A stretch of DNA of 64,000 nucleotides from Frankia sp. RB7 (GTDB lineage Bacteria > Pseudomonadota > Alphaproteobacteria > Rhizobiales > Xanthobacteraceae), in the NCBI GenBank assembly GCA_030403585.1, contig JAUEPE010000011.1, forward strand, positions 1 through 64,000, read 5' to 3'. A program made the position numbers and the translations under genes. The notes beneath the pieces are model-generated. The model ran no database searches and was not told the DNA's origin. It saw nothing but the letters and a program-made list of their open reading frames with translations. Position 1 is the first letter of the stretch. The number at the start of each line of letters is the position of its first letter. Shown one piece after another: positions 1-64,000 of this stretch.

Positions 1-1
1 C

Positions 2-1135
2 GTGCTCGCCGATGGCACGGTGCTCGAAGGCTTCGGTCTCGGCGCCGAAGGCCACGCCGTCGGTGAGGTCTGCTTCAACACCGCGATGACCGGCTATGAA
101 GAGATCCTAACCGATCCCTCCTATGCCGGCCAGCTCATCACCTTCACCTTCCCGCATATCGGCAATGTCGGTACCAACGAGGAAGACATCGAGACGGTGA
201 ACATGGCCGCGACGCCCGGCGCGCGCGGCGTGATCCTGCGCACCGCGATCACCGATCCCTCGAATTACCGCGCCACCAAGCATCTCGACCAGTGGCTGAA
301 GGCGCGCGGCATCATCGGCCTTTCCGGCATCGACACTCGCGCGCTGACCGCGCTGATCCGCTCGAAGGGCATGCCCAACGCCGTGATCGCGCACGCCAAG
401 AACGGCGAGTTCGATCTGCATGGCATGAAGGAAGAAGCGCGCGAATGGCCCGGCCTCGAGGGCATGGACCTCGTGCCGATGGTCACCTCCGGCCAGCGCT
501 TCACCTGGGACGAGACGCCTTGGCTGTGGGACAAGGGTTTTGGCCGGCAGGACAAGGCCGAGTTCAACGTCGTCGCCATCGACTACGGCATCAAGCGCAA
601 CATTCTGCGCCTGCTCGCCGGCGTCGGCTGCAAGGTGACGGTGGTGCCGGCAACGACCTCGTCCGAAGACATTCTGGCGATGAAGCCGGACGGCGTGTTC
701 CTGTCGAACGGCCCGGGCGATCCGGCCGCGACCGGCAAATACGCGGTGCCTGTGATCCAGGACGTGATCAAGTCGGGCACGCCGACGTTCGGGATTTGTC
801 TGGGTCACCAGATGCTCGGCCTCGCCGTCGGCGCGAAGACCAAAAAGATGCATCAGGGCCATCACGGCGCCAATCACCCCGTGAAGGACGAGACCACCGG
901 CAAGGTCGAGATCACCTCGATGAACCACGGCTTTGCGGTGGACGAGAACACGCTGCCGAAGGGCGCGACGCAGACCCACATCTCGCTGTTCGACGGATCC
1001 AATTGCGGCATCCAGCTCGACGGCAGGCCGGTGTTCTCGGTGCAGTACCATCCCGAGGCTTCGCCCGGTCCGCGCGACTCGCACTATCTGTTCCAGCGCT
1101 TCGCCGATCTGATGCGGCAGAAGAAGAGCGCGTAA
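2..1135 (+). CDS. carA: Carbamoyl-phosphate synthase small subunit (5' partial)
   Basis: Glutamine amidotransferase subunit that hydrolyses glutamine and passes ammonia to CarB for carbamoyl phosphate (pyrimidines, arginine). The N-terminal half is the CarA-specific domain (FNTAMTGYEEILTDPSY, GLSGIDTRALT). The C-terminal half is a class I GATase with the nucleophile Cys266 in GICLGHQ and His350/Glu352 in YHPEASPGP (numbering of this fragment). The reading frame is open to the window edge, so the GTG at base 2 is probably internal; about 20 residues seem missing against the usual length near 396. A GC-rich hairpin terminator follows at 1172-1197. carB is not adjacent but about 4.1 kb downstream on the same strand. 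Confidence 0.97.
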   Translation: MLADGTVLEGFGLGAEGHAVGEVCFNTAMTGYEEILTDPSYAGQLITFTFPHIGNVGTNEEDIETVNMAATPGARGVILRTAITDPSNYRATKHLDQWLKARGIIGLSGIDTRALTALIRSKGMPNAVIAHAKNGEFDLHGMKEEAREWPGLEGMDLVPMVTSGQRFTWDETPWLWDKGFGRQDKAEFNVVAIDYGIKRNILRLLAGVGCKVTVVPATTSSEDILAMKPDGVFLSNGPGDPAATGKYAVPVIQDVIKSGTPTFGICLGHQMLGLAVGAKTKKMHQGHHGANHPVKDETTGKVEITSMNHGFAVDENTLPKGATQTHISLFDGSNCGIQLDGRPVFSVQYHPEASPGPRDSHYLFQRFADLMRQKKSA

Positions 1136-1171
1136 GGCTCCGCTCTCTCGCGACCTGCTTTGACGACATCG

Positions 1172-1197
1172 AGCCCGGGCCTTGTCCCGGGCTTTTC
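1172..1197 (+). terminator. Intrinsic terminator after carA
   Basis: Perfect 8-bp stem AGCCCGGG / CCCGGGCT with a short loop followed by TTTT, 37 bases past the carA stop. It separates carA from the cupin gene. Confidence 0.75.
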
Positions 1198-1263
1198 GTC
1201 AAGGGAACGTCGCCTCACGCCGCTCGTTGATCCCTGCTGCGCTTGTAGCCGGAGAGCCCTGCC

Positions 1264-1785
1264 ATGTCCGTCGTCCGCGACTATGCCGAACCGCTCGCCA
1301 TCGTCTTCGAGGATGACGGGCTGGTGCCGAACAACACCCTCCCCCTCCTCGTCTACCAGGGCGCGGTGGCGCTCGATCCGAAGCGCCCCGAGGAGACCAT
1401 CGAAAACCTGTTCGAAACCAACAATTGGGCCGGCACGTGGCGCAACGGCGTGTACGATTACCTGCATTACCATGCAACGGTGCATGAGGTGCTCGGCGTC
1501 GCACGCGGCCATGCCCGCGTTCGCTTCGGCGGCGATCACGGCCAGGAGTTCGACATCAAAGCCGGCGATGTCGCGATCCTGCCGGCCGGCACCGGACATC
1601 AGTGCATCAATGCGAGCGGCGATTTCTGCGTGATCGGTGCCTATCCGCCGGGATCAAAGATGGAGATCACGCGGGCAACGCCGGAGAATCACGCCAAGGC
1701 GTTGAAGACGATTCCAGACGTCGCGCGGCCGCCGGCCGATCCGGTGATGGGCAAGCACGGCGCATTGATGCGGCTGTGGCGGTAG
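1264..1785 (+). CDS. Cupin-domain protein
   Basis: 173-residue single-domain cupin. The core motifs are in the second half of the protein: a His-rich strand (YDYLHYHATVHEVL) and GHARVRFGGDHGQEFDIKAGDVAILPAGTGHQC, whose His and Glu residues are typical metal ligands. No signal peptide or membrane segment, so it is likely cytosolic. Related proteins are often annotated only as cupin or sugar-isomerase-like; the substrate cannot be told from sequence. The ATG follows a GGAGAGCC Shine-Dalgarno-like stretch. It is a free-standing gene between the carA terminator and convergent dps. Confidence 0.85.
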   Translation: MSVVRDYAEPLAIVFEDDGLVPNNTLPLLVYQGAVALDPKRPEETIENLFETNNWAGTWRNGVYDYLHYHATVHEVLGVARGHARVRFGGDHGQEFDIKAGDVAILPAGTGHQCINASGDFCVIGAYPPGSKMEITRATPENHAKALKTIPDVARPPADPVMGKHGALMRLWR

Positions 1786-1801
1786 CGACAACAAGACTGC
1801 C

Positions 1802-1883
1802 GGTGGGCAAAGGCGCGCTCTTGCGCGCCGTGCCCACCATCCATCGGCACAGTGAATTTGGTGGGCACGCTTCGCTTTGCCCA
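1802..1883. repeat. Paired GGTGGGC/GCCCACC hairpins between convergent genes
   Basis: GGTGGGC (1802-1808) pairs with GCCCACC (1832-1838) around an inner GGCGCGC/GCGCGCC stem. A second hairpin with the same GTGGGC/GCCCAC arms lies at about 1860-1883. The unit is repetitive and lies between the convergent cupin and dps genes, so it probably works as a bidirectional terminator. Confidence 0.55.
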
Positions 1884-1898
1884 CCCGGCACCATGCCT

Positions 1899-2423
1899 TT
1901 ACGCCTCGTTGCCGCCTTCCTGGCGGGTGGCTTCGAACAGGAACCAGGTGCGGCGCTCGGTCTCGTCGATGAAGTTCTCCAGGATGCTGGCGCTGGCGAC
2001 GTCGCCTGCATCGTCGCAGACCTCATGCGCCTTGCGCATCGCTGCCGCGACATGCTTGTTGTCCTGCATCAGCTCGCGCAGCATTTCGCGCGGCGGGACG
2101 TAGTCCTCGTTGTTGTCCTTGATAGTCTGAAGCTTTGCGATCTGGCCGATCGACTTTACGGTCGTGCCGCCGATCTTGCGGACGCGCTCGGCGAGCTGGT
2201 CGGTGGTGGCAAAAATCTGGTCGGACTGCTCGTCGAGCAGCAAATGGTAGTCACGGAAATGCCGGCCGCTCACATGCCAGTGGAAATTCTTGGTCTTGAG
2301 GTAGAGCGCGAAGGCGTCGGCCAGGAGCACGTTGAGTGCGTCCGAGACCTTCTTGACCGCCGCCGCGGGCAGATCGGTGGGCGTATCGAGATCGGGCGAG
2401 ACCTTGCTGGGGGCTTTGCTCAC
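1899..2423 (-). CDS. dps: Dps-family DNA-binding ferritin-like protein
   Basis: Dps/miniferritin that stores iron and protects DNA under starvation or oxidative stress; it forms a dodecamer in the cytosol. The ferroxidase signature is visible: NFHWHVSGRHFRDYHLLLDEQSDQI holds the His, Asp and Glu ligands shared between subunits. The start is taken as the GTG at 2423, because an AGGAAGG ribosome binding site lies just upstream, giving 174 residues; an ATG at 2471 in the same frame would add a 16-residue tail without a clear ribosome site. Convergent with the cupin gene. Confidence 0.93.
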   Translation of the reverse strand: MSKAPSKVSPDLDTPTDLPAAAVKKVSDALNVLLADAFALYLKTKNFHWHVSGRHFRDYHLLLDEQSDQIFATTDQLAERVRKIGGTTVKSIGQIAKLQTIKDNNEDYVPPREMLRELMQDNKHVAAAMRKAHEVCDDAGDVASASILENFIDETERRTWFLFEATRQEGGNEA

Positions 2424-2527
2424 GGGAAACCTTCCTGTTAGGACGCGGACATTGACGGCGCGCCGTCGCACCCCTAACGCAAGGCGGGCAGCGCGGTTCC
2501 AACACAGGAACCGCTGGGCGGGATATC

Positions 2528-3229
2528 ATGGACGATTGGATCGATTATTACGACTCGACGCATACGATCTATGTCAGCAAGCTGCATCGCGATTTGCACT
2601 TCCAGATCATCGCGCGGGACATCATCGGCTACATCACCTCGCCCGAGGCGACCGTGCTGGACTATGCCTGCGGGGAGGCGCTGTCGGCGGGCCAGGTCGC
2701 GGCCGCCTGCGGGAAGTTGATCCTGGCCGAGCCCGCGCCTGGCGTACGCGGCCGCCTGATCGCGCGGTTTGCGCCGAACACCAGGATCCGCGTTCGCTCG
2801 CTCGACGACGTCCGCAATATGCAGGACCAGTCGATCGATCTGGTGGTGATGAACTCGGTCGCGCAATACATGACGGCGGAGGAGCTCGATGCCGCGCTCA
2901 TTAATGTCCGGCGCATCCTGAAACCGTCCGGCAAGCTGGTCCTCGGCGATATCCTGCAGCCTCACGTCGGCATGGGGCGAGACGTGATGGCCTTGCTCTC
3001 CTTCGGCCTGCGTCACGGCTTCCTGAAGGATGCGTTGATCGGGTTGGTCAGCACCGCGCTGTCAGATTATCGTCATCTGCGCACGCGCATTGGGCTGAAG
3101 CGCTACAGCGAGGACGAGATCGCGGCCAAGCTGAAGGCGGCGGGCTTCGCCAGCCAGCGTGCCAACACCAATATCGGCCACAACCCGTGGCGTATCACCT
3201 TCATCGCCCGACCGCCTCTGGTCCGTTAA
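2528..3229 (+). CDS. Class I SAM-dependent methyltransferase
   Basis: 233-residue Rossmann-fold methyltransferase. Motif I is VLDYACGEALSAGQ and the post-motif acidic region lies in the ILAEP strand; a VVMNSVAQYM segment and a later RRILKPSGKLVLGDI strand are typical of the UbiE/Methyltransf_11 type. The substrate is unknown. It starts about 105 bases from the divergent dps start, so the two may share a control region. No transmembrane helix. Confidence 0.85.
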   Translation: MDDWIDYYDSTHTIYVSKLHRDLHFQIIARDIIGYITSPEATVLDYACGEALSAGQVAAACGKLILAEPAPGVRGRLIARFAPNTRIRVRSLDDVRNMQDQSIDLVVMNSVAQYMTAEELDAALINVRRILKPSGKLVLGDILQPHVGMGRDVMALLSFGLRHGFLKDALIGLVSTALSDYRHLRTRIGLKRYSEDEIAAKLKAAGFASQRANTNIGHNPWRITFIARPPLVR

Positions 3230-3301
3230 GGTCCTTGGGTGCGTTAAGCTTAACAATTGGCTGAGGTGGCTTGTCGCACCTCGATCGGCAATGATCGCCG
3301 T

Positions 3302-3377
3302 GGCCCGGTGGCGGAAGCGTCTACGCGAGAGCAGTGCATCGCTCTTCATCCTGGTTCAAATCCAGGCCGGGTCTCCA
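3302..3377 (+). tRNA. tRNA-like sequence, degenerate or unusual
   Basis: This 76-base stretch folds like a tRNA with encoded CCA. The 7-bp acceptor stem is GGCCCGG/CCGGGTC with T73 then CCA. The T arm is canonical (CCTGG-TTCAAAT-CCAGG), the variable region is 4 nt, and the anticodon stem AGAGC/GCTCT closes an 8-nt loop AGTGCATC. The D arm is poor (3 bp, no GG pair in the loop). If the loop is read with one extra base the anticodon would be GCA (Cys), matching U73; CAT is the other reading. It may be a tRNA pseudogene, a tRNA-derived repeat or a non-canonical tRNA. Confidence 0.4.
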
Positions 3378-3480
3378 CGCTTCGCCCCTTCGGGGCTACG
3401 CGTGGCGCAGCCACGCAAGCCCCGTAGGGGCGCAGCGTGTCCGGCGTAGCTTGAGCGCAGCGAAAGCGAAGACGGACTTT
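3378..3480. repeat. GC-rich palindromic repeat following the tRNA-like sequence
   Basis: Nested inverted repeats: CCACGC/GCGTGG around GCCCC-TTCG-GGGGC, then GCGTGGC-gca-GCCACGC, followed by a CGTGTCCGGCGTAGCTTGAG-type tract like those scattered between rhizobial genes. No reading frame is supported. It separates the tRNA-like sequence from the convergent arsR gene. Confidence 0.5.
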
Positions 3481-3489
3481 GTTCGCGGC

Positions 3490-3861
3490 TCAATCCGCCT
3501 CCAATACATCACACTCCACAACATGCTGAAGCCTGTCCGCGTCCTTGGCCGCTGACTTGAGCACGGCGTCGAGCAGGCCGGGAAAGCGTGCATCGAGATC
3601 CTCGCGACGCAGCCGCATGAAGCGGTTGGTGCCCGCGACGCGCGTCAGCATCAGGCCGCATTCGCGCAACTTCGCAAAGTGATAGGTGAGGTTCGACTTG
3701 CCGCTGAGCCCATTGAAGTCGCCACAGCAAAGCTCGCTGCTGACAGGTTCCTGCTGGGCGAGTTGGTACACGATCGCCAACCGGATCGGATCGCTCAGGC
3801 AATCCAGAACCATCGGCAGCTCGATCTGCTCGCGGGTGGGGTGGGGAGGCGTGCGGCTCAT
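3490..3861 (-). CDS. ArsR-family winged-helix repressor
   Basis: 123-residue ArsR/SmtB-type regulator. The helix-turn-helix region reads LDCLSDPIRLAIVYQLAQ through LSGKSNLTYHFAKLRECGLM, with the usual wing (RVAGTNRFMRLRREDL). An adjacent Cys pair (ELCCGDF) could be a ligand or redox site but is not the classic arsenic CxCxxC. It is divergent from the MFS gene, and two copies of an 18-bp inverted repeat lie in the shared 113-base gap, so it very probably represses the MFS gene and itself. The start has GGGGATC just upstream. Confidence 0.88.
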   Translation of the reverse strand: MSRTPPHPTREQIELPMVLDCLSDPIRLAIVYQLAQQEPVSSELCCGDFNGLSGKSNLTYHFAKLRECGLMLTRVAGTNRFMRLRREDLDARFPGLLDAVLKSAAKDADRLQHVVECDVLEAD

Positions 3862-3892
3862 GATCCCCGAAGCATAGCGATGCTGGCGTATT

Positions 3893-3910
3893 GTTCAATA
3901 GTTCTTGAAC
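3893..3910. promoter_or_regulatory. Operator copy 1 (arsR side)
   Basis: 18-bp inverted repeat GTTCAATagttCTTGAAC, with one mismatch to copy 2. It begins 32 bases upstream of the arsR start codon. Inferred binding site for the ArsR-family protein. Confidence 0.7.
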
Positions 3911-3940
3911 CAATTGACTCCCTGATCGCCGTACTTGATA

Positions 3941-3958
3941 GTTCAATAAACATTGAAC
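3941..3958. promoter_or_regulatory. Operator copy 2 (MFS side)
   Basis: Perfect inverted repeat GTTCAATaaacATTGAAC. It lies 48 bp from copy 1 and ends 16 bases before the MFS ATG, where bound repressor would cover the transcription or translation start. Confidence 0.75.
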
Positions 3959-3974
3959 ATAGGGATTGTTTGCA

Positions 3975-5144
3975 ATGAGCGTGTTTTGGCTCGCCTTGGC
4001 GGCCTTCGCGATTGGCACCGAAAGCTTTGTTATTGCGGGACTTTTGCCGACGATCGCCAACGACCTCTCGATTTCGGTCCCGGCCGCCGGTCAATTGGTG
4101 ACCGCCTACGCCCTCACCTATGCCGTCGGCTCGCCGATCCTGGCGGTGACGTTGAACAATATCGATCGCCGCACGGTGCTGGCGCTGGCGCTTTCGACCT
4201 TCATCGCCGGAAACCTGTTCGCGGTGATGGCTTCGGACTACGCGCTGCTGCTGGCCTCGCGCATGTTGATGGCGGTCGGGGCCGGGCTGTGCATGCCGAC
4301 CGCGCTTGCCGTCTCGGTCGCCGTCGCCTCGCCGGAACGGCGCGGCCGGGCGGTGGCGCTGGTCACGTCGGGAATGACGGTCGCGACCGTCGTCGGTGTC
4401 CCCCTCGGTAACCTCGTCGGCAGCCTGTTCGGCTGGCGCGCGACGTTCGCCATGGTCGCAATGCTGGGTGCGATCGCGCTGGCCGGCCTGCTCTTTGGGC
4501 TTCCCCGAGGCCTTCCCAAAAGCACAGCTTCGCTCGCCGAGCGGCTGGCCGTGGCGCGTCACGGCAACGTCCTGATCGCGCTCCTCATCACGGTATTATG
4601 GGCGCTCGGCGGCTTCACCATGTTCACCTATTTTGCCGTCCCGCTGCGCGCTTTGGGCTTCGGCGCCACGCACATCAGCCTCGCACTCCTGGTTTTCGGC
4701 GCGGCCGCGGCGATCGGGAACATACTCGGCGGCCTCCTGGCCGACCGGCTCGGCACCGTCGTCACCGCGGCGCTCGGACTGACCGGCATGGCCAGCGCGC
4801 TTTTCCTGCATTCGCTGGTGCTGAAATTCCTCCCCGGGCAGGCGCACTATGCGATCCTGGGTCCGATCTTCCTCCAGGGCGTTTCGGGCTGGGCGTTCTA
4901 TCCGGCCCAGATCGCCAGCATTATCCGGATCGACCCGCAGGCCTCGATGGTCGCGCTCTCCATCAACGCCTCGGCCATGTATCTCGGCTTTGCGATCGGG
5001 GGAGCCTTGGGCGGCGCCGTGCTTGCGGCTTGGAGCCCGTCCGACCTCGGCTGGGTCGGCGGCGCGAGTGTCACGATGGCCCTGCTGGTGCATCTCGCCC
5101 GTGGCTGGCAGGCGCGGCCGAAACCCGTCAAAATTGCCGGTTGA
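3975..5144 (+). CDS. MFS exporter, drug:H+ antiporter-1 type
   Basis: 389-residue, 12-helix major facilitator of the AraJ/PbuE/YdhP kind. The N-terminus [27 protein letters not shown] is typical of this sugar/drug exporter group, and the helix 2-3 loop carries [11 protein letters not shown]. The ATG at 3975 is preferred because AGGGA lies 9 bases upstream; an in-frame TTG at 3966 has nothing comparable. Divergent from arsR and probably repressed by it. The substrate is unknown; an ArsR partner suggests induction by a small toxic molecule. Confidence 0.88.
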
Positions 5145-5229
5145 TGGGGCGTTTTTCGGGGTTTCGCCGCCCCGAAAACTGGTCTAAGACCCACCCGCGC
5201 GCGAGGGAAGACCCCGCGCTCTCGCACAA

Positions 5230-5260
5230 GGGGACGCGCGGCAAGCGCGCCCTTTTTTTG
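5230..5260 (+). terminator. Terminator-like hairpin just before carB
   Basis: GGGACGCGC / GCGCGCCC (one bulged A) followed by seven T residues. It would end MFS transcripts, but it stops only 28 bases before the carB ATG. Either the carB promoter lies upstream of it and it acts as an attenuator, or carB initiates inside this short gap. Confidence 0.7.
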
Positions 5261-5287
5261 TGCCCGAATTCCAGCCCGCGAGCGGTG

Positions 5288-8752
<3,465 letters not shown>

Positions 8753-8796
8753 TCGCGAGCGAAGGCGGAGCCTTCGCTAAGTGATTGGCAAAGAAG

Positions 8797-8830
8797 CCAC
8801 AATGGCCGGAGGAACTGTCCGGCCATGTGG
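8797..8830 (+). terminator. Strong hairpin downstream of carB
   Basis: ATGGCCGGA (8802-8810) pairs perfectly with TCCGGCCAT (8818-8826), extended by CCAC/GTGG. The T run after it is poor, so it may be an mRNA-stabilising or Rho-assisted end rather than a classic terminator. Confidence 0.45.
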
Positions 8831-8912
8831 TTGTTCTGTTCCGGCGCCAGACCCACATAACGCTCCGGCGGCGGCGTGTGCAGCCCCCGGACATACTGAC
8901 GAATCAAGGTTG

Positions 8913-8940
8913 GCGCGCCCTCTGTCTTTGTCGGGCGCGC
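8913..8940 (+). promoter_or_regulatory. Hairpin in the greA leader
   Basis: Perfect 8-bp stem GCGCGCCC/GGGCGCGC with a 12-nt loop, ending 21 bases before the greA ATG. It has no T tract, so a leader structure is more likely than a terminator; function unknown. Confidence 0.4.
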
Positions 8941-8961
8941 GGCTGAAGAACGAGAGAAGAG

Positions 8962-9435
8962 ATGGAAAAGGTTCCGATGACTGCGGGCGGCTTTGCCGCG
9001 CTCGGGGAAGAATTGAAGAAGCGCCAGTCCGAGGACCGTCCGCGCATCATCGAGCATATCGCCGAGGCGCGTTCGCACGGCGATCTGTCCGAGAACGCGG
9101 AGTATCATGCCGCGAAGGAAGAGCAGTCTCACAATGAAGGCCGCATCGCCGAGCTCGAAGACAAGCTCGCGCGCGCCGACATCATCGACATCTCCAAGCT
9201 TTCCGGCGACACCATCAAGTTCGGCGCCACCGTGACGCTGGTCGACGAGGACACCGAGAAAAAGGCGGTGTGGCAGATCGTCGGCGAGGTCGAGGCCGAC
9301 GCCAAGAAGGGCCGTATCTCCATCACCTCGCCGCTGGCGCGCGCGCTGATCGGCAAGAAGAAGGGCTCGACCGTCGAGGTCGTAGCCCCCGGCGGCGCCA
9401 AGGCGTATGAGATCACCAAGGTGGAGTGGCGGTAA
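8962..9435 (+). CDS. greA: Transcription elongation factor GreA
   Basis: 157-residue GreA, which enters the RNA polymerase secondary channel and triggers cleavage of backtracked transcripts. The N-terminal coiled coil (about 1-75) carries the acidic tip motif [16 protein letters not shown], where the Asp and Glu coordinate catalytic magnesium. The C-terminal FKBP-like domain (about 80-157) contains [22 protein letters not shown]. Length is normal. It follows carB on the same strand after 209 bases of hairpin-rich leader, and a terminator closes it. Confidence 0.97.
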
Positions 9436-9465
9436 GGATTTGCTGCCGCGCGCACCGACATTTCG

Positions 9466-9495
9466 AAAAGGCCGCCACACCGCGCGGCCTTTTTG
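9466..9495 (+). terminator. Intrinsic terminator after greA
   Basis: AAAAGGCCGC / GCGGCCTTTT stem with a loop of about 8 nt and a T run ending in TTTTTG, 30 bases past the greA stop. Confidence 0.85.
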
Positions 9496-9558
9496 TTTCT
9501 GCGTGTTGCTCGGAATGTGAGGCACTCTCACCGTTCGTCATTGCGAACGGAGCAGGCC

Positions 9559-10038
9559 CTACCGTCTTCCCTTCACGTCCAGCGGCACGGCCGCCTCGTA
9601 TTTCGAGTTATGCAGCACCAGCGAGGTCCGCACGTTGCGGACGTGGGGCGCGGCGGTCAGGTGCGTCACGAAATCCTGGAAAGTCGCCATGTCGGGGGCG
9701 ACGCATTTCAGGATGAAATCGACTTCGCCGGACAGCATCCAGCACTCGCGGACCAGCGGCTCGGCGCGGACGAATTCCTCGAAGGCGCGCAAATCGGCTT
9801 CTGCCTGGCTGGAGAGGTGCACGGCGGCGAACACCGTGACGTCGAAGCCGAGCTTTCGGGCGTCCAGCAGCCCGCGATAGCCGTGGATGTAGCCCTCCTC
9901 CTCCAGCGCCCGGACCCGGCGCAGGCATGGCGGGGGGGAGATACCGACCCGTTTGGCGAGCTCGACATTGGTGATTCGACCGTCGGCCTGGATCTCGGTC
10001 AGAATCTTGAAGTCAATCTCGTCTAGGTTCCGCGACAC
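9559..10038 (-). CDS. Lrp/AsnC-family transcriptional regulator
   Basis: 159-residue feast/famine regulator. The N-terminal helix-turn-helix reads LDEIDFKILTEIQADGRITNVELAKRVGISPPPCLRRVRALEEEGYI and the C-terminal RAM/effector domain holds the GEVDFILKCVAPDM strand. A GTG start at 10038 is chosen because AGGAG lies about 10 bases upstream and it gives the normal family length; the frame stays open to 10203 but that tail is not Lrp-like. It is divergent from trxB, and two inverted repeats in the gap are plausible operators. The amino-acid effector is unknown. Confidence 0.92.
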   Translation of the reverse strand: MSRNLDEIDFKILTEIQADGRITNVELAKRVGISPPPCLRRVRALEEEGYIHGYRGLLDARKLGFDVTVFAAVHLSSQAEADLRAFEEFVRAEPLVRECWMLSGEVDFILKCVAPDMATFQDFVTHLTAAPHVRNVRTSLVLHNSKYEAAVPLDVKGRR

Positions 10039-10123
10039 GTGATTGGAACTCCTGGCCTTACGGCGGTATCGGGTGGGTCTGTCGCAATCCTCATAGCCCA
10101 ATCCGAGCCAACTGAGCAATTTT

Positions 10124-10142
10124 ATTGCGCGTGCAGCGCAAT
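10124..10142. promoter_or_regulatory. Inverted repeat in the Lrp-trxB gap
   Basis: Perfect 7-bp arms ATTGCGC/GCGCAAT around 5 bases, 86 bases upstream of the Lrp-family start. Candidate autoregulatory site; inference from position and dyad symmetry only. Confidence 0.5.
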
Positions 10143-10181
10143 CGACTTTTGTTCCTTGTTGGAAAAATCCGCCGACAGGGA

Positions 10182-10196
10182 ATGCAATTCTTGCAT
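10182..10196. promoter_or_regulatory. Second inverted repeat in the Lrp-trxB gap
   Basis: ATGCAAttcTTGCAT, perfect 6-bp arms with a 3-base spacer, lying between the divergent Lrp gene and trxB. The size and spacer resemble half-site arrangements of Lrp/AsnC proteins. Confidence 0.5.
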
Positions 10197-10298
10197 AGCT
10201 CACCAGAAGGCTTAGATTAGCTCTGATATTTCAGCGCCTCCGCGAGGCCTCCCGGCACTTTCCGCACCCGCGCTGCAATCCCCCGGTGAAAGGCGTCC

Positions 10299-11270
10299 GT
10301 GAATATGTCCGCTCCTGTTCATGCAAAGGTCGTCATTATTGGCTCCGGGCCCGCCGGCTACACTGCGGCGATCTACGCCGCGCGCGCGATGCTTGAGCCG
10401 ATCCTGATCCAGGGCATTCAGGCAGGCGGCCAGCTCACCATCACCACCGACGTCGAGAACTATCCGGGCTTCGCCGACGTGATCCAGGGCCCCTGGCTGA
10501 TGGAACAGATGGAGAAGCAGGCGGTCCATGTCGGCACCAAAATCGTCTCCGACCTGGTCACCAAGCTGGAGACGACGCAGCGGCCGTTTCGCCTCACCTG
10601 CGATTCGGGCGACGTCTATCTCGCCGAAACCGTGATCCTCGCGACCGGCGCGCAGGCGCGCTGGCTCGGACTGCCCTCCGAGACGAAATTCCAGGGCGGC
10701 GGCGTGTCGGCCTGCGCCACCTGCGACGGCTTCTTCTACCGCAACAAGGACGTCGTGGTGGTCGGCGGCGGCAATACCGCGGTCGAGGAAGCCCTGTACC
10801 TGACCAATCATGCCTCGCAGGTCACCATCGTGCATCGCCGCGATCACTTCCGCGCCGAGCGCATCCTGCAGGAGCGCCTGTTCAGGCACCCGAAGATCAA
10901 GGTGGTCTGGGACTCCGCCGTCGACGAGATCTGCGGCACCGAGAACCCGAACAAGGTCACCCATGTGCGGCTGAAGAACGTCAAGACTGGCGCGCTTTCG
11001 GATGTGAAGACCGACGGCGTCTTCGTCGCTATCGGCCACGCGCCGGCGACCGAACTCGTGAAAGATCAGATCAAGCTGAAACCGTCGGGCTATGTCGAGG
11101 TCGCCCCGAACTCGACCGCGACCTCCGTGCCCGGCCTGTTCGCCGCCGGCGACGTCGCCGACGAAACCTACCGACAGGCCGTGACGGCCGCCGGCCTCGG
11201 CTGCATGGCAGCCCTCGAGGCCGAACGTTTCTTGGCCCTGCGCGCCAGCGAGCGCGCGGCAGCGGAATAA
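10299..11270 (+). CDS. trxB: Thioredoxin-disulfide reductase
   Basis: 323-residue low-molecular-weight NADPH:thioredoxin reductase, a homodimeric flavoenzyme of the cytosol. FAD-binding motif IIGSGPAGYTAAIYAAR lies at the N-terminus, the redox-active pair is Cys139-Ala-Thr-Cys142 (CATCDGFF), the NADPH motif is GGGNTAVEEALYL, and the second FAD motif is GLFAAGDVADE. The GTG at 10299 has AAAGG five bases upstream; an ATG two codons later is the alternative. It runs directly into the LysR gene 5 bases later. Confidence 0.96.
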   Translation: MNMSAPVHAKVVIIGSGPAGYTAAIYAARAMLEPILIQGIQAGGQLTITTDVENYPGFADVIQGPWLMEQMEKQAVHVGTKIVSDLVTKLETTQRPFRLTCDSGDVYLAETVILATGAQARWLGLPSETKFQGGGVSACATCDGFFYRNKDVVVVGGGNTAVEEALYLTNHASQVTIVHRRDHFRAERILQERLFRHPKIKVVWDSAVDEICGTENPNKVTHVRLKNVKTGALSDVKTDGVFVAIGHAPATELVKDQIKLKPSGYVEVAPNSTATSVPGLFAAGDVADETYRQAVTAAGLGCMAALEAERFLALRASERAAAE

Positions 11271-11275
11271 AGATC

Positions 11276-12199
11276 ATGCCTCGAACACGCGACGGATTTA
11301 CTGATATGGACTGGGACAAGCTGAAGGTGTTTCACGCTGCGGCGGAGGCGGGAAGCTTCACGCATGCGGGAGAGCAGCTCGGCCTGTCGCAATCGGCGGT
11401 CTCTCGCCAGGTCTCGGCGCTGGAGCAGGAGCTCTCGGTCTCGCTGTTCCACCGCCACGCCCGCGGCCTGATCCTCACCGAGCAGGGCGATCTCCTGTTC
11501 CGCACTGCGCATGACGTGTTCATGCAGCTGCAGGCAGCGCGCGCGAAACTGACCGACAGCCGCGAGCGGCCGAGCGGCGATCTCAAGATCACCACCACGC
11601 CCGGCGTCGGCATCAACTGGCTGATCCCGCGGCTCGGCGAATTCACCGCGCTCTATCCGGAGATCCGGATCTCGCTGATCGTCACCGACGAAGAGCTGGA
11701 CCTGTCGATGCGCGAGGCCGACGTTGCGATCCGCACCCGCAAGCCGACACAGCCTGATCTCATCCAGCGTAAGCTTTTCGCGATGGGCTTCCACGCCTAT
11801 TGCTCGCCGGATTACATCAAGCGCTTCGGCACGCCGCGAACGCTGGAGGAGCTCGACTCCCACCGTATCATCACGCTGTCCGACGGAAACTTCGCGCCTC
11901 ACTTGCAGAACCGTAACTGGCTGGTCGAAGCCGGCCGCAACGGCTCGGGTCCGCGCGAGGCCTATTTCAGAGTGAACAACATCCTCGGTCTCGTGCGTGC
12001 CTGTCAGCAGGGCCTCGGCATCGCAGCACTTCCGGATTATTTGATCGAAGAACAGAGCCGCCTCGTACAGCTGTTCGGCGAATCGGATTCGATCCAGCTC
12101 GATACGTATTTCGTCTATCCGGAAGAGCTGAAGACGGTCGCGCGCGTGCAGGTGTTCCGCGACTTCGTGGTGAGCAAGGCGCAGCGCTGGCCTTCCTGA
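11276..12199 (+). CDS. LysR-family transcriptional regulator
   Basis: 307-residue LysR-type regulator. The N-terminal winged helix-turn-helix is WDKLKVFHAAAEAGSFTHAGEQLGLSQSAVSRQVSALEQEL and the C-terminal half is a periplasmic-binding-like effector domain (about 95-300). An alternative ATG at 11306 (MDWDKLK) matches the usual start of this group better and may be the true one. It begins 5 bases after trxB, so the two are probably co-transcribed; a redox role is possible but only inferred from position. Confidence 0.9.
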   Translation: MPRTRDGFTDMDWDKLKVFHAAAEAGSFTHAGEQLGLSQSAVSRQVSALEQELSVSLFHRHARGLILTEQGDLLFRTAHDVFMQLQAARAKLTDSRERPSGDLKITTTPGVGINWLIPRLGEFTALYPEIRISLIVTDEELDLSMREADVAIRTRKPTQPDLIQRKLFAMGFHAYCSPDYIKRFGTPRTLEELDSHRIITLSDGNFAPHLQNRNWLVEAGRNGSGPREAYFRVNNILGLVRACQQGLGIAALPDYLIEEQSRLVQLFGESDSIQLDTYFVYPEELKTVARVQVFRDFVVSKAQRWPS

Positions 12200-12299
12200 T
12201 TTCCGCATGTCTGACATGCGGCCTCGGCTGTTGCTGGATGCCGCTCGTCAAGCCCATACTGTTTGTACGCTGAGCCTTCGCGTTGCGCATTTGTCCCCC

Positions 12300-12403
12300 T
12301 CCTCCAGTGGCGCGGGAGTTCAGTAATCCCTCTTGGAAGGTGATTGTGTCGGCCTCACGTGGCCAATACCTTAAGCCGGGCCTTCGGGTCCGGCTTTTTT
12401 TCT
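12300..12403 (+). ncRNA. Candidate small RNA ending in a UUCG terminator
   Basis: A structured stretch (nested AAGGT/ACCTT and GGCC/GGCC stems) runs straight into a very strong terminator, AAGCCGGGCC-TTCG-GGTCCGGCTT plus T7. The 5' end is not defined by sequence. It could instead be the 3' untranslated region of the LysR gene. No known family was recognised. Confidence 0.35.
12373..12403 (+). terminator. UUCG-tetraloop intrinsic terminator
   Basis: 10-bp stem with one G:T pair, TTCG loop and a following run of T. Closes the LysR transcript or the proposed small RNA. Confidence 0.85.
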
Positions 12404-12573
12404 GTCCAATTCAGCTTTCGCCTTCCGCGTGTATTGACAGTTTTGGGTATGCCCCGCATCATTTCCAAATGATCACGAAGTCGTGCGCAATAGTCTCGAA
12501 AAAAGGCCCCCATTCGGGGACCTCGGATTTTTGCGCGCGCTAAACACCGCTTCGTCATCGCAAGCAAATCCCG

Positions 12574-12602
12574 AAAACCCCGCCGCCTGGACGGGGTTTT
12601 TT
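12574..12602 (+). terminator. Intrinsic terminator upstream of the DapA-family gene
   Basis: AAAACCCCG/CGGGGTTTT stem with a 9-nt loop and T6. Ends whatever is transcribed between 12404 and 12573, and insulates the DapA-family gene. Confidence 0.8.
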
Positions 12603-12646
12603 CATGTGCCTCCGTCTCAGGTTTTTCCCGAGAAGGAGATATGAAC

Positions 12647-13555
12647 ATGACCGACTTGCGAACCCACATGCATGGGCTCTGGCTGCCGCTGGTGACGCCG
12701 TTTCGTGACGGCCGCCTCGACGAGACATCGCTGCGGCGGCTGACGCGGCACTACTGCACGCAAGGCATCGACGGCTTCATCCTGGGCGCGACCTCGGGCG
12801 AAGGCATGACGCTGCGCGATTCCGAGCTCGAACGTCTCGTCGCCATCGTGCGCGACGAGATGGCGGCCGACCGCCGGACGTTGCCGATCGGCCTTGGCCT
12901 TTCAGGTGCGGACACGTCGCGGATGAAGGAACGGCTGGATGAGACCGCGGACTGGCCGATCGACTTCTATCTGATCGCGAGCCCCTATTACGTGCGGCCG
13001 TCGCAACGCGGCATCCTCGCGCATTTCGAGGCGCTGGCCGATCACGCCGCCTGGCCGCTCGCGCTCTACAACATTCCCTATCGCTGCGCCGTCGGTATCA
13101 CCAACCAGACCATGCTGCGGCTCGCCGAGCATCCGAACATCATCGGGCTGAAGGATTGCGGCGCGAGCCGCGAGCAATCGATCGCGCTGCTGCGCGACAG
13201 GCCGCAGGGCTTTCGCGTGCTGACCGGCGAGGATGCGAACTACTTCGAGGCGCTCAGCGACGGCGCCGATGGCGGCATCGTGCTATCCGCCCATCTCGAG
13301 ACTGCAACCTTCGCCGCCGTCCATGCCGGGCTGAAGAGTGGCAACCAGGACGCTGCGCTGGCGCGCTGGCAGGAGGTCGAAGAGCTGACGCGGCTGTTGT
13401 TCACTGAACCGAGCCCCGCGCCGGCGAAGTACTGGCTGTGGCGAAGCGGCCTGATTGACAGCCCCGAAGTGCGCCTGCCGATGGTGGAGGTGAGCAGCGA
13501 GCTTGCAGCCACGATCGATCGCGAGATCGAGCGGCGCATGCAGGTCGCGGCGTAA
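12647..13555 (+). CDS. DapA-family (dihydrodipicolinate synthase-like) lyase
   Basis: 302-residue TIM-barrel aldolase/lyase of the DapA/NanA superfamily. The Schiff-base lysine is Lys169 (IGLKDCG) and the catalytic Tyr141 lies in LYNIPYR, 28 residues earlier as in DapA. GATSGEGMTL corresponds to the pyruvate-binding loop GTTGES. The second ATG at 12647 is preferred, 8 bases from AAGGAG; the ATG at 12641 is only 2 bases from it. It is free-standing and not near lysine genes, so whether it is true DapA or a paralogue acting on another oxo-acid is open. Confidence 0.88.
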   Translation: MTDLRTHMHGLWLPLVTPFRDGRLDETSLRRLTRHYCTQGIDGFILGATSGEGMTLRDSELERLVAIVRDEMAADRRTLPIGLGLSGADTSRMKERLDETADWPIDFYLIASPYYVRPSQRGILAHFEALADHAAWPLALYNIPYRCAVGITNQTMLRLAEHPNIIGLKDCGASREQSIALLRDRPQGFRVLTGEDANYFEALSDGADGGIVLSAHLETATFAAVHAGLKSGNQDAALARWQEVEELTRLLFTEPSPAPAKYWLWRSGLIDSPEVRLPMVEVSSELAATIDREIERRMQVAA

Positions 13556-13576
13556 TCCTGCACCTCGTTTGCGGAG

Positions 13577-13630
13577 ACAGCCCCTCACCCCACCCTCTCT
13601 CCGCAAGAACGGGGAGAGGGTGCGAGAGCC
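13577..13630. repeat. Mosaic palindromic repeat, copy 1
   Basis: CCCTCACCCCACCCTCTC followed by CCGCAAGAACGGGGAGAGGG, a self-complementary unit recurring across this window. It directly follows the DapA-family stop. Confidence 0.7.
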
Positions 13631-13747
13631 TCGCGTGGTTAACCGCGCACGAACTCCGTTCGCAGCTGCCGCATGGCGCATCCACGCCTCGTTTACGCAA
13701 TGGCGCCTATCGTTTCCCTGCAAAGTCTTCAAACAGGGGGAATGACC

Positions 13748-13894
13748 ATGGGGCAACGCGCTCGCCCGACCGCGGCGGAAATCTTCGCGCCTGCCGATCT
13801 TTTGCAGGGAATTTTGGTGGTGTCGTCGTTCGGCTTCTGGGCCGTGATGCTCGGTCTGATGCCGGTGCTGCTGTTTCGGGTCTGGCTCGCCTGA
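13748..13894 (+). CDS. Small single-pass membrane protein (48 aa)
   Basis: 48 residues beginning MGQRARPTAAEIFAPADL. A soluble N-terminus of about 22 residues precedes one strongly hydrophobic helix (GILVVSSFGFWAVMLGLMPV) and a short RVWLA tail. AGGGGGA sits about 7 bases before this ATG; an ATG two codons upstream (13742) is too close to it. No family recognised. A similar-sized membrane microprotein follows at 14027. Confidence 0.6.
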   Translation: MGQRARPTAAEIFAPADLLQGILVVSSFGFWAVMLGLMPVLLFRVWLA

Positions 13895-14026
13895 TGACGG
13901 GAGATCGCGGGCATGGTTAAGCCGTGGTGGCAAATGCGCTCAAAATGCGAGCGCGCCAGCCGCCCGGAATTTTAAAACATCCCGCGTATCGTTCAGCCCA
14001 TAAGCGAAGAAATCGCGGGGGCGATC

Positions 14027-14173
14027 TTGAACAATCAGAATGATGCGGCGTCGCATTACGACGCCGGACAGCAGGGCTTTTCCACCGAAGACATCATCTG
14101 GGCCATCGGCATCTGGACGGTGATCCTGACGCTGTCACCGGTCATCGTGTTCTACATGCTGATGATCGCGTAG
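14027..14173 (+). CDS. Small single-pass membrane protein (48 aa, TTG start)
   Basis: 48 residues beginning (TTG) LNNQNDAASHYDAGQQGFST; a polar N-terminal 20 residues are followed by a hydrophobic helix (IIWAIGIWTVILTLSPVIVF) at the C-terminus. GGGGG lies 6 bases before the TTG, and GC-rich third positions support coding. Same architecture and same length as the 13748 gene, but no clear sequence identity. Function unknown. Confidence 0.5.
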   Translation: MNNQNDAASHYDAGQQGFSTEDIIWAIGIWTVILTLSPVIVFYMLMIA

Positions 14174-14190
14174 CTTCAATCTATCTTTTG

Positions 14191-14237
14191 AGCGCGATCT
14201 TTTCGGAAAACCGCTTCACACTTTTCCGGATCGCGCT
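14191..14237. repeat. 47-bp palindromic element, copy A
   Basis: Outer arms AGCGCGATC/GATCGCGCT enclose CGGAAAACCGCTTCACACTT then TTCCG. A second 47-bp copy with the same core in the opposite orientation lies at 59954-60000. Resembles the short intergenic mosaic palindromes of rhizobia. Confidence 0.7.
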
Positions 14238-14252
14238 CATCCTGAAAACGCA

Positions 14253-14278
14253 AAACGCGCGGGACGCGCCGCGCGTTT
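14253..14278 (-). terminator. Terminator of the ParA gene
   Basis: AAACGCGCG/CGCGCGTTT stem; on the minus strand it is followed by a T run. Lies 27 bases past the ParA-family stop. Confidence 0.65.
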
Positions 14279-14304
14279 GTCGTCCGGGGAAATGATTGAT
14301 GAAA

Positions 14305-14982
14305 TTATGCCGCCTGCTTGTGCATTGCGCCGGATGCCGACGCCGTGCCGCGAATGGCTTTCACTGAACGCTCGATCGCCGCCCACAGCCTACCGATTTC
14401 CTGAGCTGCACGGCTCTCGGCCTGATACTCGCGCGCGCCTTCGCCGTGGCTGAGTGCCATCAACAAATCCGAACGGTTGGTGATCTGACCGCCCCACACC
14501 GGAGCGCGGAACTTGGCCAGCGCCTCGCGGGCGATGGTGACGATCGGGCTTTCCGATTCGTCTCGACGCGCCGGAGCACCGTTGAGCACGACCGCGTAGG
14601 GCTTGCGCGCCGCGCGGCACATCTGGATGGTTTCCTGCACCGCGTTGACGTCGAACACGCCGGGCCGTGCCGGGATGACGACCATCGTCGCGTTCTTGAT
14701 CGCGTCGTCGACCACCGCCGAGAGATTCGGCGGCGTGTCGATCAGCACCCACTCGTAACCGTCGCGCTTGGCAGCGGAGACGATGCCGCTGACCGAGTTC
14801 ACCGCCGACTTGATCGGCGGCTCGTTGGTGCCACGCAGCTTGTGCCACAGCGTGAGCGAGCCTTGCGGATCCGCGTCCACAAGCATCACCTGCTTGCTCG
14901 CCTTGATCTGCGCAGCAAGATGTGCGGCCAGGGTACTCTTGCCCGAGCCGCCTTTACGCGATGCAAAAACAATAACGTTCAT
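14305..14982 (-). CDS. Orphan ParA/MinD-family ATPase
   Basis: 225-residue deviant Walker-A ATPase: MNVIVFASRKGGSGKSTLAAHL carries KGGSGKS with the signature lysine, LVDADPQGSLTLWHKL is switch I/A', and VLIDTPPNLS is Walker B. Such proteins position cargo such as plasmids or protein clusters. No parB or centromere-binding gene is adjacent, so it is an orphan and its cargo is unknown. The ATG at 14982 is chosen for GGAGG 8 bases upstream; the frame runs on to 15141 without family similarity. A 12-bp direct repeat lies about 180 bases upstream. Confidence 0.85.
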   Translation of the reverse strand: MNVIVFASRKGGSGKSTLAAHLAAQIKASKQVMLVDADPQGSLTLWHKLRGTNEPPIKSAVNSVSGIVSAAKRDGYEWVLIDTPPNLSAVVDDAIKNATMVVIPARPGVFDVNAVQETIQMCRAARKPYAVVLNGAPARRDESESPIVTIAREALAKFRAPVWGGQITNRSDLLMALSHGEGAREYQAESRAAQEIGRLWAAIERSVKAIRGTASASGAMHKQAA

Positions 14983-15380
14983 ACCTCTGGCCTCCAGATT
15001 GACCCCAGGCTGCGAAAATGAATCACCGCGCTGATTCGTGAAAGAAAAATTTATCAGGAGTTGCGTTGCCGTCACGAAATAACAAGAGGTGTTGGCTTTT
15101 GAGTCACACTGCTGCATGCGACGATAGACACGAACCGTCATGAATCGCTGTTCACGCGGGCAATCGCGCGTTTTCTAGGCAATCGCGCGGGAAAATTCGG
15201 AACACAACCTCGCCGGGCAAATCCCAGTGCGGCTCTTGTTCATCGAGCGCGGACGCAATTGCTGCAGGCGCTTGCGCGGCCTACGCGAACAAAACGAGTC
15301 CAGTGGCTATCGCGAGGCTGCTGCCCCTGAGTCATTTTGACGCGCGGGGTGACTAGGGTCAGGGAGGGAACGCGGGACGC
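14983..15380. other. 398-base gap upstream of ParA
   Basis: No coding frame is supported. It holds a 12-bp direct repeat GGCAATCGCGCG at 15159-15170 and 15178-15189 (19 bp apart, about two helical turns), probably in the ParA promoter region. The part next to the Cys-rich gene (15290-15380) shows nothing recognisable. Confidence 0.4.
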
Positions 15381-15713
15381 CTAGCCGTCCTCGGTCTTTT
15401 TCTTCTTGGCTTTCGGCTTGGTCTTTTTCGCCACGACCGGCTTGATGTTGGTCGGTGCACCTGCGACCGGCTCCGGCCCCTGGCGGAAGAACGCCCGGCA
15501 TTGCGGCGACAGTTGCGACTTCTTCCGGATCATGCAGGCGGTGATGGCATCGACGTTCGGGACGAACTCGCCGCACAGGCTCATCGCATCCGGCGTGCAG
15601 GCCTGCTGCTGCTCCGGCGTGTAGGCGAAGCCCGTGCCCGGCTGGACCAGAACGGCGAGCGCCAGCCCAAAGGTCGCAGCAGCCAAGGATGTCTTCAAGC
15701 GAAACGCCGGCAT
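15381..15713 (-). CDS. Secreted Cys-rich-repeat protein
   Basis: 110 residues. The signal peptide is MPAFRLKTSLAAATFGLALA through about residue 32 (GFA), followed by one unit resembling the GLG1-type cysteine-rich repeat: ACTPDAMSLCGEFVPN, then ITACMIRKKSQLSPQCRAFF, with four cysteines. The tail is Lys-rich and basic (KKTKPKAKKKKTEDG). Likely periplasmic; function unknown. The ATG at 15713 gives a clean signal peptide, although the frame extends to 16100. Confidence 0.75.
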   Translation of the reverse strand: MPAFRLKTSLAAATFGLALAVLVQPGTGFAYTPEQQQACTPDAMSLCGEFVPNVDAITACMIRKKSQLSPQCRAFFRQGPEPVAGAPTNIKPVVAKKTKPKAKKKKTEDG

Positions 15714-15984
15714 TGAGCCCCCCAAGTGTCGAGTCGGGGGAGTGTGGGTGAACGGGCGTTCGTTGGCAACGAGGCCTGAGGCGAAACCCGCAAGCTGTGC
15801 GCTCTCGGCAACAGAGAGGGCCCCGGCCCAAACCGCGAAAACAACCCCATGCACAGTAGCCAGGCCCCTGGGCGGCTTTGCGAATTTCACCGCTCTTGCG
15901 GATTTTACGAATTTCCTTTGACACGTCGGGCAAAACACCGGCATGATGGCATGATCGAGAGCTGCGTGGGGTGGTCGGCCTAAT

Positions 15985-16001
15985 CTCCCCGTGAGGGGGA
16001 G
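15985..16001 (+). promoter_or_regulatory. Hairpin overlapping the AEC ribosome binding site
   Basis: CTCCCC-gtgag-GGGGAG folds the Shine-Dalgarno purines of the next gene into a stem, with the ATG 6 bases later. It could lower or condition translation. Confidence 0.5.
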
Positions 16002-16007
16002 GATCGC

Positions 16008-16952
16008 ATGGCCACCGTGTTGATCGTCGCGCCGGTGTTTGCGCTGATCGCGGCCGGCTATGCGGCGGTGCTGTTTCGCTTCGTCTCCGAGGGCGCGCAC
16101 AAGGGCATCTCCGAATTCGCCTTCAGCATCGCGATCCCCGCGCTGCTGTTTCGCACCATCGTCGTCTCGGAATTCCCGGACGTCAGTCCCTGGCGGATGT
16201 GGGGCGCCTATTACGGCGCGCTCGCCCTGATCTGGATCACGGCGCTGATGATCTCGGCGGTCATGCGCGAACGGCGCGAGGACCGCGAGGACGGCGTCGT
16301 GTTCGCGATCGGCTCGGTCTACGGCAACATCGTGATGCTCGGCATTCCACTTACGCTCTCCGCGCTCGGCAACGAGGCCGCAGGCCCGATGTCGCTGATC
16401 CTGTCGGTGAACACGCTGCTGCTCTGGCTCTGCGGCATTTTGCAGATGGAGCTTGTCAGCCGCAAACGGACCGGCTCGCCGCTGGCGGTGATCCGCCCCG
16501 TGCTGGCAGATCTCGCGCGCAATCCGCTGATGCTGGGAATCGGCTTCGGCGTCATCTGGCGCTTTACTGGTTTGGGCCTCAACCCCGTCGTCGACAAGAC
16601 GATCGAGCTGCTCGCGCAGGCGGGATCGCCGGCCGCCCTGATCGCGCTCGGCATCACCCTGTTTCGGTTCGAGGTGAAGGGCGAGATGGGAAGCGTCGTC
16701 GTGATGAGCGCGCTCAAGCTGCTGGCGATGCCGGCGGTGGCGTTCGCGCTGGCAAAACTGTTGAACCTGCCGCCGGTCGTGACAGGCGTCGTCGTGCTGT
16801 TCGCAGCGATGCCCACCGGCGCGAACGCCTACATCTTTGCGGTCCAGTATCAGCGGCTGGTGAACCCGGTGTCGGGCGCGGTGGCGCTGGGGACGTTGCT
16901 GGCGGCGGTGACGTTGCCGGTGGTGGTGATGGTGGTGGCCGGGGTTAGGTAG
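16008..16952 (+). CDS. AEC-family (auxin efflux carrier-like) transporter
   Basis: 314-residue membrane protein with about 10 helices. The N-terminal half (VAPVFALIAAGYAAVLFRF) and C-terminal half (PTGANAYIFAVQYQRLVNPV) match the bacterial AEC/malate-permease family, which exports or takes up small carboxylates. The PTGANAYIFA motif in the penultimate helix is typical. It starts after AGGGGGAGGA, which is itself in a hairpin. The substrate cannot be assigned. Confidence 0.9.
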   Translation: MATVLIVAPVFALIAAGYAAVLFRFVSEGAHKGISEFAFSIAIPALLFRTIVVSEFPDVSPWRMWGAYYGALALIWITALMISAVMRERREDREDGVVFAIGSVYGNIVMLGIPLTLSALGNEAAGPMSLILSVNTLLLWLCGILQMELVSRKRTGSPLAVIRPVLADLARNPLMLGIGFGVIWRFTGLGLNPVVDKTIELLAQAGSPAALIALGITLFRFEVKGEMGSVVVMSALKLLAMPAVAFALAKLLNLPPVVTGVVVLFAAMPTGANAYIFAVQYQRLVNPVSGAVALGTLLAAVTLPVVVMVVAGVR

Positions 16953-17036
16953 GGCTCGCTATGCCTGCCCGGCGACCTCGGGCCGAAATACCCGGAAAAT
17001 CGCTTTTTTGCCGGATTCTGAGACCATTTCTCAAAT

Positions 17037-17122
17037 CGTATACTTATATATATCCTTCTTTATTAATTTGGATACTTATAGATATACAAATTATGTAATC
17101 TGGAATACATATAAGTATCCAA
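17037..17122. promoter_or_regulatory. AT-rich control region with 12-bp inverted repeat
   Basis: In a GC-rich genome this stretch is strikingly AT-rich. TTGGATACTTAT (17068-17079) and ATAAGTATCCAA (17111-17122) are perfect inverted repeats, and a third partial half-site ATACTTATATATATCC lies near 17040. Immediately upstream of the HTH gene at 17143; likely its promoter and operator. Confidence 0.65.
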
Positions 17123-17142
17123 CTATGACCGCCGCGTAGCCC

Positions 17143-17622
17143 ATGAGCCAACAAATGAGCGTCAAAACTATCGTTCAGCAGCAGTACCGCAGCATCGTCG
17201 ACAGCGCGGCCGCCAGCGTTGCCGGATTGAAAGCACCGCCGGAAGGCTGGTTGCGCACGGTCCGCAGCGCGCTCGGCATGTCGGGTGCAGACGTCGCAAA
17301 GAAGATGGGCGTCACCCGCGCACGCGTCACCACGGCAGAACGCGCCGAGCTCACAGGCGGCATCACCCTGAAATCAATGCAGGCGACAGCCGAGGCGATG
17401 GGGTGTCGCTTCGTCTATGCGATCGTTCCGACATCGGGACATGTCGAGGATATCATCGCTGCCCAGGCTCGAAAAAAAGCTACGGCAATCGTCGGCACAG
17501 CCAGCACGCATATGGCCCTCGAAAACCAGAAACTGCCGGACGACAAAATTGCTCAGGATGTCGAACGTCTCACCCGTGAGATCGCGGAGGAAATGCCTCC
17601 GAATTTCTGGAGCGACAAGTGA
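17143..17622 (+). CDS. Mobile mystery protein A (HTH partner of a Fic protein)
   Basis: 159 residues. An Xre-type helix-turn-helix is visible in RTVRSALGMSGADVAKKMGVTRARVTTAERAEL (about 40-70). Mobile mystery protein A is a recognised family that always precedes mobile mystery protein B, a Fic-domain protein, and moves horizontally as a pair. Here it overlaps the B gene by 4 bases (GTGA). It probably represses its own AT-rich promoter and may act as an antitoxin-like partner; that role is inferred from Fic toxin-antitoxin parallels. Confidence 0.85.
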   Translation: MSQQMSVKTIVQQQYRSIVDSAAASVAGLKAPPEGWLRTVRSALGMSGADVAKKMGVTRARVTTAERAELTGGITLKSMQATAEAMGCRFVYAIVPTSGHVEDIIAAQARKKATAIVGTASTHMALENQKLPDDKIAQDVERLTREIAEEMPPNFWSDK

Positions 17623-18221
17623 TCGGGGATCTCAGCTATCCCGAGGGAGCGACGCCGCTCGATCCAAACGAGCTTGGCGGGCTGAAGCACAAACACATCA
17701 CAACGCAAGGCGAACTCGATCAACTGGAGCAGGCCAACATCGAATCCGGCTTACGCTGGCTCGGTCGATAGAGAGCCCACGTCCTGACCGACGACTTCGT
17801 CATCACCTTGCAAAAGCGCTTGTTCGGCGAGGTCTGGGACTGGGCGGGCACGTTCCGAAAGACTGGAAAGAACATCGGCGTCGATCCGAACCACATTCCC
17901 GTAGAGCTTCGAACCCTCATGGGTGACGCCCAGTTTTGGGCTGACCATAAAACCTACTCACCTTCCGAAGCTGCCATTCGCTTGCACCACCGCCTCGTCA
18001 AGATTCATCCGTTTGCCAATGGCAACGGCAGGCACGCACGTATCATGGCGGATGCTGTCCTGGACCGCGTCTACAAGGCAAGGCCAATCGATTGGGCAGA
18101 CGGACACGATCTTCAAAAGATGAATGAGCGCCGCACCGCTTACATCGCGGCTCTCAGGGCAGCCGACCAGGACGACATTGGTGCTTTGATGAAGTTCGTT
18201 GGTCCGCGAGATGATCCTTGA
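17619..18221 (+). pseudogene. Mobile mystery protein B (Fic domain) with internal TAG stop
   Basis: The frame starts at GTG 17619, overlapping the A gene, and reads VIGDLSYPEGATPLDPNELG with family similarity until an in-frame TAG at 17769-17771 (codon 51). It then continues in the same frame as RAHVLTDDFVITLQKRLFGEVWDWAG and on to 18221. The Fic core HPFANGNGRHAR is intact, so the AMPylation site itself is preserved. The stop splits a conserved region, so this is either a nonsense pseudogene, a downstream-restart product (TTG at 17808, about 137 aa) or a sequencing error. Confidence 0.85.
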
Positions 18222-18356
18222 AGCACGATGAGATGAGCGGTGACGATGCCGACTTCCGCGCTTGACCTGATGCTCCTTTCGTCGCCGTCGAGGGTGTGAT
18301 AGGTCCTGCAATTCTCCCGGTTCGGCGACGAACGCGCATCCAGGTAAGGGTAGATC

Positions 18357-19337
18357 ATGCAGCAGTTGACGGACGAAGGTCGGCGGATCGTCGACGATGT
18401 GGCGCGTCGGCACGGATTTTCGAGTGACGCTGTTTTGTGCATGCTCCTGGCGGTTTCGGCCGGATACGGCAACCAGGCCCAATTCAATCATCCGGAATTC
18501 GGCGGCATGGGCCAATGGTCGATGGGCGGGATGATCATGATCGGCGACATGTTCAACAACTACCTGAAGGGCCGTGTCGATTCACTTTGCCTGGAGTTGT
18601 CCAGCCTGATCCAGGGACAACCGCTGTTCCAGATGCCCGCCCAAAGCCAGAGCCAATCCCAAGGCGGTGGCGGCGGCTGGCAGGGCCAGACCGGAGGCAG
18701 CCACCAGCAGCAAAGCAACGGCTACGGCGGCACCGGCGCGAGCCTTTTCGTGCCCAATGCAGCATCGGGCAATTGGTGGCCCGCCGATCTGGGCATGGCC
18801 GGCTCGACGGGCGGTCAAAACAATCTGCGCTATGCCTACTTTCCCGCCGCGCGGCGGTTGGCCGTCGACATCAATGGTCAAGTGTCGATTTACGATACGG
18901 GGCAGCACCAGATCGGTGGATTTTCGCAACAGCAAAGTGGCGATCAGTCGATTACCTTCACCAGTCAGTTCGGGCTGGTTCGCGTGGCCGACCTGCCGCG
19001 GATCAACCCGGTGAATACGGGCGCCGCCCCGCAGCAGCAGCCCCACGCCAGCCAACCCGAACCCTGGGTGCAACCCGAGCCTTCGGTACAGGCGGCGCCT
19101 TCAGTGCAGGCGGCGCCCTGGGGGCAGCCGGCGCCTTCGGTGCAGCAGGCGCCTTGGGTGCAGAGCGCGCCGGCACCGACAATGGCGAGTCCGCCACCAA
19201 ACCAGTTCGGTCCGCCGCACGCTCAGCACGACGAGATCGTTGCGCTGCTCGAAAAGCTCGCCGACCTGCACAAGAAGTGCATCCTTACGGACAGCGAATT
19301 CGAGTCGAAGAAGGCCGAACTGCTCAGCCGCCTCTAA
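18357..19337 (+). CDS. SHOCT-domain protein with hexapeptide repeat
   Basis: 326 residues. The N-terminal 90 residues are predicted soluble (VDDVARRHGFSSDAVLCMLLAVSAG), the middle has Gln/Gly-rich low complexity and a segment (NLRYAYFPAARRLAVDINGQ) resembling a beta-rich domain. A Pro/Gln tract of six tandem hexapeptides [AE]P[WS][VG]Q[PAQS] follows, and the C-terminus is a SHOCT short helical motif (EIVALLEKLADLHKKCILTD). SHOCT domains mediate oligomerisation. No signal peptide. AAGGG precedes the ATG. Function unknown. Confidence 0.78.
   Translation: MQQLTDEGRRIVDDVARRHGFSSDAVLCMLLAVSAGYGNQAQFNHPEFGGMGQWSMGGMIMIGDMFNNYLKGRVDSLCLELSSLIQGQPLFQMPAQSQSQSQGGGGGWQGQTGGSHQQQSNGYGGTGASLFVPNAASGNWWPADLGMAGSTGGQNNLRYAYFPAARRLAVDINGQVSIYDTGQHQIGGFSQQQSGDQSITFTSQFGLVRVADLPRINPVNTGAAPQQQPHASQPEPWVQPEPSVQAAPSVQAAPWGQPAPSVQQAPWVQSAPAPTMASPPPNQFGPPHAQHDEIVALLEKLADLHKKCILTDSEFESKKAELLSRL
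19059..19166 (+). repeat. Six 18-bp in-frame tandem repeats
   Basis: Each 18-base unit encodes one hexapeptide such as EPWVQP, EPSVQA, APSVQA, APWGQP, APSVQQ, APWVQS. Units have diverged at some third positions, so the array is not very recent. Confidence 0.8.
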
Positions 19338-19470
19338 TCATCTCGCGAGCGCGTCACCCACGCGCCATGCAAAGCGAGCCGGCACAACGCGGCGATGGGG
19401 ATTAATCCCGATCGGCGCCGTGCAAGCGCGCCATGCGTGGCCCGCTTCCGACTGCTCGACATCGCGCCGA

Positions 19471-19545
19471 TCAATGCAATCCCAGGAAGGAGAGAATTGC
19501 GCCAACCACGACGACGAGACCGACGATATAGATGATTCCGTTCAT
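19471..19545 (-). CDS. 24-residue membrane microprotein
   Basis: Reads MNGIIYIVGLVVVVGAILSF then LGLH: essentially a single transmembrane helix. GAGGAG lies 7 bases before the ATG. Nearly identical 24-25-residue peptides are familiar from other Hyphomicrobiales genomes as conserved hypothetical proteins (recalled, not searched). Function unknown; it is short enough to be missed by most gene callers. Confidence 0.65.
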   Translation of the reverse strand: MNGIIYIVGLVVVVGAILSFLGLH

Positions 19546-19714
19546 TGCTCAGCTCCTCAGCGTTGTTCGTCCCTGCCGCAACTACAAACATCGAGGACGA
19601 AAAAAGGTCCGCCACGCGGATGGCCGATTTTTTCCGGAGCGGGGAACGAATGGACCCCACGCTGCTTCTGATCCAGAGCTATCCAAGGAAGACTGTCTTA
19701 AGGGAGAGGGATCA

Positions 19715-19885
19715 GTGGGTGCCTGGCATCAAATCGCGAATGCGACGACGACGATTGCATTTTCGATCAGCCTCTTCCTCGCCTCGCAGATGTACGTGGC
19801 TTCCCGCTTGTCCGCTGCCGAATTCGCAAACTCGCACGCCCTGAGACCGCAAGGCGCGGGATATCGCGTGCTGCACGTTCGTTGA
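19715..19885 (+). CDS. Hypothetical protein, 56 aa
   Basis: GTG start preceded by AAGGGAGAGGG. Sequence VGAWHQIANATTTIAFSISL then FLASQMYVASRLSAAEF; the hydrophobic stretch at about 12-30 suggests a signal peptide or single helix. The reading frame is longer upstream but without ribosome signal. No family recognised; moderate support only. Confidence 0.4.
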   Translation: MGAWHQIANATTTIAFSISLFLASQMYVASRLSAAEFANSHALRPQGAGYRVLHVR

Positions 19886-19896
19886 GCCAGACCGGC

Positions 19897-20067
19897 TCAG
19901 GCGGCCCAGTCCATGATCGCGTCAATGAAGGTCTGAGCTTGGCGGATCGCGTCGAGCCTGGTCGCACAGACACCGACCGACACCGTCCGACCCTTTCCCA
20001 CGGTCCATTGCCAACCGGAAAGGTAGCGCATTTCGACGATTGAAAAACTTACGCCGCGATGTTCCAC
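19897..20067 (-). CDS. Hypothetical protein, 56 aa
   Basis: GTG start at 20067 with GGAGGTACTCC just upstream. Reads VEHRGVSFSIVEMRYLSGWQ then WTVGKGRTVSVGVCATRLDA, ending FIDAIMDWAA: beta-strand-rich first half, helical second half. Soluble. No name, but a plausible small conserved protein; convergent with the 19715 gene. Confidence 0.55.
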   Translation of the reverse strand: MEHRGVSFSIVEMRYLSGWQWTVGKGRTVSVGVCATRLDAIRQAQTFIDAIMDWAA

Positions 20068-20305
20068 GGAGTACCTCCGCTGACATGTTGCTGTATCCGG
20101 CAAGCCTACTCCAAATGCTGGATACGGTCGAGGCAGACACGGCCGGTGGCCATGGCCCACTGCTGGCGAGTATCCTTGTGCGGCTGGTTCCAGCCCCAAG
20201 GCGGACATTTCGGACTGGCGTTCCCCTTCGCGATAGACGACATTGCAAGAGGCTCGGCACAGATGCGGGCAGTGACCGCCGCCACTCATCTGCGCACCCA
20301 CAAGA

Positions 20306-21481
20306 GTGACGTTCGCCTTCCCGACATCAACCACGAAGATTGAGTTATCGTTGAAAGCGGACTTGCACAGTGCGGAAGAGTTTCGCCTTGGCGCCCTGCG
20401 GAGCTATGGCATTCTCGACACGCCCCGCGAGGCTGACTTCGACGAGGTCGTCGAGGTCGCATCCGCGATCTGCGGCACTCCGATCTCGGTGATCAATCTG
20501 ATCGACCAGGGCCGCCAATGGTTCAAGGCCGAGGTCGGATTGGGCGTTCGCGAAACCCCGTTGGACAGCTCGATTTGCGCGCATGCCATTCTGCAACCCG
20601 GCCTGTTCATCGTCCCCGACACGACGCAGGACCGTCGCTTCGCCGATAATCCGCTGGTGACGGGCGACCCGCACTTACGTTTTTACGCAGGCGCGCTTTT
20701 GCAAACACCCGAAGGCTTTCCGCTCGGCACCGTTTGCGTGCTCGACTACAAGCCGCGCAATCTCGACGACACCCAGAAGGCCTTTCTGCGCCTGATGGCC
20801 AACCAGGTGATGAAGCTGCTGGAGCTGCGTCGGCTTGCTGCTGCCGAGCACAGCGCCAGGCTTCGCGCCGAAGAGATGGTGCGGGAAAAAGAAACGCTGA
20901 TGCGCGAAGGCGATCATCGTCTCATGAACTCATTGCAGCTGGTGCAATCGATCCTGTCACTGCAGAGCCGCGGCGCGACCGAAGATGTCAAAGCGCAGCT
21001 CGACATGGCCGGAAACCGGGTGCTCGCGATTGCCACGATTCACAAGCAGCTGCACCTGACCGGCAGCATGGAAGAAATCGACGTCAGCGACTTCCTCCGC
21101 AGATTGTGCGACAGCCTCAAACAGACCGCCCCCGCCCAGATCGACGCGATCAATCTCACGGCAGAACCCATCGTGGTCCCGACGGATCTCGCGAGCGGGG
21201 TAGGTCTCCTGGTGGCAGAGCTGGTCACCAACAGCTTCAAATACGCGTATCAGGCCGGCGAGCACGGGACTGTCGCGGTTGGCTTCAAGGCGTTCGGAAG
21301 CGGATGGCGCCTGGAGATCTCGGACGAGGGGCGCGGCCTCCCGGAAGACTTCGACATCGATCAGAGCAAAGGTTTTGGGATGCAGGTCGTCAAGGCGTTC
21401 GTGCGACGGCTGAACGCGAAGATGACAGTGGCATCACGTCCGGGGCGGACCGTGTTTGAGGTTGTTGGCGAGAGGGGTTGA
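20306..21481 (+). CDS. GAF-domain sensor histidine kinase (HisKA_2 type)
   Basis: 391 residues. The N-terminal GAF domain (about 20-180: LDTPREADFDEVVEVASAIC, FADNPLVTGDPHLRFYAGAL) senses an unknown signal. A HisKA_2 phosphoacceptor region follows, His204 in EGDHRLMNSLQLVQSILSLQ, then an HATPase_c domain (LVAELVTNSFKYAY, EISDEGRGLP, SKGFGMQVVKAF). Such kinases often feed the alphaproteobacterial general stress response, but no PhyR or EcfG is adjacent. The GTG start at 20306 is used; a TTG at 20352 is possible. No transmembrane helix. Confidence 0.88.
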   Translation: MTFAFPTSTTKIELSLKADLHSAEEFRLGALRSYGILDTPREADFDEVVEVASAICGTPISVINLIDQGRQWFKAEVGLGVRETPLDSSICAHAILQPGLFIVPDTTQDRRFADNPLVTGDPHLRFYAGALLQTPEGFPLGTVCVLDYKPRNLDDTQKAFLRLMANQVMKLLELRRLAAAEHSARLRAEEMVREKETLMREGDHRLMNSLQLVQSILSLQSRGATEDVKAQLDMAGNRVLAIATIHKQLHLTGSMEEIDVSDFLRRLCDSLKQTAPAQIDAINLTAEPIVVPTDLASGVGLLVAELVTNSFKYAYQAGEHGTVAVGFKAFGSGWRLEISDEGRGLPEDFDIDQSKGFGMQVVKAFVRRLNAKMTVASRPGRTVFEVVGERG

Positions 21482-21573
21482 TCTCGCGGGTGCCTCAGAC
21501 GGGAGGTGCGTGCTTGGAATGCTGGCGCGGAGCTTCGTTCACCGTGATCTGAGCCTGAGGACTGCCGAAAGGG

Positions 21574-22248
21574 TTATTGAACACGCTGGCCCGCGCGCCA
21601 AGCCATCTCCCAGAAGTCTGCCTCGAGCCGGGTGGCTTCCTTGAAGATCTCAATCAGCTCTGCCTCGCGGGCCGGCGTGGCGTAGAGATCGGCGAGATGC
21701 TCCATGTGCGCCCGCGCTTTGGCAGCGACCTCCTGGTACGGCGCGCCGACATACTCGGCGATCCAAACGCGATAGGCGTTGGTCGCGGCGTCCGCGAGGG
21801 GGCGCGAGGCGAGCCGCGTCGCGATCTCCGCGTACCCGATCACGCAGGGGGCAAGCGCCACCTTGAGTGCCAGCAGGTCGCCACGCATTCCCGTGTCGAG
21901 CACGTAGCGCGTATAGGCCAGCATCTCGGCCGCCGGAGGGGCCTGTTCAAGATCGATCGGGGATAGACCCCATTCGGCACAAAGCTTCACATGCAGGTTC
22001 ATCTCGACATCAAGGATGGCCGAAAGGCCGACTGCCGCTTCACGCATGTCGGCAAGTCTGGGCGACTTGTAGACCGCGAGCGCATACGCGCGCGCAAACT
22101 CGATGAGGAACAGATAGTCCTGAACGAGATAGTGACGAAACGCCGCCTCAGGGAGCGAGCCGTCTGCCAATCCGTTCGTGAAGGGATGCTCGGTGTAAGC
22201 CCGCCACTCAACGGATGCTGCTGTCTTGAGACGCTCGAAGAAACTCAC
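21574..22248 (-). CDS. tenA: TenA-family aminopyrimidine aminohydrolase
   Basis: 224 residues, all-helical TenA/thiaminase II type, acting in salvage of thiamine breakdown products (hydrolysis of aminomethyl-pyrimidine). The usual active-site residues are present: Asp44 (LVQDYLFL), Cys135 (ALAPCVIGYAEIA) and Glu214 (ADFWEMAW). Cytosolic. It is not in a thiamine operon here; the ABC-3C operon ends 256 bases upstream of it on the same strand. Confidence 0.92.
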   Translation of the reverse strand: MSFFERLKTAASVEWRAYTEHPFTNGLADGSLPEAAFRHYLVQDYLFLIEFARAYALAVYKSPRLADMREAAVGLSAILDVEMNLHVKLCAEWGLSPIDLEQAPPAAEMLAYTRYVLDTGMRGDLLALKVALAPCVIGYAEIATRLASRPLADAATNAYRVWIAEYVGAPYQEVAAKARAHMEHLADLYATPAREAELIEIFKEATRLEADFWEMAWRAGQRVQ

Positions 22249-22504
22249 GATCTTTTTCGCCTGGCTTGCTTGTCCATGAACGTCTTTGGCTCGCTACCGA
22301 TAGCGCATTGCGGAGCGAGGAGCTACGGGGAGCGCGGACAAACTGGCTTTGAGCAGAGTTGCGGACACCCCCCGCGTCGGGAGTTTGGTGTGCTGTCGCC
22401 GTATCGGAAGAAAAGTGCTCGTCGGGGAGCTTGATTGGGAAGTGAAGTGTAAACATTGTGGCCCCGACGTAAAGTTTGCACGCGCCATTCGGGAAGAAAT
22501 AGCG

Positions 22505-24445
22505 CTATGACCTTAACCAAGTCTGGGGCACGAACTTGATTCCGTCTCGCCACCGCTGAACGATTGAATCGTGGAACCACGGCGCAAGAAGCTCGACGTG
22601 ATCAGATACAATTATTTGCATCGAAGAGCTGGGATCCGAAGAGTATTTGAACAGCAGCTCAAACAGTCCGTGCACCGCTGCTTGATCTTCGTCGGCTAAA
22701 GCATCGATCCGGCCGTTTTCATCACGCTCAGGCGGGTAGTGGGCCTGCGATGGCTGATCGAGCATAAGAAATGCGGGTACAGGCCGTTTCCGCAGACGAA
22801 ATAGCTTATGCAAACTCAAGTGAGCTGCGACGTGATAGCCAACCCAATTTTCGCCGCTCCCCATTTGGCTGAGAGGCAATGGGCCTGCGACCGTGTCAGC
22901 AACAACTGTGAGGTTCTTTAAATCAAGTCGGAGGGGATTGTCCCCATGCTCAAGGCCCAGCTCGCCTGCATATGCGGTAAGGTCTCTGTTGACGAGACTG
23001 AGCGCAGTATCGAGCCGGCCCTGCAAGGTCTCATCGTCTAAGGCTTGTTCAAGCTCCGAAACTTCTGCGCGAAGCCGCTCTATAGCTTGTGGCAGTCTGC
23101 TATCATTGGCAACTGCCTTTACGTTCTCTAGATAGTACGCAACGCGTCCAGAAACGCGCGCTTGCTCGGTAAACGATTCCTGTTGAATCCTGAGCCGTTC
23201 GTTATCCTGGATCCTCGCCGACAGATCGACTTGGACCGCCCGAAGTCGTTCCTCGGCCTGTGTGCGACGACCTTCAAGTGAAGCAAGCCGCGCCTGAAGA
23301 CGCGGGGAATCACGGCGCACCGAAGCAAGCTGCTGCTCAATGCCGGTGAGTGATTGACGAATTTCTAGCACAGAAGGGACTGGAACCGCCAAATGGTTTT
23401 CGCAGAGCGGGCAAGTGTCCGCAGCGGTGCCGCCATGTTTGATAAGGCCGATGGAGGCGAGTCGCGCCTCCTGCTCCTTTGCTTCGACTTCGAATTCGGA
23501 AGCATCGCGGTTCAATCTTTCAACATCCGCAATTTCTTCTCGGATTTCCTGCAATTCTCCCCGCAATCTCCTGCGGCGATCTTCAAGTTCGCCGAGATCC
23601 GCAGTCGGGTCGTCTGTTGATGTCAGGTCCATGGGACGCGGCGCCGAAGCTTGCCGCAGCAGTTCCATTACACTATCGACATCAGGTGCGTTGGCATTGG
23701 CGGGGACCAAATTGACCCGGCGGGCCTCTTGCAACAGCGTTTGTGCACTTGTGGAAATCTCTCGGGTCACTGCGCTCGCGTCGGCATATTCGCGCTCAAG
23801 TTTGCGGAGACGAGACTTAGCTTCATTGAAACGCTTGAGCGTCAGAAAGTGATTTTCATCGATAGCTCCGAGAAAATACGGAAGAGCGTCTCGAATGGCC
23901 GCTGGCATGAACTGCTCGCCCTGCCTGTGAAACAGCAAGCGGCGGTTGGCAATTTCATCCTGACCTTGCAGGCTGAACATGATCGCGTGACGCGATGATG
24001 CTTCAAGAGGCAGCCTTGTCGAACCCGCTTCAGGCATGTGCACATTCTCAGAGATTCCGAGAATGCTAGAAAGCTGAGTCTTCAGTCCGTCTGCCGTGAT
24101 GTTTTTCGTGAATCCCTTGTCGTCAGGGGGCAGAATCTCGACGCCCCTGGCAAGGTAGATGTCATCGCTGGCCCGACCCGCCGGTCCTGGATTACGCCGA
24201 GCAAGAATGATCCCTTCACCGTTATTGTCCAAATGGAGCATAAACCAAGACACGCTTTTGCGTATTTCGCCTTCGGCAACCGTGCACTCTCCACGGCCCC
24301 AGCAATAGTCTACGATGTCCAGCAACGCCGACTTACCTGTCTTGGAGGCACCCGTGACAATATTCAAAGCTCCCAAACGGAATTCGACGTCACGCCGCTC
24401 GCCTTCATGTGAATAAATCGAAACCGACCGCAACTGAATACTCAT
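22505..24445 (-). CDS. DUF3732 ABC-type ATPase of an ABC-3C system
   Basis: 646-residue SMC/Rad50-like ATPase. Walker A is GASKTGKS (32-39). Long coiled-coil stretches flank a CPLC zinc-hook-like motif (345-348). The signature is LSQMGSGENWVGYHV, and the Walker B region reads PAFLMLDQPSQ, with Gln where most ABC proteins have the catalytic Glu. A switch His is in IIVSDHVELLAPWF. This is the ATPase of three-component ABC conflict systems. The ATG overlaps the stop of the middle component (ATGA), so translation is coupled. It is the last gene of the three. Confidence 0.9.
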   Translation of the reverse strand: MSIQLRSVSIYSHEGERRDVEFRLGALNIVTGASKTGKSALLDIVDYCWGRGECTVAEGEIRKSVSWFMLHLDNNGEGIILARRNPGPAGRASDDIYLARGVEILPPDDKGFTKNITADGLKTQLSSILGISENVHMPEAGSTRLPLEASSRHAIMFSLQGQDEIANRRLLFHRQGEQFMPAAIRDALPYFLGAIDENHFLTLKRFNEAKSRLRKLEREYADASAVTREISTSAQTLLQEARRVNLVPANANAPDVDSVMELLRQASAPRPMDLTSTDDPTADLGELEDRRRRLRGELQEIREEIADVERLNRDASEFEVEAKEQEARLASIGLIKHGGTAADTCPLCENHLAVPVPSVLEIRQSLTGIEQQLASVRRDSPRLQARLASLEGRRTQAEERLRAVQVDLSARIQDNERLRIQQESFTEQARVSGRVAYYLENVKAVANDSRLPQAIERLRAEVSELEQALDDETLQGRLDTALSLVNRDLTAYAGELGLEHGDNPLRLDLKNLTVVADTVAGPLPLSQMGSGENWVGYHVAAHLSLHKLFRLRKRPVPAFLMLDQPSQAHYPPERDENGRIDALADEDQAAVHGLFELLFKYSSDPSSSMQIIVSDHVELLAPWFHDSIVQRWRDGIKFVPQTWLRS

Positions 24446-24957
24446 GGGGACACCCCAAAACTCTGTAGGACTATTGTTGAATTGGCTTGGGCTGCGAACC
24501 ATCTGCCCAGCAACGAAGCCGCGCTTCGAGCTTCCGCGACATCGTCGGTAACTTTCGCCGGCCGCGCGGTTCGGGAGATCGGGCTGTTGCCGGGAGCCAA
24601 ACCGCCTTCATTTACCTGAAGCACCTTATTTTGGATTGCAAACAGAAGCGCTTCGCGGGTAACCGGCCGCAATCTAAGAGTCCGATCCGGAAATTCCACG
24701 AGAAACGGACCGCGATCCGCAATCCAGGAAGCGAATGATGCTGACGAATTGCCGGGCAATTGTTCCCGAGTGGGTTTGTGAAGAACGATGGGTAGGACGA
24801 CGAATGATAGCGCCAGCCCGAAAGATTGCTGCCGCATCCTGAAATATTCGGACACGACGCGCGCAATTAGCTCGGCGCAATATGCCGGATTGAAATTCCG
24901 CGCCTCTTCACTCGGGCGCTGCGACCATTTCAGATCCCAGCTGGTGCTACTCGCCAT
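24442..24957 (-). CDS. ABC-3C middle component
   Basis: About 171 residues, mostly helical, matching the three-component ABC middle-component family: the helices around FNPAYCAELIARVVSEYF and the conserved LALSFVVLPIVLHKPTREQL, then RTLRLRPVTREALLFAIQNK. This small protein is thought to bridge ATPase and effector. Two starts are possible: 24957 (GGAGG 11 bases upstream) or 24966 (GGAGG only 2 bases upstream). Either overlaps the effector gene by 11-20 bases, and the stop overlaps the ATPase start by 4. Confidence 0.82.
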   Translation of the reverse strand: MASSTSWDLKWSQRPSEEARNFNPAYCAELIARVVSEYFRMRQQSFGLALSFVVLPIVLHKPTREQLPGNSSASFASWIADRGPFLVEFPDRTLRLRPVTREALLFAIQNKVLQVNEGGLAPGNSPISRTARPAKVTDDVAEARSAASLLGRWFAAQANSTIVLQSFGVSP

Positions 24958-26149
24958 CGACGTCATTACCTCCGGCCGAGAACATAACCGTGTAATTCGG
25001 ATGCCATCCAAGGCGCAGATCATTTGCCAGGATGTGATACGATCCGACGTTCAAGAAGCGCGCGGAAACGGTTCGGAAGGGAAAGCGGGCATCGGCTTCG
25101 ACCCAATGGTACAGGTCTTGACCGGCCTGCTTTATTTTTGCGTCTTCGCTCGTGCCATTGAGGCCGTCACACATGACCGCAAATCGTGGCTCCCACTCTT
25201 CGACGAGGGTTTTTTCGAAACGAGCTACCTCGCCGTCGAACAGGAGACTTTGCCGGGTCCATTGTGACCGTTGGGCGAATGCGCGATAGAAGTCGCGTTT
25301 TGCGAACTGAACACGATTGTCCCCGACTCCGATTGTTTGGAGCTGACGCACGAATGTCATCTCGTCGAGCGCGTCGAGCTCCGATTGAGGCGGATCGACG
25401 TGCTCCATATCGACAGGAAGGGCATCACGCTTCATCGCATCTCGGATGTCATCGAGCTTTGCTTCGAGCTCCAGGATGGAGATCGTGGCACCTCCCGCCT
25501 GCAGTGCCGCGCAGATACGAGGCCACCACCAACCTTCCAGTAGCTCGCGGGCCACAGAAGCTTTGCCTCTTGGCGCCAGCAATTTGAGCCGATCCTCAAT
25601 TTCCGCTTCGAGTTCAGTGAGAACCGGAGCTTGATCCAGCACTTCGACTGCGTTGAGGACAGACCTGCGCATTTCCGGCGTAAGTTTTTGGAACGCTGCG
25701 AACGCCTCCTTCAGGACTTGGTTCTCGGATTTCTGCGCAGCCGCAACAAGCAGCGCTTCAGCTTGATCTATGTCGCGCTTATTGTCGGGACGAAGATAAG
25801 AAGCCGCAGAATTTTCTGGCGCGTGACCGGTGGTGATGAGGATGAAGCGGATCCGGCCGGGCAAGGACGGGTTAGCCTTCGCGGCTTCAGACCAGACTCT
25901 CAGGGTCTTCCAAAGGTCGACACTGGTGTCCGTCAGCTCGCCAATTTTGTTGATGTGATGTTTGGTTTGAAGCAGCTCAATAGGCTTGCCGTCCTTCTCA
26001 AAGGACACGTCATCGAAGCGCTCGATGGCTACGTCGATACTGGACTCGCCATAGGCAAGCTTCAGGCTTTCAAACAGCGCAAACCGCGCCTGGTAGAAAT
26101 ACCCGGCGGCGGAACTTGCGGCGGTAAAGGCTTGCTGCTTCTTAGACAC
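24947..26149 (-). CDS. ABC-3C effector with PD-(D/E)xK-like nuclease N-terminus
   Basis: 400 residues, GTG start with GGGGAG 5 bases upstream. The N-terminus resembles the Cap4/DUF4297 dsDNA endonuclease fold: GYFYQ (16-20), Glu43, Asp46-Asp47 and the QTK motif Gln61-Thr62-Lys63. The C-terminus (about 250-400) has the features of ABC-3C effectors (FYRAFAQRSQWTRQSLLFDG, VGSYHILANDLRLGWHP). It is the first gene of the operon. Inferred role: DNA cleavage on sensing infection, controlled by the ATPase and middle component. Confidence 0.82.
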   Translation of the reverse strand: MSKKQQAFTAASSAAGYFYQARFALFESLKLAYGESSIDVAIERFDDVSFEKDGKPIELLQTKHHINKIGELTDTSVDLWKTLRVWSEAAKANPSLPGRIRFILITTGHAPENSAASYLRPDNKRDIDQAEALLVAAAQKSENQVLKEAFAAFQKLTPEMRRSVLNAVEVLDQAPVLTELEAEIEDRLKLLAPRGKASVARELLEGWWWPRICAALQAGGATISILELEAKLDDIRDAMKRDALPVDMEHVDPPQSELDALDEMTFVRQLQTIGVGDNRVQFAKRDFYRAFAQRSQWTRQSLLFDGEVARFEKTLVEEWEPRFAVMCDGLNGTSEDAKIKQAGQDLYHWVEADARFPFRTVSARFLNVGSYHILANDLRLGWHPNYTVMFSAGGNDVDGE

Positions 26150-26176
26150 GGTCGCTCCCCGAGACGCTCCTTACCC

Positions 26177-26195
26177 TTTGTTATTATGCAACAAA
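26177..26195 (-). promoter_or_regulatory. Inverted repeat at the ABC-3C promoter
   Basis: TTTGTTattatgcAACAAA is a perfect 6-bp dyad, 28 bases upstream of the effector GTG. On the minus strand its centre reads CATAAT, a plausible -10 box, so a bound dimer would block the promoter. Confidence 0.5.
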
Positions 26196-26444
26196 TGCGT
26201 GCACGGCAGGCCGCACGGGTCAAGCGAAGAGTATTCCATCGTCGAAGTTATGCAGAAAAGACGGCGGAGCGGCCGGTCAAAGCCGCACGCGTTTGCAAAT
26301 GGTCCGTCGAATTTAAGGTCCAGCAACTTGAAGAGCGTTTGAAGCGTCGATGTTTGCTCGGCGTTGCCCTGAAAGCTCGACAGATCGATCGAAGCCCGCA
26401 AAGCAAAAGCGCAATATCAAAATTTCGATAATGATCTCAATGCT

Positions 26445-26521
26445 GGTACAGTTGGGTGGGCTCGAACCACCGACCTCCTGTTCCACAGACAGGCGCTCTA
26501 ACCAACTGAGCTACAACTGCA
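26445..26521 (-). tRNA. tRNA-His (GTG), encoded CCA
   Basis: Reverse-strand cloverleaf: acceptor GCAGTTG/CAACTGT (G1:T72 wobble), discriminator A73 then CCA. The D arm contains GGTTAGAG, the anticodon arm CCTGT-CTGTGGA-ACAGG gives anticodon GTG, and the T arm GGTGG-TTCGAGC-CCACC is regular. It lacks the extra G-1 and has A73, the known divergent tRNA-His form of many alphaproteobacteria. It lies 295 bases from the ABC-3C operon, and tRNA genes are common integration sites. Confidence 0.93.
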
Positions 26522-26702
26522 TCCTTGCGAGCCGCACCTCTGGGCGCCCTGAGAGAGCCGGTCACCGAGGGGGGCTGGACGGGGCGGAAACTAGGTGCAA
26601 CGGCCGTTTTTGGCAAGGCCGCAAACGGACGAAAAAACAGCGTAAATGACTTTCAGCGCAATGAAATCAGCTTAATTGGGGGAAACTCCCCGTGGGGAGA
26701 GA

Positions 26703-26753
26703 ACCCTCACCCGCGCCTTCGGCGCGACCTCTCCCGCAGGCGGGAGAGGTGAA
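26703..26753. repeat. Mosaic palindromic repeat, copy 2
   Basis: CCCTCACCC, then GCGCCTTCGGCGC and CTCTCCCGCAGGCGGGAGAG. Between tRNA-His and the phasin terminator. Confidence 0.7.
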
Positions 26754-26756
26754 GAA

Positions 26757-26782
26757 AAACCCGGGCCGCGGGGCCCGGGTTT
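26757..26782 (-). terminator. Terminator after the phasin gene
   Basis: AAACCCGGGCC-gcg-GGGCCCGGGTTT, 11-12-bp perfect stem with T runs on both strands, 25 bases past the phasin stop. Confidence 0.8.
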
Positions 26783-26806
26783 CTTAACCAAGCACCAGCC
26801 GAAAGA

Positions 26807-27238
26807 TCAGGCGGCGGGGTAGAGCTTCGCGGCGGAGGCCTTGATCGGCTCGGCGGCGGCGCTGGCGGCACGCTGGGCGATCTCGGCGAGTTCCTTGGCC
26901 TGGGCCTGGAAGGTCTCGAGCTGCGCCTTGGAATGGCCGGTCCAGAGCTGGAACGCATCGGTCGGCGACTTCACGCTGAACAGCTGCTGGGTGAAGTCGA
27001 GATGAGCCTGGGTGTTGGCCTTCATGAATTCCATCAGCTTGGCGGAGTATTCGCTCGCGCCCTTGTGGGCGGAGGTGAACACGGCCTCGATGGTGCCGTT
27101 GTGGCTTTCGGCGGCGTCCTTGAACTTGGCGTAGTTCTCGCGGGCCTGCGAAACGCCCTTTTCGGCGAACGCGCGCACCTGCTCGGGAACCTCGAACGGA
27201 ATGATCGAGGCAGAAAACGGATCAGTCGCACCTGTCAT
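26807..27238 (-). CDS. Phasin
   Basis: 143-residue phasin-type protein, which coats polyhydroxybutyrate granules. Amphipathic helices run through VRAFAEKGVSQARENYAKFK and MKANTQAHLDFTQQLFSVKS, and the C-terminus is Ala-rich (EIAQRAASAAAEPIKASAAK). No signal peptide. Length fits the Phasin_2 family. It is a monocistronic unit, with GGGACCAACC upstream of the ATG as a weak ribosome site. Confidence 0.9.
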   Translation of the reverse strand: MTGATDPFSASIIPFEVPEQVRAFAEKGVSQARENYAKFKDAAESHNGTIEAVFTSAHKGASEYSAKLMEFMKANTQAHLDFTQQLFSVKSPTDAFQLWTGHSKAQLETFQAQAKELAEIAQRAASAAAEPIKASAAKLYPAA

Positions 27239-27875
27239 GGTTGGTCCCTCACGAAAATGAAAATGGAGTGAGCCTTCTGGCGCGCCCGCCGACCCAACCA
27301 GGGGCCATTATCTTCTGAAGACTGGCGGGAACGAAAGACTGGAAACGCAGAACAAAAAAGATGGCTCGTCCAGCGCCCAGCAGTATCGCTGCCTAACATG
27401 TCAACATTGTGCGGCGCAACGTGATCCAGGGGTGCGGTGCGAAATTTAATCTCGGGGAGGATGAGGTTCCCGGGGCGGGGAACCGGGGGTTGAGGGGTGG
27501 CGCAAGCCACGAAGGCGGTCGGCTCCCTCTCCCGCTTGCTTGCGCGGGAGGGTTGGGTTGGGGGTCGTGCCGCATCGGGATACTCCCTATGAGGAAAGAG
27601 CCCCCACCCGGCGCTTCGCGCCGACCTCCCCCGCAAGCAAGCGGGCGAGGTGACCGAGCCCGCGGCCCGAACAGTTCAAGCCAAGGGACAGTCGCCCGGC
27701 GATCCATCGCGCCGAATCCTGCGGATGCGCCCGGGCTGCGGCTTGCGGGGCTGGGCGGATTAAGGTTATCGCGGCTTTAGGACGTGCCCCCTAGGCTCGG
27801 GCCGTGGACCTGCCCGCGGCCGCGGGCGATACTAACCCTTTCTTAAGGCTGTCATTCCGGCGGCCTTGGGACCTG
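27239..27875. other. 637-base gap between divergent phasin and PAS kinase
   Basis: No coding frame is supported. It contains the phasin promoter region (AT-richer, 27300-27420) and several mosaic palindromes at about 27519-27655, including CCCTCTCCCGCTTGCTTGCG and CGGCGCTTCGCGCCG. An in-frame upstream extension of the kinase to 27804 exists but lacks a clear ribosome site. Confidence 0.45.
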
Positions 27876-30800
27876 ATGCGTGACAGCGAGATACAAGCCG
27901 GTCGGATGACGAATTCGGATTTCCAGTTGCGATGCGTCGGCGATCCGCGGTTGTCCGTGCATGCGACCTCGCCGCTGCCGGCCTGGCTCTGGTCGCCCGA
28001 CGGCAGCCGCGTGCTGTGGGCCAATGCGGTCGGCGCCAGGTTTTTTGGCGCGGCCAATGCGACGGCGCTCGCGGACAAGACTTTTGGACCGGCCGACACC
28101 CATCGCCGCCAAATCATCCGGCTCGCTTTTCAGCTGCCGGCGAGCGGTGCGACCAGGCTCGAACGTCTCCGCGGCTTCGGCGCGCGGCTCGGCACGCTGA
28201 TGACCTGCGGCTGCGCGCGGCTCGACTTTGCCGATGGCAGCTCCGGCGTGCTCGTCACCGCGATGGACCCCGCTTTGCGCACCATGTCGCTGGTCGAGCG
28301 GCTGCATCGCCTGGTCGACGGCGCGGCCGTGCCGATGGCGGCGTTCGCGCCCGATGGCATGTTCGCCGGCGCCAGCGAAGCCGCGCGCGCTCTGCTCGGC
28401 TTTCGCGATCTCACTGAGGCCGGCCTCGAGCAGGCGCGCAGCGATGCGCTGGCGCAAGGCCGCGTCGAGCTGCCGATCGGCATCGGCAAGATGGTGCTGC
28501 AACGGGTCGGCGCCGGGGCCGATGTCGGTCTCGTTGCGCTGATCGAGTCTGCAGCCGCGCAAGCCGCGCCGGTGGCCGAGAGCGCGCCGGATCCCGCGCC
28601 TGAAATGGTGCCGGCCCCTGCGCCGCAAGCGCCGGTCGAGCCCGCGTCGCAAGCCGCCGAGACACCGCCGGCGAACGAGCCCGCCGCGGGAATCGATCTG
28701 TTCGACGCCTTTGCCGATCTGGACGAAACGCCTGAGCTGGCCGAGACGATCGTGCCCGAGCCGCTCGCCAGCGAAGCGGCGCCGGAAACACCGGTTGAAA
28801 ACCCGCCTGAAGACATCGTGCCGCCGCAACCCGCGCCGATCTCAAGCACCATGGTCGAGCCGCCCGCACCCGCGGAGACACCGCGCCAGCATCCGCTGCG
28901 TTTCCTGTGGCAGATGGATGCGGAGGGGCGCTTTGTGCTGGCGTCCCGCGAATTCACCCGCCTGATGGGCGCGCACACCGCGGCCGGTTTCGGCAGGCCA
29001 TGGGGCGAGATCGCCGACGAGTTTGCGCTCGATCCGGACGGGCGCGTGGCGCAGGCGCTGGCGAGCCACGACACCTGGGCCGGCATCACCGTGAACTGGC
29101 CGGCCGATGGCGGCGAGCATTTGCCGGTCGAACTTGCCGGACTTCCCGTCTACGACAGCGAGCGCAATTTTGCGGGCTTCAAGGGCTTTGGTGTCTGCCG
29201 CGATCTCGACGGCCTCAACAGGCTCGATGCGCTGCGGCGGTACGAGCTGTTTGCCGAACCGGTCGCACCGCAAAGCCTTTCGGCCGATGTGGTCGAGCCT
29301 GATCCCGAGCCGGAGACGCCGCCTCCGGTCGAGGCTCCGCCGCCGCCTGAGCCTGAGATTACAACTGAGCCTGAACCGCCCGAACCCGTAACAGCAGCGA
29401 CTTCACACCCAACCGATCCGGAAACGCCAGTGGAAACGCCTCCGAATGTCCTGCAGTTCCGCGCTCCCGGTGATGTCAGATCACAGAGCGATCCGAGATC
29501 ATCGCCGACACTGACGCCGGTGGAGAACAGCGCGTTCAACGAGCTCGCACGGCAATTGTCCGAGCGGCTCGAACGCGAGCGCGAACAGATTGCATCTGTT
29601 GCGGTCGAGCCGCCGGCCGAAGAGATCACGCCCGAGCCGGTCATGCCGGAGCAACCCGAAGCGCCGCCGCCGGCAGCCGAATGGCTGACCGAGCCCGCGC
29701 CGCCCGCGCACGGCCACAGCACGCGCGACCGCGCGCTGCTCGATCTGGTGCCGACGGGCATGCTGATTTACCGGCTCGATCGCCTGCTCTACGCCAACCC
29801 CGCCTTCCTCACCCGCATGGGCCATGCCAGCCTCACTGCGCTGGAAGATGCCGGCGGGCTCGATGCGCTCTATGTCGAGCCCGGCGTCTCCAACGCCAGC
29901 AGCACGTCGCAGGCCGGCACGCCGGTGACGATCAGCGCCGCGATCGCCAATGGCGAGCAGCCGCTGGCGACGACGGAAGCGCATCTGCACACGATCGACT
30001 GGGACGGCGCCAGCGCTCATGCGCTGATCTGCGCGCTGCCGCAGGTCATGCCTGTTGTCGTTGCGCCCGTGATGGCGGAGCCGGTGGTGATCCCCGACCT
30101 GCCGGAGCCCGAGGCTGAACTGGAAGCCGGCGATGCCGAGGCGGAAGATCTCGCCGCGATCCTCGACACCACGGCCGAGGGCATCGTGATGTTCGATGCC
30201 GAAGGCAACATCCACGCCTGCAACCGCAGCGCAGAGGCGCTGTTCGGCTATGACGGCGAAGCGCTGATGCAGCAGAATCTGGTGACGCTGTTCGCGCCCG
30301 AGAGCCAGCATCTCGTCATCGACTATCTCGAGAGCGTGAAGAGCGAGGACATTGCGAGCCTGCTCGACCACGGCCGCGAGGTGCTGGGCCGCGAGAAGAA
30401 CGGCGGCGTGCTTCCGCTCGCCATGATCCTGGGCCGCACGCGGCCCGACGGCCCGAACTTCTTTGCCGTGTTCCGCGACCTCTCGCACAGCAAGAAGGGC
30501 GAGAGCGAGCTGACGCAGGCGCGACGCCTGGTCGACGGTGCGGCCAACGCCAAGGCCGACATGCTGGCGCGGATCAGCCACGAGATCCGCACGCCGCTCA
30601 ACGCCATCATCGGCTTCGCCGAGGTGATGATATCCGAGCGTTTTGGCACGCTCGGCAACGAGCGTTACGGCGAATACATGAAGGACATCCGCGCCTCCGG
30701 CGAGCGCGTCATCACCATCATCGATGATTTGCTGGAATTATCGCGGATCGAGACCGGCAAGCTCGATCTCGTCTTCGCCAACCTCAATCTCAATGACCTC

Positions 30801-31241
30801 GTGGAAGCCTGTGTCACCGTGATGCAGCCGCAGGCCAACCGCGAGCGCATCATCATCCGCACCTCGCTCGCGCACGCGCTGCCGCAGGTCACAGTGGATG
30901 CGCGCGCGCTGCGCCAGGTGACGATGAATTTGATCTCGAACTCGATCAGGCTTGCCAGCGCCGGCGGCCAGGTCATCGTCTCGACCGCGTTGACCGATCG
31001 CGGCGAGATCGCGCTGCGCATCCGCGACACCGGCCATGGCCTGAGCGAGAGGGAAGTCGCAGCCGCCATGGAGCCGTTCCGCACGCCGCCGCCGGGTGAT
31101 GCTTCGGACAATTCCGCGCTGAGCCTGTCGCTGACCAAAGCGCTGGTCGAAGCCAACCGCGCCCAGTTCAACATCAAGAGCGCGGCGAATTCGGGAACAC
31201 TGATCGAAGTGGTGTTCGCACCGGTGGTGGCGCGGGCTTGA
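27876..31241 (+). CDS. Large PAS-domain histidine kinase of PleC/DivJ type
   Basis: About 1,121 residues. PAS-like modules occur near 20-220, 340-470, 625-740 and 755-880, separated by Pro/Glu/Ala-rich disordered linkers (about 225-335 and 470-615). The dimerisation box has His902 in ISHEIRTPLNAIIGFAEVM, and the catalytic domain has NLISNSIRLA, DTGHGLSE and SALSLSLTKALVEAN. The H-box context resembles PleC/DivJ/PdhS kinases that act on DivK in the CtrA cell-cycle network; that link is inference. No membrane segment. Start taken at ATG 27876; in-frame codons extend to 27804. Confidence 0.88.
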   Translation: MRDSEIQAGRMTNSDFQLRCVGDPRLSVHATSPLPAWLWSPDGSRVLWANAVGARFFGAANATALADKTFGPADTHRRQIIRLAFQLPASGATRLERLRGFGARLGTLMTCGCARLDFADGSSGVLVTAMDPALRTMSLVERLHRLVDGAAVPMAAFAPDGMFAGASEAARALLGFRDLTEAGLEQARSDALAQGRVELPIGIGKMVLQRVGAGADVGLVALIESAAAQAAPVAESAPDPAPEMVPAPAPQAPVEPASQAAETPPANEPAAGIDLFDAFADLDETPELAETIVPEPLASEAAPETPVENPPEDIVPPQPAPISSTMVEPPAPAETPRQHPLRFLWQMDAEGRFVLASREFTRLMGAHTAAGFGRPWGEIADEFALDPDGRVAQALASHDTWAGITVNWPADGGEHLPVELAGLPVYDSERNFAGFKGFGVCRDLDGLNRLDALRRYELFAEPVAPQSLSADVVEPDPEPETPPPVEAPPPPEPEITTEPEPPEPVTAATSHPTDPETPVETPPNVLQFRAPGDVRSQSDPRSSPTLTPVENSAFNELARQLSERLEREREQIASVAVEPPAEEITPEPVMPEQPEAPPPAAEWLTEPAPPAHGHSTRDRALLDLVPTGMLIYRLDRLLYANPAFLTRMGHASLTALEDAGGLDALYVEPGVSNASSTSQAGTPVTISAAIANGEQPLATTEAHLHTIDWDGASAHALICALPQVMPVVVAPVMAEPVVIPDLPEPEAELEAGDAEAEDLAAILDTTAEGIVMFDAEGNIHACNRSAEALFGYDGEALMQQNLVTLFAPESQHLVIDYLESVKSEDIASLLDHGREVLGREKNGGVLPLAMILGRTRPDGPNFFAVFRDLSHSKKGESELTQARRLVDGAANAKADMLARISHEIRTPLNAIIGFAEVMISERFGTLGNERYGEYMKDIRASGERVITIIDDLLELSRIETGKLDLVFANLNLNDLVEACVTVMQPQANRERIIIRTSLAHALPQVTVDARALRQVTMNLISNSIRLASAGGQVIVSTALTDRGEIALRIRDTGHGLSEREVAAAMEPFRTPPPGDASDNSALSLSLTKALVEANRAQFNIKSAANSGTLIEVVFAPVVARA

Positions 31242-31254
31242 GTTGCGGTGGCGC

Positions 31255-32799
31255 TTAGCGCGCCTCCGCACGTTCGCCGAACCAATGCGCCACGGCATGA
31301 GCCGCCTCATCTTGATCGACTGCGCCGTCACTGGCCCACGCGACAAAGCCATCAGGGCGCACCAGCACGGCGCTCAGGCTGAGCCGATCCCTGGGCTCAC
31401 CGGCGACATAGTCGATCCGATCACCCCAGCGGCTTGCAAGCACTTGCAATGGCGCACGCGCATCGAAATCCAGCAACAGGCCCTTCGCCTGCCTGAGGCA
31501 TTCGCCGACCGTCGTCCCATCTGCCCATTCGAAATCGGGAACGCTGCGGCCGACCAGCGGATGGCTGCCGCCAAGATCGTAGCGCAGCGACACGCCGCGC
31601 ACACGCTCGGCAAAATACGTCGCACCGTCGCGCGTTGCGATGAGATCGCGCATGATGGCCTGGAGCGCACGCGTGCTCGGCGTCGGCCGCATGATCGCGA
31701 CCTGCGCACGCGACCAGTCGAGGATTTTCGCGCCAACGGGATGCCGCTCGTGCGAGTAGCTGTCGAGCAGTTTTGCCGGTGCGTTGCCGCGGAACGTCGC
31801 GACCAGTTTCCAGCCGAGATTCATCGCATCGCCGAGACCGAGATTGAGGCCTTGGCCGCCGAGCGGCGAATGGGTGTGCGCAGCGTCGCCCGCGAGCAGC
31901 ACGCGCCCTATGCGATAGGTCGTGGCTTGACGGGCGCGGTCCGTCCAGGTAGCGGCGAGGCGGAGCGCGCTGACAGTGACGTCCGTGCAGGAGACGCGGC
32001 GCAAGACGCTCTGCACGTGCTCGCGCGTGATCGGCGCGGTGCGGTGGAAACCACCGCCGTCGAAATCGACCAGCGCGATCGTGCCCGGCTGCGCAAAAGT
32101 GTACATGCCCGTGGGCGTGTAGTTGCGGCCCGGACGAAGCTTTGTGGAATCGGCGAGATCGACCTCGATGGAATAGCCGGTGAATTCGGGATCGGTGCCG
32201 ACGAAGTCGAATCCGCAAGCCTTCCGCACCGTGCTGCGGCCACCGTCGCAACCGACGAGCCAGCGTCCGCGAAAAGTTTCGCCGGCCGCCTCCACGGTTA
32301 CGTCGTCGTCTGAAGCGACAATGGCGCTGACCCCGAAGCCGCGCCTGATCTCGACGCCCATGCTGGATGCGCGCGCAGCCAAGACGGTTTCGAGCGTATC
32401 CATATCGACCGCGACGCTGGCATCAGCCGGTGTCGGCAGGCGCCACGACCATTTTTCGGCATCGACATCGTCCTGATAAAACTGGATGCCGGCGAAATGA
32501 CCGGCGGGTTTTCGCGTCTGCTGCATCCAGTGCGCAGCACTCTTGATCGCGCCTGACTTCGCGCGTTGCGCGGTCACGATCTCGTCCAGCAGACCACGCC
32601 GGTGAAAGGCTTCGGTGGTGGGAAGCGAAAGGCCACGCAGGCCGAACGGGAGCTGTTTCAGCGCCGAATGCGGGTCGTGCGCCTGTTCCAGCACCAGCAC
32701 CGAGAGGCCGGCAAGCCGCAGCTCGCACGCGAGAAACAGGCCGACCGGGCCGGCACCGGCGATGACGACGTCGTAGATATCCTGGGATTGAGTTTGCAT
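31255..32799 (-). CDS. FAD-dependent aromatic-type monooxygenase
   Basis: 514-residue class A flavoprotein monooxygenase (PheA/TfdB/RdmE-like). GAGPVGLFLACELRLAGLSV binds the FAD ADP moiety, the DG motif is WLVGCDGGRSTVRKACGF, and the second FAD motif is LLAGDAAHTHSPLGGQGLNL. The C-terminal thioredoxin-like domain runs from about 400. Probably hydroxylates an aromatic or polyketide-like substrate; which one is unknown. ATG at 32799 follows AGGAGCG. Convergent with the PAS kinase, 13 bases apart. Confidence 0.88.
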   Translation of the reverse strand: MQTQSQDIYDVVIAGAGPVGLFLACELRLAGLSVLVLEQAHDPHSALKQLPFGLRGLSLPTTEAFHRRGLLDEIVTAQRAKSGAIKSAAHWMQQTRKPAGHFAGIQFYQDDVDAEKWSWRLPTPADASVAVDMDTLETVLAARASSMGVEIRRGFGVSAIVASDDDVTVEAAGETFRGRWLVGCDGGRSTVRKACGFDFVGTDPEFTGYSIEVDLADSTKLRPGRNYTPTGMYTFAQPGTIALVDFDGGGFHRTAPITREHVQSVLRRVSCTDVTVSALRLAATWTDRARQATTYRIGRVLLAGDAAHTHSPLGGQGLNLGLGDAMNLGWKLVATFRGNAPAKLLDSYSHERHPVGAKILDWSRAQVAIMRPTPSTRALQAIMRDLIATRDGATYFAERVRGVSLRYDLGGSHPLVGRSVPDFEWADGTTVGECLRQAKGLLLDFDARAPLQVLASRWGDRIDYVAGEPRDRLSLSAVLVRPDGFVAWASDGAVDQDEAAHAVAHWFGERAEAR

Positions 32800-33026
32800 G
32801 AGACGCTCCTGTGGTCGATGTTCGACCGGAGCGTTCCCAGTGCTTGCGAGAATCACACGGACGAACGATTGAGCGCCTGCATGGCGCCCGATGTTCGTCG
32901 CGGGGATCTCGTGCACAAGGCCAAAGACCAGGGCTTTCGTTACCGAAAGGATTTGGGCTTACCAGACCAAATCTGCCTTTTCCGACGGGGTCTATATAGT
33001 TTCGTAGCGCGGGATGCGCAACGAAA

Positions 33027-33059
33027 AAGGCACGGCGCGCCGTAAGCGCCGTGCCTTTC
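33027..33059 (-). terminator. Terminator of the thiolase gene
   Basis: Perfect 12-bp stem AAAGGCACGGCG/CGCCGTGCCTTT with a 9-nt loop; on the minus strand it is followed by TTTTTCG. 19 bases past the thiolase stop. Confidence 0.85.
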
Positions 33060-33077
33060 ACATCTCAGGCGTTCAGA

Positions 33078-34250
<1,173 letters not shown>

Positions 34251-34368
34251 TGTTTTCTCCCTTTCGAACATTGGTACGGAGGCGTTGGTACGAGGCGTTC
34301 TTGGCCGCCATTGGTACACAAAGTTCGGCAGCCTTGGGAGAAATAAAGCGCCGCGCTGCATCAACAAA

Positions 34369-34397
34369 AACGCCGCCCTTGCGAGAAGGGCGGCGTT
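34369..34397 (-). terminator. Terminator of serA
   Basis: AACGCCGCCCTT/AAGGGCGGCGTT, perfect 12-bp stem with a 5-nt loop, followed by T5 on the minus strand. Confidence 0.85.
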
Positions 34398-34459
34398 GTT
34401 CCGCATGTCGGAATATATGATGGCCGTCATTCCGCGAGGCGCGCGCCCCTGCGGACGCC

Positions 34460-36049
34460 TCAGAACGTCAGCGCCTTGACCTGCTTGACCTGCGGCAGCG
34501 CCTGCACCTTGGCCAGCAAATCCGCCGGCACCGCGCCGTCGACCTCGATCAGTGCGATGGCATCGCTGCCCGGCGCGACGCGGCCGAGATGGAAGGTCGC
34601 GATGTTGATCTTGGCGTCGCCGAGCAGGCTCGCGAACTTGCCGATAAAGCCCGGCTTGTCCTCGTTGGTCACGTAGATCATCGACTTGCCAAATTCAGCG
34701 TCGACCCGGATGCCCTTGATGTCGACGAGGCGCGGCTTGCCGTCGGCATAGACCGTGCCCGAGACCGACCGCTCCTGGCGTTCGGTGGTCACGGTGACGG
34801 TGATCAGGCTCTCATAGTCGCTCTGGGCGGCGCGGACGATCTCGTCCACCACCATGCCGCGCTCCTTGGCGACGGCGGGCGCGGACACGACGTTGACCTC
34901 GCCCAGCATCGGCCGCAGCAGGCCCGACAGCACCGCCGAGGTGATCGCCTTGATCTTCATCTCGGCGACGTGGCCCTCATAGGTGATCTCGACCTTGAGG
35001 ATGCCGCTTTCAGTGAGCTGGCCGGCGAACGAGCCGAGCTTCTCGGCGAGCGCGATGAACGGCTTCAGCTTCGGCGCTTCTTCCGCGGTGATCGAGGGGA
35101 AGTTCACCGCGTTCGAGATCGCACCGGTGAGCAGATAATCCGACATCTGCTCGGCGACCTGCAGCGCGACGTTCTCCTGCGCTTCCGTGGTGGAGGCGCC
35201 GAGATGCGGGGTGCAGATCACGTTGGGGTGGCCGAACAGCACGTTGGCAGTCGCGGGCTCCTCGACGAACACGTCGAAGGCGGCGCCGGCAATGTGCTTG
35301 GAGTTGAGCGCATCGACCACCGCCTGCTCGTCGACGAGCCCGCCGCGGGCGCAGTTGATCAGGCGTACGCCCTTCTTCATCCTGGCGATCGCGGCGGCGT
35401 CGATGATGTTCTTCGTCTTCTCGGTCAGCGGCGTGTGCAGCGTGATGAAGTCGGCGCGCTTCAAGAGGTCATCGAGCTCGACCTTCTCGACGCCGATGTC
35501 CCTGGCGCGCTCCGGCGACAGGAACGGGTCGAACGCGACCACCTTCATGCGCAGGCCGAGCGCGCGGTCGGCGACGATCGAGCCGATATTGCCGCAGCCG
35601 ACCACCCCTAACACCTTGCCGGTGATCTCGACGCCCATGAAGCGGTTCTTCTCCCACTTGCCGGCCTGGGTCGAGGCGTCGGCCTGCGGGATCTCGCGGG
35701 CCAGCGCCAGCATCAGGGTGATGGCGTGCTCGGCGGTCGTGATCGAATTGCCGAACGGCGTGTTCATCACGATGATGCCCTTGGCCGTCGCAGCCGGAAT
35801 CTCGACGTTGTCGACGCCGATGCCGGCGCGGCCGATCACCTTGAGGTTGGTCGCCTTCTCCAGGATCTTGGCGGTCGCCTTGGTCGCAGAGCGGATCGCG
35901 AGGCCGTCGTAATTGCCGATGATCTCGGCGAGCCTGTCCTTGTCCTTGCCGAGGTTGGGCTGGAAGTCGACCTCGACGCCGCGGTCCTTGAAGATCTGCA
36001 CGGCAGCCGGAGAGAGCGCGTCGGAAATGAGAACTTTGGGTTTGGTCAT
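34460..36049 (-). CDS. serA: D-3-phosphoglycerate dehydrogenase
   Basis: 529 residues, the long SerA form: substrate-binding domain, NAD domain (GVVGCGNIGSIVADRALGL), an intervening domain (about 320-450) and a C-terminal ACT domain (IYVTNEDKPGFIGKFASLLG), where serine feedback usually acts. The catalytic His is in CTPHLGASTTEAQ. It is the first committed step of serine biosynthesis. It follows serC on the same strand after a 204-base gap with a palindromic repeat. Confidence 0.96.
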   Translation of the reverse strand: MTKPKVLISDALSPAAVQIFKDRGVEVDFQPNLGKDKDRLAEIIGNYDGLAIRSATKATAKILEKATNLKVIGRAGIGVDNVEIPAATAKGIIVMNTPFGNSITTAEHAITLMLALAREIPQADASTQAGKWEKNRFMGVEITGKVLGVVGCGNIGSIVADRALGLRMKVVAFDPFLSPERARDIGVEKVELDDLLKRADFITLHTPLTEKTKNIIDAAAIARMKKGVRLINCARGGLVDEQAVVDALNSKHIAGAAFDVFVEEPATANVLFGHPNVICTPHLGASTTEAQENVALQVAEQMSDYLLTGAISNAVNFPSITAEEAPKLKPFIALAEKLGSFAGQLTESGILKVEITYEGHVAEMKIKAITSAVLSGLLRPMLGEVNVVSAPAVAKERGMVVDEIVRAAQSDYESLITVTVTTERQERSVSGTVYADGKPRLVDIKGIRVDAEFGKSMIYVTNEDKPGFIGKFASLLGDAKINIATFHLGRVAPGSDAIALIEVDGAVPADLLAKVQALPQVKQVKALTF

Positions 36050-36109
36050 GGGAATGTTTCCTCTGCCTGCCCTGCAACGACGGGCGGCGTTCGACCGGAA
36101 TGGTTTGAT

Positions 36110-36245
36110 GCTGTTCTTCTCCTTCTCCCCGTTCTTACGGGGAGAAGGTCGGGATGAGGGGCAGCCACAGGCGAAGGTGCAAGCGGAGAGAGCTCCTCAC
36201 CCGGCGCTATGCGCCGACCTCTCCCCGTAAGAACGGGGCGAGGTA
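36110..36245. repeat. Mosaic palindromic repeat between serC and serA
   Basis: CTTCTCCCCGTTCTTACGGG-type stem, a spacer, then CTCACCCGGCGCTATGCGCC and CTCTCCCCGTAAGAACGGGG. It forms a large folded element within what is probably a serC-serA transcript. Confidence 0.75.
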
Positions 36246-36253
36246 AGAAAAAA

Positions 36254-37426
36254 CTAGGCCGCCTTGGCGAGTTGCGCCTTGGTCTCGGCAAAAGCCCAGT
36301 CGATCCACTGGGTCAGGATCTCGACGTCCTTGGCCTCGACGGTAGCGCCGCACCAGATGCGCAGGCCTGCCGGCGCATCGCGGTAATACGCGAAGTCATA
36401 GCCCGCGCCTTCCTTCTCGATCAGCGCGACCAGCTTCTTGGAGAACTCGGCTTGCGCGTCATCCGAGAGCGAGGTGAGCGCGGGATCGGTGAACTTCAGG
36501 CACACCGAGGTGTTGGAGCGGATCGCGGCGTCCTTGGCCAGGAAGTCGATCCACGGCGTCTTCGCCTTCCAGTCGACCAGCACCTTGGTGTTGGCGTCGG
36601 CGCGTCCGATCAGCGCCTTGAGGCCGCCGATCGACTTGGCCCAGTTCAGCGCATCGAGATAATCCTCGACGCAGAGCATCGACGGCGTGTTGATGGTCTC
36701 GCCGACGAAGATGCCTTCGTTGATCTTGCCACCCTTGGTCATGCGGAAGATTTTCGGCAGCGGCCAGGCCGGCTTGTAGGTCTCGAGCCGTTCCACCGCA
36801 CGCGGCGACAGGATCAGCATGCCGTGCGCGGCTTCGCCGCCGAGTGCCTTCTGCCAGGAGAAGGTGACGACATCGAGCTTGGCCCAGTCGAGGGCTTGCG
36901 CAAACGCGGCAGAGGTCGCGTCGCAAATGGTCAGGCCTTCGCGGGTCGCGCTGATCCAGTCGGCGTTCGGCACGCGGACGCCCGAGGTGGTGCCGTTCCA
37001 GGTGAAGACGACGTCGCTTTTGGGATCGACCTTGGAAAGGTCGGGAATTTCACCGTAAGCCGCGTTGAGCTTGGTGACGTCCTTGAGCTTCAATTCCTTG
37101 ACGATGTCGCTGACCCAGCCCTCGCCGAAGGATTCCCAGGCGATCGTGGTGACGGGCTTTGCCCCGAGCAACGACCACAGCGCCATCTCGACCGCGCCGG
37201 TATCGGACGCCGGCACGATGCCGATGCGATAATCGGCCGGCACTTCAAGCACTTCGCGCGTCAGATCGATCGCGAGCTTGAGCTTGGTCTTGCCGACCTT
37301 CGCGCGATGCGAACGGCCGAGCGCTGCGTCCTTGAGATTTTGGGCGTTCCATCCGGGGCGCTTGGCGCAGGGGCCGGAGGAAAAATGCGGCACGTTCGGC
37401 CGCGAAGCGGGCTTCGCTACAGTCAT
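36254..37426 (-). CDS. serC: Phosphoserine aminotransferase
   Basis: 390-residue class V PLP aminotransferase of the alphaproteobacterial SerC type. The PLP lysine is Lys193 ([14 protein letters not shown]), [13 protein letters not shown] is the N-terminal substrate loop and [17 protein letters not shown] is the phosphate-binding region. It converts 3-phosphohydroxypyruvate and glutamate to phosphoserine, the step after SerA. A CCTCCC/GGGGAGG hairpin lies just upstream (37450-37467). Confidence 0.95.
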
Positions 37427-37505
37427 CGTCTACCCTTCCAGATAGTAAGCCTCCCGTTGGGGGGAGGTGTCCCGCCGCGGCTGATACGGGAATCGGGAAG
37501 ACCAG

Positions 37506-37712
37506 TCAAGGAAGTTCAGGCGTCTCACGCTTGAGTGATGGCTCCTCCGGTACGAGATCGGGGGATGCAACCGGGGCGAGCGCATTCAGCAAGTCCGTGG
37601 CCTCGCTGATCAATTGCGCGGCGCGACGGCGGCTGCCGACTTTCAAAATGCATTTATCATTGGCCTGCACAACGTATTCGTTGCCGACCTTGATCATGGA
37701 ATAGCTTGTCAT
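37506..37712 (-). CDS. Hypothetical protein, 68 aa
   Basis: MTSYSMIKVGNEYVVQANDK then CILKVGSRRRAAQLISEATD: a short beta hairpin followed by a helix and a Pro/Glu-rich tail (SPDLVPEEPSLKRETPELP). GGGGATTTCA precedes the ATG. Cytosolic. No name recognised; similar small proteins are common in Bradyrhizobium-like genomes (recalled, not searched). Confidence 0.6.
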   Translation of the reverse strand: MTSYSMIKVGNEYVVQANDKCILKVGSRRRAAQLISEATDLLNALAPVASPDLVPEEPSLKRETPELP

Positions 37713-37869
37713 TGAAATCCCCGAACCGACCGAGCCCGGTGTCTGACGCTGCGTAGCACCGTTCGTTCCGCGATCAACGTGAACGACCATGCGGTAGTTT
37801 ATCAGCTCTTAAGATGAACGAATGCGCGATCCGATTGTGCAGCTTGCGCAACGCCTGTGGCGCGCTGCG

Positions 37870-38334
37870 TCAAAAGCGGACAGTCATGCCGGCGTGACTC
37901 AGTGAAAATCCGAGGCGCTTGTAGAAGCGCTGCGCATCGACGCGGCTCTGATGTGTCAGCAATTCGACCAGATTGCAGCCGCGCGTTTTCGCTTCCGCAA
38001 TCGCCCATTGCACCAACTGCTCGCCAATGCCGCGGCGGCGGCAATCAGAGGCCACGCGGACATCCTCGAGCAAGCCGCGAAGGCCGCCTTGCGAGCTGAT
38101 GCCTGCGAGCACCGCGAGTTGCAGGCAGCCGACCACCCTGCCCTCGCTCTCGGCGACCACGAGCGTGAGATTTTGGTCACGCTCGACCCGCTCGAACGCC
38201 TGATAGTAGAGGAGCGGAAGCGGATCCTCGACGCGCTCGCGGGCGCGGCCGAGATGATCGTCGGCGAGCATCGCCACGATCGCGGGCACGTCCTCGCGGC
38301 GCGCCGGACGGATAGAGACGGACTTATCGTTCAT
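37870..38334 (-). CDS. GNAT-family N-acetyltransferase
   Basis: 154 residues with the GNAT acetyl-CoA loop DCRRRGIGEQLVQWAIAEAK (Q/RxxGxG/A) at about 95-115 and the following strand CNLVELLTHQSRVDAQRFYKRLGF. Substrate unknown. It ends 35 bases before the next gene downstream in the same direction is reached, so it may be co-transcribed with the GST at 38370 (GST first). Confidence 0.88.
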   Translation of the reverse strand: MNDKSVSIRPARREDVPAIVAMLADDHLGRARERVEDPLPLLYYQAFERVERDQNLTLVVAESEGRVVGCLQLAVLAGISSQGGLRGLLEDVRVASDCRRRGIGEQLVQWAIAEAKTRGCNLVELLTHQSRVDAQRFYKRLGFSLSHAGMTVRF

Positions 38335-38369
38335 GCGGGAAACTCCAGGACTCCCTCCGTGCGAAGGAC

Positions 38370-38960
38370 TCAGCTCGCCGGCGGGAGACCGAGATAAGCC
38401 TCGGCCTCAGCGATCCAGCGGCGGATGGCGGCATAGCGGCCGAGATCAAAACCGCCTTCATGCGCCACACGCGTATAGGCGAGCAGCGAGACGTCGGCGA
38501 GCGAGACCTCATCGCCCGCAAAGAAGCTGACAGCGGCGAGATGTTGCTCCATGCGGTCGAGCGCCGCATAGCCGCGCTTGACCTTGTCAGGATCGAGCTC
38601 GGAAGCATTTTTGCCGAGATAGACCAGCTGGAAGCGGCACACCGCGATATAGGGCTCGTGGCTGTATTGTTCCCAGAACAGCCATTCGTCCATCTTGGCG
38701 GCGGCAAAGGCGTCGCGCGGAACGAGCGCGCTGTCACGGGCGAGATAGCGGATGATGGCGTTGGACTGCGCCAGCGTGCGGCCGTCGTCGAATTCCATGG
38801 TCGGTACCTGGCCGGCGCCGTTCATCTTCAGGAATTGCGGTGTGCGCGTCTCGCCCTTGCGCGTATCGATCTCGATCCAGCGATAGGGCAATGCGAGCTT
38901 GTCGCACACCCACTTCACCTTCAGACAATTGCCGGAATTGCTATCGCCGTAAATCTGCAT
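38370..38960 (-). CDS. Glutathione S-transferase family protein
   Basis: 196 residues. An N-terminal thioredoxin-fold (MQIYGDSNSGNCLKVKWVCD, GAGQVPTMEFDDGRTLAQSN with the cis-Pro and the Ser that binds glutathione) is followed by the all-helical domain. Ser9-Gly10-Asn11 sits where the catalytic Ser/Cys of theta-like GSTs would be. It reads into the GNAT gene 35 bases later. Confidence 0.9.
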   Translation of the reverse strand: MQIYGDSNSGNCLKVKWVCDKLALPYRWIEIDTRKGETRTPQFLKMNGAGQVPTMEFDDGRTLAQSNAIIRYLARDSALVPRDAFAAAKMDEWLFWEQYSHEPYIAVCRFQLVYLGKNASELDPDKVKRGYAALDRMEQHLAAVSFFAGDEVSLADVSLLAYTRVAHEGGFDLGRYAAIRRWIAEAEAYLGLPPAS

Positions 38961-39028
38961 CGCTACCGCCCCATGCCAGGCGACAGAGCATCAGGACGGA
39001 CGGAACCTGTCAACAGGAAGCGGACGAC

Positions 39029-39889
39029 TCAGAACTTGTAGCCGGCACCGACGCGAAAATTGTCCAGGCTGACGGAGATATCCTTGGCATTCGAGAACCC
39101 GACGTGTTCCCACTCGCCGCGCAGAATCACACAGTCGAGCAACGCGTATTCGATTCCGATGCCCCCCGTCCATCCGAAGATAAAACTGTTCGCGCGCCGC
39201 TCGGACTGCGTCATCACACCGGTGCCGGCGACCGAGCGAGTCGTGACGCCGGTGTTGGGGTCCGTAAAGTCATCGTATTTCACGTACGACACGGTCGCAA
39301 ACCTCGACACGTCGGCGCGTCCGATCGCAAGGCCGCCAAACGCATAAGGCATAAAGTCCCCACCAGACCATCCAACCCGACCTCGGAAAGTCGCATAGTC
39401 CTTGAGCTGCAACGCGGCGCCGCCACCGAGGGTCGTATCGTAGGTATAGTTGTGATTGGTGGGGGCCGTTTCGCCGGGGATCAATCTCGACATGGAATCG
39501 CTTGCACTGCTCCCGAGATTGTTCATGTAGCTGTAGTTGGCCTCAACGCCCATCACGGCATCGTAGAACTGCCAGTTGCGGCCTACATAGGCGCCGAACC
39601 CGGTCGCCTGGACGTGATTTTTCGGCAGCAGCGACCACCCCCCGACCGGCGCCTGTAGGATGCTGTCGCGAAGCATGAAATCGGTCATCGATTTCGGAGC
39701 GTGACTGAAATCGATTCCGGACGTGGCAAAGCCGAACTGGCCGCCGACATAGAAGCCGTCCCAATTATGGGATGACGTCGAAAGGCCGTCGGTGACGCTA
39801 CCGCGCAGGATCGGCAGATCGGAGAGGTCTGCCGCGTGCGCGACAGACACCGTCCCCAACATCGCCACTGCCAACAAAAGCCTACGCAT
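39029..39889 (-). CDS. Outer-membrane beta-barrel protein (Omp25-like)
   Basis: 286 residues. Signal peptide MRRLLLAVAMLGTVSVAHA (1-19) with an AHA-AD cleavage site. The mature part has alternating aromatic strands (WDGFYVGGQFGFATSG, TFRGRVGWSGGDFMPYAFGG) and ends in GAGYKF, the terminal Phe recognised by BAM. Resembles the Omp25/Omp31 porin-like family of rhizobia. A second barrel gene of a different type follows upstream at 40059. Confidence 0.85.
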   Translation of the reverse strand: MRRLLLAVAMLGTVSVAHAADLSDLPILRGSVTDGLSTSSHNWDGFYVGGQFGFATSGIDFSHAPKSMTDFMLRDSILQAPVGGWSLLPKNHVQATGFGAYVGRNWQFYDAVMGVEANYSYMNNLGSSASDSMSRLIPGETAPTNHNYTYDTTLGGGAALQLKDYATFRGRVGWSGGDFMPYAFGGLAIGRADVSRFATVSYVKYDDFTDPNTGVTTRSVAGTGVMTQSERRANSFIFGWTGGIGIEYALLDCVILRGEWEHVGFSNAKDISVSLDNFRVGAGYKF

Positions 39890-40003
39890 TGCAACGCTCC
39901 ATCGAACTCGAACTTTCGCTCGTGATCATGGCTCGTTAACCTTAACCAATGGTTGCGCCAGAGGCTTTCGTCGCCGCCAGGCCATGAAAAATACGCAAAG
40001 CAA

Positions 40004-40030
40004 AACGGCGCGGGGTGATCCCGCGCCGTT
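40004..40030 (-). terminator. Terminator after the 40059 barrel gene
   Basis: AACGGCGCGGG-gtgat-CCCGCGCCGTT, perfect 11-bp stem; 28 bases past the stop and followed on the minus strand by TTTTGCG. Confidence 0.8.
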
Positions 40031-40058
40031 AAGAGACATTAAGCGATGGGGCGGACGA

Positions 40059-40895
40059 TCAGCCCTTGGTGACGAGCGGCGGCGGCGCGTAGACCGGCGG
40101 GGTGTTGAGCTCCCAGCGCACGCCGAGCTTGACGTCGTTCGAGGTGATGCTCTTGACCTTGATGGTCGAAGGACCGGAGATGCTGCCGTCGAACGCGCGG
40201 AAGTTGCCGGGCGCAGCGTCGCCGAGATCCATGTAGCTGTAGGCCAGTTCGACGGTGAACCCGGGATTGACCTTGTAGGCGAGACCGGCATGGGCGGCCC
40301 ATGCCAGGTTCCACTTGCCGTTGTCGGCGAAATTGGTGACGCTGTTGGACAGGACGCCGCCGGTGTAGCGGACGCCGTTATCCTGGAAGCCCGAGAGCTT
40401 GTTGTAGGAGCCGCCGACACCGGCGCCGATGAACGGGGTGATGCACCACCAGGTGCCCAGATCGACATAGGCGTTGGCCATGACGACCCACTCGGACTTG
40501 CTGCCGGTGTAGGTGTTGGCTTCGACGTCCGTCGCCCCGAGAACGACGCTCTGCGAACCGTGCAGATTGGCCTTGCCGCGATACTGGCCGATCAAATCGG
40601 TCCGGAACCAGTTGTTGAAGCGATAACCGACGCCGACGTCGAACAGCGGCGACGAGTCGAAGCCGAGCCCGGCCGTCGTGGTCGGGTAGGTAGCCGACGT
40701 CGCGCTGTCGATGCTCTTGGCGCTCTGGTTGGTCATGCCGACGTCGCCGCGCAGATACCAGCCGCCGAAGTCGGCGGGCGGGGCGACCGGCGCATACATG
40801 GGGGGCGGGGCCGCGATCGGCATATCGGCGGCGAACGCCATCGACGAGATCATTGATGCCGCACCCGCGGCAAGGAGAGACTTAACGCTACGCAT
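40059..40895 (-). CDS. Outer-membrane beta-barrel protein (RopB/Omp31-like)
   Basis: 278 residues. Signal peptide MRSVKSLLAAGAASMISSMA ending AFA-AD at 22. A Pro-rich stretch (MPIAAPPPMYAPVAPPADFG) precedes the barrel, whose strands include WYLRGDVGMTNQ, TPFIGAGVGGSYNKLSG and NPGFTVELAYSYMDLGDAAP. The last residues are VTKG rather than an aromatic, unlike the 39029 paralogue. Start at 40895 gives a clean signal; the frame extends to 40955. Likely an abundant surface protein. Confidence 0.87.
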   Translation of the reverse strand: MRSVKSLLAAGAASMISSMAFAADMPIAAPPPMYAPVAPPADFGGWYLRGDVGMTNQSAKSIDSATSATYPTTTAGLGFDSSPLFDVGVGYRFNNWFRTDLIGQYRGKANLHGSQSVVLGATDVEANTYTGSKSEWVVMANAYVDLGTWWCITPFIGAGVGGSYNKLSGFQDNGVRYTGGVLSNSVTNFADNGKWNLAWAAHAGLAYKVNPGFTVELAYSYMDLGDAAPGNFRAFDGSISGPSTIKVKSITSNDVKLGVRWELNTPPVYAPPPLVTKG

Positions 40896-41055
40896 TGGCT
40901 TCGTCCTTATGGCCGGTGAGGCAAAATGCAGATGCCTCACGTTCTGGAAACTCACAGGCGGGACGATCGCACCAAATGTTTAAGCGCCACTTAACCCTAA
41001 TTTTTAAGGTTGATTTTTTCGCAACGAGCGCGCGGATGCGGCGGAAGCGTTGCAA

Positions 41056-41081
41056 AAATGCGGCGCTTACGCGCCGCATTT
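41056..41081 (-). terminator. Terminator of the Fsr-like gene
   Basis: AAATGCGGCGC-ttac-GCGCCGCATTT, perfect 11-bp stem, 43 bases past the stop; T-rich on the minus strand. Confidence 0.8.
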
Positions 41082-41123
41082 GCTAACGATGTATGAAGCC
41101 GCGTTGCGGCAAAACAGGATTTG

Positions 41124-42368
41124 TTAACGCACGTGCCGCGGCAGCTTGGGCAGGAACACCGCAAGCAGGCCGATCGCCGGCAGATAGGCGCAGACCTGAT
41201 AGACGAACTCGATCGAGGTGTGATCGGCGAGCTTGCCGAGCACGGCTGCGCCGAGCCCGCCGATGCCGAAGGCGACGCCAAAGAACACGCCGGAGATCAT
41301 GCCGAAGCGATGCGGCACCAGCTCCTGCGCGAACACGATAATCGACGAAGTCGTCGAGGAGATGATGAGGCCGATGATCACCGTCAGCACCGCGCTCGCG
41401 TAGAGCCCGGCATAGGGCAGCGCCAGCGTGAACGGCAGCGCGCCGAGAATCGATATCCAGATCACGATCTTGCGGCCGAAGCGATCGCCCAAGGGACCGC
41501 CGAGAAACGCGCCGACTGCGTTTGCCGCCAGGAAGATGAAGAGATACATTTGGGCTGCCTGCGTCGACACGCCGAAGCGGTCGATCAGGTAGAAGATGTA
41601 GTAGCTCGACAGGCTCGAGACGTAGAGCTGCTTCGAGAACAGCAATGCGACGAGCACGGCAAGCGCAACCGCGACGCGGCGCGAGCTCGGCGCGTCGGGA
41701 TGGGCTTGCGCCACCGCAATCTTCTTCGCCTTGATCTGCGGCTCGTACCAGCGGCCGATGCGCCAGAGGATGACGATGGCGAGGAACGCGATCGAGGAGA
41801 ACCAGGCGATGCTGCCCTGCCCGAACGGCACCACGATGAGCGCGGCGAGCACCGGCCCCATCGAGGTGCCGAAGCTGCCGCCGAGCTGAAACACTGATTG
41901 CGCAAAGCCGTAGCGACCGCCGGAGGCGAGCCGCGCGATGCGCGCGGATTCGGGATGAAACACCGCCGAGCCGAGACCGACCAGGGCTGCGGCAATCAGG
42001 ATGACGAGATATTGGTGCGCGGCGCTGAGCAGCAGCAGGCCGAAGAAGGTCGAGGCCATGCCGATCGACAGCGAGTACGGCTGCGCCTTCTTGTCGGTGT
42101 AATGGCCGACCACCGGCTGGAGCAGCGAGGCCGTGAACTGGAACGCCAGCGTGATCATGCCGATCTGCGCGAAGTCGAGGGCGTAGGTGTCCTTCAGGAT
42201 CGGATACACCGAGGCGATCAGCGACTGCATGGTGTCGTTGAGGAAGTGCGAGAAGCTGATGCCGGCGAGCACGACATAGGCCGGCCCCGCGGCCGCGGCG
42301 GGTGCGATATCGGCAATCACGACCGGCTCGGTCAGCGTTTCCGCAGGTACGACGACAGGCTTGTTCAC
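41124..42368 (-). CDS. fsr: MFS transporter, fosmidomycin-resistance (Fsr) type
   Basis: About 414 residues, 12 helices. The region FSHFLNDTMQSLIASVYPIL is typical of the Fsr drug exporter family. FQFTASLLQPVVGHYTDKKA is the helix 2-3 segment, and SAVFHPESARIA is also characteristic. Start taken at GTG 42368; longer in-frame starts (ATG 42449, GTG 42470) would add an Ala-rich tail of low support. Export of hydrophobic inhibitors is inferred from family only. Confidence 0.85.
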   Translation of the reverse strand: MNKPVVVPAETLTEPVVIADIAPAAAAGPAYVVLAGISFSHFLNDTMQSLIASVYPILKDTYALDFAQIGMITLAFQFTASLLQPVVGHYTDKKAQPYSLSIGMASTFFGLLLLSAAHQYLVILIAAALVGLGSAVFHPESARIARLASGGRYGFAQSVFQLGGSFGTSMGPVLAALIVVPFGQGSIAWFSSIAFLAIVILWRIGRWYEPQIKAKKIAVAQAHPDAPSSRRVAVALAVLVALLFSKQLYVSSLSSYYIFYLIDRFGVSTQAAQMYLFIFLAANAVGAFLGGPLGDRFGRKIVIWISILGALPFTLALPYAGLYASAVLTVIIGLIISSTTSSIIVFAQELVPHRFGMISGVFFGVAFGIGGLGAAVLGKLADHTSIEFVYQVCAYLPAIGLLAVFLPKLPRHVR

Positions 42369-42479
42369 TGGAGCATCCCGGCAGGCGCGGCGAACCGGCG
42401 CAGCTTGCCTAACTACGATGCTGGAAGCGGCCGAACCACTGCCAATCATCGATAGCTGGGATGCGTGCACGCTCTCATC

Positions 42480-42540
42480 TTACCCTTGCCCCTCATCCGG
42501 CGCTTCGCGCCACTTCTCCCACAAGGGGCGAAGGAAGAGG
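42480..42540. repeat. Mosaic palindromic repeat, copy near glmM
   Basis: CCCCTCATCCGGCGCTTCGC then GCCACTTCTCCCACAAGGGG. Occupies the space between glmM and the Fsr gene. Confidence 0.6.
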
Positions 42541-43887
42541 TCAAGCCGCCGCGGCCTGTCCCAGCGCCGAAACGATGGTGTCGACGACGTCCTCGACCAG
42601 GACGCGGTCCTCGCCCTCGCCCATGACGCGGATCACAGGCTCGGTGCCGGAGGAGCGGATCAGCAGGCGGCCATGGCCGTTGAGCCGCTTCTCGCCGTCG
42701 GAGATCGCCGACTTCACCTCGGAATCGTCGAGCGGCTTGCCACCCTTGTGACGGACGTTCTTGAGGATCTGCGGCAGCGGATCGAAGCGGTGGCAGACTT
42801 CCGACACCGGCCGGCGCAGCTTCTGCACCACGGCCAGCACCTGCAGCGCGGCGACGAAGCCGTCGCCGGTGGTGGCGTAGTCGGACAGGATAATGTGGCC
42901 GGACTGCTCGCCGCCGAGATTGTAGCCGCCGTTCAGCATCTGCTCGAGCACGTAGCGATCGCCGACCGGCGTGCGCACGAGATCGAGCCCATGCCCCTTC
43001 AGGAACCGCTCGAGCCCGAGATTGGACATCACGGTCGCGACGATGCCCGGACGCGACAGCCGGCCGTCTTCCTTCCAGCTCTGCGCGATCACCGCCAGCA
43101 GCTGGTCGCCGTCGACGACATGACCGCGCTCGTCGACCAGGATGACGCGGTCCGCGTCGCCATCAAGCGCAATGCCGATGTCGGCGCGCATCTCGCGCAC
43201 CTTCCGCGACAACGCTTCCGGCGAGGTCGAGCCGCAATCCTTGTTGATGTTGAAGCCATCGGGCTCGACGCCGATCGGGATCACGTCGGCGCCCAATTCC
43301 CACAGCGCTTCCGGCACCACCTTGTAGGCGGCGCCATTGGCGCAATCGACCACGACGCGCAGGCCGTCGAGCGAGAGGTCGCGCGGCAGCGTGCGCTTGG
43401 CGAATTCGATGTAGCGGTCATGCACGCCGTCGATACGGCGGGCGCGGCCGAGGCTCGCACTTTGTGCCAGCCTCTTCTCGATCGGCTCGTCGAGCAGCAG
43501 CTCGATCTGCTTCTCGACGTCGTCGGATAGCTTGAAGCCCTGCGGTCCGAACAGCTTGATGCCGTTGTCCTCGAACAGATTGTGCGAGGCCGAGATCATC
43601 ACGCCGAGATCGGCGCGCATCGACTTCGTGAGCATCGCCACCGCCGGCGTCGGCATCGGGCCGACCAGCAGCACGTCCATGCCGACCGAGGTGAAGCCGG
43701 CGACCATCGCGTATTCGATCATGTAGCCGGACAGGCGGGTGTCCTTGCCGATCACGACCCGGTGGCGGTGGTCACCGCGCTGAAACGCGAGGCCCGCGGC
43801 CTGGCCGACCTTGAGCGCGAGCTCCGGTGTGATCAGTCCGTTGGCGCGGCCCCGGATCCCGTCCGTCCCGAAATATTTGCGGCTCAT
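42541..43887 (-). CDS. glmM: Phosphoglucosamine mutase
   Basis: 448-residue alpha-D-phosphohexomutase. The phosphoserine loop is [17 protein letters not shown], the metal loop is [13 protein letters not shown], the sugar loop is GGEQSGHI and the phosphate loop is [15 protein letters not shown]. It converts glucosamine-6-P to glucosamine-1-P for peptidoglycan and LPS. ATG 43887 with GGGGGA upstream is preferred over the longer frame. Upstream in many rhizobia it is linked to ftsH or folP, which are not seen here. Confidence 0.96.
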
Positions 43888-44106
43888 ATCGTCCCCCACG
43901 CAACAACCAGGGATCCCCAGTACAACCTCCGGGTGCCCGAGCGGGACCCGCATCCCTGATTTGCTGAGGTCTTATAATGCCTGCGCCGCTAAATTGGCTT
44001 CAAAAAATATGATGAATCATTACGGAACCGGGGTCGAGCGCGTGCCGGTAACCCTTTGTTAATACTATATTTCCGGTTTGAGGGCCGGAACCAGGCGGAA
44101 CCGCGC

Positions 44107-44316
<210 letters not shown>

Positions 44317-44392
44317 CTAGATGACCCCGAAATCTTGCGATGCAAGACTCTTGATTTGAGACTCTCGAGACAAGACGGGCCGGGGAACGTTC

Positions 44393-45529
44393 ATGAAGCA
44401 CATCACCTGTATCGACGATCTTCGCGCGCTGCATAAGCGCCGCGTGCCGAAGGCGTTCTTCGACTATTGCGACCGCGGCTCCTACGCCGAGGAAACGCTG
44501 CGCGCCAATCGCGAGGACATGCAGGCGATCAAGTTCCGCCAGCGCATCCTGGTCGACGTCTCCAGGCGCGACACCTCGACCACGATCCTCGGCGAGCAAT
44601 CGACCATGCCATTGATGCTGGCGCCCGTGGGCCTGCTCGGCATGCAGCACGGCGACGGCGAGATTCACGCCTGCCGCGCGGCGCAGGCCGCCGGCATCCC
44701 GTTCACGCAGTCGACGATGTCGATCTGCTCGATCGAGGATATCGCGGCCAATGTCGAGAAGCCGTTCTGGTTCCAGCTCTACGTCATGAAGGACCGCGGC
44801 TTCATCAAGGAGCTGGTCCAACGTGCGATCGCGGCGAAGTGCAGCGCACTCGTGCTCACCGTCGACTTGCAGGTGATCGGCCAGCGCCATGCCGACATCA
44901 AGAACGGCATGACGATTCCCCCCGAATGGTCGCTGTCGAAGTTCATCGATTTCGCCACCAAGCCGGCCTGGGTCTCCGGCGTGCTGCAGGGCAAGCGCCG
45001 TACCTTCGGCAACATCGCCGGCCACGTGAAGAACACCGAGGACCTCAACCGCCTCGCCGAATGGACCGCGTCGCAGTTCGACACCTCGCTGAACTGGAAG
45101 GACGTCGAATGGATCCGGAGCATCTGGCCGGGCAAGCTCATCATCAAGGGCATTCTCGACGTCGAGGACGCCGAGGAAGCGGCCAAGACCGGCGCGCAGG
45201 CACTGGTGGTGTCGAACCATGGCGGCCGTCAGCTCGACGGCGCGCCGTCCTCGATCGAGGTGCTGCCCGAGATCGCCGACGCGGTCGGCGAGAAGATGGA
45301 GATCATGTTCGACGGCGGCATCCGCTCCGGCCAGGACGTAATGCGCGCGCTCGCGCTCGGCGCAAAGTCCTGCATGATCGGCCGCGCTTATGCGTACGGG
45401 CTTGGCGCCGGCGGCCAGGCCGGCGTCGCCAAGGCGATCGACATCATCCAGAAAGAGCTGCTCACGACCATGGGCCTGTGCGGCGTCAACAGGATCGACG
45501 AGATCGACGATCATATCATTGCGGTTTGA
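44393..45529 (+). CDS. lldD: FMN-dependent L-lactate dehydrogenase family protein
   Basis: 378-residue alpha-hydroxy-acid oxidase/dehydrogenase. FMN TIM barrel; the catalytic His lies in SNHGGRQLDGAPSS with its partner Arg, PVGLLGMQHGDGEI and STMSICSIEDIA are early conserved stretches, and FDGGIRSGQDVMRALALGAK holds the phosphate site. LldD is usually a peripheral membrane enzyme that passes electrons to quinone; lactate is the most likely substrate but mandelate or glycolate paralogues exist. Confidence 0.92.
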   Translation: MKHITCIDDLRALHKRRVPKAFFDYCDRGSYAEETLRANREDMQAIKFRQRILVDVSRRDTSTTILGEQSTMPLMLAPVGLLGMQHGDGEIHACRAAQAAGIPFTQSTMSICSIEDIAANVEKPFWFQLYVMKDRGFIKELVQRAIAAKCSALVLTVDLQVIGQRHADIKNGMTIPPEWSLSKFIDFATKPAWVSGVLQGKRRTFGNIAGHVKNTEDLNRLAEWTASQFDTSLNWKDVEWIRSIWPGKLIIKGILDVEDAEEAAKTGAQALVVSNHGGRQLDGAPSSIEVLPEIADAVGEKMEIMFDGGIRSGQDVMRALALGAKSCMIGRAYAYGLGAGGQAGVAKAIDIIQKELLTTMGLCGVNRIDEIDDHIIAV

Positions 45530-45606
45530 GAACGCCTGCCGGGATGCAACGGCAATAACAGCTATCGTCCCGGACAAGCGTAGATTTTGGCGCCGTTTTC
45601 GATCGC

Positions 45607-46236
45607 TCACATCGGCGGCGTCACGCCGTCGCGGCCGACATTGACCCGGTTCGCTTCCAGTGTGCCGTCATCCTTCTTCGCCGCGCCGAAGATAATCAGC
45701 TTGGCGCCGGGCTTGATCTCGGACTTGTCGCTGGCGACGAAGGTGACGATCGGGGTCTCCGGCGGCACCACGACTTTCTTCTCGCCGTCCTTGTATTTGA
45801 CCGTGATGTTCTGGCCGTCGGTGCCCTTGACCGTCTGCGCCACGGTGGCGTTGGTCATGGTCGAGTTGGCGCGGGCATCCCAGGGCCGAAAACCTTCGGC
45901 GGCGCCACGCTGGTTCTCCGGGAAGATGTGGACGGCAATGGCCTTCTGCGTGCCGTCGGGCTCGGGCATGGCGGTGACGCCGATATAGGAGCCTTCCTTG
46001 ATCTCGGAGAGTTGCGTCTTCACCACCGCGAAGACGGCGACGTTGTCGGTCATGTTCACCTTCACGTCGGTGCCCTCGCGGGTCTTGATGCCGAGCGTAT
46101 TGCCGTCGACGCTCTCGATGGTGCCGCGGATGCGGACCGCCGGGGCCTGCTGCTGCGCCGAGGCGGTTGATACGGCGATAAAGGTGGCGAATGCAGCCAT
46201 TGCGGCGCGTGGCATCCAGTTGGTCAGTGTCGGCAT
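45607..46236 (-). CDS. Secreted hypothetical protein, tandem paralogue 1
   Basis: 209 residues with signal peptide MPTLTNWMPRAAMAAFATFI ending near ASA (29). The mature domain contains RIRGTIESVDGNTLGIKTRE, YIGVTAMPEPDGTQKAIAVH and IFPENQRGAAEGFRPWD, and ends NRVNVGRDGVTPPM. It shares these blocks with the next gene and is its tandem duplicate. The fold looks like an OB-type beta barrel. Periplasmic; function unknown. Confidence 0.8.
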   Translation of the reverse strand: MPTLTNWMPRAAMAAFATFIAVSTASAQQQAPAVRIRGTIESVDGNTLGIKTREGTDVKVNMTDNVAVFAVVKTQLSEIKEGSYIGVTAMPEPDGTQKAIAVHIFPENQRGAAEGFRPWDARANSTMTNATVAQTVKGTDGQNITVKYKDGEKKVVVPPETPIVTFVASDKSEIKPGAKLIIFGAAKKDDGTLEANRVNVGRDGVTPPM

Positions 46237-46313
46237 GGCCTTGTCCCTCCAGGGCGTTACGACGATCAGACAGGGCAACCCCGTCTGACCGCCGCTATTC
46301 CGGGAAAGTTCGA

Positions 46314-46940
46314 TCACATCGGCGGGGTCAGGCCGTCACGGCCGATATTGACGCGATTGGTCTCGAACGAACCGTCCGGCAATTGCTTCATGAAGGCGAT
46401 GACCTTGGCGCCGGCCTTCAACTCGGACTTGTCGCCGGGCACGAAGGTCACGACCGGTGTCATGTCGGACACGAACACCTTCTTCTCGCCGTCCTTGTAC
46501 TTGACCAGCAGCGTATGGCCGTCATTGCCGACCACGCTCTCCGACACCGTCGCATTGGTCATGCTGGAATTGGGCTTGAGATCATAGGGCCGCGAGCCTT
46601 CGCCGGTGCCGCGCATGCTCTCCGGAAACACGTGCACCTCGACCGCGTTCTCGCCGCCGTCCGGCCCCGGCACGGTGGTGGCGCCGACGAAAGAGCCGAC
46701 CTTGATATCGGCCAGCGAGATCTTGGTGACGCCAGCCACCCGCAGGTCGGACGCGATATGGAGCTTGACGTCCTCACCGCTGCGCGACTTGACCAGCATA
46801 GTCTCGCCCTCGACGCTCTCGATCGTGCCTCGCACGCGGGTCGGCACCGGCGCCTTTTGCGCGACGGCAGCAAAGGTGGAAGCAGCCACCATCGCAACGG
46901 CGATGAGCGGGCGCGTGAAATTGGCACGTTGGATCGTCAT
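46314..46940 (-). CDS. Secreted hypothetical protein, tandem paralogue 2
   Basis: 208 residues. Signal peptide MTIQRANFTRPLIAVAMVAA to about residue 27 (AVA-Q). Same order of blocks as the gene at 45607: RVRGTIESVEGETMLVKSRS, FVGATTVPGPDGGENAVEVH, FPESMRGTGEGSRPYD, YKDGEKKVFVSDMTPVVTFV and the C-terminal NRVNIGRDGLTPPM. A 77-base gap suggests one transcript. Function unknown. Confidence 0.8.
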   Translation of the reverse strand: MTIQRANFTRPLIAVAMVAASTFAAVAQKAPVPTRVRGTIESVEGETMLVKSRSGEDVKLHIASDLRVAGVTKISLADIKVGSFVGATTVPGPDGGENAVEVHVFPESMRGTGEGSRPYDLKPNSSMTNATVSESVVGNDGHTLLVKYKDGEKKVFVSDMTPVVTFVPGDKSELKAGAKVIAFMKQLPDGSFETNRVNIGRDGLTPPM

Positions 46941-46996
46941 GATGGTCTCCGATTATCCCCACGGATAGTGAACGCCGCAAACGGCGCACTATTCTC

Positions 46997-47830
46997 TCAA
47001 GTCTTTGTGAGATCGGCCTCGACCAGCGCACGCAGCTCTGCGGTCACCTCTGGCCGCTGGCCGAACCACAGCTCGAAGCCACGCACCGCCTGGTGCAGCA
47101 GCATGCCGAGCCCGTCGGCGGTCTTGAGCCCGCGGGCCCTGGCGGCCGCCAGCAGCGGCGTCACCAGCGGGACATAGACGAGGTCGGCGACCACGGCCGC
47201 TTGCGGCAAGCGCGCGACATCGACCTCGAGCGCGGGCTGGCCGTGCATGCCGAGCGAGGTGGTGTTCACGAGAAATTTTGCCCGCGGCAGCACGTCATTG
47301 ATCCCGTCCCAGGCCAACGGATGCACGTTCGGCCCGAATTCCGCGGCCAGCCCCTCGGCCCGCGCCAGGGTGCGGTTGGCGAGATGGACCCGGCCAAAGC
47401 CGCGTTCGAGCAGCCCGAACACCACGGCGCGCGAGGAGCCACCGGCCCCCAGCACCAGCGCTTCATCCGCCTTGTCCCAGCCGGGCGCGCTGGCGTCGAG
47501 ATTGCCGAGAAAGCCTTCGACATCGGTATTGGTCGAGCGCAGCTCACCGTCGGCAAACCACAGCGTGTTGGCGGCGCCCACGGCCTTGGCACGCGCATCG
47601 GGGGCCGACAGCTCCAGCACGCCGACCTTGTGCGGAATGGTGACATTGGCGCCGACAAAACCGCGCAGCGACAGCCGCAGCACGAAATCGCGCAAATCCT
47701 CGGGCGGAACGGCCTCGATGACATAGCCGCCTGCGATGCCGAGCGTGCGCAGCCAGTAATGATGGATCAGCGGCGAGCGCGAATGCGCGGCCGGCCATCC
47801 GATCAAACAGGCTGCGGGAGCCTTGGTCAC
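46997..47830 (-). CDS. aroE: Shikimate dehydrogenase
   Basis: 277 residues. LIGWPAAHSRSPLIHHYWLR carries the shikimate-binding Ser-x-Ser, NVTIPHKVGVL holds the catalytic Lys, LGAGGSSRAVVFGLLERGF is the NADP-binding loop and ANRTLARAEGLA the following strand, which selects NADP. GTG start at 47830 with GGGGA 8 bases upstream; a longer open frame exists. It reduces 3-dehydroshikimate in the aromatic amino-acid pathway. No other aro gene is adjacent. Confidence 0.94.
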   Translation of the reverse strand: MTKAPAACLIGWPAAHSRSPLIHHYWLRTLGIAGGYVIEAVPPEDLRDFVLRLSLRGFVGANVTIPHKVGVLELSAPDARAKAVGAANTLWFADGELRSTNTDVEGFLGNLDASAPGWDKADEALVLGAGGSSRAVVFGLLERGFGRVHLANRTLARAEGLAAEFGPNVHPLAWDGINDVLPRAKFLVNTTSLGMHGQPALEVDVARLPQAAVVADLVYVPLVTPLLAAARARGLKTADGLGMLLHQAVRGFELWFGQRPEVTAELRALVEADLTKT

Positions 47831-47889
47831 GATCTCGTTCCCCGAAAGAGAGTGTGGGAGGCGATCCATTTCGCGTCCGGCAGGCGCTG

Positions 47890-48534
47890 TCAAGCGCGCG
47901 GGCGCCGCATCACGACAGTGATGATCGCGGCCAGCGCCAGTGCCGCGCCAGCGGCAAACCAGATTGCGGCGAGATTGATCCAGGCATAGGCGAGCGCGCC
48001 GGCCGCGGAGCCCGCAACCAGTGCCGCCCACATCAAGAGGTTCGGCGCCCAGCTCCAGCGCGGACCGCCGGTCAGGCTAACCGCGAGGAACTGGCCGACC
48101 TTGACCAGCGCTCCCGTGACATAGGTGAGGCCGAGGCCCGCCCCGCCGTCGATCTGGAACACGGCATTCTCCAGGCCCATCGCCAGCACGATGCATGCGA
48201 TCGCGAGGTTCGACAGGCCGTAGACGTGGCAGAGCGCGGCCGCTGCAAGCAGCACGGCTTCGATCAGCAGCAGCCAGGGTTGCCGCTCGGTGCCGCCGCC
48301 GAGCACCACGAGGCTGCCGGCTGCCGCGCCCGCGACGAACAGCGCGATCAGGCCGAGCGCGCCGGCGGCCTGCCACCACTGCGCCTCCGCAAGGCTGACG
48401 CCGAGGCGCGTGGAGTTGCCGCTCATGAACGAGACGAACAGGCCGCCGAGATGCAGGAAGCCGATGCCGTCGACATAGCCTGCCAGCGCGCTGAGCGCGC
48501 AGGCCAGCGCAATATTGCGACGCGAGTCCAGCAT
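47890..48534 (-). CDS. DUF1275 (YoaK-like) membrane protein
   Basis: 214 residues, about six helices. The N-terminus ALSALAGYVDGIGFLHLGGL and the motif FVSFMSGNSTRLGVSLAEAQ are the DUF1275 signature. Next in order after aroE on the same strand, 59 bases apart. Function not known for the family. Confidence 0.88.
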   Translation of the reverse strand: MLDSRRNIALACALSALAGYVDGIGFLHLGGLFVSFMSGNSTRLGVSLAEAQWWQAAGALGLIALFVAGAAAGSLVVLGGGTERQPWLLLIEAVLLAAAALCHVYGLSNLAIACIVLAMGLENAVFQIDGGAGLGLTYVTGALVKVGQFLAVSLTGGPRWSWAPNLLMWAALVAGSAAGALAYAWINLAAIWFAAGAALALAAIITVVMRRPRA

Positions 48535-48604
48535 CCCCCATGCACCATCGCCGTGACGTCGCGACAGTGTCGAACAAATCGGCCGGCTTGAGAAGGGCGC
48601 GCGG

Positions 48605-50362
48605 CTAGCCGACGGGTTCGTCGACCGCGGACGCATTCACGCCGGGGGCTGCCTTGATGTCGGCGACCGCGTGCTCGATCGTCTCGCGATAGCGCGCCAG
48701 CGGCGGAGTTACGCCGTGGGTCAGCAGCACGCGGCGGACGGCGGGCGAGGCGCCGGTGATGAACAGCTGGATGCCCTGGCGGTGCGCTTTGGCCGCGACG
48801 CGGCCGAGCACGTTTGCCGCAGTGGAATCCAGGAACGGTACCGCGGCGAAATCGACCACGAGCGCCTTGCGCTTGTCGGCGATGCCGTCGAGCACGCCTC
48901 CGATTGCGGACGCCGCACCGAAGAAGAACGCGCCGGTAATGCGATAGACCAGCACGTCGCGATCCACCGCGAGCGCGGGATCGTAAGGCACGCGCGCGCC
49001 GTTGCCGTCATCGGGGCGATCGCCCGCGACCAGGGGCGAGTGCTCCTCGATGCCGGTCATCTCCGCCATGCGATGGATGAACAGCACCGCACCGAGCGCG
49101 AAGCCGACCAATATGCCTTCGGTCAGATCGCGGAAGATCGTGAGCAGGAAGGTTGCGAGCAGCACGACGGCATCGCCCCAGGACGAACGCAGCAGCGTCG
49201 CGAATTCCTGCTTTTCCGCCATGGTCCAGGCCACCACCACGAGCACGGCGGCAAGCGCGGCGAGCGGGATGTAGCTCGCCAGCGGCGCCGCGATCACCAT
49301 GAACAGCAGCAGGAACACCGAATGTAGCATGCCCGCCAGCGGCCCGCGCGCGCCGGCGCGGATATTGGTCGCGGTGCGTGCGATCAGGCCGGTGACACAG
49401 ATGCCGCCAAACAGCGCCGAGCCGATATTGGCGGCGCCTTGCGCCACCAGCTCGCAATTGGAGCGGTGACGGCGCCCGGTCATGCCGTCGGCGACCACAG
49501 CGGACAACAGCGATTCGATGGCCGCGAGCAGCGCGAACGAGATCGCATCCGGCAGCACCGCCTTTGCCTTGGCCAGCGAGAACGCCGGCAGCGCCGGCGA
49601 CGGCAATTCGCGCGGGATGCCGCCGAAACGACTGCCGATGGTTTCAATTGGCAGCGACAGTGCAGCGGTCGCGATGGCCGCGAGCACGACCGCGATCAGG
49701 ATACCGGGCCAGGACGGCCGCCAGCGTCGCAGGCCGGCGATGATGGCGATGCTGGCGACGGCGACCACAATTGCGGAGGGATTGATGGTGTTCAGGCCTG
49801 CCGCGAGCGCGCCGAGTTTCGGCACGAACTCGCTGGGCTCTTTCCCCGCGAGCGTGATGCCGCCGAGATCGCGCAACTGGCTTGCGAAGATGATCACGGC
49901 GATGCCGGCGGTGAAGCCGACCGTCACCGGATAGGGAATGAACTTGATGTAGGTGCCGATGCGCAGGAAGCCGGCGGCGACCAGGAACAGGCCTGCCATC
50001 AGGGTGGCGAGGACCACGCCGTCGACGCCGTGACGGTCGGCGGTCGCCGCAACCAGCACGATGAAGGCGCCGGCCGGTCCGCCGACCTGAAACCGGCTGC
50101 CGCCGAGCAGCGACGCGATGAAGCCGCCGACCACGGCGGTGTAGAGGCCCCGGTCCGGCGTCACGCCCGAGGCGATGGCAATCGCCATCGACAGTGGCAG
50201 CGCGACGATCGCAACGGTCAATCCCGCAAACACGTCGGCGCGGAAATCCGACAAGCCATAACCTTCGCGCCAGACGGTCACGAGCTTTGGCAGATAGAGT
50301 TCGGTAAAGCTCGGCTGACGAAGCTGGTGCAGCTTGCCTGCGTGTTGGCCCGTGATGGTCAT
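48605..50362 (-). CDS. SulP-family anion transporter with STAS domain
   Basis: 585 residues. The N-terminal SulP membrane domain (YGLSDFRADVFAGLTVAIVA, LPLSMAIAIASGVTPDRGLY) has about 10-12 helices; the cytoplasmic STAS domain runs from about 450 (RDVLVYRITGAFFFGAASAI, AVPFLDSTAANVLGRVAAKA). Substrates of the family include sulfate, bicarbonate and dicarboxylates; not assignable here. The ATG at 50362 has only a weak ribosome site. Confidence 0.9.
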   Translation of the reverse strand: MTITGQHAGKLHQLRQPSFTELYLPKLVTVWREGYGLSDFRADVFAGLTVAIVALPLSMAIAIASGVTPDRGLYTAVVGGFIASLLGGSRFQVGGPAGAFIVLVAATADRHGVDGVVLATLMAGLFLVAAGFLRIGTYIKFIPYPVTVGFTAGIAVIIFASQLRDLGGITLAGKEPSEFVPKLGALAAGLNTINPSAIVVAVASIAIIAGLRRWRPSWPGILIAVVLAAIATAALSLPIETIGSRFGGIPRELPSPALPAFSLAKAKAVLPDAISFALLAAIESLLSAVVADGMTGRRHRSNCELVAQGAANIGSALFGGICVTGLIARTATNIRAGARGPLAGMLHSVFLLLFMVIAAPLASYIPLAALAAVLVVVAWTMAEKQEFATLLRSSWGDAVVLLATFLLTIFRDLTEGILVGFALGAVLFIHRMAEMTGIEEHSPLVAGDRPDDGNGARVPYDPALAVDRDVLVYRITGAFFFGAASAIGGVLDGIADKRKALVVDFAAVPFLDSTAANVLGRVAAKAHRQGIQLFITGASPAVRRVLLTHGVTPPLARYRETIEHAVADIKAAPGVNASAVDEPVG

Positions 50363-50467
50363 TTCAGCAAGTGCTCCGCTGCCCACAATGCTCCGATGCA
50401 TCGTGCGGCCGCGTGCTTCGGCGCGACGGTGCGTTAGTTCATGCTCTCGAGCCCGATCATCCGCAGA

Positions 50468-50740
50468 TCATGCTCCCACCTTGCGCGGCGGCCCCGGCTC
50501 TCTCAGCCGAACGCCACGTCCGCCGCTTTCGCTGCGCGCCTGTTCGCCGATCAGCTCGACGCCGGCCCGATCGAACGCCTCGACCACCTTCATCAAGGTC
50601 TCGACCACGCCGCGCACATTGCCGGTAGAGGCCTCCATCCGCTGGATGGTCGGCAGCGACACGCCGGCGAGTTCGGCCAGGGTTTTCTGGTCAATGCCGA
50701 TGAGCGCGCGGGCTGCCCGCATCTGGAATGACGTGATCAC
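50468..50740 (-). CDS. Xre-family helix-turn-helix regulator
   Basis: 90 residues. The helix-turn-helix reads MRAARALIGIDQKTLAELAG then VSLPTIQRMEAS, followed by a helix VETLMKVVEAFDRAGVELIG. The C-terminal tail RGVRLREPGPPRKVGA is basic. It lies 105 bases upstream of the SulP gene in the same direction and downstream of a palindrome at 50790, its likely operator. Confidence 0.88.
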   Translation of the reverse strand: MITSFQMRAARALIGIDQKTLAELAGVSLPTIQRMEASTGNVRGVVETLMKVVEAFDRAGVELIGEQARSESGGRGVRLREPGPPRKVGA

Positions 50741-50789
50741 CTTGGCCTCACGTGTCAGAGCTTATAATTGATATATGAAGTATGTACAA

Positions 50790-50808
50790 TGATGTAAAAT
50801 ACATCATA
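50790..50808. promoter_or_regulatory. Palindrome at the Xre promoter
   Basis: ATGATGTAaaaTACATCAT, perfect 8-bp arms, in an AT-rich stretch 50 bases upstream of the Xre start. Likely operator of that regulator. Confidence 0.6.
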
Positions 50809-50853
50809 TAAGATTGAAGGCAAGGGAAGTTCCTCTTGCGAGCCCATCTGTCT

Positions 50854-50947
50854 CCACCGTCATTGCGAGGAGCGAAGCGACGAAGCAATCCAGAATCCCT
50901 CAGCGGAAAGACTCTGGATTGCTTCGCTTCGCTCGCAATGACGGTGG
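50854..50947. repeat. 94-bp inverted repeat (GTCATTGCGAG type)
   Basis: Arms CCACCGTCATTGCGAG and its complement enclose a further GAAGCGACGAAGCAATCCAGA-like stem. It is a well-known intergenic palindrome type in several bacteria. Together with the mosaic repeat at 50992-51047 it fills the 320-base gap 50741-51060, where no gene is seen. Confidence 0.75.
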
Positions 50948-50991
50948 GGAAGAGGCTGCGTGAATCCAATTTTCGCCGCGCTCGTAGAGAC

Positions 50992-51047
50992 AGCCCCTCA
51001 CGCCCTCTCCTCGTAAAGAACGGGGAGATGGCGTGAGAGAGTTGCAC
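50992..51047. repeat. Mosaic palindromic repeat near the EF-G paralogue
   Basis: CCCCTCACGCCCTCTCCTCG then AAAGAACGGGGAGATGGCGT; imperfect copy of the window-wide unit. Confidence 0.6.
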
Positions 51048-51060
51048 CTTCTTGACAGGC

Positions 51061-53109
51061 TCACGCCGCGTGCTGATGCGCGGCGATGATCTGGTCGGCG
51101 GCGCGGCCGCTGACTTCGGCCATGTGGTCGAACTGGCGGGTGAAGCTGCCGGCGCCTGCCGTGGCCGAGCGCAGCTCGACGATGAGCTCGCCGATCTCGG
51201 CTTCCGGCATCATGGCGCGGACGCAGTCCCAGCCGCTCCAGCCGTCGCGGGTGTCGAAGCCGAGGATCTGGCCGCGCCGCGCCGACAGGATCGCATTGAT
51301 CTTGGCGGTGGCATCGGTCGGACAGACGATCTCGACCACGTGGATCGGCTCCAGCAGCACCGACTGGCATTGCGGCAGGCCTTCATTGAGCCCGACCCGC
51401 GCCGCCGTGCGGAAGGCGAGGTCGGAGGAATCGACGCTGTGATAGGAGCCGTCGGTCAGCGTCACCTGCAGATCGGTGACGGGGAAACCGAGCGGGCCGC
51501 GGGTGAGCCCGTCGACGACGCCCTCTTCCACCGCGCCGATATAGTTGCGCGGCACCGCACCGCCGACCACCTTCTCGGTGAACTTGAAGCCGTCGCCGCG
51601 CGGCAGCGGCTTGATGTCGAGCACGACATCGCCGAACTGGCCGTGACCGCCCGACTGCTTCTTGTGGCGGCCACGCTGAACGATCGGCTTGCGGATGGTT
51701 TCCTGATAACCGATCGCGGGCGGATGCGAGGTGATCTTGACGCCGAAGCGATCGCGCAGCCGCTCGCTGGCGACACGTAAGTGCATCTCGCCCTGGCCCC
51801 ACAGTACGGTGTCGTGGGTCTGGGCGTTCATCACGACGACGAGGGAAGGATCCTCCTCGTGCAGCCGCGTCAGCGCCTGGCCGAGCTTGACGTCGTCCTT
51901 GCGGTCGGTGGCCGCAACCGAAATTGCGAGCACCGGCGGCGTCGGCTCTGCGGCGACCAGTCCAGCGGGCGGCGCCTTGCCGCTCGAAACCGTATCGCCG
52001 GTCTTGATCGGATCGAGCTTGGCGAGCGCCACGGTGTCACCGGCTTCGGCCGAAGCACGCTTGCTCTCGTAAGCGCCGTTGACGGCCAGGATGCCGGAGA
52101 TGCGGCCCGTCCCGCCGGAGGCGGATTGCAGCGTGGCACCGTCGTCGAGATGGCCGGCAAGCAGCCGTGTCAGCGACAGTTTTCCGCCGTGCTGCGAGTG
52201 CAGCGTCTTGAAGACGAAGCCGAGCGCGTCTTTAGTGGAGGGCACGCCGAGACGTTTTGCGGTCTCCGCAATGCCGGGCGCCTCGTGGCGCAGCGCCTTC
52301 ATCAGACGCAACACGCCGTTTTCGCGCGCGGCAGCGCCGAGCAGCACGGGGCAGATCAGTCCCTCGCGCAGTTCGCGGGCGAGGTCGTCGAACACGGCAT
52401 CGCGCGGCGGCGGAATGTCCTCGAGCAACTGCTCCATCAGTGCGTCGTCGTGATCGGCGAGCTTCTCCAGCATCGAGAATCGGGCCTCCTTCTCGCGGCC
52501 GAGATCATCACCTTCCAGCGCAATCACCTCGGAGGCCTTGTGCTCGCGATAGACAAACGCACGTTCCAGCGCGAGATCGACAAAACCCTCTATCAGCTCG
52601 TCCTTCCAGATCGGAATCTGGCGCAGCACCAGCGGCACGCGCGAAGCGGGCTGGAGCGTCGCGAGCGTCTCGCGGATGCGCTTGTTGGCGCGATCGATCT
52701 TGTTGAGAAACAGGAAGCGCGGAATCTTCAGCTCCTCCAGCTCGCGCAGGATGATCTGAAGCTGCGGCAGCTTCTTCTCGTCGGCCTCGCAGACCACGAT
52801 CGCGGCATCGACGGCAGGAAGCGCCGCGCGCATGTCGTGGGCGAACTCGACGGAACCGGGGCAATCCAGGAAGGTATAGCTGTCGCCCATGAAACTCGTG
52901 GTGGCGGCAGTCAGGCCAACGGTCATCTTGTGATGACGGGCCTCAGGCGTGGCGTCGCCGACGGAGGTTCCGGCATCGACGCTGCCGGCGCGCGGGATTG
53001 CGCCCGTGCGCGCCAGGATCGCTTCGAGAAGTGTGGTTTTACCGCTTTGGAAAGGGCCCACCAGCGCAATGCACCGTGGACCTCGGGGACTTCTGACGTC
53101 TTGTCCCAT
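51061..53109 (-). CDS. EF-G-like translational GTPase paralogue
   Basis: 682 residues with five EF-G-type domains. G1 is GPFQSGKTT (18-26), G3 is DCPGSVEF, G4 is NKID. In EF-G the G3 motif is DTPGHVDF; here Ser86 replaces the catalytic His, so GTP hydrolysis on the ribosome may be weak or differently driven. It is the FusA-like paralogue, not the main fusA, which normally sits with rpsL/rpsG/tuf; none of those is here. Start 53109 with AAGGAGG upstream. Function unproven. Confidence 0.85.
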   Translation of the reverse strand: MGQDVRSPRGPRCIALVGPFQSGKTTLLEAILARTGAIPRAGSVDAGTSVGDATPEARHHKMTVGLTAATTSFMGDSYTFLDCPGSVEFAHDMRAALPAVDAAIVVCEADEKKLPQLQIILRELEELKIPRFLFLNKIDRANKRIRETLATLQPASRVPLVLRQIPIWKDELIEGFVDLALERAFVYREHKASEVIALEGDDLGREKEARFSMLEKLADHDDALMEQLLEDIPPPRDAVFDDLARELREGLICPVLLGAAARENGVLRLMKALRHEAPGIAETAKRLGVPSTKDALGFVFKTLHSQHGGKLSLTRLLAGHLDDGATLQSASGGTGRISGILAVNGAYESKRASAEAGDTVALAKLDPIKTGDTVSSGKAPPAGLVAAEPTPPVLAISVAATDRKDDVKLGQALTRLHEEDPSLVVVMNAQTHDTVLWGQGEMHLRVASERLRDRFGVKITSHPPAIGYQETIRKPIVQRGRHKKQSGGHGQFGDVVLDIKPLPRGDGFKFTEKVVGGAVPRNYIGAVEEGVVDGLTRGPLGFPVTDLQVTLTDGSYHSVDSSDLAFRTAARVGLNEGLPQCQSVLLEPIHVVEIVCPTDATAKINAILSARRGQILGFDTRDGWSGWDCVRAMMPEAEIGELIVELRSATAGAGSFTRQFDHMAEVSGRAADQIIAAHQHAA

Positions 53110-53275
53110 TTCGCCGCCTCCTTGGTGTGGAGCTCGGCCCATGATTGGGTCGGCAAACGCAGATGCTCTGCCCGTCCCCGAGATTTGGCAAGCGTCAAAC
53201 GTCGCTGCGGTGCGTCGTCAGTGTTCCACCTCTCCCCAGCGGCGAGAGGTGAACCACCACCTTCGTCGTCGGGCG

Positions 53276-53755
53276 TTAACGGCCCGGGCGGAGTTCCAGG
53301 CTTTCCAGGCCAGCCGCAACGTTGAGGCCGACCTGGCCCTGCACGCTGAGCGGCTGGAGCGCGATCGAATTGTTGGAGCCACCGACCAGTACGTTGCCGC
53401 CAAGGCCGACGCCGACCGAGGCGCTGCCCTGTGCGCCGGCGTAATTGCCGGCGAGGTCGCCTGGTCCGAGCCGGTTCACCGGCGCGAACACACCCCAGGC
53501 GAGCGCCGTCTCCTGGGTGATGCCGAGGTCGAGACCGACTTTGCGGATCGTCGCGACATAACGATCGTCCGGCAAACCATCGACGCGCAGCACGCAGCCG
53601 AGGTTGGTGACAGACCCCACGATGAAACCGACGCTGGCGCCGCCGCGGCATTCGAGCACGCCGACCTTTACCAACCGCGACTGCGCGCTGGCGCCCGCGA
53701 TGGAAGCGACGAGGCTCGCGGCAGTGAGTGCGGCGAGGACGAGTGAGCGGCGCAT
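53276..53755 (-). CDS. DUF992 secreted protein
   Basis: 159 residues; signal peptide MRRSLVLAALTAASLVASIA to GASA (24). VKVGVLECRGGASVGFIVGS, then NLGCVLRVDGL and YVATIRKVGLDLGITQETAL, match the rhizobial DUF992 family. Two Cys (in LECRGG and LGCVLR) are positioned for a disulfide. GGAGAC precedes the start. Periplasmic; function unknown. Confidence 0.87.
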   Translation of the reverse strand: MRRSLVLAALTAASLVASIAGASAQSRLVKVGVLECRGGASVGFIVGSVTNLGCVLRVDGLPDDRYVATIRKVGLDLGITQETALAWGVFAPVNRLGPGDLAGNYAGAQGSASVGVGLGGNVLVGGSNNSIALQPLSVQGQVGLNVAAGLESLELRPGR

Positions 53756-54144
53756 GAAATGTCTCCGGCGATGAATGTGATGCGGGCAGAGCGGGCGCCA
53801 TTCCCGAGGCGCGCGGTGGTCTATGCCACAAGAGTGTTGTAGGTGCCAGATCGGATGCATCTTAAACCGAACTCGCGGAAAGAGCCCCTCACCCCACCCT
53901 CTCCCCGCAAGAGCGGGGCGAGGGAGTGCGAGAGCGGTGCATCACTTACGGAATCGAGCGCGCTATCGGGCGCGTCTTAACCTCTCCCCGCCCTTCCGCG
54001 GGGAGGGGTCGGATTGCGCAGCAATCCGGGTGAGGGGCAAGGCATGCTGCTGGCCCAAGTGAAAGTCCATCCGACTCCGCTCAATCGAAGCACAAATAAA
54101 AAAGGCCCGCCGAAGCGGGCCTTTCAATTCTTGCTACGACTGGC
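53756..54144. other. 389-base gap with mosaic repeats and a terminator
   Basis: Between DUF992 and aspartate aminotransferase. Holds two mosaic repeat blocks (about 53882-53935 and 53990-54040) and the aminotransferase terminator at 54101-54124. No coding frame supported. Confidence 0.5.
54101..54124 (-). terminator. Terminator of aspartate aminotransferase
   Basis: AAAGGCCCGC-cgaa-GCGGGCCTTT; on the minus strand followed by T6. 21 bases past the stop. Confidence 0.85.
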
Positions 54145-55889
<1,745 letters not shown>

Positions 55890-56540
55890 ATGTACAAGCT
55901 CTATTCGATGCAACGCTCGGGCAACAGCTACAAGGTCCGCCTTGCGCTGGCGCTGTTGAACCTGCCCTACCAACCCATCGAGGTGGACATTCTGCGCGGC
56001 GAGAGCAAGACGCCGGACTTCCTGGCGAAGAACCCGTCCGGCCAGGTGCCGCTGCTCGAGGTCGGCGACAATCGCTATCTCGCCGAGTCCAACGCCATCC
56101 TGTGGTACGTCGCCGTCGGCACGCCGCTGGCACCGGAGAACCGCATTGATCGCGCCGAGGCGCTGCAATGGATGTTCTTCGAGCAGCACGCGCTCGAGCC
56201 CAATATCGGCGCCGCCTATTTCTGGCTGTCGCTGGTCAAGGGCGGCCGCGACCTGCAGACCCACGCGCTGGAGGACTGGATGGAGCGCGGCTATGGCGCG
56301 CTCCAGGTGATGGAGAACCATCTCAAGACCAACGCCTATTTCGCCGCCCGCCAGCTCACGGTGGCTGACATCGCGCTGTACGGCTACACCCACCTTGCCG
56401 ACCGCTGCGACTTCGACCTTTCGCCCTTCCCGGCGATCCGGGACTGGCTGAAGCGCGTCGAGGCCGCGTCCGGTTTCGTGGCGATGGACTGGCGCCCCGC
56501 CGGCGTCGACGATCCCGCCAGCATCGCCGCCGGGGCCTGA
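55890..56540 (+). CDS. Glutathione S-transferase family protein
   Basis: 216 residues. Starts MYKLYSMQRSGNSYKVRLAL; Ser10-Gly11-Asn12 is the likely glutathione-activating position, then NPSGQVPLLEVGDNRYLAES. The C-terminal helical domain contains LTVADIALYGYTHLADRCDF. Similar in layout to the GST at 38370. ATG 55890 is used; a longer frame from 55824 has no ribosome site. Confidence 0.9.
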   Translation: MYKLYSMQRSGNSYKVRLALALLNLPYQPIEVDILRGESKTPDFLAKNPSGQVPLLEVGDNRYLAESNAILWYVAVGTPLAPENRIDRAEALQWMFFEQHALEPNIGAAYFWLSLVKGGRDLQTHALEDWMERGYGALQVMENHLKTNAYFAARQLTVADIALYGYTHLADRCDFDLSPFPAIRDWLKRVEAASGFVAMDWRPAGVDDPASIAAGA

Positions 56541-56591
56541 AAACCGGTGCGGCGTTAAGAAATAGCGGGCATTGCGCTAACCTTTGCCCTA

Positions 56592-56610
56592 TTCCCGCCG
56601 TTTTCGGCGG
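56592..56610. promoter_or_regulatory. CCCGCC/GGCGGG hairpin
   Basis: CCCGCC-gttttcg-GGCGGG stem in the gap between the GST and the next small gene, no T tract after it. Confidence 0.35.
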
Positions 56611-56695
56611 GTTAGCCGCCCCAATATTGCCGGCTGAAACTGTGAAGTTGTTCGGCGTCGCGGGTGATTCGCTCGCACGTTGAAGGATTTAGACC

Positions 56696-56872
56696 ATGAT
56701 GCGGGCGTCCGGCGCGGTCGGCTTTCAGGGCCAGACCGATACCGTCTCGTCTTCCCGGCTAGCCAATGCGGTCGCGGCCTCGCTCGCCGTCGCCGCCGTC
56801 TCGCTATGCCTGATCGTCACCCTCACGGTGCTGTCGACCAAGGCGACCATGGCGATGGGCCTGCCGGTCTGA
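56696..56872 (+). CDS. Small membrane protein, 58 aa
   Basis: MMRASGAVGFQGQTDTVSSS then RLANAVAASLAVAAVSLCLI and a hydrophobic run to VTLTVLSTKATM: one transmembrane helix at about 25-45. GAAGGA lies 8 bases before the first ATG. It is followed 73 bases later by another single-helix protein. Function unknown. Confidence 0.6.
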   Translation: MMRASGAVGFQGQTDTVSSSRLANAVAASLAVAAVSLCLIVTLTVLSTKATMAMGLPV

Positions 56873-56945
56873 TCCCCGTTTCATCCCGGACAGCCTTCAA
56901 GGTGCCGCGCGGCCCCGCGCCGACCGGCATCGCGACAGGACATCG

Positions 56946-57104
56946 ATGAAATCGCCTGTGATCGTCGTTGCAATCACCCTGACTGCGGCCATCCTGGTCG
57001 CGGCGTCGCTTTTGATTTTCGTCGGCACCCGCAAAGGCCCGGGGACGTCGACGTGGATTGCGCCCGCGCTGCAGCAGCGCATCGGGCATGCGCATTTGGT
57101 CTAA
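56946..57104 (+). CDS. Small membrane protein, 52 aa
   Basis: MKSPVIVVAITLTAAILVAA then SLLIFVGTRKGPGTSTWIAP: N-terminal transmembrane helix (about 4-26), short periplasmic or cytosolic basic tail. AGGA 5 bases before the ATG. No family recognised; same orientation as the PAS gene that follows. Confidence 0.55.
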   Translation: MKSPVIVVAITLTAAILVAASLLIFVGTRKGPGTSTWIAPALQQRIGHAHLV

Positions 57105-57233
57105 AATCATCCGAAAGCTTTGGGCACGCAGGCAGGCGCCCCTTAAGCGCACCGCGCGAAATCGGATTGCGCTTGCGCAACCATCGGTCAGTGTGACGGC
57201 CTTATCTCGTTCAGGGAGGAATGAGCGAGGCCC

Positions 57234-58040
57234 ATGCGGTTCGGATGGCGTGCCATTTCCGGTCCCGTGCTGACGGCAGCGATCGCACTGCTGGCGATCC
57301 TGCTCGACCGCGCCGTTCCGCTTCCCTCGCCTGCGCCGCTGTTCGTCTGTGTCGTCGCGTTTGCGGGCGCATTGTCGGGCTTCGCGTCCGCCATGACCAG
57401 CGCGGCCCTCGCCGTGATCGGCGCCACGCTGTTCTTCCTTGGCCACCGTGCCATGCCCCTCCATGCCGCCGCCGATCTGGTCGGGCTCCTCGCAGTGACG
57501 ACCTTCGGCACCGCAGGCATTACCGGACTCATGCGCGAGCGGCTGCTCGACACATTTGCGGCCGAGCGCCGGAGCCACGCCATTGCCGCGCGGCTCTCCG
57601 CCGCGCTCGACCAGATCGATATCGGCATCGTGTTGCTCGATGCGGAAACCCGCGCCGAATTCATCAACCGCGCCTTCCGCGATTATTTCGCGCTGCCGGA
57701 CGAGAAGGCCGACGAGAAGCCGCCCTTCATCGCGCTGATGTATCACGGCCGCGACACCGACGCCTTCGATTTGCCGGAGGACGAGTTGGGCGTCTTCATC
57801 GCGCAGCGCATGGAGATGGTGCGGATCGGCGACGCCACGCCGATCAATATCGCCTTGCGCAACGGCGAGGTGCTGCGTTTCGTCTGCACCGCGCTGCCCG
57901 ACGGCGGCCGCATGCTGAGCTACACGCCGGTGACGGACCTCGTGCGCCACACCGACGCGCCGGCGCGCGCCGACTACTACCGCGCGCTGCGCGATCCCAC
58001 CGGGCGGAAGCTGATCCGCTATCTGCGTGTTGCGGAGTGA
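57234..58040 (+). CDS. Membrane-anchored PAS-domain protein
   Basis: 268 residues. The N-terminus has three or four helices (ISGPVLTAAIALLAILLDRA, APLFVCVVAFAGALSGFASA, VIGATLFFLGHRAM), like DUF4118-type sensor anchors. A PAS domain of the PAS_7 type follows (ALDQIDIGIVLLDAETRAEF, INRAFRDYFALPDE). No kinase or cyclase output domain is present, so it may act as a sensor subunit or a truncated kinase. AGGGAGGA is near the start. Confidence 0.85.
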   Translation: MRFGWRAISGPVLTAAIALLAILLDRAVPLPSPAPLFVCVVAFAGALSGFASAMTSAALAVIGATLFFLGHRAMPLHAAADLVGLLAVTTFGTAGITGLMRERLLDTFAAERRSHAIAARLSAALDQIDIGIVLLDAETRAEFINRAFRDYFALPDEKADEKPPFIALMYHGRDTDAFDLPEDELGVFIAQRMEMVRIGDATPINIALRNGEVLRFVCTALPDGGRMLSYTPVTDLVRHTDAPARADYYRALRDPTGRKLIRYLRVAE

Positions 58041-58067
58041 TGCGGCTGCGACCGATGCTCGTGGAGA

Positions 58068-58190
58068 CAGCCCCTCACCCCACCCTCTCCCCGTAAGAAC
58101 GGGGCGAGGGAGCGAGAGGGCTGCGCGCCCCTTACTTGAGCGGATCGATTGAGTTTCTGCTGTCGCAGCGATCCGGGTGAGGGGCAGGGC
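58068..58190. repeat. Mosaic palindromic repeat after the PAS gene
   Basis: CCCTCACCCCACCCTCTCCC then CGTAAGAACGGGGCGAGGGA, and a tail GATCCGGGTGAGGGGCAGGG. Two blocks with a spacer. Confidence 0.7.
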
Positions 58191-58293
58191 ACGCCGTTTG
58201 GCCCAACCGAGTATGCATCCGTCTCGCATGATAAATTGATCGACACAGCTTCATCACGTATGAAGCTTTCCTCACTCATCGTGGATTTCCCAG

Positions 58294-58749
58294 ATGTCGC
58301 CCACCATTCGCTCCGTCACCCGGCAGGACTACGATCAATGGCTGCCGCTGTGGGACGGCTACAACGCCTTCTACGGCCGCTCCGGTCCAACCGCGCTCGC
58401 GCCCGAGATTACGAAGGTGACATGGCAGCGCTTCTTCGATGGTTACGAGCCGGTGCATGGGCTGGTCGCCGAGAGCGATGGCAAGCTGCTCGGCATGACG
58501 AACTATCTGTTTCATCGCAGCACCACCGCGATCGAGCCGTCGTGCTATTTGCAGGATCTGTTCACGCTCGAAGCCGCGCGCGGCAAGGGCGTCGCCTCCG
58601 CGCTGATCTACGGCGTCTACGAGCGCGCCAAGCTCGCGGGATCGCCGCGGGTCTACTGGCAGACGCATGAGACCAACACCACGGCGCAGAGCCTTTATGA
58701 CAAGGTCGCGGAACGCTCCGGCTTCATCGTCTATCGCAAGATCTTCTGA
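58294..58749 (+). CDS. GNAT-family N-acetyltransferase
   Basis: 151 residues. The acetyl-CoA loop is EAARGKGVASALIYGVYERA, followed by YWQTHETNTTAQSLYDKVAE. The N-terminus MSPTIRSVTRQDYDQWLPLW is typical of this subfamily. Weak ribosome site. Substrate unknown. Confidence 0.88.
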   Translation: MSPTIRSVTRQDYDQWLPLWDGYNAFYGRSGPTALAPEITKVTWQRFFDGYEPVHGLVAESDGKLLGMTNYLFHRSTTAIEPSCYLQDLFTLEAARGKGVASALIYGVYERAKLAGSPRVYWQTHETNTTAQSLYDKVAERSGFIVYRKIF

Positions 58750-58864
58750 TTTTTGCCGGGGCAGACGCCTGTGGATAACTTTGCGTGTCACCGGCACGTA
58801 ACACACCGGGACTAGGTTGCAGTCGCGTCTGATCAGGCCCCCCGTCACCGATCAAGCGCCCCAA

Positions 58865-58909
58865 GCGGTCCCCGTCAGTCGCCGCGTCTGACAGGGGCCG
58901 CATTTTTTT
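58865..58909 (+). terminator. Terminator after the GNAT gene
   Basis: GCGGtCCCC ... GGGGcCGC stem with a second inner TCAG/CTGA pair, followed by ATTTTTTTG. Confidence 0.7.
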
Positions 58910-59011
58910 GTCCGCAGTTCCTTTCAGCATGGCTGCAACGCAGCCAGCCGCTTGCCGGTGCGGTGCACCGCGGTCACAATGGGGGTCTGCTCTTTTCTGA
59001 CAGGATTCCCC

Positions 59012-59953
59012 ATGGAAATTCGTAATCTCGGCGGCTCCGGCCTGCGCGTGTCCGCAGTCGGGCTCGGCTGCAACAATTTCGGCCAGCGCACCGATCTGGA
59101 AACCTCGCGCAAGGTGATCCACCGCGCGATCGATCTCGGCATCACGCTGTTCGACACCGCCGACATCTATGCGGGCCAGGGCGGCTCTGAGACGGTGCTC
59201 GGCACCGTGCTCGGCGACCGCCGCAAGGACATCGTGCTCGCCACCAAATATTCCAAGCCGATGGCGGCCGACGGCACCAAGCAGGGCGCCTCGCGCCGCT
59301 ACATCATGAACGCGGTCGAAGCCAGCCTGACGCGGCTCAAGACCGACTACATCGATCTCTACCAGCAGCATGATTACGATCCGCTGACGCCGCTGGAAGA
59401 GACGCTGCGCGCGCTCGACGATCTCGTCCGACAGGGCAAGGTCCGCTATATCGGCCATTCCAATTTTCCAGCGTGGCGCATCGCCGAGGCCGAGCTCACC
59501 GCGCGCGCGATGAACGTCAGCCGCTTCGTCTCGGCGCAGGACGAGTACAGCCTCGTCGTCCGCGACATCGAGAAGGATCTGCTGCCCGCCGCCCAGGAGT
59601 ACAAGCTCGGCCTGCTGCCGTTCTTCCCGCTGGCAAGCGGCCTGCTCACCGGCAAATACCAGCGCGGCGCGGCCGCTCCCGCGGACACGCGCTTCGGCAA
59701 GGCGCCCGCGCTGCGCGACCGCTACGTCACGCCGCGCAACGAGGACATCGTCGAGAAGCTGCAGGCTTTTGCGAAGGCCCGCGGCCATTCGATGCTCGAG
59801 CTCGCCTTCTCCTGGCTCGCCGCGCGCCCGCAAGTGTCGAGCGTGATCGCCGGCGCCACCCGCGTCGAACAGGTCGAGCAGAACGTCAAGGCGATCGCCT
59901 GGCAGCTCAGCGCGCACGATCTCGCCGAGATCGATGGAATCACCAAGGGCTAG
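59012..59953 (+). CDS. Aldo/keto reductase
   Basis: 313-residue TIM-barrel NADPH oxidoreductase. GSGLRVSAVGLGCNNFGQRT, FDTADIYAGQGGSETVLGTV with catalytic Asp and Tyr, then VLATKYSKPM with Lys, and LYQQHDYDPLTP with His make up the catalytic tetrad. Closest to the YajO/Mlr8510-type group. ATG 59012 with AGGA upstream. Substrate unknown. Confidence 0.93.
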   Translation: MEIRNLGGSGLRVSAVGLGCNNFGQRTDLETSRKVIHRAIDLGITLFDTADIYAGQGGSETVLGTVLGDRRKDIVLATKYSKPMAADGTKQGASRRYIMNAVEASLTRLKTDYIDLYQQHDYDPLTPLEETLRALDDLVRQGKVRYIGHSNFPAWRIAEAELTARAMNVSRFVSAQDEYSLVVRDIEKDLLPAAQEYKLGLLPFFPLASGLLTGKYQRGAAAPADTRFGKAPALRDRYVTPRNEDIVEKLQAFAKARGHSMLELAFSWLAARPQVSSVIAGATRVEQVEQNVKAIAWQLSAHDLAEIDGITKG

Positions 59954-60000
59954 AGCATGATCCGGAAAAGTGTGCAGCGGTTTTCCGGATAGATCATGCT
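59954..60000. repeat. 47-bp palindromic element, copy B
   Basis: AGCATGATC/GATCATGCT arms enclosing CCGGAAAAGTGTGCAGCGGT and TTTCCG. Same core as the 14191 copy but inverted. It lies between the convergent aldo/keto reductase and ABM genes, where it could serve as terminator. Confidence 0.75.
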
Positions 60001-60021
60001 CCAGCAATAACTGGCGCGGCG

Positions 60022-60345
60022 CTACTTGGCGCCGCGTCCCACCGTCTGCTTGACCTCAAACCCCTCGAACTGGGGATGGCCGAGATAAAGCGGCTTGTTG
60101 TCGCCGGCGCGGGCATGCGCCGCGCGGAACGCCTCCGACTTGGTCCAGGCCTCGAACGCCGAATGGTTCGCCCACACTGTGTGCGAGGCGTAGAGCGTGT
60201 GGTCCTCGAGCTCGGGCCCTCTGAGCAGATGGAATTCGACGAAGCCCGGCACCTTGTCCAGATGCGTGTCGCGCGACGCCCAGACCTGCTCGAAGGCAGC
60301 TTCGGAGCCTTTTGTGACGCGGAAGCGGTTCATGGCGATGTACAT
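60022..60345 (-). CDS. Antibiotic-biosynthesis-monooxygenase-domain protein
   Basis: 107 residues with one ABM ferredoxin-like domain: MYIAMNRFRVTKGSEAAFEQ, VPGFVEFHLLRGPELEDHTL, then ASHTVWANHSAFEAWTKSEA. Proteins of this type include heme-degrading IsdG-like enzymes; N, H and W positions of IsdG are partly present (Asn6, Trp58, His60), so heme degradation is possible but unproven. Free-standing. Confidence 0.82.
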   Translation of the reverse strand: MYIAMNRFRVTKGSEAAFEQVWASRDTHLDKVPGFVEFHLLRGPELEDHTLYASHTVWANHSAFEAWTKSEAFRAAHARAGDNKPLYLGHPQFEGFEVKQTVGRGAK

Positions 60346-60388
60346 GAATGATTTCTCCTGAAGTGAGGGAGGCGCCGCTCTTTCACTC

Positions 60389-60612
60389 CCTTGCCCCGTT
60401 TCTTACGGGGAGAGGATGGGGTGAGGGGCCGCCTCCGCGAGTTCGGCGTGAAATGTAGACTGGCTGCGCGATGTACGCACGGTCATTGTACGAGTCGGAT
60501 GGACTGCCACTTTGGCAACAGTGTGCCCTGCCCCTCACCCGGATCGCACCGGACGATGCTTCGCATCGCCGGGGGCGATCCGACCTCTCCCCGCAGAAGG
60601 ACGGGGAGAGGC
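60389..60612. repeat. Mosaic palindromic repeats upstream of ABM gene
   Basis: Two blocks: TTTCTTACGGGGAGAGGATG near 60398, and CCCCTCACCCGGATCGCACC with CGGGGAGAGG near 60530-60612. No gene in this 272-base gap. Confidence 0.65.
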
Positions 60613-60617
60613 TTAAG

Positions 60618-61835
60618 TCAAGCCACCAGCCCCTTCATCGGCCTTGCGCTTGCGCTGTCCGGAAACACTGTCTGGGCCAGCACCTGATCCGACAGGCCGA
60701 ACTGGCCTTGCAGCACGCCCTTGATCACGGAGCGGAGATCGGTGGTCGGCTTGAGGTCGCGGGCCTCAAAGAGGTTGGCGGGCTTGAGGCCGGGCCAGTC
60801 GGAGATGACGCGGCCGCCCTTCACCGCGCCGCCGGCGAGCAGCGCGATGGTGCCGGTGCCGTGATCGGTGCCGTCGGTGCCGTTGATGCGCGCGGTGCGG
60901 CCGAATTCGGTGGCGACGACGACGACGGTGTCGCGCCAACGATCACCGAGGCCGCTTTCGAATTCGGCGAGCGCGCCGTCGAGGCCGCCGAGCAGGAAGG
61001 CGAGGCGCCCGACCGGACCGCCTTCATTGGCATGCGTGTCCCAGCCGTCGAAGGCGAGTGCGGCGATGCGCGGACCGTCATCGGCGGCCATCAGTTTTGC
61101 CGCGCCCCTCGCGACCTGTCGCATCTGCGCAACCTGATTGCCGGGCTTCGGCTTCATGTCGTCGCCGGATGCGGCCTTTTCCAACTGGAGACCTTGCGAC
61201 AGCGCCGAGGCCAACGAGGGATCGCGATGACGGTAGAGCTCGACCAGCCGCATCGCGGTGTCGTCGTCGGCCTGCGGCAGCGCGACCGGCGCCCAGCCGA
61301 CGGTCGGCGCATTGCCGCGCAACACCAGCGGGGTGGTCGGGCCGACGGCAAGGCCGCTCGACACGCGCTCACCGCGCGGCAGCGATTCCAGCGCGCGATT
61401 GAGCCAGCCGGACTGCACGCGGCCGGGACCGGCATAGCCGCTCTCGAGCACGTCCTGGCCGTCGAAATGCGAGCGATCGCGATAGGGCGTCGCCACCGCA
61501 TGGATCACCGCGGCATGCTGCGCGCGATACATCCGCGCAAATTCCGGCATCGACGGATGCAGCGCGAAGAAGCTGTCGAGCATCAGCGCGGGATGCGCAC
61601 CATCCGCGGTCAGCGCGATCGAACCGTGCAGGCCGGCATAATCGGGGTCGCCGATCGGCGCGACGGTCGCAAGGCCGTCGAGCGCGCCGCGCAGGATCAC
61701 CACGACCAGCCGGGGATCGCGTCCGTCGGCCGCGCGCGCGAATTTCGGCAAATAGGCCCAGGCCGCGAATGAGGCGCCGACGAGCAGAAGGCCACGGCGC
61801 GAGGTGAGGAGCCGGTTTTCGACGCAGTCGATCAT
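60618..61835 (-). CDS. DUF1501 secreted protein
   Basis: 405 residues. Twin-arginine signal TSRRGLLLVGASFAAWAYLP, cleaved after ARA. DUF1501 proteins belong to the alkaline-phosphatase-like superfamily. LVVVILRGALDGLATVAPIG, then FDGWDTHANEGGPVGRLAFL and VVVVATEFGRTARINGTDGT, DHGTGTIALLAGGAVKGGRV are the conserved blocks. Start at the third ATG of ATGATGATG (61835); the DUF1800 gene's TGA overlaps the first ATG, so the pair is translationally coupled. Periplasmic. Confidence 0.9.
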   Translation of the reverse strand: MIDCVENRLLTSRRGLLLVGASFAAWAYLPKFARAADGRDPRLVVVILRGALDGLATVAPIGDPDYAGLHGSIALTADGAHPALMLDSFFALHPSMPEFARMYRAQHAAVIHAVATPYRDRSHFDGQDVLESGYAGPGRVQSGWLNRALESLPRGERVSSGLAVGPTTPLVLRGNAPTVGWAPVALPQADDDTAMRLVELYRHRDPSLASALSQGLQLEKAASGDDMKPKPGNQVAQMRQVARGAAKLMAADDGPRIAALAFDGWDTHANEGGPVGRLAFLLGGLDGALAEFESGLGDRWRDTVVVVATEFGRTARINGTDGTDHGTGTIALLAGGAVKGGRVISDWPGLKPANLFEARDLKPTTDLRSVIKGVLQGQFGLSDQVLAQTVFPDSASARPMKGLVA

Positions 61836-61837
61836 CA

Positions 61838-63397
61838 TCATCTCCTCTGCAATTCCGGCGACATCAGCAACAGTGCCAGCGCCTGCTGGCGCGATTCCGC
61901 GCGCTCGATGGTTTTGCGCGTTTCGGTTGACGCCGCATCGGCCGCGGCGAATTCCAGCAGGTCGAGCGGATCGATGTTGGGCCCGAGCCGCGCGCCCATC
62001 TGCGAGGCAATGTCGAGCCGAAGCTTCATGCCCTCGGGCGCGGCCCAGGCCGCAGCGGTGTCGGGGAAACCGTTCGGTCCGGCCGGTGTCCACAGCGGCT
62101 GGCCGAGCAGGTTCAGATTGCCGAGATATCCGCCGGGATCCTCCGGTACGCGCGCAAGCAGCCGGCCGGTCGCGACCAGGAAATCGTAAGGCGAGCGCAT
62201 CTTGGTCAACGGCGCCTGCCAGGCCTCATTGGAATCGACCAAAGCCGTGGCAAGCGCCTTGAGATCGCCGTCGGTCTTGATGAAGACATCGCGCAACCGC
62301 GCAACCAGCGCCTGAGGCGGATCGTCGGCAACGAAGTGGCGGACGAATTTGGTGGCGATGAAATTCGCGGTCGAGGGATGGCGCGCGATGTCGGCGAGCG
62401 CGGCTTCGCCCTGCGCCAGGCCCGTCGCTTCATAGGTCTTGCCGAGCAGCAGCTGCGACCCGGGCTGATGCGCATTGGCGTTGAAGGCGAACGAGCCGGG
62501 TGCCCCGAGCTGCCCCTGCCGGCCGGCAAAGGTCCAGCCGGTGATGATGCGCGCGAGCGAAGTGACGTCCTCCTGCGTATAGCCGCCGCCAACGCCAAGC
62601 GTATGCAGCTCCATGATCTCGCGCGCGAGATTTTCGTTCAGCCCGCGCTTGCGGTTCTGGCCTGCGCGCGAATCCGGTCCGAGCGATTGCTGGTTGTCGA
62701 GGAAGAACAGCATCGCCGGATGCTGCTCGACCGCCTTCAACATGTCGGCGAAGCGGCCGAGCACATGCGGGCGGATCGCCTCGCGCTCGAACGCACCGGC
62801 CCACATCCGCGCCAGTTCGCCCTTGCTCGCGGAGATGCAGAAATGATTGGACCAGAACACCACCAGGCGCTCGGCGAAGCCGCAATCGACCATCATCGCG
62901 CGCTGCAGCCGCGCCAAGGCCTCGGCACGAAAGGTCTTCTGGATCACGTTGAGCGGCTGGGGCGAGGGTTTTGCAGCGGCCGGCGCGGCGGCATTGGGCT
63001 GCATGTTGTCTGGCTTCGCTGCGTTATCGGCCGACTTCGCCTCGGCCATCTGGCCGGCGATCTCAGTCGCGACGGTGTTCAGCGATAGATTGCGGCGCAG
63101 GCCGGGCTTCTGATCGGCCGGCGCTTGCGGTGGAGGCGCTTCGGCGGGCGCGGCCGCCTTCGCGGCCTCGCGCTCCTGCTTGACCTGGTCCTGGTAGGCA
63201 AACACGGCCAGGCCTAGCTGCGGCGTCGATTGCAGGCCCGGCGCCTCCAGCAGCGCGCCAAAAGGACGCGCCAGTTCCGCCTTCACAAAACCTCGGGGAT
63301 CGGAGGCCGCATTGATGAGATCGCCGGAGGCCCCGCCGCGGGCGCCGAAGCCGAAGCGGTTCAGCGCGACGAGGGCGGCTTGCGAATCGCGGGCCAT
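61838..63397 (-). CDS. DUF1800 protein
   Basis: 519 residues. ALVALNRFGFGARGGASGDL opens the domain, and LVVFWSNHFCISASKGELAR, NENLAREIMELHTLGVGGGY, DVTSLARIITGWTF, and HFVADDPPQALVARLRDVFI are the DUF1800 blocks. A Pro/Ala-rich insert (about 90-150) varies among homologues. No clear Sec signal is visible at the N-terminus. Always found with DUF1501; the pair is thought to act together in the envelope, but function is unknown. Confidence 0.9.
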   Translation of the reverse strand: MARDSQAALVALNRFGFGARGGASGDLINAASDPRGFVKAELARPFGALLEAPGLQSTPQLGLAVFAYQDQVKQEREAAKAAAPAEAPPPQAPADQKPGLRRNLSLNTVATEIAGQMAEAKSADNAAKPDNMQPNAAAPAAAKPSPQPLNVIQKTFRAEALARLQRAMMVDCGFAERLVVFWSNHFCISASKGELARMWAGAFEREAIRPHVLGRFADMLKAVEQHPAMLFFLDNQQSLGPDSRAGQNRKRGLNENLAREIMELHTLGVGGGYTQEDVTSLARIITGWTFAGRQGQLGAPGSFAFNANAHQPGSQLLLGKTYEATGLAQGEAALADIARHPSTANFIATKFVRHFVADDPPQALVARLRDVFIKTDGDLKALATALVDSNEAWQAPLTKMRSPYDFLVATGRLLARVPEDPGGYLGNLNLLGQPLWTPAGPNGFPDTAAAWAAPEGMKLRLDIASQMGARLGPNIDPLDLLEFAAADAASTETRKTIERAESRQQALALLLMSPELQRR

Positions 63398-63511
63398 CGA
63401 TTTCTCCTCCGCGCGGTGCCAACCGCTTCCCCAGTCTGTGCGCGGCGCCTAATATACCGCAGCCGGAGATGAACCCGACATGAAAATGACGGCGAAGCTT
63501 TTGCGTAAATC

Positions 63512-63718
63512 ATGACAAATCCGAGAGAAATCACGCTCACGCAACCGTCCCCGCGCCGCCTCGCCTGTTCCCGATGCGGCACCGAATTCGGCTGCGACCT
63601 CTCGGGCAATTGCTGGTGCGCGGAGGAAACCGCAAAGCTGCCGTTGCCGGTGAAGGGCGAGGATTGCCTGTGCCGGGAGTGTTTGCGCAAGGCGGCGGCA
63701 GAGGCAGTGCAAGCCTAG
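63512..63718 (+). CDS. Cysteine-rich CWC-family protein
   Basis: 68 residues. RLACSRCGTEFGCDLSGNCW then CAEETAKLPLPVKGEDCLCR carries the CxxCGxxFxC...CWC pattern plus a later CLCREC, likely a zinc-binding fold. No signal peptide. Its TAG stop overlaps the stop of the convergent GST through a CTAG. Confidence 0.8.
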   Translation: MTNPREITLTQPSPRRLACSRCGTEFGCDLSGNCWCAEETAKLPLPVKGEDCLCRECLRKAAAEAVQA

Positions 63719-64000
63719 ACTGGATGCCCCGGCGATTTCCGCGCCAGGCCGTCGAATGCATCGAGCAGCTTTTCGCGCCAGACATAGACCGGATCATCGG
63801 CCTCGAGCAGCTTGAACGGACTTACCACGCGCGCCCATTGAAAACCGCCGAAGACGATGTAGTCGGCATAGTTCGGCGTCTCGCCGCCGATGAAGGGCTG
63901 CTTCTTCAACGTCTGCCGCATCACTTCGATCGACTTGCGGAACGCGACCACGCCATTGTCGCGGCTCGCCATGACCTCTTCCAGAGTCTTGCCACCAAAC
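63715..64000 (-). CDS. Glutathione S-transferase family protein (5' partial)
   Basis: C-terminal part of a GST-like protein running off the window: FGGKTLEEVMASRDNGVVAF, then LKKQPFIGGETPNYADYIVF and FDGLARKSPGHPV. The helical domain with PNYADYIVFGGFQWA matches the GST C-terminal region. The internal ATG at 63972 is not the start; the frame continues to base 64000. Confidence 0.85.
   Translation of the reverse strand, partial: FGGKTLEEVMASRDNGVVAFRKSIEVMRQTLKKQPFIGGETPNYADYIVFGGFQWARVVSPFKLLEADDPVYVWREKLLDAFDGLARKSPGHPV

What the first reader, a model, noticed from the sequence alone, without database searches (positions are those of the whole stretch)
3302..3377. tRNA-like 76-mer with U73, CCA and an 8-nt anticodon loop
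Acceptor and T arms are perfect and a CCA is encoded, but the anticodon loop has 8 nt, the D loop lacks GG, and the most natural reading would be GCA with discriminator U, both tRNA-Cys identity features. This could be a pseudogene, a tRNA-derived repeat or an unconventional tRNA.
Basis: partly seen in the sequence, partly recalled or inferred. Interest (0 to 1): 0.55.

Follow-up and report, generated by a model that had tools for sequence, protein, structure and literature searches.

The report
Conserved second cysteine tRNA, altered anticodon arm
Bradyrhizobium and many of its relatives keep, usually just upstream of the carB gene, an extra cysteine-type transfer RNA whose anticodon arm has an abnormal shape, which suggests a tRNA that carries cysteine for some job other than ordinary protein synthesis.

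Summary
The 76-mer at 3302-3377 is a real gene, single-copy in its genome, neither a pseudogene nor a repeat. It is found in 56 of 59 other sampled genomes of the genus and 155 of 295 of the family, usually between a methyltransferase gene and carB. In Bradyrhizobium the gene is 92% identical pairwise, its flanks 47-50%. All four stems hold in 56 aligned homologues, with two-sided changes in 9 of 22 pairs.

The "8-nt loop" is mostly not a loop of eight: its first and last bases covary as G-C, C-G, A-U and U-A, giving a 6-bp stem and a 6-nt loop, typically (G/C/A)UGCA(A/U). The window has A.C there.

A normal tRNA-Cys and one CysRS exist elsewhere in the genome. The odd tRNA keeps Cys determinants U73, G34C35A36 and C3-G70 (G2.U71 here), lacks G18G19, and has U51-A63 where the normal one has G51-C63, as in S. 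aureus non-proteinogenic tRNA-Gly.

Best reading: a tRNA-Cys paralogue charged with cysteine but marginal to decoding. Expression, charging and user enzyme are untested; one other genus lacks GCA. My ten library searches showed no description.

The parts
3302..3377 (+). second tRNA-Cys-like gene (76 nt, CCA encoded)
   Evidence: ARAGORN; homologues and covariation
3302..3308 (+). acceptor stem 5' strand GGCCCGG, pairs with 3367-3373 (one G.U at 2-71)
3311..3326 (+). D arm GCG / loop GAAGCGUCUA / CGC; no G18G19
3328..3345 (+). anticodon arm: stem AGAGC/GCUCU with AGUGCAUC between. In most relatives the outer two of the eight pair, giving 6 bp + hexaloop
3336..3338 (+). GCA (positions 34-36), preceded by U33 at 3335
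3350..3366 (+). T arm CCUGG/UUCAAAU/CCAGG with U51-A63
3374..3377 (+). discriminator U73 and encoded CCA
   Evidence: TCCA in 84 of 84 distinct variants
3283..3295 (+). upstream block gATcgGc.ATGAT conserved in 57 Bradyrhizobium loci, possible promoter core; no E. coli-type sigma-70 match
2528..3229 (+). class I SAM methyltransferase gene, the upstream neighbour (synteny; not shown to be a partner)
   Evidence: present without the tRNA
5288..8752 (+). carB, the downstream neighbour (here beyond an ArsR-MFS pair)

Best explanation
The gene is a paralogue of tRNA-Cys held by purifying selection. It is made and matured as a tRNA, is charged with cysteine by the cell's CysRS through U73, C3-G70, G2-C71 (G.U here) and G34C35A36, and because of its 6-bp anticodon stem with a hexaloop, its missing G18G19 and its altered T stem it is used little or not at all in decoding. 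It therefore serves as a cysteine donor (or reporter of cysteine charging) outside ordinary translation. Shown: gene, structure, conservation, Cys determinants, a normal tRNA-Cys elsewhere, one strong CysRS match. Inferred: expression, charging, avoidance of EF-Tu and ribosome, and the unknown user enzyme.
For: Conserved gene at a fixed place. Stems covary, including the extra pair 32:38 with G-C 15, C-G 10, A-U 9, U-A 8, U-G 3, G-U 1, A.C 10 of 56. A model of the family finds in the own genome at E <= 1e-8 only the gene itself and the normal tRNA-Cys; of 27 loci opened from the same search in other families 26 are tRNA-Cys(GCA) by ARAGORN. GCA is in 82 of 84 distinct variants and U73 in 84 of 84. 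Eight of the 82 have lost U33, a base important for decoding (recalled), while keeping GCA, as expected if CysRS rather than the ribosome reads the loop. Bacterial Cys determinants: passages of PMC9976931. S. aureus non-proteinogenic tRNA-Gly lost G18G19 and the strong EF-Tu pair G51-C63: passage of PMC4052509. Here U51-A63 is in 56 of 56 and the own normal tRNA-Cys has G51-C63.
Against: No expression or charging data. All 12 homologues read from genus g35 of another family have loop GGGAAC and no GCA, and L172 has GUGAAA, so Cys charging through the anticodon is not universal. Two of 84 variants have an ordinary 5-bp/7-nt spacing (L155, L174) and could decode. Eleven of 84 still have GG in the D loop. 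The normal tRNA-Cys of some other genera has C51-G63 (L253, L255), so the EF-Tu argument rests on the Bradyrhizobium comparison. Homologues were found by similarity to the window, which inflates the conservation of acceptor and T arms. No user enzyme found: PEARL over cut-off in 0 of 25 genomes, FemAB_like in 25 of 25 with or without the tRNA.
Confidence: 0.45

Rival explanations
1. It works in translation: a minor tRNA-Cys that decodes UGC/UGU with unusual speed, or a recoding tRNA that reads a four-base codon or shifts frame through an enlarged loop.
For: U33-G34-C35-A36 kept in 74 of 84 variants; two variants have a 7-nt spacing; 12 of 71 eight-base variants, the window's among them, have A.C at the extra pair and can be drawn with a true 8-nt loop.
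Against: The extra pair 32:38 is Watson-Crick in 53 and G.U in 3 of the 71 and covaries, so the loop is mostly of 6; eight variants lose U33 while keeping GCA; a normal tRNA-Cys is already present (found by DNA similarity in 24 of 26 genomes asked).
Confidence: 0.22
2. It is not charged and acts as a regulatory tRNA mimic, for example by binding CysRS, a tRNA-modifying enzyme or a nuclease.
For: Genus g35 keeps the architecture with loop GGGAAC and no GCA (12 of 12 loci read); acceptor and T arms are the least variable parts of the alignment, though the search by similarity favours that.
Against: U73 and CCA kept in 84 of 84 variants, and GCA kept in distant variants whose acceptor stems differ, which points to charging with cysteine.
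Confidence: 0.2
3. It is a decaying duplicate of tRNA-Cys, or a tRNA-derived repeat.
For: Not reported by Rfam's tRNA model. One decayed copy exists (L075). 14 methyltransferase loci of tRNA-negative genomes show no tRNA there, so it can be absent.
Against: Conservation against diverged flanks, compensatory pairs and fixed synteny; one match in the own genome.
Confidence: 0.04

Closest known systems
bacterial tRNA-Cys(GCA)
   Same: U73, G34C35A36, C3-G70, D-arm frame GGCGGA...ACGC, CCA; nearest relative in a model search
   Different: 6-bp anticodon stem with 6-nt loop, no G18G19 in most, U51-A63, different acceptor stem; not reported by Rfam's tRNA model
non-proteinogenic tRNA-Gly of Staphylococcus aureus (peptidoglycan bridges)
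   Same: extra isoacceptor beside a normal one; G18G19 replaced; strong EF-Tu T-stem pair replaced (passage of PMC4052509)
   Different: Gly not Cys; normal anticodon arm there (recalled); no user enzyme known here
selC* tRNA-Cys and allo-tRNAs (Mukai et al. 2017, seen through passages of the review PMC7609411)
   Same: minor isoacceptor with non-canonical cloverleaf; selC* tRNA-Cys has U73 and GCA
   Different: those have 8/4 or 9/3 acceptor/T arms; this one is 7/5 and is altered in the anticodon arm
tRNA-Pyl (recalled)
   Same: 6-bp anticodon stem
   Different: CUA anticodon, short D loop, own PylRS; unrelated sequence

Membership tests
canonical tRNA-Cys | U73 discriminator with CCA end | tested here: met
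   84 of 84 distinct variants
canonical tRNA-Cys | anticodon G34C35A36 | tested here: met
   present in the window; 82 of 84 variants; absent in 12 of 12 genus g35 loci read
canonical tRNA-Cys | C3-G70 | tested here: met
   56 of 56
canonical tRNA-Cys | G2-C71 | tested here: not met
   the window has G2.U71, as do 9 of 56; G2-C71 in 47 of 56
canonical tRNA-Cys | 5-bp anticodon stem with 7-nt loop | tested here: not met
   5 + 8 as drawn in the window, 6 + 6 in most; 7-nt spacing in 2 of 84
canonical tRNA-Cys | G18G19 in the D loop | tested here: not met
   absent in the window; GG in 11 of 84 variants
canonical tRNA-Cys | accepts cysteine and decodes UGC/UGU | not testable with these tools
   needs biochemistry
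non-proteinogenic (non-ribosomal) tRNA | loss of G18G19 and of the strong EF-Tu T-stem pair relative to the normal isoacceptor | tested here: met
   for the own genome and its normal tRNA-Cys; criterion from a passage of PMC4052509
non-proteinogenic (non-ribosomal) tRNA | escape from EF-Tu/ribosome and use by a transferase | not testable with these tools
   two candidate enzyme families gave no lead
selC* tRNA-Cys / allo-tRNA | 8/4 or 9/3 acceptor/T arm | tested here: not met
   7/5 in all 56
+1 frameshift tRNA | true 8-nt anticodon loop | tested here: inconclusive
   8 nt as drawn in the window because of an A.C, but the pair forms in 56 of 71 eight-base variants
pseudogene or tRNA-derived repeat | relaxed constraint or many copies | tested here: not met

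The most novel reading that the evidence does not exclude
A class of second cysteine tRNAs spread through the order whose anticodon arm has been rebuilt (6-bp stem, 6-nt loop still presenting UGCA) so that CysRS charges it but the ribosome does not use it: a dedicated cysteine donor for an unidentified non-ribosomal pathway of Bradyrhizobium and its relatives.
Probability: 0.4. Interest if true: 0.82.

Novelty: new variant of a known kind. Interest (0 to 1): 0.62.

Why it matters
Dedicated non-ribosomal tRNAs are known for few amino acids (recalled); a conserved cysteine one in nitrogen-fixing symbionts would point to an undescribed Cys-tRNA-dependent pathway. If instead it decodes, it would be a working tRNA with a six-base anticodon loop. 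ARAGORN gives most copies ambiguous labels, so it is easily overlooked. The question is directly testable: one deletion, one charging assay.

Tried and rejected
Methyltransferase as functional partner: not supported. Of 24 genomes asked, 15 have a strong match (E <= 1e-55), 3 only weak ones and 6 none. In the 15 strong loci ARAGORN finds a tRNA in 1 (L214, from G163, which has the gene) and none in 14, whose genomes gave no match in the DNA searches. In 8 of these 14 carB also lies within the stretch. So the methyltransferase-carB order exists without the tRNA.

Second CysRS: one match at 370 bits; the other three reach 30.4, 22.2 and 21.1 bits, one of them above the family's cut-off of 27; I take them for related synthetases without having tested it.

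User enzymes: Lant_dehydr_N (PEARL) over cut-off in 0 of 25 genomes, one weak match in a genome without the tRNA; FemAB_like in 25 of 25, so uninformative.

Mobile carriage: no match in the plasmid collection; one match in a Pseudomonas phage covers 43% of the query inside a protein gene, taken as chance.

Origin from tRNA-Leu: over 43 anchored bases 33 agree with tRNA-Leu(CAA) and 31 with tRNA-Cys, so identity does not decide; a gapped identity ranking put tRNA-Asn first and was uninformative. The model search favours Cys.

Promoter and terminator scan: nothing found at 3200-3520.

Literature: ten searches, of which I saw the listings, and passages of four papers (PMC7609411, PMC4842269, PMC9976931, PMC4052509); none showed this RNA. 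Mukai et al. 2017 is not held under the identifier I recalled. Most subscription papers and all supplements were out of reach.

Full report
What is there. The window lies in a Bradyrhizobium genome: eight named Bradyrhizobium contigs carry the same 25-base core. I take family f1 to be Xanthobacteraceae and the order to be Hyphomicrobiales/Rhizobiales; both names are recalled. At 3302-3377 ARAGORN finds a 76-nt tRNA that it cannot name, while Rfam's tRNA model does not report it. The same genome has 49 Rfam tRNAs, all named by ARAGORN, among them one tRNA-Cys(GCA) on another contig, and one strong CysRS match. So the gene is an extra, not the cell's cysteine tRNA.

Conservation. A DNA search finds it in 56 of 59 other genomes of the genus (missing in G006, G041, G051) and in 1 of 40 genomes of other families (whose tally of 58 of 100 includes the own genome). 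Two of the 56 have two matches, G043 (two identical copies on different contigs) and G039 (one of them partial). In the family it is found in 155 of 295 genomes and 27 of 47 genera, several with two or three matches, and in the order in 32 of 397 genomes; both counts include the own genome. A 28-base pattern of T arm and acceptor, with up to 2 mismatches, occurs in 2 of 385 genomes of the class, the own one and another of its genus. In 57 Bradyrhizobium loci (L010 of the 58 was left out) mean pairwise identity is 0.918 for the gene and 0.498 and 0.470 for the 100 bases before and after. Of 133 loci examined, 119 have the same methyltransferase gene upstream, 76 have carB within the stretch held downstream, and 126 have at least one; the seven with neither are L074, L164, L165, L168, L179, L185 and L188. 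The 133 include the window's own locus, eight named contigs, at least one of which (L040) repeats a genome already counted, and one decayed copy (L075). All 58 Bradyrhizobium loci have the methyltransferase upstream on the same strand.

Structure. I aligned 56 distinct homologues (A1): 50 from the family and six from genus g35 of another family. They are a choice. Of the 84 distinct variants parsed, 51 are in A1. The 33 left out are 13 near-duplicates and 20 with another loop length, a doubtful parse or another oddity; at least L167, L168 and L180 of these 20 would have fitted the form. The percentages below therefore favour the 6+6 form. The cloverleaf, entered by hand, is paired in 98.6% of 1232 cells, with two-sided changes in 9 of 22 pairs; 0 of 500 shuffles reach any measure, and sliding the partners by 1-3 columns drops pairing to 22-61%. 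RNAalifold on the same alignment predicts the same 22 pairs. The pair between the first and last of the eight bases has types G-C 15, C-G 10, A-U 9, U-A 8, U-G 3, G-U 1 and A.C 10. In the wider set of 84, the two 5-bp strands enclose 8 bases in 71, 9 in 11 and 7 in 2. Of the 71, the outer two are Watson-Crick in 53, G.U in 3, A.C in 12 and something else in 3 whose parse I doubt, L169, L178 and L188. ARAGORN run on 132 loci gave 132 calls with this kind of ends: 92 labelled by a two-base "gc", 22 by "tgca", 11 tRNA-Cys(gca) and 7 with other labels. So the usual arm is a 6-bp stem with a hexaloop, mostly (G/C/A)UGCA(A/U), and the window is one of those with A.C at the sixth pair.

Relationship. 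Identity over anchored positions does not separate tRNA-Cys (31 of 43) from tRNA-Leu(CAA) (33 of 43). A covariance model of the family (R1) finds in the own genome at E <= 1e-8 only the gene and the normal tRNA-Cys (run with stricter filters). Of the 44 genomes in that search, 43 are from other families and 38 have a match. Of 27 loci opened, 26 are tRNA-Cys(GCA) by ARAGORN, one of them (L266) itself an odd second copy, and in L282 ARAGORN found nothing. With U73, GCA and the D-arm frame, this makes the gene a tRNA-Cys paralogue.

Wider spread. Among 40 one-per-family genomes of the order (G060-G099), 5 had a second match at E <= 1e-8: G064, G083, G087, G093 and G094. In each, one of the two looks like an ordinary tRNA-Cys and the other is odd. 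Drawn by eye, L282 (G083), L299 (G087) and L205 (G473, picked because) have a 6-bp stem and hexaloops GUGCAA, GUGCAG and GUGCAA; L266, L292 and L295 have 5+7 arms with GCA; L297 and L298 have a long stem. In 40 genomes of other orders of the class, 34 had a match and 1 had two, at E <= 1e-7; I did not read those loci. In genus g35 (family f35) 12 of 12 loci have the hexaloop GGGAAC, without GCA; a GyrA-like frame lies beside it in 11 and a CoaD-like frame in 10 of the 12 (gene names by my own reading of the translations). That genus is the strongest evidence against a general cysteine role.

What it does. Published bacterial Cys determinants are U73, G2-C71, C3-G70 and G34C35A36 (passages of PMC9976931). 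All are present except that 2-71 is G.U here and in 9 of 56. GCA is kept in 82 of 84 variants; eight of the 82 have lost U33, which I take as a sign that the loop is read by CysRS more than by the ribosome (inference). The D loop lacks GG in 73 of 84 by a simple count, and 51-63 is U-A in 56 of 56 where the own normal tRNA-Cys has G-C. A passage of PMC4052509 describes replacement of G18G19 and of G51-C63 in the non-proteinogenic tRNA-Gly of S. aureus. The parallel supports, but does not show, diversion from translation; the normal tRNA-Cys of some other genera has C51-G63 (L253, L255), so the T-stem argument is weaker there.

What it is not linked to. The methyltransferase-carB order exists in genomes without the tRNA. 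Lant_dehydr_N enzymes, some of which use Cys-tRNA (recalled), are over cut-off in 0 of 25 genomes, and FemAB_like is in 25 of 25. Plasmids gave no match and phages one that I take for chance.

Verdict. The commitment to a cysteine-charged, non-decoding tRNA is at 0.45. The kind (dedicated or non-canonical isoacceptor) is known; the hexaloop form in this order did not appear in the ten searches named under Tried and rejected.

Noticed in passing
window 3378-3443: A G+C-rich hairpin repeat begins directly after the CCA. Of 58 Bradyrhizobium loci, 25 go on with one repeat type (cgcttcgcc...), 31 with another (gccttcgc...) and 2 with neither (assigned by a loose pattern): two different REP-like elements abut the same base of the tRNA.
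   Followed up: partly
L199-L204, L206-L211 (genus g35): Homologues beside gyrA- and coaD-like frames with hexaloop GGGAAC in 12 of 12, no GCA.
   Followed up: partly
L173 (G181): Two variants within 1 kb between the methyltransferase and carB: one with 7-nt loop CCGCAAA (C33), one with hexaloop GUGCAA.
   Followed up: no
L075 (G039:C78): A decayed second copy beside a methyltransferase match.
   Followed up: no
L297 and L298 (G436): Two Cys-like tRNAs whose anticodon stem could extend to about nine pairs around CGCAA (by eye).
   Followed up: no
window 3490-5144: An ArsR regulator and an MFS transporter sit between the tRNA and carB in this and many, but not all, Bradyrhizobium loci.
   Followed up: partly
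window 37425-37477 (-): serC leader element (Rfam RF00517, 67.9 bits).
   Followed up: no
L282 (G083): A Cys-like tRNA with hexaloop GUGCAA that ARAGORN does not report.
   Followed up: no
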